DNA from: Bacteroidales bacterium
GTDB taxonomy: Bacteria > Bacteroidota > Bacteroidia > Bacteroidales > JAIPAP01
DNA length: 32,632 nt
Assembly: GCA_021740045.1 (NCBI GenBank)
Contig: JAIPAP010000048.1
Location: forward strand, 1-32,632
Direction of reading: 5' to 3'
Part shown: positions 1-32,632 of the stretch, piece by piece
Layout of the letters: each line of letters starts with the position of its first letter
How positions within the stretch are numbered: position 1 is the first letter of the stretch
Translations under genes and position numbers: made by a program
The notes under the pieces: model-generated
The model's database searches: none
Told to the model about the DNA's origin: nothing
The model's input: only the letters and a program-made list of their open reading frames with translations

Positions 1-108
1 GGCTCAACTTAGCCCTGATGAACCAAAACAGGTTCGCTAGATGCCAATCTTTGATCATCACATAATTGGAGGATTTATAAAACATATCAAAAATGTAATC
101 CCTCAAAA

Positions 109-306
109 CAGCCTGAAAGGCTGAAACAACACAGCACAATACATCAGACGATGAAGATTAGCATTTCGATGTTACCACAGCCTGAAGGGCTGCAACAACA
201 TAGCACAGGGCCCGCCCGAACGAATGAATTCGTTCATTCGGACGGGCAACGCCCTGTGGATATGAAACCCCGTTGTAATGCCAGCCTGAAAGGCTGGAAC
301 AAGATT
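109..306. repeat. Dispersed composite palindromic repeat (GAA-triloop hairpins)
   Basis: Three copies of a short hairpin lie at 109-123, 178-192 and 281-297. Each is a 6-7 bp stem built on CAGCCT/AGGCTG closed by a GAA triloop and followed by AAC-rich sequence. The first two copies continue alike for about 28 bases, ending in a CA-rich tail and AGCAC. Between the second and third copies sits a hairpin with arms CACAGGG (204-210) and CCCTGTG (252-258), enclosing a larger palindrome. From general knowledge this resembles dispersed non-coding repeats common in Bacteroidota intergenic regions. An open frame runs through the repeat into the ABC gene, but I do not regard that part as coding. Confidence 0.75.
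211..246. repeat. 36-nt near-perfect palindrome nested in the repeat
   Basis: The 36 bases are centred on AATT at 227-230. The arms CCCG...GACGGG pair with only three non-Watson-Crick positions (225/232, 221/236, 215/242), all of which are G-T pairs on one strand or the other. The palindrome is itself bracketed by the CACAGGG/CCCTGTG arms at 204-210 and 252-258, so the whole unit can form a long cruciform or RNA hairpin. I read it as the variable core of the dispersed repeat rather than a regulatory site, because it sits more than 100 bases before the likely start of the next gene. Confidence 0.7.
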
Positions 307-366
307 TACTGTAATGTATGTCAACCAATATCACCCAAATTCTCGTATTTTCGTTCTTTTAAAACT

Positions 367-2076
367 ATGGCACTACTCGAGGTAAATAATCTGGGCATTA
401 GCTTCACCAGCGAAGGAACGCGCTTTAAGGCAGTGGACGGCATTTCATACACCCTTGAACGTGGACAAACCCTTGGCATCGTGGGCGAATCCGGTTCGGG
501 AAAATCGGTTTCGGCTTTATCCATTATGGGTTTGATCCCCATACCGCCCGGCAGAATTAATAGCGGTTCGGTATTATTCAACCCGGATAACCAACAGGCC
601 GTTGACCTGCTAAAACTCGACGAAAGCGCCATGCGAAGCTACCGGGGCAATCACATCAGCATGATCTTCCAGGAACCCATGACCTCGCTGAACCCGGTTT
701 ACACCTGCGGCAGGCAAGTGATGGAAACCCTGCTCATCCACCGGGATATAACCAAAAAGGAGGCCCGTGCCAAAACCATTGATCTTTTCAATGAAGTGAA
801 ACTCCCCCGCCCGGAATCCATTTTCAAATCATACCCCCATGAAATCTCCGGTGGGCAAAAGCAAAGGGTGATGATTGCGATGGCCATTGCCTGCAATCCG
901 GCCATTCTTATCGCCGACGAACCCACCACCGCCCTGGATGTCACGGTGCAAAAGAGCATACTTGAGCTGCTGAAAAGCCTGCAACAAAAGCACAACATGG
1001 CCATTATCTTTATCACCCATGATTTGGGCGTAATTGCCGAAATCGCCGATGAAATAGCCGTAATGTACCAGGGGAAAATTGTCGAGCACGCCGTTTCCAA
1101 CGAGCTTTTTAATCATCCGAAGCATCCCTACACAAAAGGCTTGCTGGCATGCCGGCCAAGGCTGGACAAGCGCTTCGAGCACCTTCCAACGGTGGGGGAT
1201 TTCATGGAAGAGTCATCCCGGTCAGCGCTAAATTTATTTAAAGAGATACAGGATGAGCAACGGAAAAAGAATCATGAAAAGCTTTATGTCCAAGCGCCGG
1301 TGCTTGAGGTGAACAACCTACAGACCTGGTTCCCGGATAAACGCTCGTTTTTCGGACGGACAAAGGAGTGGGTGAAGGCCGTGGATGATATCAATTTTAT
1401 GGTTTATCCAGGAGAAACCCTCGGTTTGGTAGGCGAATCGGGTTGCGGAAAAACCACCCTGGGCCGCACCATTTTGAAGCTAATTGATGCAAAGGATGGT
1501 AGTATAAAGTACAAGGGGCAGGAACTGCGCAATTTGAACCAAAAGCAGTTTCGCAGATTCAGGAAAGACCTGCAAATCATTTTCCAGGACCCCTATTCCT
1601 CCTTAAATCCCCGCATCACCATAGGTTCGGCGATCACGGAGCCCATGAACGTACATGGTATTGGCAAGGGGCGAAAAACACGCAGGGAAAAAGCCATCGA
1701 GCTATTACACCGGGTTGATCTATCGGAAAACCACTTTAACCGGTATCCCCATGAACTCAGTGGCGGGCAACGCCAACGGGTATGCATTGCCAGGGCGCTG
1801 GCCCTGGAACCGGAATTTATTATTTGCGATGAATCGGTTTCGGCTCTCGATGTATCGGTGCAGGCACAAGTGCTTAACCTGTTGAATGAACTGAAGCGGG
1901 AATTCAATTTCACCTACATTTTTATTTCCCATGACCTGTCGGTGGTAAAATTTATGAGCGACCGCATTATTGTGATGAAAGACGGTAAAATACAGGAAAG
2001 CGCCGAGGCGGATGAACTTTACCGCAACCCTCAGACCGAATACACCCGGAAGCTGATAGAGGCTATACCGGAGTAG
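367..2076 (+). CDS. Fused ABC transporter ATP-binding protein, oligopeptide/nickel (DppD-DppF, GsiA/YejF) type
   Basis: This encodes two complete ATPase domains in one chain, which power an inner-membrane peptide or small-solute importer. I place the start at 367 (569 residues) because the in-frame extension upstream to 151 reads through the palindromic repeats; from 367 the protein opens directly on the first beta-strand (ALLEVNNLGISF). In that numbering domain 1 has Walker A GESGSGKS at 40-47, the signature SGGQ near 161-164 and Walker B with D184/E185. Domain 2 has Walker A GESGCGKT at 356-363, SGGQ at 465-468 and D488/E489. The domain 1 C-terminal piece HPYTKGLLACRPRL is typical of the peptide/nickel family. 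No permease or binding-protein gene is adjacent, so the substrate cannot be told. A weak -7-like TATTTTCG lies at 346-353. Confidence 0.93.
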   Translation: MALLEVNNLGISFTSEGTRFKAVDGISYTLERGQTLGIVGESGSGKSVSALSIMGLIPIPPGRINSGSVLFNPDNQQAVDLLKLDESAMRSYRGNHISMIFQEPMTSLNPVYTCGRQVMETLLIHRDITKKEARAKTIDLFNEVKLPRPESIFKSYPHEISGGQKQRVMIAMAIACNPAILIADEPTTALDVTVQKSILELLKSLQQKHNMAIIFITHDLGVIAEIADEIAVMYQGKIVEHAVSNELFNHPKHPYTKGLLACRPRLDKRFEHLPTVGDFMEESSRSALNLFKEIQDEQRKKNHEKLYVQAPVLEVNNLQTWFPDKRSFFGRTKEWVKAVDDINFMVYPGETLGLVGESGCGKTTLGRTILKLIDAKDGSIKYKGQELRNLNQKQFRRFRKDLQIIFQDPYSSLNPRITIGSAITEPMNVHGIGKGRKTRREKAIELLHRVDLSENHFNRYPHELSGGQRQRVCIARALALEPEFIICDESVSALDVSVQAQVLNLLNELKREFNFTYIFISHDLSVVKFMSDRIIVMKDGKIQESAEADELYRNPQTEYTRKLIEAIPE

Positions 2077-2380
2077 GAGATTGATGTGACGACGTGGAAA
2101 TGTGATGATGTGATGATTCCTGTCTTGCCTAATCTCCGGACTGCTACGAAGCATCACAATAGTAAGAAATATTAGCTTCCCCAAGCAACACTTCTATAAT
2201 GGAAATTAAAGCTAAACCAATAAGGTCTTTTTTCATCATATGAGGTAATTTTTACATATAGTTCCTGCTAAATAAATGGAATAATTTCAAGCATGCCCGA
2301 TGGCTGATATCAGTTCTTTAGGTGAATGCCGGTAATGTTGGTATGATTTTTTGGTTGCATGTAAAAAGTGAAAAAGCCTT
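2077..2380. other. 304-bp intergenic region without a recognised gene
   Basis: This gap follows the ABC ATPase. It opens with a short GATG/GTGATGATG-rich run (about 2081-2117), the kind of simple repeat that often trails genes in related genomes. The remainder is AT-rich. I see no convincing terminator hairpin, RNA gene or open frame. A promoter for the small membrane protein that follows should lie near its right end, but no perfect TAnnTTTG motif is present. Confidence 0.5.
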
Positions 2381-2782
2381 ATGATTGTTAATGTTTTTAA
2401 AATCCTTGTACCACTGGTAATTGCCGTAGTTATTGGATTGATCTTTTCACTGGGATTTCATAAAAAAGGCCCGTGGGGAAGTATCGTTACCTTTATTCTC
2501 ATTTTATTCCTGGCCATTTGGGCAGCCTCATTATGGCTCAATCCAATAGGCCCCACCGCCTGGGGCATTCCCTGGTACCCGATCATTTTCTTTGGAATAC
2601 TTATAGCTTTTATCCTGGCGCAAATCACCCCAATGCCCCGTAATAAATTCAAAGGCCGCCGGCAGATGTTTACCGAGGAAGATGAAGAATCAAAGGAAAC
2701 GCGACAGGTCATTACATTTGATGAAGTGTTTTGGGTGTTGCTGGTCGCTTTTATTATTGCAATTGTATTAGGGTATATGTAA
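2381..2782 (+). CDS. Small membrane protein of unknown function, four predicted TM segments
   Basis: I do not recognise this 133-residue protein. It has hydrophobic stretches at about 5-26, 33-53, 63-83 and 113-132, consistent with a four-helix inner-membrane protein. Between the third and fourth segments is a charged loop (about 86-112) with a basic patch NKFKGRR, then an acidic run EEDEESKE. The second and third helices are joined by a proline- and tryptophan-rich turn (NPIGPTAWGIPWYP), suggesting a tight periplasmic or membrane-surface loop. It stands alone, with gaps on both sides, so the neighbours give no functional clue. The codon pattern looks like the neighbouring genes and the frame is uninterrupted, so I think it is a real gene of a poorly characterised family. 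Confidence 0.75.
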   Translation: MIVNVFKILVPLVIAVVIGLIFSLGFHKKGPWGSIVTFILILFLAIWAASLWLNPIGPTAWGIPWYPIIFFGILIAFILAQITPMPRNKFKGRRQMFTEEDEESKETRQVITFDEVFWVLLVAFIIAIVLGYM

Positions 2783-2794
2783 GGATGTGTTTGA

Positions 2795-2956
2795 AAAACA
2801 ATCAATCTGAAAATTAAAGGAAAGACACCTAATATTAAAACCCTTAAATCAATGAAAGAGGTAGAAAAGGGTAAAGTTAATAGCTATGAATCTGTAAAGG
2901 ATTTGATGTTAAAGTTGAAGAAGCGATTAGGATTAAAGTTTAAAATGCACAAATAA
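2795..2956 (+). pseudogene. Relic of a small antitoxin-like gene (C-terminal part only)
   Basis: An open frame without a proper start encodes about 53 residues. The only ATG, at 2852, would give 34 residues (MKEVEKGKVNSYESV..., ending KFKMHK). The pattern T-x-K-S-M-K-E-V-E-K-G-K-x-x-S-Y-E-S-V-K-D-L-M resembles, from memory, the C-terminal toxin-binding tail of RelB-type and related small antitoxins of Bacteroidota (usually ...KAMKEAEEGKV...YNSVEEL...). There is a stop codon directly upstream at 2792-2794 and no toxin gene follows: the next gene is an unrelated minus-strand DUF3109 gene. I therefore call it a decayed fragment. A real micro-protein from 2852 is possible but less likely. Confidence 0.45.
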
Positions 2957-2960
2957 ATAA

Positions 2961-3548
2961 TCATAAAGGTTTTTTGTGGCTTTCCTGTTCATGCTCTATC
3001 GACTTCTCCAGCCCGTCATACCAATCCTTCCCATACTTCCGGATCAGGGCCTCTTTAAGAAATTTATACACCGGCACGTTCAGCCTTCTTCCCTTCAGCA
3101 AAGCTTTTTCACAAATATGCCAGCGGTGGTAGTTTACCGCTTCATTATGTTGGTTTATGGTAACCCGGGCCGGATACAAATGGCAGGAAATGGGTTTACG
3201 GAAATCCACCTTACCGTCTTCATAGGCTTTTTCGATTGCACAGCCGGCAACTTTGTTCTCATCAAAAATCGCATAGGCACATTCACGGCCATCCACAAGC
3301 GGCGTAACCATATCGCCGTCTTTGTCATAATCGAAGACCCCGGTTTTCTCAATGGCCTCTATACCTTCTCTACGCATATAGGGCTTTATGTCTTCATAAA
3401 TATCGGCCAGGATGCCGGCTTCTTCCCTTTCAAGAGGAGCACCGGCATCACCCTCAACACAACAGGCCCCCTTGCACTTTTTAAGGTCACAAACAAACTT
3501 TACGGAGGCTATATCCTGCGAAACAATGGTATTATCTATCGGTATCAT
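2961..3548 (-). CDS. DUF3109 family cysteine-rich protein
   Basis: This protein of about 195 residues matches the DUF3109 family: the N-terminus MIPIDNTIVSQDIASVKFVC, then a C-x4-C-x3-CC cluster (DLKKCKGACCVEGDAGAPL), and later single cysteines in the contexts RECAYAIF, VAGCAIE, PISCHLYP and HICEKAL. The spaced cysteines suggest a bound metal or Fe-S cluster, as in the related YkgJ/CxxCxxCC proteins; the biochemical role is not established. I use the ATG at 3546-3548 rather than the one at 3590 because family members start with MI-x-IDD/N-T-IVS and the extra 14 residues (VQNKNLLEPYHYH) do not look conserved. It is transcribed divergently from the zinc-ribbon gene. Confidence 0.88.
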   Translation of the reverse strand: MIPIDNTIVSQDIASVKFVCDLKKCKGACCVEGDAGAPLEREEAGILADIYEDIKPYMRREGIEAIEKTGVFDYDKDGDMVTPLVDGRECAYAIFDENKVAGCAIEKAYEDGKVDFRKPISCHLYPARVTINQHNEAVNYHRWHICEKALLKGRRLNVPVYKFLKEALIRKYGKDWYDGLEKSIEHEQESHKKPL

Positions 3549-3675
3549 ATGGTAATGATACGGTTCTAGCAGATTTTTATTTTGAACCACCGAAATTTAG
3601 AAACTTAATTGCACCGGCATTGAAGATTAATAAATTATGTTGTTTTTTTGCAATGCAATTAAAAATAAAATCGCA

Positions 3676-3885
3676 ATGGAAAGAAAAAAGTTCGTATGCC
3701 CGAAATGCGGTAGCCACCAATTTGAAACCGATATGATAAGAGCTACCGGCGGCGCCTTTGCCAAGATCTTTGATATTCAGAATAAAAAATTTACGGCTGT
3801 AACCTGCACACGCTGCCGTTATACCGAATTTTACAAGGGCGATTCCAGTACCCTTGGAAATATCTTTGACTTTTTTACCAGTTAA
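3676..3885 (+). CDS. Small zinc-ribbon putative nucleic-acid-binding protein (COG3478-like)
   Basis: This 69-residue protein consists essentially of one zinc ribbon: CPKC (C8, C11) and CTRC (C44, C47) supply four zinc ligands, with the conserved tail YTEFYKG following the second pair. This pattern fits the family annotated as predicted Zn-ribbon nucleic-acid-binding proteins; the actual target is unknown. The frame is open from 3637, but I start at the ATG at 3676 because the preceding residues (MLFFCNAIKNKIA) come from AT-rich leader sequence and the family begins just before the first CxxC. It lies 61 bases before glyS in the same direction and might be co-expressed, although glyS carries its own promoter-like motif. 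Confidence 0.82.
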   Translation: MERKKFVCPKCGSHQFETDMIRATGGAFAKIFDIQNKKFTAVTCTRCRYTEFYKGDSSTLGNIFDFFTS

Positions 3886-3934
3886 GGCGGCGGCATTTAA
3901 CATATCATAAACATAAGGCAACCAACAAATTTTA

Positions 3935-3942
3935 TATTTTTG
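3935..3942 (+). promoter_or_regulatory. -7 promoter motif TATTTTTG immediately before glyS
   Basis: TATTTTTG fits the Bacteroidota -7 consensus TAnnTTTG perfectly and ends four bases before the glyS ATG. If it is used, transcription would begin at or within a few bases of the start codon, giving a leaderless or nearly leaderless mRNA. I see no good -33 TTG at the usual spacing, so the call rests on the -7 motif alone. Confidence 0.45.
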
Positions 3943-3946
3943 CGCC

Positions 3947-5479
3947 ATGGCAAATCACGAAGATCTATTTAAGAAAATAATTGCCCATGCCAAGGAGTAT
4001 GGGTTTATTTTTCAGTCGAGCGAGATATACGACGGATTAAGTGCTGTTTATGACTACGGCCAATATGGTAGCGAGCTTAAAGCCAATATCATGGATTATT
4101 GGTGGAAAGCGATGGTTCAGTACCATGAGAATATTGTGGGCATCGATTCGGCCATCTTTATGCATCCCCGTGTATGGAAAGCCTCAGGTCACCTCGAGGC
4201 CTTTAATGATCCGTTGATCGATAACAAGGATTCCAAAAAGCGATACCGTGCTGATCAGTTGGTGGAAGATCACATGGCCAAGATCGAACAGAAAGTCGAT
4301 AAAGAGGTTAAGAAAGCCAAAAAACGCTTTGGCGACGAGTTTGATGAAGAACAATTTGTAACCACTCATCCGCGGGTGCTTAAATATAAAGAGCAGATAG
4401 AAACCATCAATAACCGCTTGGTTAAAGATTTGGAAAACGAAGATTTCGATGACTTGAAAAAGCTGATCGAAGAGTTGGAAATTGCCTGTCCGGTATCCGG
4501 CTCCAAGAACTGGACAGAAGTGCGGCAATTCAACCTGATGTTTTCAACGCAGATGGGTTCGGTAAACGAAGGCGCCAATCAAATCTACCTCCGCCCCGAA
4601 ACGGCCCAGGGTATTTTTGTAAACTATTTGAATGTGCAGAAAACCGGCCGCATGAAGATCCCGTTTGGCATTGCCCAAATCGGAAAGGCCTTTCGTAACG
4701 AGATTGTAGCCCGCCAATTCATCTTCCGCATGCGCGAATTCGAGCAAATGGAAATGCAATATTTCGTGAAACCCGGAACTGAAATGGAATGGTTTGAGTT
4801 CTGGAAGAACGAACGGGTTAAGTGGCATAAGTCATTGGGTATACCGGATGACAAATTCCGCTTGCACGAGCACGACAAACTGGCCCATTATGCCAATGCC
4901 GCCTACGATATTGAATTTAATTTCCCCATGGGCTTCAAGGAGCTGGAAGGCATCCATTCGCGCACCAATTTCGACCTGAGCGCCCATCAGAATGAATCGG
5001 GGCGCAAAATACAATATTACGACAACGACACCCAGGATAGCTATGTTCCTTATGTAGTGGAAACTTCCATTGGACTCGACCGTATGTTCCTGGCCATCAT
5101 TACCCAGGCCTACACCGAAGAAAAGCTGGAAGACGGCTCCGAGCGTGTTGTCATGAAAATACCACCGATCCTGGCTCCGATAAAGGCGGCTGTTTTACCC
5201 CTGGTGAAAAAAGACGGCTTGCCTGAAAAGGCCCGCGAAATTATGGACAACCTCAAATACGATTACATGTGCCATTACGAGGAAAAAGACACTATCGGCA
5301 GGCGTTACCGCCGCATGGATGCCATAGGCACACCCTATTCCATTACCGTTGATCATCAAACCCTCGAAGATAATACGGTAACCATACGCGAGCGCGACTC
5401 CATGAAGCAGGACCGGATTGATATTGAAAAGATTCCTGAAATCCTGAGGGATAGACTCAAGCCGGTAAAAGTTGACTAA
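3947..5479 (+). CDS. glyS: Glycine--tRNA ligase (homodimeric class II)
   Basis: This enzyme charges tRNA-Gly with glycine in the cytoplasm. The 510-residue protein is the single-chain eukaryote/Gram-positive-like form, not the alpha/beta form. Visible markers are the N-terminal SSEIYDGLSAVYDYGQYGSEL, the motif 1 region, YLRPETAQGIFVNYLN, the motif 2 block FRNEIVARQFIFRMREFEQMEMQYF, the glycine-pocket region RTNFDLSAHQ, and motif 3 ETSIGLDRMFLA. A lysine/glutamate-rich coiled insertion (about residues 95-150) follows the N-terminal domain. The C-terminal anticodon-binding domain starts around 405 (PPILAPIKAAVLPL). The start gives the family-typical N-terminus. The stop overlaps the end of convergent pth by four bases. 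Confidence 0.97.
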   Translation: MANHEDLFKKIIAHAKEYGFIFQSSEIYDGLSAVYDYGQYGSELKANIMDYWWKAMVQYHENIVGIDSAIFMHPRVWKASGHLEAFNDPLIDNKDSKKRYRADQLVEDHMAKIEQKVDKEVKKAKKRFGDEFDEEQFVTTHPRVLKYKEQIETINNRLVKDLENEDFDDLKKLIEELEIACPVSGSKNWTEVRQFNLMFSTQMGSVNEGANQIYLRPETAQGIFVNYLNVQKTGRMKIPFGIAQIGKAFRNEIVARQFIFRMREFEQMEMQYFVKPGTEMEWFEFWKNERVKWHKSLGIPDDKFRLHEHDKLAHYANAAYDIEFNFPMGFKELEGIHSRTNFDLSAHQNESGRKIQYYDNDTQDSYVPYVVETSIGLDRMFLAIITQAYTEEKLEDGSERVVMKIPPILAPIKAAVLPLVKKDGLPEKAREIMDNLKYDYMCHYEEKDTIGRRYRRMDAIGTPYSITVDHQTLEDNTVTIRERDSMKQDRIDIEKIPEILRDRLKPVKVD

Positions 5480-6039
5480 CGGCTGTTATATTCATTCATG
5501 GTTTGATTAATCCCCACCGTTACAAAACTTTTTACTATTTCAATGGCCAGATCAATGCGGGGCTCGATCTCCTTGATCTCGCTTTTCGAGAACCGGCTTA
5601 GGACATATTCCACTTGGTAACCTTTGGCGAAGTCACTACCAATGCCGAAACGCAAGCGGGGAAATTCGTTGGTTCCAAGGGTTTCGATGATATGGGTCAT
5701 GCCGTTATGGCTCCCCCCGCTTCCTTTGGGCCGAAGGCGCAATTTACCCATCTCGAGGTCGATATCATCGGTAATAATGAGCGTTTTCTCAACCGGGACT
5801 TTCTCCTTATCCATCCAATATTTTACGGCTTTTCCGCTTAAGTTCATCAGGGTGGTGGGTTTTACCAGGATCAAGGTTCTACCCTTGAATTTTACTTTGG
5901 CAATATAAGCATGCCGGTCGATTTGCCAGGCGGCTTTAGCCTGCTCGGCAATGGTATCCACCACCATGAAACCAATGTTGTGGCGGGTTTTTTCGTATTT
6001 ACCCCCTACATTTCCCAGGCCGATTATCAGATATTTCAT
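5476..6039 (-). CDS. pth: Peptidyl-tRNA hydrolase
   Basis: Pth cleaves peptidyl-tRNA released from stalled ribosomes and recycles the tRNA. The 187-residue length is usual. The catalytic and binding residues are in place: N10 in GLGNVGGKYEKTRHN, catalytic H20, N66 in PTTLMNLSG, the aspartates of ITDDIDL around 91-94, and N112 in GSGGSHNG. It is the last gene of a minus-strand group prs-rplY-pth, an order I recall as common in Bacteroidota. A strong terminator separates it from rplY, so it probably has its own promoter in the 43 bases upstream, where an imperfect -7-like TACTTTG occurs. Its 3' end overlaps the glyS stop codon tail to tail. Confidence 0.97.
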   Translation of the reverse strand: MKYLIIGLGNVGGKYEKTRHNIGFMVVDTIAEQAKAAWQIDRHAYIAKVKFKGRTLILVKPTTLMNLSGKAVKYWMDKEKVPVEKTLIITDDIDLEMGKLRLRPKGSGGSHNGMTHIIETLGTNEFPRLRFGIGSDFAKGYQVEYVLSRFSKSEIKEIEPRIDLAIEIVKSFVTVGINQTMNEYNSR

Positions 6040-6082
6040 AAGTAAATCACCATTTTATTCATGCAAAGTAACGAAATATCAT

Positions 6083-6118
6083 AAAAAAACTGCCCCGGAT
6101 ATGGTCTATCAGGGGCAG
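6083..6118 (-). terminator. Rho-independent terminator after rplY
   Basis: On the minus strand a 7-bp stem CTGCCCC/GGGGCAG (arms at 6112-6118 and 6090-6096, loop of about 15) is followed by seven T residues (the A run at 6083-6089 on the plus strand). It sits just past the rplY stop and before pth, so it should end most prs-rplY transcripts. Confidence 0.85.
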
Positions 6119-6146
6119 CTTCTATTTTATCCGGTAAAATTATTGA

Positions 6147-6818
6147 CTATTCTTCGGATTTTTGCTCTTCTCCGCCGCCTTCTTCGCCTTCGGCAGCTTC
6201 GCCTTCGGCGCCTTCAGCACCTTCGGCTGCTTCTTCCTCTTCTTCCTCTTCTTCGTCGAGAGCTTCGGCAGCAGCGCCACGGGTAGTGACTACACCAACA
6301 ACCACATTTTCGGGGCGTGCCAGGTACTCGACATTTTCCTGAGGAAGGTCCTCAATCTTGAGTGAATCACCTATGTCGAGATCACTCACGTCAAGGTGCA
6401 ATTCATCAGGCATAAATTTCGGCAGGGTCTTGATACGTACACGACGTATTTTAACAGCCAAGATACCTCCTTTTTGAATACCTTTAGGAACACCTTCAAC
6501 CCTTACCGGAATGCGCATTACAATCGGTTGACCTTCTTTGTACTCATAAAAGTCAACATGCAAAATTTCGTCGGTAACCGGGTGATATTGTACACCCTGT
6601 ATAATGGCATTATGCTGTTCTCCGTCAATTGTAAGGTTGATGAAGAATACATCAGGAGTGAAAATAAGCTTGCCGAATTCAATAGCATTCACATAAAAAT
6701 GCTTTTGTTCTTTTCCACCGTAAATTACGGCGGGGACTTTACCTTCTCTCCTGAGTCGTTTAGCATTTGCCTTCCCTACGTTCTCTCTGGGAGAACCGCT
6801 CAAAGCAACTGTCTTCAT
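6147..6818 (-). CDS. rplY: 50S ribosomal protein L25 / general stress protein Ctc
   Basis: This is a long-form (CTC-type) L25 that binds 5S rRNA in the large subunit. Residues 1-90 carry the L25 fold (SGSPRENVGKANAKRLRREGKVPAVIYGG...), and about 95-180 the TL5/CTC beta domain (VDFYEYKEGQPIVMRIPVRVEGVPKGIQKGG, HLDVSDLDIGDSLKIEDLP). From about residue 184 to the C-terminus is a low-complexity acidic tail of Glu, Ala and Gly (a run of eight Glu, then EGAEGAEGE-type repeats). Such tails occur in Bacteroidota L25 but vary in length. It lies 30 bases downstream of prs and is very likely co-transcribed with it. At 223 residues it matches the long-form family size. Confidence 0.96.
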   Translation of the reverse strand: MKTVALSGSPRENVGKANAKRLRREGKVPAVIYGGKEQKHFYVNAIEFGKLIFTPDVFFINLTIDGEQHNAIIQGVQYHPVTDEILHVDFYEYKEGQPIVMRIPVRVEGVPKGIQKGGILAVKIRRVRIKTLPKFMPDELHLDVSDLDIGDSLKIEDLPQENVEYLARPENVVVGVVTTRGAAAEALDEEEEEEEEAAEGAEGAEGEAAEGEEGGGEEQKSEE

Positions 6819-6848
6819 GACTCATTCGATTTTTTAGTTTAACTTGAT

Positions 6849-7790
6849 TTATTTACCATCAAAGCGAAATAACGAACTTATCGATTCATAATTATGTACC
6901 CTGCTGATCACATCGGCCAATAAGTCGGCTGTTGATACAACAGTGATCTTATCACTTTCATGATCAAGGGGAATGGTATCGGTAACGATTAATTCGGTAA
7001 ACGCTGATTGTTCAATTTTTTTGTGTGCATCTTTTGAAAGGATGGGATGCGTTGCAAACCCTCTCACGCTATTAGCGCCTTTGTCCATCATCATATTGGC
7101 GGCTTTGGTAATGGTGCCGCCTGTATCGATAATGTCATCGATCAAAATCACATCTTTGCCTTTCACATCACCCACCAAAGCCATTTTTTCAACTTCATTG
7201 GGTTGCGTTCGCTGCTTATAACAAATCACGAAAGTGGTACCCAGAAAACGAGCATAAGCTGCGGCCCGGCGTGTTCCACCGGTATCGGGCGATGCCGTAA
7301 TGGGATTGTCGAGGTCTAATTTCCTGATATAGGGAATAAAAATAGAAGAAGCATAAAGATGATCAACCGGAATATCAAAAAAGCCCTGGATCTGGTCGGC
7401 ATGCAAATCAATGGTGATCACCCGGCTTACTCCGGCGGCCGTGAGCAAGTTGGCAACCAATTTAGCCCCAATGGAAACCCTTGGCTTATCTTTTCGATCC
7501 TGACGGGCATAACCAAAATAGGGGATCACGGCTACTATTTGCCTTGCCGATGCCCTTTTTGCCGCATCGATCATCAACAAAAGCTCAAAAAAATTGTCAG
7601 TGGGGGCAAAAGTGGATTGGACAATAAACACATCATTTCCCCTAACATTTTCCTCAAAAGATGGTTGAAATTCACCGTCGAAGAAATCAGTGACCACCGA
7701 CTTGCCCAGGTTTTTACCATAGCTTTCGGCGATACGCTCTGCCAGATAACGGCTAGCCCTTCCCGAAAAAATATTAACCAAACTTGACAT
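6849..7790 (-). CDS. prs: Ribose-phosphate pyrophosphokinase (PRPP synthetase)
   Basis: Prs makes phosphoribosyl pyrophosphate from ribose-5-phosphate and ATP for nucleotide, His and Trp synthesis. The protein (313 residues from the chosen start) shows the flexible loop region PYFGYARQDRKDKPR, the metal/ribose region ITIDLHADQIQGFF, ASPDTGGTRRA and the PRPP-binding loop ILIDDIIDTGGT. I use the ATG at 7788-7790 (MSSLVNIFSGRASRYLAE) rather than an upstream one at 7886. The longer version would add 32 non-family residues, and a good promoter (7832-7862) lies inside that extension. It heads the prs-rplY transcription unit. Confidence 0.97.
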   Translation of the reverse strand: MSSLVNIFSGRASRYLAERIAESYGKNLGKSVVTDFFDGEFQPSFEENVRGNDVFIVQSTFAPTDNFFELLLMIDAAKRASARQIVAVIPYFGYARQDRKDKPRVSIGAKLVANLLTAAGVSRVITIDLHADQIQGFFDIPVDHLYASSIFIPYIRKLDLDNPITASPDTGGTRRAAAYARFLGTTFVICYKQRTQPNEVEKMALVGDVKGKDVILIDDIIDTGGTITKAANMMMDKGANSVRGFATHPILSKDAHKKIEQSAFTELIVTDTIPLDHESDKITVVSTADLLADVISRVHNYESISSLFRFDGK

Positions 7791-7831
7791 TGCGTTATTA
7801 AATTTACAGATTAAACGCTCACGTTGAGCTG

Positions 7832-7862
7832 CAAAAGTAGTGATTCTTTCAAAGATAAACAA
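7832..7862 (-). promoter_or_regulatory. Bacteroidota-type promoter for prs-rplY
   Basis: On the minus strand a TTG (7860-7862) is followed after 20 bases by TACTTTTG (7832-7839), matching the TTG-N(19-21)-TAnnTTTG pattern. Transcription would start near 7825, leaving a leader of about 35 bases before the ATG at 7790. This also argues against the upstream start at 7886. Confidence 0.6.
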
Positions 7863-7941
7863 CAGATTGTTTTGTTTTAGGTACATTTTAAAGAAAACAC
7901 TTTAATTTATAAAACTTTGCCTTGGGTTTTCTTAATCATTT

Positions 7942-7955
7942 GAACACTAGTATTC
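7942..7955. promoter_or_regulatory. Imperfect 14-bp palindrome upstream of cydA (possible operator)
   Basis: The bases GAACACTAGTATTC read the same on both strands at 12 of 14 positions, centred on CTAG. The site lies 116-129 bases before cydA in an AT-rich intergenic region. An oxygen- or redox-responsive regulator would be sensible for a bd oxidase, but the site does not match a consensus I can name and could be chance. Confidence 0.25.
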
Positions 7956-8070
7956 TGTGTCAATAATTCAATTTATAATTATTATAAACTATATAAACAT
8001 TTCCAAAAAACCGTTGTTTACCGAGTAACAATAAGGAAAAGGATGGTTATAACTTGGTAAACTAAGGGAA

Positions 8071-9396
8071 ATGGAAGATTTACTTGCAGCACGATTACAG
8101 ATGGCTGTTTCATTGGGGTTTCACATCATTTTTGCCTCCATTGGAATAGCATTGCCATTTATGATGGCTGTTTCGGAATATAAATTCAATAAAACCGGCA
8201 AGCAGGTTTATAAAGACCTTACCAAGGCATGGTCGAAAGGATTGGCCATATTTTTTGCAACCGGCGCGGTATCAGGTACTGTCCTTTCATTTGAACTGGG
8301 ACTATTATGGCCAAGCTTTATGGAACATGCCGGTCCTATTTTCGGAATGCCCTTTTCATGGGAAGGTACGGCCTTTTTTATTGAAGCAATTGCCTTGGGA
8401 TTATTTCTGTATGGCTGGAAGCGGTTGAATAAATGGGTTCATTGGGCAACCGGCGTTGTTGTTGGCTTATCCGGTGTTGCTTCGGCAATATTTGTAGTGG
8501 CCGCTAATGCCTGGATGAACGCCCCGGCTGGTTTCGACTGGGTTAACGGTGAAGCGATCAACATCGATCCGGTTGCTGCTATGTTTAACCGGGCATGGCC
8601 TTCACAAGCCCTTCATATGGTATTGGCTGCTTTTGTCAGTACAGGATTTGCCGTAGCCGGGCTTCATGCTATCTTGTTGCTTGGCGACAGGGGAAATTTA
8701 TTTCATAAAAAAGCGCTTCGGATAGCGCTGAGCATAGGCGCTATAGCTGCACTTTTACAACCCCTAAGCGGTGACATTTCGGCAAAAATGGTAGCCGATA
8801 CGCAACCCGCCAAGCTGGCGGCTATGGAAGGGCACTTTGAAACCAGCGCCCCTGCCGACCTCATCATAGGAGGAATTCCTGATGAAGATGAAAAAGTGGT
8901 TAAATATGCCATCCGGATCCCGGGATTGCTGAGCTATCTTGCTCATGGAGACTTCGATGCCAAGGTGATCGGGTTAAACGAAATTCCTGAGGAAGAATGG
9001 CCACCCGTGGCCATCACCCATATTTCCTTCCAGGTGATGGTAGGATTAGGTATGATCATGGCCCTTATTGGCTTAATGTTCTTTTATTTCCAATGGAAAA
9101 AGAAACATATGGCGGATAAACGATGGTTCCTGAAACTGCTGGCAATTGCCACGCCTCTTGGTTTTATTGCCATTGAGGCCGGATGGACGGTGACGGAAGT
9201 CGGACGGCAACCCTGGATCATATACGGCATCATGAAAACCAAGGAAGCTGTTACTTCCATGCCGGGAATACAATACCCACTTGTTTTATTTTCTGTGGTT
9301 TATATTATTTTAACGTTGATTTTAATCTGGCTGATGCGCCGGCAAATCATTACCTTGAAGCACAATTATGAATCGGCAAATGAGTATGAAGATTAA
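8071..9396 (+). CDS. cydA: Cytochrome bd-type quinol oxidase subunit I
   Basis: CydA carries the quinol site and the haems of the bd oxidase, which reduces oxygen to water at high affinity without proton pumping. The 441-residue protein has multiple TM helices. The N-terminus MEDLLAARLQMAVSLGFHIIFASIGIALPF places haem-ligand H18 where the family has it. The region FELGLLWPSFMEHAGPIFGMPFSWEGTAFFIEAIALGLFLYGW contains the conserved acidic residues, and the GRQPW motif is present in TVTEVGRQPWIIYGIMKT. The periplasmic Q-loop looks like the short form, placing it nearer the cyanide-insensitive (CioA-like) branch than the E. coli long-loop type. cydB follows after 17 bases. No cydDC or cydX gene is recognisable nearby. 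Confidence 0.96.
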   Translation: MEDLLAARLQMAVSLGFHIIFASIGIALPFMMAVSEYKFNKTGKQVYKDLTKAWSKGLAIFFATGAVSGTVLSFELGLLWPSFMEHAGPIFGMPFSWEGTAFFIEAIALGLFLYGWKRLNKWVHWATGVVVGLSGVASAIFVVAANAWMNAPAGFDWVNGEAINIDPVAAMFNRAWPSQALHMVLAAFVSTGFAVAGLHAILLLGDRGNLFHKKALRIALSIGAIAALLQPLSGDISAKMVADTQPAKLAAMEGHFETSAPADLIIGGIPDEDEKVVKYAIRIPGLLSYLAHGDFDAKVIGLNEIPEEEWPPVAITHISFQVMVGLGMIMALIGLMFFYFQWKKKHMADKRWFLKLLAIATPLGFIAIEAGWTVTEVGRQPWIIYGIMKTKEAVTSMPGIQYPLVLFSVVYIILTLILIWLMRRQIITLKHNYESANEYED

Positions 9397-9413
9397 AAAG
9401 GAAGGAATAAAAT

Positions 9414-10420
9414 ATGTTTGAAGTTGCTATATTTTTTCTGGGCGCCTCATTGCTGTTATATACACTATTCGGTGGAGCCGATTTCGGAGCCGGCATCGTG
9501 GAGATATTTTCGGGCAAAAAGCAACAGCAGACAATCACCCATGCCATCGGACCGGTTTGGGAAGCCAACCACATCTGGCTGATCATTGTGGTAGTAATTC
9601 TGTTTATGGGTTTCCCGAAGATCTACGCCGAGATATCCTTATACCTGCACATCCCACTGGTGCTATTGTTATTGGGCATAATCCTTAGAGGTACAGCTTT
9701 TACTTTCAGACACTATGATGCCATACAAGATCAATCAAACCAGTATTACACGGCCATATTTCGCATTTCCAGTGTAATGGCGCCATTATTTCTGGGAATA
9801 GTACTTGGAGCAGCCATTATGGGTGATATTGACCCCACCGCTACCACGTTTCCCGCAAAGTTTGTGGCTCCTTGGTTTAATTTCTTTACGCTCAGTGTTG
9901 GCATATTTATTAGTTGCCTGTTTGCCTTCCTGGCGGCAGTCTATCTGATAGGCGAAACATCCGACGAAAATAAGCGGTTCGAATTTATCCGCATCGCGAG
10001 AAATCTTAACATTGCCACGGTAATTGCCGGCGGCTTGGTTTTCATACTCGGGGAGTTTTATGGTGTTAATCTGCTGGAGCAATATCTCGATTCCTGGATA
10101 TCAATAACAGGTGTTGTCCTTGCAACTCTGTCGCTTCCCCTGCTCTATTACACGCTTATTAAAGGCTGGAGTGTTTTCTCACGGCTCATTTCAGCCTTCC
10201 AGGTAGTAATGATCATTGGCACCTGGTTTTACGCTCAATATCCTGTAGTATTAAAATATACCGATGGTAGTGCACTAACCCTAACAGGTGCCGCAGCACC
10301 TTATGCTACCTTACTGCAACTGGGAATAGCATTGCTGGTGGGTTCATGCCTGATTTTCCGGCATTGTATTTTTTGATGAGAACCTTTAAGGGAAAACCAA
10401 AGCTGAAAATGAAGGAATGA
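9414..10420 (+). CDS. cydB: Cytochrome bd-type quinol oxidase subunit II, apparent frameshift near the 3' end
   Basis: CydB is the structural partner of CydA in the inner membrane. The start MFEVAIFFLGASLLLYTLFGGADFGAGIVEIF and the segment HAIGPVWEANHIWLIIVVVILFMGFP are family hallmarks, and eight or more TM helices are visible. As read, the frame stops at 10376 (320 residues) after the atypical ending LIFRHCIF. Adding one base at the CC of 10358-10359 would give LIFPALYFLMRTFKGK and a stop at 10418-10420 (about 335 residues). That looks like the normal basic CydB C-terminus after the last helix. I therefore list it to 10420 and treat it as a one-base deletion or a sequencing error. The first 315 residues are intact. 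Confidence 0.9.
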
Positions 10421-10726
10421 GCCATTCTTGAATTGAGGTCATAACATTAGAATATTACCGGTTTGAACCCAGGATTGTTGATAAGGTGAGCGCTCTTACC
10501 CGTGGCTCTGATTACGAACAGCCCCTTGTTCTCTGCCATCCTTGCGCTGCCGGCATGTTTTGTGAGGCAGGCCACAGCTCCATATAACGTGCTTCCTTTA
10601 TATTTAGGCCTCCACGTTTTAGCCATGTTCATCTTATTCGGGTTTTTTTGGTTTTCATTCATGGCACTGCGATCTACCTTTAAAGATACGATATTTTATG
10701 CTGTTTTTCATGACGATAAATAATAA
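10421..10726. other. Unassigned stretch with overlapping opposite-strand open frames
   Basis: Between cydB and the suf terminator lie two mutually overlapping open frames, neither of which I recognise. On the plus strand, 10502-10723 gives 73 residues with one hydrophobic segment (about residues 32-55, LPLYLGLHVLAMFILFGFFW) and the end HDDK. On the minus strand, 10447-10662 gives 71 residues that are soluble and basic (from 10626: MAKTWRPKYKGSTLYGAV). The segment around 10490-10620 looks more GC-rich than its flanks. The plus-strand frame would be a single-helix protein just after cydB, the position of CydX-type subunits, but its sequence does not look like CydX. It may equally be a dispersed repeat remnant. 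Confidence 0.35.
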
Positions 10727-10755
10727 AACCGGGATAGAAAAGATCCATCCCGGTT
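10727..10755 (-). terminator. Terminator of the suf operon
   Basis: A perfect 8-bp inverted repeat AACCGGGA (10727-10734) and TCCCGGTT (10748-10755) has a 13-base loop. On the minus strand the stem is followed by TTTTATTATTT, giving a usable intrinsic terminator 27 bases after the last suf gene. It could also weakly stop plus-strand transcription arriving from cydB. Confidence 0.8.
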
Positions 10756-10781
10756 CAATCATTTCGTTCTTCTACGGTCCT

Positions 10782-11105
10782 TTAAATAAACCCAAGTTCC
10801 ATTTTGGCTTCTTCGCTCATCATATCCATAGTCCAGGGAGGGTCGAATGTAATTTCCACATCTGCACTGTTCACACCTTCAACTTCGGCAGCTTTTTCCT
10901 TGACTTCCTGCGGCAGGCTCTCTGCCACCGGGCAATTGGGGGCTGTTAGTGTCATGAGGATATGCACATTGGAATCATCATCGATATTAACCTCATAAAC
11001 CAAACCCAGGTCATAAATGTTGACCGGTATTTCAGGGTCGTAAACTTGTTTAAGCTGTTCGACCACACCGTTTTCTATATCCATTTTTTTGATCTTTTCT
11101 TCCAT
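10782..11105 (-). CDS. sufT: DUF59/MIP18-family Fe-S assembly factor (SufT-like)
   Basis: This 107-residue DUF59 protein has the hallmark YDPEIPVNIYDLGLVYEV, the strand ILMTLTAPNCPVAESL with the conserved cysteine in APNCP, and the C-terminal EITFDPPWTMDMMSEEAKMELGF. Family members (SufT, PaaD, MIP18/CIA2) help mature or deliver Fe-S clusters rather than build them. Here it closes the suf operon, two bases after sufE, which supports a role with the Suf scaffold. The symbol rests on this context; the exact client proteins are unknown. The short version found here lacks the N-terminal extension of some Firmicutes SufT proteins. Confidence 0.88.
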   Translation of the reverse strand: MEEKIKKMDIENGVVEQLKQVYDPEIPVNIYDLGLVYEVNIDDDSNVHILMTLTAPNCPVAESLPQEVKEKAAEVEGVNSADVEITFDPPWTMDMMSEEAKMELGFI

Positions 11106-11107
11106 AG

Positions 11108-11548
11108 TTATTGCTGTTTTGCTTTTTTAGCCTTAAACGCCATGGCATAAAATTTCATTTGCTTGATCATTGAAACCAACCCGTTGGAACGCGTAGGCGA
11201 CAAATGCTCGCGCAGGCCGATTTTGTCGATAAAATCGAGATCGGCGTTGATGATATCATCCGGGGATTGACCCGAGAGTACACGTATTAAGAGATTGGCG
11301 ATTCCTTTGGTGATAACGGCGTCGCTATCACCTTTAAAATATAGCTTTCCGTCATCCATATAAGCTGTTAACCATACCCTCGACTGGCATCCTGAAATGA
11401 GGTTGCTTTCCACCTTTTGACTTTCATCGATTTGTGGAATGGATTTCCCCATCTCAATTAGATAGTTATATTTATCCATCCAGTCATCAAAGTTTTCAAA
11501 CTCCGATATGATTTGCTGCTCTTTTTCTTTAATTGTAGCCATAGTCAA
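11108..11548 (-). CDS. sufE: SufE family sulfur acceptor protein
   Basis: SufE accepts persulfide sulfur from SufS and passes it to the SufBCD scaffold. The 146-residue protein carries the active cysteine in SNLISGCQSRVWL (C54 counted from the first Met), and the conserved segments FKGDSDAVITKGIANLLIRVLSG and IGLREHLSPTRSNGLVSMIKQMK. Translation could equally begin at the third codon (MATIKEKEQQI); the difference is two residues. It lies 33 bases after sufS and two bases before the DUF59 gene, so it is tightly linked in the operon. SufU is absent, and SufE is the usual partner in this phylum. Confidence 0.95.
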   Translation of the reverse strand: MTMATIKEKEQQIISEFENFDDWMDKYNYLIEMGKSIPQIDESQKVESNLISGCQSRVWLTAYMDDGKLYFKGDSDAVITKGIANLLIRVLSGQSPDDIINADLDFIDKIGLREHLSPTRSNGLVSMIKQMKFYAMAFKAKKAKQQ

Positions 11549-11581
11549 CTCCTTAATAATTATGAAGGTGATTTTTGGAAA

Positions 11582-12820
11582 TTATCCAAACATCTCTTTC
11601 ACCTTATTAATTGCCTTAAGCAAAGTTTCTATTTCTGTTTTGGTATTGTATAATCCAAAAGAGGCCCTCACCGTTCCCGGAATCCCGTAGTGATCCATAA
11701 TGGGCTGGGTACAGTGATTCCCGGTTCGTACCGCCACACCAAAGTGATCAATTATGGTACCGGCATCATAGGGATGAATATCACCGATCAATAATGAAAT
11801 CACACTAGCCTTATTCCGGGCCTTGCCTATGATAGTGATGCCATCCATCTTTTCGAGTTCGGTAGTGGCATAATGCATCAATTCGTCTTCATGCTTCTTG
11901 ATGTTCTCAAGGCCAAGGTTGTTGATATAATCCAGTGCAGCGCCAAAACCTATCACACCTGCTACATTGGGTGTGCCGGCTTCAAACTTATAGGGTATAT
12001 CATTGTAATCGGTCTTTTCAAAGGTAACGCTTTTAATCATTTCGCCCCCTCCTTGATAGGGGGGCATTTCTTCGAGAAATTTTTCCTTGCCGTACAGCCC
12101 TCCTATTCCGGTAGGACCATAAACCTTATGCCCCGAAAAACAATAGAACTCGCAATGGAGGTCCTGAACATCAACGCTTCCATGGGGCAACCCCTGGGCG
12201 CCGTCGATCAAAACCGGAATATCATTATCATGGGCAATCTCCACGATCTCTTTTACCGGGTTGATCGTTCCCAGTGTGTTGGATATATGATTTACGGCTA
12301 CCAGCCTGGTCTTTTCGTTGAATAAGTCCCGGTATGCCTCCAGGTCCATTTCGCCGGCATCATCCACCGGAATAATGCGTAACCTTGCCCCCACTTCTTC
12401 ACACAACATCTGCCACGGAACTATATTGGAATGATGCTCTATGGCCGATATGATGATCTGGTCACCTTTTTTAACATTTTTCTTACCCCAGGTGGAAGCC
12501 ACCAGGTTGATGGATTCGGTGGTGCCTCTCGTAAATACGATTTCATGACTATACCGGGCATTGATATGCTGAGCGATCTTTTGCCTCACATTTTCGAATG
12601 ATTCGGTGGCCATAACGCTCAACCGGTGAACGCCCCGATGTACATTACTGTTTTCGCGATGATAATAATCAGTAATAGCATTTATTACCTGCAATGGCTT
12701 TTGGGTGGTGGCAGCATTATCAAAATATACCAGGGGGCTTCCGTTCACTTCCTGTTGAAGGATGGGGAAATCTTTCCTGATCTTTTCCAAATTATACCCG
12801 GTATTTGTTGTTTGATACAT
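11582..12820 (-). CDS. sufS: Cysteine desulfurase (SufS, group II)
   Basis: SufS takes sulfur from cysteine with PLP and hands it to SufE. I start at the ATG at 12818-12820 (412 residues, MYQTTNTGYNLEKIRKDFPIL). The longer open frame to 12904 would run into sufD and adds non-family residues, whereas this start sits eight bases after the sufD stop. The PLP lysine is in FSGHKVYGPTG (about K232), the substrate-binding stretch is SAIEHHSNIVPW, and the active cysteine is in RTGNHCTQP (about C370). Both residues are offset by the same six positions from E. coli SufS K226/C364. It follows sufD directly in the operon. Confidence 0.97.
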   Translation of the reverse strand: MYQTTNTGYNLEKIRKDFPILQQEVNGSPLVYFDNAATTQKPLQVINAITDYYHRENSNVHRGVHRLSVMATESFENVRQKIAQHINARYSHEIVFTRGTTESINLVASTWGKKNVKKGDQIIISAIEHHSNIVPWQMLCEEVGARLRIIPVDDAGEMDLEAYRDLFNEKTRLVAVNHISNTLGTINPVKEIVEIAHDNDIPVLIDGAQGLPHGSVDVQDLHCEFYCFSGHKVYGPTGIGGLYGKEKFLEEMPPYQGGGEMIKSVTFEKTDYNDIPYKFEAGTPNVAGVIGFGAALDYINNLGLENIKKHEDELMHYATTELEKMDGITIIGKARNKASVISLLIGDIHPYDAGTIIDHFGVAVRTGNHCTQPIMDHYGIPGTVRASFGLYNTKTEIETLLKAINKVKEMFG

Positions 12821-12828
12821 GAATGAAC

Positions 12829-14247
12829 CTATATCTTGGTCATATCTATATTGAATTTCAGTTCCTTTTCGGGATGGTTGCAATGCAGTACACATTGATC
12901 GCAAATTGAAAGCTCACCACGCAAGCGCTTCTTCACCATATCATCGATCCGTTCCCTGAGGTTTTCAATACTGATCTTATTCACCACCTCGGCGGTAAAG
13001 GCATACATCAGCAACATCCGTGCATTTTCCTTACTAATACCCCTTGAACGGATGTAAAACATCGCTTGCTGGTCAAGCTGTCCAACCGTTGCGCCGTGTG
13101 AACATTTCACATCGTCGGCATAGATCTCAAGAAACGGTTGGGTATCCACGGTAGCTTTATCCGTTAGCAGGATGTTCTTATTATTCTGATAAGCATTAGT
13201 ATGCTGTGAATCTTTTCTTACCAAAATGTGACCATTAAACACCGCACTGGACGAATCATCCAGGATACCCTTAAACTGCTCATTGCTGTAACTATCAGGG
13301 GTAGCATGGTCGATAAATACATGATTATCCACGTGCTGTTCCCTGTCTACCAAATATAGGCCATATACATTGGCTGTACAGTTACGCCCGTTCAAGGTTA
13401 CATGGGTGTCATTACGGATCAACCCGCCATTAAGAGTTATGGCATTAGTGGTAACATTACTGTTGGCTTCCTGATGCAAGTACACATTATTGATCAGCGT
13501 TGAGCTGTCGTCCTTGTTTTGCAGTTTATAATGATCGAGAGTCGAGTTTTCATCCACATAAACTTCGGTTAGGGCATTGAGGAAAGTATAGCGATGATGC
13601 ACCGAGTCGTCACATTGCAAAAGGGTCAATTTGCTGTTTTTACCCATGATCACTAAGTTCCTGGACTGGATAAACAAATTTTCATCACTGTCGATAATAT
13701 TGACCATCTGCAGCGGCTTTTCCACTTCCACGCCATCGGGCACATAAATGAAAATGCCGTCCTGTGCAAATGCCGTGTTCAGGGCAGTAAGACCGTTTTC
13801 GTTGTAGTCGGCATATTTTCCATAATGCTTGCTGATCAATTCAGGATATTCCTGCATGGCCTGGGCCAAGCTCCCGACAATGGTTCCGTTGGGCAAGGTC
13901 CGTAAGGGTGCTTTCCGGTATACATACCAGCCGTTCAACTGGGCCACCATGTAGGTATCAAAATCGGGGATTTCGCATTCGAATATCTTTTCCACATTGG
14001 TTTGCCGGGGTGCACCCTCGATCCGGAAATTATAATCCTTTGCCAGGGTTTCTTCAAGGCTTGTGCTTCTCCACTTTTCCATCTTGGTGTGCGGGAAACC
14101 CATTTTGGTGAAAGCTTCAAATGCTTCATTCCGCAGCGCTGATACCGGTTTGATGTCGTTCTTAAAGATCTGATCCTTTTTGTCTTCAAACAAACTGATC
14201 ATCCGGTCTTTAAGTGATATATCAAGTGTATTGGTTTCCATTTTCAT
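12829..14247 (-). CDS. sufD: Fe-S cluster assembly scaffold component SufD
   Basis: SufD pairs with SufB and SufC to form the SufBC2D scaffold on which clusters are built. The 472-residue protein has the family beta-helix core (ALNTAFAQDGIFIYVPDGVEVEKPLQMVNI) and the conserved C-terminal block FNGHILVRKDSQHTNAYQNNKNILL, then DVKCSHGATVGQLDQQAMFYIRSRGI with the functional Cys-Ser-His. A CDQCVLHCNHPEKE motif lies near the C-terminus; I have not tied it to a known function. The start may be at 14247 or two codons later (METNTLDISL). It sits 17 bases after sufC and eight bases before sufS. Confidence 0.96.
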   Translation of the reverse strand: MKMETNTLDISLKDRMISLFEDKKDQIFKNDIKPVSALRNEAFEAFTKMGFPHTKMEKWRSTSLEETLAKDYNFRIEGAPRQTNVEKIFECEIPDFDTYMVAQLNGWYVYRKAPLRTLPNGTIVGSLAQAMQEYPELISKHYGKYADYNENGLTALNTAFAQDGIFIYVPDGVEVEKPLQMVNIIDSDENLFIQSRNLVIMGKNSKLTLLQCDDSVHHRYTFLNALTEVYVDENSTLDHYKLQNKDDSSTLINNVYLHQEANSNVTTNAITLNGGLIRNDTHVTLNGRNCTANVYGLYLVDREQHVDNHVFIDHATPDSYSNEQFKGILDDSSSAVFNGHILVRKDSQHTNAYQNNKNILLTDKATVDTQPFLEIYADDVKCSHGATVGQLDQQAMFYIRSRGISKENARMLLMYAFTAEVVNKISIENLRERIDDMVKKRLRGELSICDQCVLHCNHPEKELKFNIDMTKI

Positions 14248-14264
14248 GTTGGTTTTCTAGTCTA

Positions 14265-15014
14265 TTAATAGGCATGCTCCTTAAGCCATTCATAACCTTT
14301 TTCTTCCAACTCAAGCGCGAGCTCTTTGCCCCCGGTCTTAACAATGCGACCGTCATACAGCACATGCACCACATCGGGGATGATGTAATCGAGCAGGCGC
14401 TGATAGTGTGTAATCACAATGGTTGAATTATCGGGCTTGCGCAATTTGTTTACACCATTCGCTACTATTTTCAAGGCGTCAATGTCGAGGCCCGAATCGG
14501 TTTCATCTAGAATAGCAAGTTGCGGTTCAAGCACCGCCATCTGAAAAATTTCGTTCTTCTTTTTTTCCCCACCCGAGAAGCCTTCATTTACTGAACGTTT
14601 GGTAAGATTGGACTGCATATCGAGCATTTTCTTTTTTTCCTCCATCCGGGCAATGAAATCACTGGCCGACATAGGATCGAGACCATGATATTTACGCTGT
14701 TCATTCAAGGCTGTACGCAAAAAATTATTCATGCTTACCCCTGGTATCTCCACCGGATATTGGAATCCCAGAAAGATGCCTTCTCGTGCCCTTTCTTCAG
14801 GGTCCATTTCAAGCAAGTTCTGGCCTTTGTAAAAGACCTCTCCCTCGTCGATATCAAAAAAATCACGTCCGGCAATAATTGAGGCCAATGTGCTTTTTCC
14901 CGTACCATTTGGCCCCATTATAGCATGTACTTCTCCTTTTTCTACTTCAAGGTTTAATTTTTTGAGGATCTGTTTACCTTCAATCGAAACAGACAGATTC
15001 TTTATGCTTAGCAT
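14265..15014 (-). CDS. sufC: Fe-S cluster assembly ATPase SufC
   Basis: SufC is the ABC-type ATPase that drives structural changes of SufB/SufD. The 249 residues show Walker A GPNGTGKST, Q-loop GFQYPVEIPGVSM, the degenerate signature FSGGEKKKNEI characteristic of SufC, Walker B LAILDETDSGLDIDAL and the switch His in TIVITHYQRLLDYI. It is soluble, without membrane segments, as expected. It lies between sufB (44 bases upstream) and sufD (17 bases downstream) in the minus-strand operon. Confidence 0.98.
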   Translation of the reverse strand: MLSIKNLSVSIEGKQILKKLNLEVEKGEVHAIMGPNGTGKSTLASIIAGRDFFDIDEGEVFYKGQNLLEMDPEERAREGIFLGFQYPVEIPGVSMNNFLRTALNEQRKYHGLDPMSASDFIARMEEKKKMLDMQSNLTKRSVNEGFSGGEKKKNEIFQMAVLEPQLAILDETDSGLDIDALKIVANGVNKLRKPDNSTIVITHYQRLLDYIIPDVVHVLYDGRIVKTGGKELALELEEKGYEWLKEHAY

Positions 15015-15058
15015 TTTGTTTCGTTTAGCTTATCATTAATCATTCAAAAATTCACTTA

Positions 15059-16504
15059 TTAACCTACACTGCCTTCCAGGCTGATCGAAAGCAGTTTTTG
15101 TGCCTCTACGGCAAATTCCATCGGCAACTTGTTCAACACTTCTTTGGCATACCCGTTTACGATCAATCCAATGGCATTTTCCGTATCGATGCCCCGCTGA
15201 TTGCAATAAAATAGCTGATCATCGGAAATCTTGGACGTGGTGGCCTCATGCTCTACAACGGATGAGGTATTTTGGGCCTTGATATATGGCCAGGTATGAG
15301 CACCACATTTATCGCCCAGCAACAAGGAATCGCACTGTGAGAAATTTCTGGAATTATGCGCATTCTTGGTCATCTTTACCAGACCACGATAGCTGTTCTC
15401 ACTATATCCTGCCGAAATACCCTTGGATATGATGGTACTTTTTGTGTTTTTACCGATGTGGATCATCTTGGTACCCGTATCGGCCTGCTGGCGATTGTTG
15501 GTAACAGCTACGGAATAAAACTCACCTACCGAATTGTCACCTAACAATACGCAACTCGGGTATTTCCATGTAATAGCTGATCCGGTCTCCACTTGTGTCC
15601 AGGATATCTTCGAATTATGACCCTTGGCCAGGCCCCGTTTGGTAACAAAATTATAAATACCGCCTTCTCCATTTTCATTCCCCGGATACCAGTTTTGTAC
15701 GGTTGAATATTTAACCTCGGCATCCTTAAGGGCAACAATCTCCACGATGGCAGCATGAAGCTGATTTTCATCACGCATGGGCGCTGTACATCCTTCCAGG
15801 TAACTCACATAGCTTTGTTCATCACCCACGATCAGCGTACGTTCAAACTGACCTGTATTGGCTGCGTTAATCCTGAAATAGGTGGAAAGCTCCACCGGGC
15901 ATCGAACACCCTTGGGAATATACACAAAGGAACCATCGGTAAATACGGCAGAGTTTAACGCTGCAAAATAATTATCATTATTAGGTACCACTGAGCCTAA
16001 GTGCTTTCTTACCAATTCGGGATGATTCTGCACAGCTTCGCTAAAGGAGCAGAAAATAATGCCATGTTTCTGAAGGGTATCCTGAAACGTAGTTTTAACC
16101 GAAACACTATCCATAACAGCATCAACGGCTACGCCGGTAAGGCGCTTTTGCTCCTCAAGAGAAATGCCCAGCTTATTGAAGGTGTCCAGCAACTCGGGAT
16201 CAACCTCATCAAGACCCTTGGGGTTTTTCTTTTTCTTGGGGGCTGCATAGTAATGAATATCCTGATATTCAATGGGCTTGTGATAGATGTGTGCCCACTC
16301 AGGCTCCTCCATCTTTAACCATTTCCGGTACGAATCCAGTCGAAACTCCAACATCCATTCAGGCTCATTCTTCTTCTGGCTGATCATCCGGATTATGTCT
16401 TCATTTAAGCCTTTCGGAGCCTTGTCAGTCTCTATATCAGTGTAAAAACCGTATTTATATTCATTATTGGTTACCTGCTCGAGTATTTTATCATCATTTG
16501 CCAT
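15059..16504 (-). CDS. sufB: Fe-S cluster assembly scaffold protein SufB
   Basis: SufB is the main scaffold subunit that receives sulfur from SufE and assembles the cluster. The 481-residue protein has the expected N-terminus ([30 protein letters not shown]), the beta-helix with [48 protein letters not shown], the catalytic-region [19 protein letters not shown] and the C-terminal [22 protein letters not shown]. It is the first gene of the operon sufB-C-D-S-E-DUF59. No sufA or sufR/iscR-like regulator is visible before it. A -7-like motif at 16597-16604 gives a leader of about 85 bases. Confidence 0.98.
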
Positions 16505-16596
16505 AAAAGCTACATTCTCCTTAATTTAGATCAATTTTAAACAACAACATCAAAAACAGTAAAATATTGCACATCATACCATCACTTGGGTAACGA

Positions 16597-16604
16597 CAAA
16601 AATA
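16597..16604 (-). promoter_or_regulatory. -7 promoter motif for the suf operon
   Basis: On the minus strand this reads TATTTTTG, a perfect TAnnTTTG. It would start transcription near 16590 and leave about 85 bases of leader before sufB. No clear TTG lies at the expected -33 spacing, so strength or activator dependence cannot be judged. Confidence 0.45.
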
Positions 16605-16684
16605 CAACAATGGTGTGGAATGAAATGTTTAGGGTATAGATAAGCTGCACATATTGATTTACAAGGCTTTTAATAATAAATCGG

Positions 16685-16692
16685 TAACTTTG
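16685..16692 (+). promoter_or_regulatory. -7 promoter motif for thiL-uvrC
   Basis: TAACTTTG fits TAnnTTTG and lies 51 bases before the thiL ATG chosen here. It falls inside the longer open frame that begins with TTG at 16654, so it also decides against that start. The -33 element is not clear. Confidence 0.45.
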
Positions 16693-16743
16693 CAGTTAGT
16701 GAACCGGAGAATTTATAGTAAATTTATAAAGGAAAATTTGGAT

Positions 16744-17844
16744 ATGCTTGAAGACAAAAACAATAAACAGCACGATATTTCGGAATATGGTGAATTCGGA
16801 TTAATTGACCTGTTAACCAAAAACATTGAGGTTAAAAATAACAGCACCCTGAAAGGAATAGGTGATGATGCCGCAGTTATCGACAATAAAGACCGGTTAA
16901 CCCTGGTTTCGCACGATTTATTGATAGAAGGTATACATTTCGACATGATGTATGCTCCTTTAAAGCACCTTGGCTACAAGGCTGCGGTGATTAACTTCTC
17001 CGATATTTATGCCATGAATGGCAAGCCTGAACAGCTTATAATGGGTATAGCCGTTTCGAGCCGGTTTACCGTTGAGGCTTTGCAAGAAATATATGAAGGC
17101 ATAAAGCTGGCCTGTAAAAATTATGATGTCGATTTCGCCGGTGGCGATACTACCTCAACCAACAGGGGGCTAGTCCTTTCAGGCACAGTGGTTGGGTGGG
17201 CCGAGCGGAATGATGTGGTTTACCGTAGCGGCGCTAAAGAAAACGAGCTGATCGGCGTGTCGGGCGATCTTGGTGCAGCTTATGCCGGCTTGCTGATACT
17301 CGAACGCGAAAAAGCCGAATTCCAGGCCAATCCCAATATGCAGCCCGACCTTTCGGGAAATGATTATGTTCTTGAGCGCCAGCTAAAGCCCGAGGCCCGT
17401 AAAGATGTTATAAGGCTGTTGAAAGAAGCTAAGATCAAACCAACATCCATGATTGACATTTCCGACGGCCTGGCCTCAGAGATGATTCACTTATGTAAAA
17501 ATTCCGGGTTGGGTGCTCAGGTCTACGAAGAAAAACTCCCCATCGATCCGGCTACCGTAGCCATTGCGAATAAGTTTGAGATCGATGAAAAAACCTTTGC
17601 CCTGAATGGCGGGGAAGACTATGAACTGCTTTTCACCATAACCCAGCAGGATTATGAAAAGATCAAAGACATTCAAGGATTGACCATCATTGGTCATATG
17701 ACTGAGGAAAACGCAGGAATCAACATGGTGGCCAATAGCGGGCAACTGATACCCCTTGAGGCACAGGGCTGGGATTCATTCAGAAAAGAAAAGGCCGAAA
17801 AAAACAGCCGCAATGAAAACCAGGAAGGAAAATCGGAAGAATAG
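16744..17844 (+). CDS. thiL: Thiamine-monophosphate kinase
   Basis: ThiL phosphorylates thiamine monophosphate to the active cofactor thiamine diphosphate. The protein (366 residues from the ATG at 16744) belongs to the AIR synthase/PurM-like fold. The N-terminal GEFGLIDLLTKN is followed by IGDDAAVI, VSHDLLIEGIHFD, INFSDIYAMNGKP, DFAGGDTTS and the C-terminal MIDISDGLASE and NGGEDYELLF, which bind Mg-ATP and substrate. The upstream TTG at 16654 was rejected because a -7 promoter motif lies between it and the ATG, and a purine-rich AAGGAAAA precedes the ATG. A charged tail (about 20 residues of Lys, Glu and Asn) follows the domain. uvrC starts 16 bases later. Confidence 0.95.
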   Translation: MLEDKNNKQHDISEYGEFGLIDLLTKNIEVKNNSTLKGIGDDAAVIDNKDRLTLVSHDLLIEGIHFDMMYAPLKHLGYKAAVINFSDIYAMNGKPEQLIMGIAVSSRFTVEALQEIYEGIKLACKNYDVDFAGGDTTSTNRGLVLSGTVVGWAERNDVVYRSGAKENELIGVSGDLGAAYAGLLILEREKAEFQANPNMQPDLSGNDYVLERQLKPEARKDVIRLLKEAKIKPTSMIDISDGLASEMIHLCKNSGLGAQVYEEKLPIDPATVAIANKFEIDEKTFALNGGEDYELLFTITQQDYEKIKDIQGLTIIGHMTEENAGINMVANSGQLIPLEAQGWDSFRKEKAEKNSRNENQEGKSEE

Positions 17845-17860
17845 CTTTGCGAGGTGATGT

Positions 17861-19675
17861 ATGACCCAGATCAACAGGAACTTCGACCAAATAGAACCCA
17901 TTATTCGCAGCCTGCCCGAAAAACCGGGCATCTACCAGTATTTTGATGAAAACGGAAAGATCTTATATGTAGGAAAGGCCAAGAATCTTAAAAAACGGGT
18001 AGCTTCTTATTTTACAAAAGATCATTCCCTAAGCGGCCGCTTGCGGGTTCTGGTAAAAAAGATAGCCGATATTCGCACCATAGTGGTCGAAACTGAAATG
18101 GATGCCCTTTTGCTGGAAAACAATTTGATCAAGAAACATCAACCCAGGTATAATGTACAGCTCAAGGATGACAAGTCATATCCCTGGATTTGTATCAAAA
18201 ATGAGCGGTTTCCCCGGGTTTTTCCCACCCGAAATGTGGTCGACGACGGCTCCGAATATTTTGGCCCCTATGCTTCGGTAAGAATGATGAACACGCTCCT
18301 CGACCTGATCAAAAGGTTATATACCCGGCGCACCTGTAATTTTAATCTTACCCCGCAAAATATTGAAAAGGGGAAATTCAAGGTATGTCTCGAATATCAT
18401 ATCGGGAACTGTAAGGGACCATGCGAAGGCCTGCAAAGCGAGGAAGATTATAACCGTGATATTGCCGAAATAAGGCAAATCATCAAAGGGAACGTAAATG
18501 TAGTGAAAAAAGAGTTGCGGCAACTGATGGAAAAATATGCCGCTGAGTATGCCTTTGAGCAAGCCCAGGAGGTAAAGGAACGCATTGAGCTGCTCGAGCG
18601 TTATCAAAGCAAATCCACCATTGTTAATCCCAAAATCAATAATGTGGATGTTTTCGCTATTGTACCGGAGGAAAAATCAGCCTTTGTGAATTTTCTCAAA
18701 GTAGTGAATGGCGCCATTATTCAATCACATACCATAGAATTAAAGAAAAAGCTGGATGAGCGCCCGGCCCAGCTGCTTACATTGGCCATTACCGATTTCA
18801 GGCAACGGTTCAATAGCGATTCGAAAGAGATCATCGTTAACCTGGAACCCGATACGGAATTACCCGGCCTTGAGGTGACACTGCCGAAAATAGGCGATAA
18901 GAAAAAGCTGGTGGACCTGTCCGAAAGAAACGCCACTTATTTTAAAATGGAACAGGATAAACAAAAAACCCTGGTCGATCCCGAAAGACATACCCGGCGA
19001 ATTCTAAAGACCATGAAAAATGACCTGCAAATGCAAGAGGAACCCAGTCATATAGAAGCCTTTGATAATTCTAACACCCAGGGATCCTATCCTGTAGCGG
19101 CTATGGTGGTTTTTAAAAATGCCAAACCCGATAAAAAGGAATACCGTCATTTTAATGTTAAAACAGTTGAGGGCCCGAACGACTATGCCTCAATGGAAGA
19201 GATCGTTTATCGGCGGTACAGTCGACTATTAAAGGAAGATAAGGCTTTACCCCAGCTTATTGTGATCGATGGTGGTAAAGGGCAATTGTCGGCGGCGGTA
19301 AAAAGCCTTGAAGAATTAGGCTTGCGGCATAAAATAACTATTATCGGGATTGCCAAGCGATTGGAAGAGATCTATTTCCCGGAGGATCCGGTTCCTCTTT
19401 ACATCGATAAAAAATCAGAAACCTTGCGGGTAATCCAGCATATACGCGACGAAGCCCACCGGTTTGGTATCACCCACCACCGCAAGCGGAGAGAAAAGGG
19501 GACTATTAAAACCGAGCTAACACAGATAAAAGGCATCGGTGAGGCAACAGCCAATGATCTTTTGAATAAATTCCGTTCCGTAAAACGAATTAAAGAAGCT
19601 TCCATCGGGGAGCTTGAAAAAGAAATCGGGCCGGCAAAGGCCCGATTGGTGTTCGATCATTTCCAGCGTAAGTAA
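17861..19675 (+). CDS. uvrC: UvrABC excinuclease subunit C
   Basis: UvrC makes both incisions around damaged DNA in nucleotide excision repair. The 604-residue length is normal. Domains in order: GIY-YIG nuclease at about 15-95 (PGIYQYFDENGKILYVGKAKNLKKRVASYF); a cysteine-bearing segment (TCNFNL...CLEYHIGNCKGPCEG, about 155-190); the UVR helix pair that binds UvrB near 200-240; the RNase H-like second nuclease (IEAFDNSNTQGS, IVIDGGKGQLSAA); and C-terminal helix-hairpin-helix motifs (LTQIKGIGEATANDLLNKF) from about 550. It is probably co-transcribed with thiL. Its stop codon directly abuts the stop codon of the convergent TonB gene, with no bases between. Confidence 0.97.
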   Translation: MTQINRNFDQIEPIIRSLPEKPGIYQYFDENGKILYVGKAKNLKKRVASYFTKDHSLSGRLRVLVKKIADIRTIVVETEMDALLLENNLIKKHQPRYNVQLKDDKSYPWICIKNERFPRVFPTRNVVDDGSEYFGPYASVRMMNTLLDLIKRLYTRRTCNFNLTPQNIEKGKFKVCLEYHIGNCKGPCEGLQSEEDYNRDIAEIRQIIKGNVNVVKKELRQLMEKYAAEYAFEQAQEVKERIELLERYQSKSTIVNPKINNVDVFAIVPEEKSAFVNFLKVVNGAIIQSHTIELKKKLDERPAQLLTLAITDFRQRFNSDSKEIIVNLEPDTELPGLEVTLPKIGDKKKLVDLSERNATYFKMEQDKQKTLVDPERHTRRILKTMKNDLQMQEEPSHIEAFDNSNTQGSYPVAAMVVFKNAKPDKKEYRHFNVKTVEGPNDYASMEEIVYRRYSRLLKEDKALPQLIVIDGGKGQLSAAVKSLEELGLRHKITIIGIAKRLEEIYFPEDPVPLYIDKKSETLRVIQHIRDEAHRFGITHHRKRREKGTIKTELTQIKGIGEATANDLLNKFRSVKRIKEASIGELEKEIGPAKARLVFDHFQRK

Positions 19676-20353
19676 CTATCGAAGCGTAAACCTGATCGGT
19701 AAACGATAGCGAACCCTAACCGGGCGACCACGTTGTGTCCCCGGATTCCATTTGGGCATTTTCTTTACAACCCTAAGGGCTTCCTCATCACAGCCACCAC
19801 CAATACTTCTCATTACTTTAATGTTTGTTAAGGAGCCGTCTATTTCCACTACAAAATAAATATAAACTGTTCCTTCCAGGCCGATCTCCCTGGCTTCAGC
19901 GGGATAATTCAAATGCTTTTGTAAAAATTTAATACGTTCCATTTCGCCACCAGGAAAGGATGGAGGTTCCTGATATGGCACAAAGGGGCCATCCTCAGTC
20001 TCATCCGCATTTTCTTCCGGAGGATCGAATTGATAAGGCTCGATTTTGGTATCCTGGTCAGCACTTGCGTCGATTTCAATCTCCTCATCCAACTCTTCAG
20101 TATTCTCTACAATTTCAAGGGCATTGGCCGGCCTTGGTTTTGGCGGAATTTTGGGCTTTACATGATCGGTCTGAATGATTTGCTCTTCAGGGACATCTTC
20201 GGGACTGATCCCGCCAATGATGAAGTTCATTTTCTCATAGCTCTTCCATTCAAAAGCTGTAAGGACGATTCCCAGTGCGACAATCATTCCTATTTGCAGG
20301 AATAACGTGCGCTTGTTTTCCAGGTTGGCTGAATTTGATTTTTTGTTTAACAT
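19676..20353 (-). CDS. TonB family energy transducer (paralogue 1)
   Basis: TonB couples the inner-membrane ExbB/ExbD motor to outer-membrane transporters. This protein of about 225 residues (ATG at 20353; one three codons earlier is possible) has a cytoplasmic KKSN...LENKR start, one TM helix (about 18-36), a proline-rich and acidic periplasmic linker (PKIPPKPRP, then Glu/Asp-rich), and a C-terminal TonB domain from about 135 (PPSFPGGEMERIKFLQKHLNYP, GLEGTVYIYFVVE, RSIGGGCDEEALRVVKKMPKWNPG, LPIRFTL). It is a tandem paralogue of the next gene, with the same domain order and matching motifs. No exbB or exbD is nearby. Confidence 0.92.
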   Translation of the reverse strand: MLNKKSNSANLENKRTLFLQIGMIVALGIVLTAFEWKSYEKMNFIIGGISPEDVPEEQIIQTDHVKPKIPPKPRPANALEIVENTEELDEEIEIDASADQDTKIEPYQFDPPEENADETEDGPFVPYQEPPSFPGGEMERIKFLQKHLNYPAEAREIGLEGTVYIYFVVEIDGSLTNIKVMRSIGGGCDEEALRVVKKMPKWNPGTQRGRPVRVRYRLPIRFTLR

Positions 20354-20496
20354 ACGGCTCATGTTTTTAGTTAAACATTGGTTTAATTAATATTGAGTGC
20401 GTAGAATTATTGAGCCATATGTTCAATTTGGTTGTTAGCGTTTTAATAATAACGGTTTCCGGAAAGGGCATATTACAAGTAGGAGGTAAAAGCACG

Positions 20497-20523
20497 AAAA
20501 AAACCCCGGCATTTCTACCGGGG
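20497..20523 (-). terminator. Rho-independent terminator after the upstream tonB paralogue
   Basis: On the minus strand a stem CCCCGG/CCGGGG (arms at 20518-20523 and 20504-20509) with an 8-base loop is followed by seven T residues (A run 20497-20503). It lies 26 bases beyond the stop of the 20550-21227 gene, so the two tonB genes are probably transcribed separately. Confidence 0.85.
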
Positions 20524-20549
20524 CTTGTATCTTTAAAACTATATTGCTT

Positions 20550-21227
20550 TTAGTGTAAGGTGAATCGTATGGGCATATTAAACTGCACCCTAACCGGTTT
20601 TCCTCTTTGTTTACCGGGGTTCCATTTGGGCATGTTTTTAACAACCCTTATAGCTTCTTTATCACATCCTCCGCCGATACCACGGAGAACTTCCACATTG
20701 GTTACATCACCGTTTTTCTCAACAACAAAGGTAACATATACGGTACCTTGAATACCACTCTCACGAGCCATCTGCGGATATTCGATATTTTCCTGCAGAT
20801 ATTTCATACGGGCACGTTCACCACCAGGGAATGATGGCTGCTGTTCAACTACGGTAAAGATCTCTTCTTCTTCAACCTCTTCCTCTTCGGTTTGCACCGG
20901 TGTATATTCCTCGATTTCCGTTTCCTGATCGGCTTCGGCATCGATGATCAACTCATCTTCGATCTCTACATCATCTTCAACAATCTCGAGGATGGTTGTT
21001 TGGGGCTGAGGTTTGGGGGGTGGCGGTGGCTTAGTTTGTTGCGTTTGAATGACTTGCTCTTCGGGGACTTCTTCCGCCTGGCGTTCACCAAGATCAAACT
21101 CCTTCTTTTCGTAAGTCTTCCATTCAAAAGCCGCGAAAACTACAGCCAACGCTATCAACAAGCCAAGTTCAATAAATATGATCCGCTTGCTTTCAAGATC
21201 GGCTTTTTTGGTTTTCTTTCCTTCCAT
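20550..21227 (-). CDS. TonB family energy transducer (paralogue 2)
   Basis: This 225-residue protein has the same design as its downstream neighbour. It has a basic cytoplasmic N-terminus (MEGKKTKKADLESKR), one TM helix (about 16-34), a proline block (TKPPPPPKPQPQ) followed by a strongly acidic linker with several Glu runs, and a C-terminal TonB domain (QPSFPGGERARMKYLQENIEYP, GIQGTVYVTFVVEKNGD, RGIGGGCDKEAIRVVKNMPKWNPGKQRGKPVRVQ, PIRFTL). The terminal domains are close enough that gene duplication is the simple explanation; the linkers have diverged most. The partner receptors cannot be inferred. A one-mismatch -7 motif (TATATTCG) occurs about 60 bases upstream. Confidence 0.93.
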   Translation of the reverse strand: MEGKKTKKADLESKRIIFIELGLLIALAVVFAAFEWKTYEKKEFDLGERQAEEVPEEQVIQTQQTKPPPPPKPQPQTTILEIVEDDVEIEDELIIDAEADQETEIEEYTPVQTEEEEVEEEEIFTVVEQQPSFPGGERARMKYLQENIEYPQMARESGIQGTVYVTFVVEKNGDVTNVEVLRGIGGGCDKEAIRVVKNMPKWNPGKQRGKPVRVQFNMPIRFTLH

Positions 21228-21457
21228 AAGGCTTCAATAAATAATTTTTTCGTTTTACTTATCTTGCGCGGCGAATATAGGAATAATCTCAATTCATATA
21301 ATAATACCGCTAAAATTTTAAGTTACTATAAATAAGCAACGTTATCTTATTCACCGATATTATTCCTATATACTCACTCAAGCTCTTATCCGGGATTTTT
21401 CTTCCAAGATTCCACCAACGCCTGTTAACCTGAAAAAACCCGGTAATTATAATGTTC
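21228..21457. other. 230-bp gap between gcvH and the tonB pair, with a long-range inverted repeat
   Basis: This AT-rich intergenic region must hold the promoter of the second tonB paralogue and the 3' end of gcvH. The clearest structure is an 11-of-12 inverted repeat, CCGGGATTTTTC (21390-21401) against GAAAAAACCCGG (21432-21443), with a 30-base loop. It could end gcvH transcripts, although the T run is part of the stem rather than behind it. I see no open frame. Confidence 0.4.
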
Positions 21458-21838
21458 TTACTCGTTGATCAAGTCTTTATACTGATCGGCTGTATAAAGA
21501 TCGCCAAGTTCATCTTTGTTTTGTAGTTTAACTTTGATGATCCAGCCTTTACCATAGGGGTCCTGATTGACGACTTCGGGCTTTTCTTCCAGTTCGGCAT
21601 TAAACTCAAGAACTTCACCACTTATGGGCATAAAGAGGTCCGATACGGTTTTTACAGCTTCTATGGTACCGAATGATTCTTCTTTATCGAGCGTTTCGCC
21701 TTCGGTTTCAACTTCTACAAATACAATATCGCCCAATTCATTTTGCGCATAATCGGTAATACCAATATAGGCTTCATCTCCTTCAACACGAATCCATTCA
21801 TGATTTTTGGTGTACTTCAGTTCATCCAATATTTTCAT
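21458..21838 (-). CDS. gcvH: Glycine cleavage system H protein
   Basis: GcvH shuttles the methylamine intermediate between the P, T and L proteins on a lipoyl arm. The 126-residue protein is full length: [35 protein letters not shown], then the lipoyl site [23 protein letters not shown] with lipoylated K63, and the C-terminal [16 protein letters not shown]. The other gcv genes are not in the window, which is usual when gcvH sits beside sprA in Bacteroidota. A -7-like TATTTTTG (21864-21871, minus strand) lies 25 bases before the ATG and a terminator separates it from sprA, so it is probably its own transcription unit. Confidence 0.97.
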
Positions 21839-21863
21839 AGCGTATTGTTTTAAATTACTCTGC

Positions 21864-21871
21864 CAAAAATA
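21864..21871 (-). promoter_or_regulatory. -7 promoter motif for gcvH
   Basis: On the minus strand this reads TATTTTTG, a perfect TAnnTTTG, giving a start near 21857 and a leader of about 20 bases. No TTG is found at the ideal -33 spacing. Confidence 0.45.
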
Positions 21872-21905
21872 GTAAAATAAAAATTCCTACCGTATGCTTA
21901 TTATC

Positions 21906-21966
21906 AAAAAAACCACAGATTCACACCTTTCTCCGGGAGGCCTTTGAGAGGCAGGTGTTACTGTGG
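21906..21966 (-). terminator. Terminator of sprA
   Basis: On the minus strand CCACAG (21961-21966 read in reverse) pairs with CTGTGG (21913-21918), with an inner stem ACACCT/AGGTGT, and the structure is followed by seven T residues (A run 21906-21912). It is an extended hairpin placed 31 bases after the sprA stop and should insulate gcvH from sprA transcription. Confidence 0.75.
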
Positions 21967-21996
21967 CTATTTCCAAAAACTCACACACCTGAAATT

Positions 21997-24900
21997 TTAT
22001 TGTGCAAGGGTAAATCTCATACTGATACCGGCATTTGTGGTAGAGGTGTAAAACTGGTTAGGCATGAATGGATCGGTGATCATCTTATCGAAAAATGCCC
22101 TTAAGTTCACTTTCTGACTGATCATATAATCGGCCGAAAAATTGATCGACATGGTTTTTTGCCCGGCCGATATCTGGTTAATATCCTGATCGATACGGCG
22201 CAGTACCGTTTTATTATCGCGCATGGAGAAATCGAGCTTAAGATTAAGGTCGCTGCTCATTTGCTTTTTACTGTTACTTCCGGCCAGTGAACGAATAGCA
22301 AACCTAACATCTTTGATACGATACCCCAGTCCGATGATCAGTTCATTGCTCTTTACTTCCGTTAACTGGTTATTGGAAAAACTCATTGACAAGTTCCTGG
22401 TGCGTTTAAGTTCGATCTTACTCAGCAAGCTATTCTTCCATGTCATATCCACACTAATCAAGGGTGCAAATTGCTCGGTCATCGATACCATATCGATTCG
22501 CCGGAAGGGTACATAATTATTTGCATTATTCAATAGCGCTGGAGACCCGTTTTCCTCTTCATAATTCACGTTGGTGGTGTAAGAACCCACACTGTAGGCC
22601 GAACGATAGGCATGTGAAATATTCACCTTATCGAGATACTGCCTGATAAAGGGAATTTGCGTTAAGCCATCATAGGTGATGCGCCAGTTGGGCATAGGCA
22701 GTGAGGGGAACGGATCGAGCTCCACATCATCGGGGCTGCGACCGGAGTATGCAGCCAAAAATGCCGGGATCATAACTTGTTGCGAAGTAGGGCCATAGCC
22801 TACGGGGAATCCGGTTGAATCCACCCGTTCGCCGTTCCAGTTGGAATTTTCCTGGGCAAGCCGGTCGGCTATCTGCCTGCGGTATTGCTTCAGGTTTTCA
22901 AAGTTCTTGTTTACATTATCCTCATCATCTTTGGTGAAAGCCGTATTCCACATAAAATAAGACATAGAGAAGCTACCCGATTCCTGGGGATTGTAAGAGT
23001 TGAATTCACCCTGAGCATTTGCTTTAAAATACTCCTGATGCTGCAAGGATTCGGTCCGGTCGGCCGTTATTTCAATGCGTAAATTTGGAAGAGGCTCCAG
23101 TTGTCCTCTTAATGTAAGGTTTGTGGTGTTTTTTGTGATGTAAGCACTATTCAACAGGGTATCGGCCGATAGCCAATTATTCATTACAGCGTCGTTCCGG
23201 ATATCGGCCTGGCTACCGAATGCAAAACCAAGCCCCGGAGCCATATCATTCCACCGATTTCCCAGCGCATTGGGCTCGGGTTTGAAACCGGGCAACACGG
23301 TTCCGTTGGTTTCGGTGTAATTAATGGTTCCGCTCTTGAAGCTGGTCACCAAACGGGCAACGTATTTACCAACAATTTTCAAAACATTGGTCTTCGACTC
23401 TGTGGTATCGGATTCAGGCTTCTCCTGCTGTTGCTGGTCACGCTGGCTACCGGGACGCATCCGTGAACCACGGCCACGGCCTCCTCCCCTGCCCTGGTTG
23501 CGGGATTCCTGCTCCAACTTTTTCAAAAAACCAATCTTATTATATATAGCCGACATGTTGAGGTTGGCATTACCTTGAATACTGTTGGAATTCTCAATGG
23601 TATTTCCCAACTGGTCAACAACCGACTTTGGAGATGCCTGCCAGCGGTACGTAGTATTATACCGGCTGGTCATATTCACCCAGTCCATTAAAGGCAGCTT
23701 ATTGATGGGGAGGGCATAATTAATACTCATGGTATGCTCATAACGATCCATCGACCCGAAATTAAACAGTTCCTCTTCACGGTACTCGGTCTTTTCTTCA
23801 GGTGTATAGCCGTATTGATCTTCCTCATCGATGCTTCCCGGCAATTCATCAACATAGGCATCGGCATTGGCCGTAAAGGTCATCTTTAGCGACTTGGTAA
23901 GATCGTATTTTAGGTCGTAGTTCCTGGTCCAGTTCCAGTCTTTTTCATAAGTGGGTTCTATCAATATCTGTCCTTCTGCCTTGTTTCTCAACTGTCGCTC
24001 ATGGTACATACGGTTCATATCCGTGCGGAACGATAGCATCTTGGGCAGGTAATAAAAGTTAAAATCACTAATCAACTGGAAGGCATTACTTTTCTTTAAA
24101 AACCCAATATTCTTGAAAGGCTCAACCAGTGTGGGATTGATAGAATAATTATAGCCCACACCGCCCGAATAGGTTTTCTGGAGGTCATACTCAGTGTCGA
24201 TATTGCGGTAATAGATTTCCGAATAGGCATAGGAGAAATCGAAGTTCTCAATATCCCATAAATGCGGTTTGGTATTGCTACCTACCCGTTCTTTACGCAC
24301 GTTCATCAGGTTGATGTTTTTGCGCATGGTAAAGTCCTCGGTACGTTTAAGCAATGAATCCTGGTTCTCTTTATTGAGGTCATCCAATTGATTTTTCATC
24401 AGGATGTCAGGATCAAGAGGATTGTATTGCGGTGTGATACGCGTTTCCGAATAATCAAAGTGCACAGGGATGCGTAAGCCAAACTTTTCGGGGAAGAATT
24501 TACCTATCTGAAGGTTTGTGGCAACATCGAACTGGGTTTGAGTTTCCTTGAGCCGTTCATTAACGGTTTTTTCAATACTACCGAAACCGGGCGTTCGGTG
24601 ACTTCCCGAAAGCACAAGATTACCCAGATCGGCAAGGTTCGCGCTAACCCCTGCTGTTGCAGCCCATCCAGACTGGTCGTCAAAATCGGTCAAACGGAAT
24701 TCGTTTACCCACACCTCGGCGCACTTAGGCTGACCGTCATCCTCATCCATTACATTTTCCTTTTTCGGATTCCTGATACCGATCATGATGGCTTTTACAT
24801 CGCTCAAACTGGGCACACCCAGCACCGTTATCTTGCTGTCCTCATCAAAAGTAACATAGGGTGTATTGTTGGTGATGTTCCCTTCAATACGTTCCTTGTT

Positions 24901-27900
24901 ACGTTTCTTTTTCGCATCAATGAGCTTTCCAAGTTCCAGCCTGAATTCATTTTCCTCGGGCCAGATCGCTTGAGGATCGGAGGTGTACCAGGGGGTAAAC
25001 TTTAACGGCACTTCATATTCATAGTAGTTTTGGGTGAAATCGGCTCCCAAACGAACAAATACCGTAAGATCGCCGTCATTAATAATATCTTCCTCCCGTG
25101 ATTTCTCAGCATGAACGTACATCTTGATATTCTTATAAGGCCTGAAGTCAAAATCGGTGGTTTTGTATGCCCCTCTGGCATCACCGTCGAGCAGGTTACA
25201 AACCTTAAGCACCATCGATTGCTCATTCAATTGTTGCAAGTTGGTGGTTCCAAGGTTGATCTCACGCTCTATTCCTGGGGGTAATTCATAAGGAATGGGA
25301 AGACGGCCGCTATTTTCTTCAATACTTACCGTTGAAATATCGAAAGATGTTTCGCTTTGAATATCATCCGGGATGTATTCGCCGGGTGCCAGCAGGTCAT
25401 TGTAATATTTACGCCATTCACCGCGCACCAGTTCAAGAGTTGCAAACCTCAATACAGCCTGTTCACTAAAGCCCTTCATAAACATACGCATAAAGCGTAT
25501 CGACTTGAAATCCTGGATATTTCCAACAACCTTATCGGGATCGCGTACGGGTATCTTAAACTGGTACCAGGTGACTTGACCGCGCTCACCATTACGCAAA
25601 GGAATATTCTGGGCCGTTACCTTGTCGGTAATGTAGTTTTCGCCAACCTCCAGTTGGTTGCTATCGATCTCTATCTTATACTGGAAGTACCGTTCGGCTT
25701 CACTCAGGGTGTTATCCTGATTAATATCCTCGGCATTGGGCTCACGGGTAGCCAATGTTGGATAGGGTTCAGGTGATTGACCTGATGCCGGGGAGTTGCC
25801 CTCAGGGCCGTTATAAAATTTATAACGTTCCAACACGCTGCTGTAACGTTCATCACTATCATAATCGGAACCCCTGAAATAGTGGTAATTATCGGAGGAG
25901 GGGTCTTCTTCGGCAAATATATAAGCCTGTGAGCCTGTTCCGAACCGATTGGCAATTTCGTTGAGAAAATCATCGAAAAACGAACGCTCATCTTCATCGC
26001 GCAATCCGTCATAGCCTACATCCTGAAAAGGCCTTGAGGCGGGATCGTTATCAAATGAATTAACCAAATCCTGCTGGCTGGGAACCCTTCCCCATTCGGT
26101 AGTATCAACATTGGTAACGGCCTCGGATGTGGGTAATCCATTCTCGAACGATTTTCTTGAATCACGCAAAATATCTTCCGAAATATCGCCAAGATTAAAA
26201 TACAGTTCGCCTCCGTTTTCCAGTTTGGTTCCATTGGCAAAAGGGTCCATCATCCAAAATTCGATGTATTCCACATTAGTAGCCTCAAAATCGGTGGTTT
26301 CGATCTTTCGCATAATACCACCCCAACGTGAATCGGGATTGCGCAAGCTTCCGTCTTCATTTATACCGCTTGATATGCTGGTACCGCCTCCAACGTCATA
26401 ATTATAGGGTCCCCGGTCACTGGGATAAAAGGCAACGTTCATCACCGGAATGTTTTGGGGTTCGCCATTGGGAATATCGATTTCAGGGAAAAGTTCGCTT
26501 TCTCTTACATAGCGGACAAAATGATTGGAAAGCTCTTCATTGCCCACGTTGGGAGGCTTAACATTACTGTTCCTTTCATAAAACAACGGATCGATAATAT
26601 ACCAAGCCATATGCGCACGGTTTTTACCGTAATCGAGCCCTGTTGCCGGAGCTGCCTCGGGGAACATATCAGGGGTGGTTTGCCCCTGGGGCGTACTGGC
26701 TAAAAACCAGGTTCCGATATTCTTTAGATCGATGGTCGATTTGCTGCCTTCAAAATCATCGATGTAGGATGTCCCTTCCTTGCCGATAGCCTTGGAGTGC
26801 CCCGGGATAAAATGAGCAAATTCGGCATTTACCGACACACGCGAGGGTTCCTTGGTGCTGTAGAAGGGCAATTTATCAATAGCCTTGGTAATCAGGCGCG
26901 ATTCGGTTTCGTAATTCAGGTTGGCCCCCCACATGGTATTGGAAATGGGTTCATCCCCAAAGTTTGTTTTTTGTGTGAGTGGTCGTTCATGGAGGTTCAG
27001 GATGGTTGCTCCTACATGAAAATCGGGGTTGATACGATGCTCAATGTGCGTTCCCATAAGGGTTTGAGTTTGTACATTGAACATGGTGTTGCTTTCCAGC
27101 GATATATTAATGGGCGTTCCCGAATTCAAAATCCCTTCATTAATGATCTTTACGCGTCCCAGGGTATAGTCAACCGTGTAATCGACATTTTCCTGCAGTG
27201 GAATACCACCGGCAGTAACCTGCACCGATCCCTTGGGAACGTTGATGGCATTGAGTGATATCTCCGATCCCGATGAGGATTTATACATACCGGAGATGAT
27301 GAACTTGTTTTTATCGGGATATTGCCTTGCTTCACTTTTGGTTAGCGAATACAGTGAATCATATACATATTTATCCGCCAGCTCGGGATCATTTAACTGT
27401 TTCCGCAGAAAGTTACCAAACGGTTCCACTACAGGGAAATAGATACGTCCATTCTTGGAATTGACGGTGCCGCCCTGGGTAGCTGCATTATCGATAAAGT
27501 CGAAAATTCCATCACCGGGATGATTATTTTGCGAGTTCAGGGTATCGAGATTCAGCACCCGGATGAGCGGAACGCCTTTTACCGCAGGAGGACCTTCCGT
27601 AAGATAACCGGTTGGAACACCGTTATCGTTACCCGAGTATAAAACATTGAGGATAAAGTCCTCGCGGCTTACCTGGTAGGCTCCAATGTTATATACGTTT
27701 TTCATCATCAGATCCCACATGGGGATATTGGTATTGACCGAGGTGCTCTTTAAGAGTTTTACCATCAAGGCGTTTGGCGCATTGATTCCTTCATCGGAAA
27801 ATTCACCCACCTGGTAAAGGCTATCCTCTCCCACAATGGAATATTGAAATGCCACACCCAGCACCTGGTCGGGGCTTATGGAGGTGTTGAGAGAGATGAA

Positions 27901-29259
27901 TCCCAGCTTGCTGTTATAAGTATACTCACTTTGTTCAAGCCGGCGGGCATTTTCAACCTTTTCATAGTCTTCGCCCGAAGTAAAACCCTTACTCGATAAA
28001 TATTCATTTACGGCATTGATGTTTCGAACACGACTGGTGTCGATCTGCGCCATCAAGTCATTCGTAAGGTTGGAAGGATAAACACTGGCACCGGCACGCG
28101 GATGAACGTCTTCATGGTGGGGATCCCGTTCACCCAGATCAGTAAAAGCCACAATATTCCGGTTGTTTTCAACGGCTGCTCCAATTTGGGTTACCCAAAC
28201 TTCAATTTTGGTAATATTTACATTTGATTTTACCAGTGGTAAGGTCGAAAGTGCATCATTATAATTATTACGGAAAAACTGCCCCAGAAAAAAGTGCTTA
28301 TTTTCCTCATATTCATCAGCCTTCATTCTGAATTCGCTGGTTTGCGCTCCTCCTTGTACCGTAATGTTAGAGGTCTCACTTTTTTGTTGTGAGAAAACGC
28401 TGGTAACCGTGGTATTACCGAACTTCAACTTTGTTTTTAGTCCAAACAAGCTTTGGCTCCCGGTAATTAGCGTACTGTTAAGGGGCATGGTAATGTCGCC
28501 GGCTTCGATCAGTTGAATGATCTCGTCTTCCTTTCCTTCATACTTCAAATCAAGCTTATTCTCAAAGTCAAAGGTGGCCTCGGTATTATAGTTGGTTTCA
28601 AATTCGATCTTATCTCCTATCTTGGCCAGTACATTCATTTGTATCTTTTCCTGGAAGTCGAAGTTGGTGGTACGTTGTTGCCGAACACTAAGCGCCGGGT
28701 CGTCGCGGCGGTTCGACAAAATCCCAAAGGTGATCTCTGCCGAACCCTGGGGTCGTATATCAATGGTGTTTCCCCCAAAAATCCGCTCAAAGACTTCGGA
28801 GCCTACGGCAATTTCGGGAATAAGCCCCTGGCGTTGCGCCATGCCCGAAGCTGATGAGCGTTCGTTCCAATACCTATTAATGGAACGTTGCATGTCATAT
28901 TCCCGAAATTCATCAAAATCCATGGTAGCAGGGTCCCGGATCTCCAAATCTCCGATTTTTTTAATAAAGATGTATTCGCCGGTTTCCGGATCGTATTTGA
29001 TCTCGGTTTCTAAATTTGAAGGCTGCCCCAGGAAAAGGTTCTTTTCACCTTCTTCTCCATTGTACGGGAGTCCATCATCATCGTGAAAAGGAAAGGGTAA
29101 ATCGAGGGTGTCTTGTCCGAGCGTAGTATCAGGAGGATTTTGATAAAAGCTATTCGGATCAATATCAGGCGGGGTGCCGGATGAAATATTCCACAGGGCA
29201 AATGAAACGAAAAAAATAAAAAAGGCTCTTGCTGTATTTTTAGTTCTTGTTAGTTCCAA
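21997..29259 (-). CDS. sprA: SprA/Sov, outer-membrane translocon of the type IX secretion system
   Basis: SprA is the giant outer-membrane beta-barrel through which T9SS cargo leaves the cell; its known size, about 2,400-2,500 residues, matches the 2,420 here. A signal peptide is visible at the N-terminus (basic start, hydrophobic FFIFFVSFALW, then SSGTPP). Family motifs include SYIDDFEGSKSTIDL (about 831) and YPSDRGPYNYD (about 945). A low-complexity, Arg/Gly- and Gln-rich segment (RGGGRGRGS...QQQQEK) lies around 1910-1950, probably a periplasmic or surface loop. The start is TTG at 29257-29259: an in-frame stop lies five codons upstream, and no ATG occurs before the end of the signal peptide. 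ruvA lies 100 bases upstream. PorV, Plug and the motor genes are elsewhere. Confidence 0.95.
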   Translation of the reverse strand: MELTRTKNTARAFFIFFVSFALWNISSGTPPDIDPNSFYQNPPDTTLGQDTLDLPFPFHDDDGLPYNGEEGEKNLFLGQPSNLETEIKYDPETGEYIFIKKIGDLEIRDPATMDFDEFREYDMQRSINRYWNERSSASGMAQRQGLIPEIAVGSEVFERIFGGNTIDIRPQGSAEITFGILSNRRDDPALSVRQQRTTNFDFQEKIQMNVLAKIGDKIEFETNYNTEATFDFENKLDLKYEGKEDEIIQLIEAGDITMPLNSTLITGSQSLFGLKTKLKFGNTTVTSVFSQQKSETSNITVQGGAQTSEFRMKADEYEENKHFFLGQFFRNNYNDALSTLPLVKSNVNITKIEVWVTQIGAAVENNRNIVAFTDLGERDPHHEDVHPRAGASVYPSNLTNDLMAQIDTSRVRNINAVNEYLSSKGFTSGEDYEKVENARRLEQSEYTYNSKLGFISLNTSISPDQVLGVAFQYSIVGEDSLYQVGEFSDEGINAPNALMVKLLKSTSVNTNIPMWDLMMKNVYNIGAYQVSREDFILNVLYSGNDNGVPTGYLTEGPPAVKGVPLIRVLNLDTLNSQNNHPGDGIFDFIDNAATQGGTVNSKNGRIYFPVVEPFGNFLRKQLNDPELADKYVYDSLYSLTKSEARQYPDKNKFIISGMYKSSSGSEISLNAINVPKGSVQVTAGGIPLQENVDYTVDYTLGRVKIINEGILNSGTPINISLESNTMFNVQTQTLMGTHIEHRINPDFHVGATILNLHERPLTQKTNFGDEPISNTMWGANLNYETESRLITKAIDKLPFYSTKEPSRVSVNAEFAHFIPGHSKAIGKEGTSYIDDFEGSKSTIDLKNIGTWFLASTPQGQTTPDMFPEAAPATGLDYGKNRAHMAWYIIDPLFYERNSNVKPPNVGNEELSNHFVRYVRESELFPEIDIPNGEPQNIPVMNVAFYPSDRGPYNYDVGGGTSISSGINEDGSLRNPDSRWGGIMRKIETTDFEATNVEYIEFWMMDPFANGTKLENGGELYFNLGDISEDILRDSRKSFENGLPTSEAVTNVDTTEWGRVPSQQDLVNSFDNDPASRPFQDVGYDGLRDEDERSFFDDFLNEIANRFGTGSQAYIFAEEDPSSDNYHYFRGSDYDSDERYSSVLERYKFYNGPEGNSPASGQSPEPYPTLATREPNAEDINQDNTLSEAERYFQYKIEIDSNQLEVGENYITDKVTAQNIPLRNGERGQVTWYQFKIPVRDPDKVVGNIQDFKSIRFMRMFMKGFSEQAVLRFATLELVRGEWRKYYNDLLAPGEYIPDDIQSETSFDISTVSIEENSGRLPIPYELPPGIEREINLGTTNLQQLNEQSMVLKVCNLLDGDARGAYKTTDFDFRPYKNIKMYVHAEKSREEDIINDGDLTVFVRLGADFTQNYYEYEVPLKFTPWYTSDPQAIWPEENEFRLELGKLIDAKKKRNKERIEGNITNNTPYVTFDEDSKITVLGVPSLSDVKAIMIGIRNPKKENVMDEDDGQPKCAEVWVNEFRLTDFDDQSGWAATAGVSANLADLGNLVLSGSHRTPGFGSIEKTVNERLKETQTQFDVATNLQIGKFFPEKFGLRIPVHFDYSETRITPQYNPLDPDILMKNQLDDLNKENQDSLLKRTEDFTMRKNINLMNVRKERVGSNTKPHLWDIENFDFSYAYSEIYYRNIDTEYDLQKTYSGGVGYNYSINPTLVEPFKNIGFLKKSNAFQLISDFNFYYLPKMLSFRTDMNRMYHERQLRNKAEGQILIEPTYEKDWNWTRNYDLKYDLTKSLKMTFTANADAYVDELPGSIDEEDQYGYTPEEKTEYREEELFNFGSMDRYEHTMSINYALPINKLPLMDWVNMTSRYNTTYRWQASPKSVVDQLGNTIENSNSIQGNANLNMSAIYNKIGFLKKLEQESRNQGRGGGRGRGSRMRPGSQRDQQQQEKPESDTTESKTNVLKIVGKYVARLVTSFKSGTINYTETNGTVLPGFKPEPNALGNRWNDMAPGLGFAFGSQADIRNDAVMNNWLSADTLLNSAYITKNTTNLTLRGQLEPLPNLRIEITADRTESLQHQEYFKANAQGEFNSYNPQESGSFSMSYFMWNTAFTKDDEDNVNKNFENLKQYRRQIADRLAQENSNWNGERVDSTGFPVGYGPTSQQVMIPAFLAAYSGRSPDDVELDPFPSLPMPNWRITYDGLTQIPFIRQYLDKVNISHAYRSAYSVGSYTTNVNYEEENGSPALLNNANNYVPFRRIDMVSMTEQFAPLISVDMTWKNSLLSKIELKRTRNLSMSFSNNQLTEVKSNELIIGLGYRIKDVRFAIRSLAGSNSKKQMSSDLNLKLDFSMRDNKTVLRRIDQDINQISAGQKTMSINFSADYMISQKVNLRAFFDKMITDPFMPNQFYTSTTNAGISMRFTLAQ

Positions 29260-29359
29260 ATGCTCTTGATTTTAGTAATAACACCCTGAAAACCGGTGGT
29301 TTAATTTGATCATATGCAACTGACGATCTACTTCTCCAATAACTTTAATTCTCATTTAT

Positions 29360-29974
29360 CTATAGGATTTTCAGCGCTTCTTTGATCAGATATTCAACGG
29401 TAATTTGTTTATCATTCTCGCTTGCTGAGGAGATAATCTTATCCAGAGCCTTTTCCGCAACATTTTTACTAAACCCCAGCATAGTCAAACCTGATAACGC
29501 TTCTTCCTTATGAGTATTGTACGCTTTTTCCAAAATTTCGGGCCGCTGTTCATCTTTAGCCAGCTTATCCCGGAGATCAACGATGATTCTCTGAGCCGAT
29601 TTCGCGCCTATTCCTTTAACGGCTTTTAAGGTATTAACCCGTTCATTGATGATGGCATCATACAGTTCTCCCGGCGATAGTGATGAAAGCAGCATACGGG
29701 CCGTGTTGGCACCAACACCCGAAACCGTGATCAATGATCGGAAAATCCTGCGTTCTTCCTCACCGGCAAAACCGTATAACAACTGGGCATCTTCCCTTAC
29801 AATAAAATGGGTGTGCAACCGGCACACGGGGGAATCTTCCACCTTTTGACCCGGCTCAGGTAATGCTGAGTAGGTATTTAACGAAATTTCGAGGGTATAA
29901 CCAACCCCCCCGACATCCAGAATGGCATATGCCGGATTCTTTTCAACTAACCGACCTTCGAGATATGCAAACAT
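29360..29974 (-). CDS. ruvA: Holliday junction branch migration protein RuvA
   Basis: RuvA binds four-way DNA junctions and loads the RuvB helicase. The 204 residues show domain I (MFAYLEGRLVEKNPAYAILDVGGVGYTLEIS), the acidic-pin region with LHTHFIVREDAQLLYGF, two helix-hairpin-helix motifs (FRSLITVSGVGANTARMLL and LKAVKGIGAKSAQRIIVDL), and the C-terminal RuvB-binding domain (EEALSGLTMLGFSKNVAEKALDKI). ruvB and ruvC are not adjacent. It is divergent from maeB and precedes sprA on the same strand, a neighbourhood I recall as conserved across Bacteroidota. A TACCTTTG motif (30028-30035, minus strand) is a likely promoter, and it may also serve sprA. Confidence 0.97.
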   Translation of the reverse strand: MFAYLEGRLVEKNPAYAILDVGGVGYTLEISLNTYSALPEPGQKVEDSPVCRLHTHFIVREDAQLLYGFAGEEERRIFRSLITVSGVGANTARMLLSSLSPGELYDAIINERVNTLKAVKGIGAKSAQRIIVDLRDKLAKDEQRPEILEKAYNTHKEEALSGLTMLGFSKNVAEKALDKIISSASENDKQITVEYLIKEALKIL

Positions 29975-30027
29975 TTATGTTAATTTATTTAGTAACGCTA
30001 AGAATATCAACACCCTTGTGCCGCCGG

Positions 30028-30035
30028 CAAAGGTA
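30028..30035 (-). promoter_or_regulatory. -7 promoter motif for ruvA (and perhaps sprA)
   Basis: On the minus strand this reads TACCTTTG, a perfect TAnnTTTG, 53 bases before the ruvA ATG. No ideal -33 TTG is present. The 100 bases between ruvA and sprA hold no perfect -7 motif, so sprA may rely on this promoter. Confidence 0.45.
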
Positions 30036-30099
30036 TAACATTTCATTAATTGATTGGGAAATCATGCGAGTAAACATTAAGTGAATGAAATATTAATCA

Positions 30100-30135
30100 T
30101 TTGGTAGGAATTGTAATCAGGTTTCCATAGATTTG
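30100..30135 (+). promoter_or_regulatory. Promoter-like motif for maeB
   Basis: TAGATTTG at 30128-30135 is a perfect TAnnTTTG. A TTTG at 30100-30103 lies 24 bases earlier, slightly longer than the usual 19-21. The predicted start near 30142 leaves a leader of about 40 bases before the maeB ATG. Confidence 0.5.
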
Positions 30136-30181
30136 TTAACTGAATAACAAACCAATTTAACCAACAATAAAAACAAACATT

Positions 30182-32464
30182 ATGAAACGGATTCTGCGAA
30201 AAGACGCACTGAACTACCATTCGGTGGGAAAACCCGGCAAAATTGAGGTTGTTCCCACCAAGCCTTACAGCAGTCAGCGAGACCTTTCAATGGCATATAC
30301 CCCTGGTGTTGCCGAACCCTGTAAAGAAATCCAGAATAATCCTGATGATGCTTTTAAATATACAGCCAAAGGTAATCTGGTGGCTGTTATTTCAAATGGC
30401 ACGGCAGTTCTCGGGCTGGGCGATATTGGCACCCTGGCCGGTAAACCGGTTATGGAGGGAAAAGGCCTGTTATTTAAAGTGTTTTCGGATATTGATGTAT
30501 TCGATATTGAATTAACCCACAAGGACCCCGACAAATTCGTGGAAACCTGTAAGGCTATGGCGCCTACCTTCGGCGGTGTAAACCTTGAAGATATAAAAGC
30601 CCCCGAATGTTTTGAAATTGAGGACCGTCTTAAAAAAGAAATCGACATTCCGGTGATGCATGACGACCAGCACGGAACAGCTATCATTACCGCAGCCGGA
30701 TTATTGAACGCCCTTGAGATCAATGGTAAAAAACTTGAAGATATTAAGCTGGTGGTAAACGGCGCCGGAGCCAGTGGTATTTCATGCACCCGGCTTTATG
30801 TTTCGCTGGGACTGAAGCCCGAGAATATTGTGATGCTCGACAGCAAAGGTGTTATCCGTAAAGATCGCACTGACCTGCATGAGACCAAACGGGAATTTGC
30901 CACCGATCGCGATTTACACACCCTGGAAGAAGCCCTTGAGGGAGCCGATATGTTCATGGGCCTTTCTGTAGGTGGTGTTTTAAAGCCTCATATGCTTGAA
31001 AAGATGGCCAAAGACCCCATTGTATTCGCTTGTGCCAATCCGGTTCCGGAGATATCCTATGATGAGGCCATAGCTACCCGCAAAGATGTGATTATGGCTA
31101 CCGGCCGCTCCGACTTCCCCAACCAGGTTAACAATGTGTTGGGCTTTCCCTTTATTTTCCGGGGCGCCCTTGATGTGAGAGCAACAGCCATTAATGAGGA
31201 AATGAAGCTGGCTGCTTCCAAAGCGCTGGCCGAACTGGCCAAACAACCTGTTCCCGAGGAAGTTAATATTGCTTACCAGATTGCAAACCTGCGTTTTGGT
31301 AAAGAATACATCATTCCCAAGCCTAGCGATCCACGCTTGATAACCTACATAGCACCCGCAGTTGCTAAGGCTGCTATGGACACAGGTGTCGCCAGGGTTA
31401 AAATAGAAGACTGGGAAGCCTACCGTGAATCCCTCAGGAAACGTATGGGGCTCAGTAATCCATTAATCAAGCAGATCAAGGCCAGGGCCAAGAATAACCC
31501 CAAACGGGTCGCCTTTGCCGAAGCCGATAATTATAAAATGTTGAAAGCTGCCGAGATCATCCTGGACGAAAAAATAGCTACCCCCATCCTTATTGGTAAT
31601 AAGCCGAGAATCGAAGAGCTCATTAATAAGCATGATTTTGAACTCAGCGGAATTGAGATTATCGATCCGCGTTCCGAAGAAGAAGCTAAACGCAGGCATC
31701 AGTTTGCCGAATTATATTTTAAAAAACGTAAACGCCGTGGAGTAACCATGAGCATGGCCGAAGAGCGAATGCATCAATGTAATTTCTTTGGCCCCATGCT
31801 GGTTGAAACCGGATATGCCAGCGCGATGTTGAGCGGTATGACACGGAATTACCCCGATACGATCCGCCCGGCGCTGCAAATCATCGGGAAAAAACCCGAA
31901 GCCTCCATCATATCGGGTATGTATATTATCAGCACCAAACAAGGCCCCTACTTCTTTGCTGATACCACAGTCAATATGAACCCAACCACGGAACAGCTCG
32001 TAGAAATAACCCTCCAAACAGCCAACGCCGTTAGGCAGTTCAATTGGGAGCCCCGCATAGCCATGCTTTCGTATTCGAACTTCGGCTCGAACAAAGGCAG
32101 AATTCCTACATTGGTAAGAGATGCCGTTTCAATTCTTCATCGCGATCATCCTAATCTTGTTGTAGATGGAGAATTACAGGCTAATTTCGCGGTAAACCAC
32201 GAGTTGCTCATGGAAAACTTCCCCTTTTCCAAACTTAAGGAAGGGCCGGCCAACACTTTGATATTTCCCTACCTCACAGCCGGTAACATAGCCTACAAAC
32301 TGATGCAGGAAATGGGCAGCGCCGAGGCTTATGGTCCCATACTCATGGGATTAAATAAATCGGTACATGTGCTGCAAATGGGAAGCAGCGTGAATGAAAT
32401 CGTCAATATGACCGCCATCGCTGTTATTGATGCACAGTGTGTAGAAGAAGGAATTTGTAAATAA
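30182..32464 (+). CDS. maeB: NADP-dependent malic enzyme with C-terminal phosphotransacetylase-like domain
   Basis: MaeB decarboxylates malate to pyruvate with NADP reduction. The 760-residue length is that of the fused MaeB type. Residues 1 to about 430 form the malic enzyme: AYTPGVAEPCKEI with the catalytic Tyr, GLGDIGTLAGKPVMEGKGLLFKVFSDIDVFDIE with the catalytic Lys, VMHDDQHGTA with the metal aspartates, and the Rossmann motif VVNGAGASGISC. From about 435 is the phosphotransacetylase-like domain (KNNPKRVAFAEADNYKMLKAAEII, ATPILIGNK, PFLTAG-like FPYLTAGNIAYKLMQ). In characterised relatives it does not make acetyl phosphate but binds acetyl-CoA as an allosteric signal; that role is inferred here. 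It is divergent from ruvA. Confidence 0.97.
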   Translation: MKRILRKDALNYHSVGKPGKIEVVPTKPYSSQRDLSMAYTPGVAEPCKEIQNNPDDAFKYTAKGNLVAVISNGTAVLGLGDIGTLAGKPVMEGKGLLFKVFSDIDVFDIELTHKDPDKFVETCKAMAPTFGGVNLEDIKAPECFEIEDRLKKEIDIPVMHDDQHGTAIITAAGLLNALEINGKKLEDIKLVVNGAGASGISCTRLYVSLGLKPENIVMLDSKGVIRKDRTDLHETKREFATDRDLHTLEEALEGADMFMGLSVGGVLKPHMLEKMAKDPIVFACANPVPEISYDEAIATRKDVIMATGRSDFPNQVNNVLGFPFIFRGALDVRATAINEEMKLAASKALAELAKQPVPEEVNIAYQIANLRFGKEYIIPKPSDPRLITYIAPAVAKAAMDTGVARVKIEDWEAYRESLRKRMGLSNPLIKQIKARAKNNPKRVAFAEADNYKMLKAAEIILDEKIATPILIGNKPRIEELINKHDFELSGIEIIDPRSEEEAKRRHQFAELYFKKRKRRGVTMSMAEERMHQCNFFGPMLVETGYASAMLSGMTRNYPDTIRPALQIIGKKPEASIISGMYIISTKQGPYFFADTTVNMNPTTEQLVEITLQTANAVRQFNWEPRIAMLSYSNFGSNKGRIPTLVRDAVSILHRDHPNLVVDGELQANFAVNHELLMENFPFSKLKEGPANTLIFPYLTAGNIAYKLMQEMGSAEAYGPILMGLNKSVHVLQMGSSVNEIVNMTAIAVIDAQCVEEGICK

Positions 32465-32480
32465 ACCTTAAAGCCAAATT

Positions 32481-32504
32481 AGCCACAGGGTATTGCCTGT
32501 GGCT
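32481..32504 (+). terminator. Hairpin after maeB, possible terminator or repeat arm
   Basis: A perfect 9-bp stem AGCCACAGG (32481-32489) and CCTGTGGCT (32496-32504) with a 6-base loop lies 17 bases after the maeB stop. No T run follows, so termination would be weak. The arms resemble the TAGCACAGGG/CCCTGTGG arms of the left-edge repeat (201-259), so it may instead be part of the dispersed element. Confidence 0.5.
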
Positions 32505-32522
32505 TGATAAGCGGACGGAATA

Positions 32523-32632
32523 GCAACTCCGAAGGAGTTGAACTATTTTGAAAAAGACTGAATATTCGAAATAATAAGGATTTGTGGTAGTGATGGGATA
32601 GGTGGGGGCGGAAAAAAGCTTCGCTTTTTTCC
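32523..32632. repeat. Dispersed palindromic repeats at the right edge (GAA triloops)
   Basis: CAACTCC-GAA-GGAGTTG at 32524-32540 is a 7-bp stem with a GAA triloop followed by AAC, the same architecture as the left-edge hairpins but with a different stem. A second palindrome, at 32610-32632, is a 10-bp stem GGAAAAAAGC/GCTTTTTTCC with a TTC loop, that is GAA on the minus strand, and its last base is the last base of the window. No gene is seen here. Confidence 0.7.

Follow-up and report, generated by a model that had tools for sequence, protein, structure and literature searches.

A composite hairpin repeat of Bacteroidota as a likely DNA partner of IS200-like Y1 transposases

Three short hairpins at the left edge of a Bacteroidales contig are, we think probably, building blocks of a non-autonomous, REP-like repeat of composite structure. 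Its likely cognate enzyme is a HuH/Y1 transposase with a single domain, IS200-like and of the subclass 1.2 type. The composite repeat is thereby a likely DNA partner for a transposase group that has been reported without one. The stretch of DNA analysed here (the window, 32,632 nt) is the entire contig C55 of the source assembly (G000; 3.90 Mb, 161 contigs).

The hairpins that a sequence-only reading had picked out in the window are present as it described them, with the stem CAGCCT/AGGCTG and the GAA loop common to all three and an AAC-containing tail on each (Table 1). The third is one C-G pair longer than the other two; in the second, an A-to-G change turns a T-A pair into a T.G wobble, and here a stem of 5 bp is the one favoured by the folding program. 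Over 31 nt, the first two copies share 90% identity. That reading had also described the stems as covarying, a claim that does not hold for the window copies taken by themselves: with the stem letters the same in all three apart from that one change, they document near identity and not covariation.

The hairpins belong to a larger unit of about 90 nt. Hairpin A (6- to 7-bp stem, GAA loop) is followed by a linker of about 11 nt ending in [TCA]A[GA]C (for example AAAGAACACAGC), a hairpin B (for example CCAGGGC-AWC-GCCCTGG, from other copies of the same genome) and, after some 20 nt of spacer, a hairpin A' oriented as A is; units also form chains with a period of 67 to 69 nt. In the window, the first A is followed by a stretch that has no clean hairpin B and then by a second A, B and A', a 69-nt direct chain in which the covariance models R1 and R2 (see below) recognize a complete composite and R1 additionally matches positions 106-198 (E = 1.8e-6). 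Hairpin B and a further copy at the right edge come in addition to the three hairpins first noticed. As DNA, positions 203-258 fold at -22.9 kcal/mol (z = -7.3). A palindrome of the CCGAACGAATGAATTCGTTCATTCGG type lies within the hairpin B loop in two element copies (window 212-247 and the copy on contig C28), as if one repeat had been inserted into another. It may represent a second repeat family; the core of the window palindrome occurs once in the assembly at up to 3 mismatches, and a similar palindrome is present in the C28 copy. Both contig ends lie in or near a repeat, since the first 19 nt match a reversed copy and a further copy stands at the right edge.

Table 1. Repeat features located in the window (z, single-stranded DNA fold score; E, covariance model match)
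Feature	Position	Strand	Remarks
Reversed element, 5' end, truncated	1..19	-	19/19 nt equal to the element on contig C19 plus its 5' flank, in inverse orientation; contig begins within the element
Hairpin A, copy 1	109..123	+	6-bp stem, GAA loop; z -4.8
Tail AAACAACACAGCACA and stretch in hairpin B position	124..177	+	no clean hairpin; 31-nt direct repeat
Complete composite A-linker-B-spacer-A'	175..302	+	R1 E 2.5e-10; R2 E 1.1e-11
Hairpin A, copy 2	178..192	+	T.G wobble at loop; z -2.4
Linker CAACAACATAG	193..203	+	with C204 gives the foot tetranucleotide TAGC (201-204)
Hairpin B	204..258	+	arms 204-211/251-258; 36-nt palindrome in loop (212-247); R2 alignment
Hairpin A', copy 3	281..297	+	7-bp stem, GAA loop; z -3.9
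Right-edge element	32460..32545	+	degenerate hairpin A on the left, then a B-type hairpin and, at 32524-32540, A' CAACTCCGAAGGAGTTG; R2 E 4.1e-5

Across the assembly, the hairpins are more frequent than chance would give, which was one of the checks that the sequence-only reading had called for. The exact motif CAGCCTGAARGGCTG occurs three times, all within the window (reversed control, 0), and the motif with its tail (CAGCCTGAARGGCTGNAACA) has 17 matches at up to 3 mismatches, versus 1 for the control. R1, a covariance model built from seven copies of this genome, finds at least 14 matches here at E < 1e-5 (seven being its building copies, and two pairs having one hairpin in common), and R2 at least 18; as part of the candidates was scored, copy numbers from both models are lower bounds. 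The copies are scattered over several contigs and differ in their flanking sequence. Between those on contigs C52 and C6, identity is 93.8% along a 129-nt stretch, beyond which the match does not continue in the 250-nt flanks compared.

Covariation becomes visible once these further copies are included. Among the seven copies, pairing is kept in 98.6% of cells, and 9 of 21 pairs are changed on both sides, compared with a mean of 4.5 in shuffles (0/500 as high as 9), in a MAFFT alignment with the structure drawn from those same sequences. Among 110 distinct copies from the source genome and its relatives, in an alignment that had been fitted to the structure, 92.2% of cells pair, 20 of 21 pairs are changed on both sides, and the covariation score is 0.562 (0.170 when shuffled, at most 0.094 with slid partners). 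Neither of the outcomes that would have spoken against the sequence-only reading, a chance-level hairpin count or copies identical without covariation, came about, and the compensatory changes support the proposed selection on a folded nucleic acid. Hairpin A has a GAA loop in 99/110 rows; for A', the loop is GAA in 73/110 and GTA in 9/110, with about 22 rows lacking A'. The foot of hairpin B is TAGC, CAGC, TAAC or AAGC in 100/110 rows and fits [TCA]A[GA]C in 101/110. The GT[AG]G foot was seen in 1/110 rows beside hairpin A and in 8/110 in the linker ahead of hairpin B. The proposed REP-type character therefore stands as regards dispersed, multi-copy palindromes with conserved pairing and falls as regards the foot. 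GNA loops are described as giving extraordinarily stable DNA mini-hairpins in the part of PMC4686876 that concerns them, and single-stranded DNA is for this reason the more plausible selected form.

The repeat is spread through Bacteroidota. R1 has matches in 15 of 41 genomes including the source, i.e., in 14 of 40 relatives, two of which (G002 and G010) are counted by one match each with E above 1e-4. R2, for which 116 matches were used (110 of them distinct, and in part Y1-flanking repeats), has matches in at least 34 of 198 genomes sampled across the phylum, the source included. Copies occur in both orientations, in tandem arrays and in outward-facing pairs. Five contigs of G013 have a unit made of two repeats that face each other, at 89-94% identity; some upstream flank is common among the copies read, so this recurrence is not clean evidence of insertion. 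Regular arrays, mostly of 67-nt period, lie at 3403-4070 and 6925-7326 of G035:C122 (L079), on either side of a 776-aa open frame that, we presume, encodes something resembling an FG-GAP repeat protein; the long open frames that the arrays traverse are probably not genuine.

What ties the repeat to a transposase is its placement. In 12 repeat-bearing relatives, an R1 repeat is present at 9 of the 30 Y1 loci fetched (39 Y1 matches listed), and a profile made from 11 proteins (A3) finds genes in 164/295 genomes of the order. We examined 88 of the 91 strongest A3 matches; those omitted are G016:C384 and G017:C75, with repeats present at both, and one locus within the stretch of its neighbour (L181). 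At R2 E <= 0.01, a repeat lies within 1.5 kb of 79/88 Y1 loci and 1/20 control regions taken 12 kb away on the same contigs, leaving 9/88 loci without one. Because R2 was trained partly on Y1-flanking repeats, we also give the count for genomes outside its training, which is 71/79 (against the 1/20 controls, Fisher, P = 3.7e-13). At the same threshold, repeats are found at 13/22 lower-scoring A3 matches and at 1/18 distant or other Y1 genes. A second collection has a repeat at 79/80 Y1 loci; there is some overlap between the two locus sets (L276 is the same as L136, and L270 was used in training), and they include neighbouring genes (L154/L162, L191/L197). Its hosts include Chryseobacterium, Kaistella, Spirosoma, Dyadobacter and Marivirga, together with a few metagenome bins labelled outside Bacteroidota, where binning errors are possible.

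The arrangement is oriented and tight: the gene has a repeat pointing towards it on either side, often no more than about 10 nt away. Inward-pointing repeats lie no more than 150 nt away on both sides of the gene at 66/80 loci, upstream only at 2, downstream only at 6 and on neither side at 6, compared with opposite-orientation repeats upstream at 10/80 and downstream at 14/80. A model-free script, which searches the 150 nt touching the gene at the 80 loci for GAA-loop hairpins with a stem of at least 5, gives the same picture: 50 sense and 4 antisense loci upstream, 54 antisense and 7 sense loci downstream, with the upstream sense and downstream antisense hairpins both present at 42 loci and either at 62. 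The density of such hairpins is 6.56/kb beside the gene, 0.09/kb at 750-900 nt away and 0.08/kb inside the gene. With a stem of at least 6, GAA hairpins occur anywhere in the locus at 45/88 loci, versus 3/18 for other Y1 genes and 1/20 for controls. Per genome, gene and repeat co-occur (10 with both, 5 with the repeat only, 2 with the gene only, 24 with neither; P = 1.3e-4, at a gene cut of >=180 bits picked once the list had been seen). Repeats around a tnpA_Y1 gene together with copies elsewhere in the genome, the mark of a REPtron, are thus observed in relatives, and no such gene was found in G000.

Several loci show other arrangements. In the single-contig genome G213, the Y1 gene of L162 (G213:C1:1393030-1396479) is present twice with identical scores, the two places being separated by 847 nt and both within repeats of the same period, as a tandem cassette. 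Other subclass 1.2-like Y1 genes (L102, L103, L106, L226 and L238) sit amid other hairpins, of AGGCTGAAGCCT, CAGCCTGAAGGCTG, GTA-loop and CCCCGAAGGGG types; those of L226 and L238 are matched in part by R2.

Proteins from two groups of repeat-flanked loci are IS200-like Y1 enzymes of about 150 aa with the motif YIxNQxxHH, and in the 11-protein A3 alignment Y115 is invariant and N118, Q119, H122 and H123 are nearly so. Five of them score 43.7-63.8 bits against the NCBIfam IS200 model NF033573 (cut-off 55; two of the five fall below it), and the nearest solved structures are those of the ISHp608 transposase (2a6m, E = 2.5e-15; 2vhg, E = 2.7e-15). For these five proteins, a RAYT was rejected as the cognate enzyme: the REP_Tyr_transpos model NF047646 lists two of the five, at no more than 25.2 bits against a cut-off of 80, a cut-off passed by one of eight proteins scanned, that of G000:C155. 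The suggested link to Y1/RAYT transposases accordingly survives in its Y1 half, strongly so in relatives, and not in its RAYT half. In its division of TnpA_Y1 into classes, PMC6006769 gives subclass 1.2 as carrying Y---Q--HH, with a median of 148 aa, from Cyanobacteria and Bacteroidetes, and its entries for this subclass read low copy, REP "no", without IS properties and generally without typical terminal IS200 structures. The proteins found here have the IS200-like core and Y---Q--HH, and in motif, size and host they agree with that account of subclass 1.2.

In the specific case of the source genome, four Y1_Tnp genes were found, all outside the window, in agreement with the sequence-only reading, which saw no transposase gene there. 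Its expectation of a Y1 gene flanked by the same hairpins is borne out in relatives and not here: none of the four has a GAA repeat at E <= 0.01 within 1.5 kb on each side or up to the contig end. The gene on C155 is a RAYT by NCBIfam (NF047646, 96.8 bits) and is without repeats; that on C45 lies near a contig end. On C14 (L025, 3100-4434), the Y1 gene stands among GGTGCAGCGCACC repeats, with GGTGC-RGC-GCACC hairpins on both sides, several of them then followed by GAAAKATTTATAG; these repeats form another family, distinct from the GAA-loop one and accompanied by a subclass 1.2-like gene. On C51 (L027, 4732-8268, minus strand), a frame of 1178 codons comprises an Eco57I/N6-methylase, a Y1_Tnp domain, low-complexity stretches and a TaqI_C domain, with CAAGGGGCTGTAGCCCCTTG palindromes in the repeated low-complexity stretches that follow the in-frame Y1 part; apparently, a RAYT-like gene and its hairpins have been inserted in frame into a restriction-modification gene. 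The copies in the window's genome look orphaned, the cognate gene being lost or lying in an assembly gap.

Not all of the evidence points the same way. Among repeat-bearing genomes, no repeat was found beside 4/4 Y1 genes examined in G000, 3/4 in G004, 1/1 in G018 and 3/7 in G029. On the Y1 tree, which has weak deep support, the genes with the element do not form one clade (7 changes, with 139/500 shuffles as low). The best match is a Y1 flank of the same genome for 32/40 dispersed repeats, 25 of these 32 coming from G035; this cognate-variant test gives 0/4 in G017 and 0/3 in G012, and 38/2000 label shuffles are as high as the overall count. Comparison of G013 and G129 at two loci yielded no clean empty site: at L086 the element coincides with a break in the G129 assembly, and at L263 G013 is without about 976 nt that comprise the element plus an apparent neighbouring gene.

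With respect to known systems, the repeats resemble the REP/BIME/REPIN sequences and TnpA_REP (RAYT) genes of REPtrons, as far as PMC6006769 and PMC8266576 characterize these, in being small multi-copy palindromes that occur singly, in tandem and inverted, and in being gathered beside a Y1 HuH gene of low within-genome identity. In contrast to REPs, they lack the GT[AG]G foot, combine two dissimilar hairpins in each unit and have a GAA or GTA triloop, and the cognate-type enzyme is IS200-like with Y---Q--HH, unlike TnpA_REP with its NP-type Y motif. REPtron-like flanks without that foot, beside an enzyme other than a RAYT, lead us to place the system outside the canonical REP family, though it probably works in a manner like that of REP and TnpA_REP. 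The enzymes share with subclass 1.2, in the traits that PMC6006769 sets out for it, the IS200-like type, the size of about 150 aa, the DH[IV]H, WQ and YIxNQxxHH motifs and the Bacteroidetes hosts; they depart from the tabulated REP "no" in that repeats lie beside most of the genes examined here. A HuH/Y1 enzyme with hairpin DNA also recalls the ends of IS200/IS605 elements (ISHp608, ISDra2), from which the repeats differ as inverted composites that also occur in gene-less copies. The class 3 TnpA_Y1 of Planctomycetes and Acidobacteria are similar in their Y----Q motif and in the multi-copy "atypical" hairpins around the gene, which resemble both IS and REPtrons in the account given by PMC6006769; they differ in their CnGA foot and in belonging to other phyla, and only 10-24 proteins of this class have been described.

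An ordinary IS200-type insertion sequence would offer another explanation, with the repeats as its terminal repeats and the gene-less copies as MITE- or PATE-like deletion derivatives, without any REP-like (domesticated) behaviour. The close, inward-facing flanks of the gene are what this would produce, and the duplicated gene of G213 and some same-genome gene pairs at 95-97% identity (G185, G191) are likewise in its favour. Yet 22 same-genome pairs have a median identity of 45%, with 2 at >=95% (54 loci, the G213 pair and the second G194 gene being outside the count), which is not typical of IS copies, with the two identically scoring places of G213 pointing the other way. The ends of IS200/IS605 elements are hairpins on one strand, whereas the repeats here are inverted, and the tandem chains and outward-facing pairs also speak against terminal repeats. 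The low-copy entry without IS properties that PMC6006769 has for subclass 1.2 is a further argument on that side, and we regard the ordinary insertion sequence as possible but doubtful.

Spread mainly via recombination, replication slippage and gene conversion, in place of a transposase, could account for the 67-nt-period arrays of G035:C122, the direct chain in the window and the G013 units with some common flank; it fits poorly with the unlike flanks of the G000 copies on their different contigs, leaves unexplained why the repeats are placed so closely, and in a set orientation, around one transposase family, and seems improbable to us. We give very little credence to a role as RNA elements of adjacent genes, be they terminators, attenuators or riboregulators. 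The window copies do lie upstream of an open frame, which we take to be that of an ABC transporter ATPase, but no Rfam family matches the window at gathering score, both orientations and arrays are seen among the copies, the GNA triloop is known for its stability in DNA, and the enrichment is beside one transposase family. Chance palindromes or plain local duplication, to which the nearly identical letters of the three window stems might point, are ruled out by genome-wide copies above control counts and by the compensatory stem changes.

On the preferred reading, that of a REP-like repeat with a cognate Y1 transposase, TnpA would bind hairpins with a GNA loop when the DNA is single-stranded, as it is for example on the lagging-strand template, and might cut near them, and the repeats would be moved or multiplied by it as is thought for TnpA_REP on REPs. 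Hairpin families may go by transposase subgroup: the group described here has GAA-loop composites, and by eye other subgroups have GGTGCRGCGCACC, AGGCTGAAGCCT and hairpins with a GTA loop nearby, which suggests a general rule. We lean towards the view that subclass 1.2 TnpA as a whole is a second, RAYT-independent REP-like line in Bacteroidota, in which each subgroup would have its own hairpin family, recognized via stable GNA-loop single-stranded DNA mini-hairpins. Subclass 1.2 has hitherto had no known substrate, because it was described without IS properties and REP partners, and among the papers listed by searches of the open-access PMC library, none pairs such repeats with it in its title or abstract.

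If the composite hairpins are the substrate, subclass 1.2 would become testable at once, by cleavage assays on the flanking DNA. Transposases with private hairpin repeats would then have arisen outside the RAYT line, and a Bacteroidota intergenic repeat family would be accounted for, including contig breaks in assemblies such as those at both window ends. Such a system would also represent a natural use of GNA mini-hairpin DNA.
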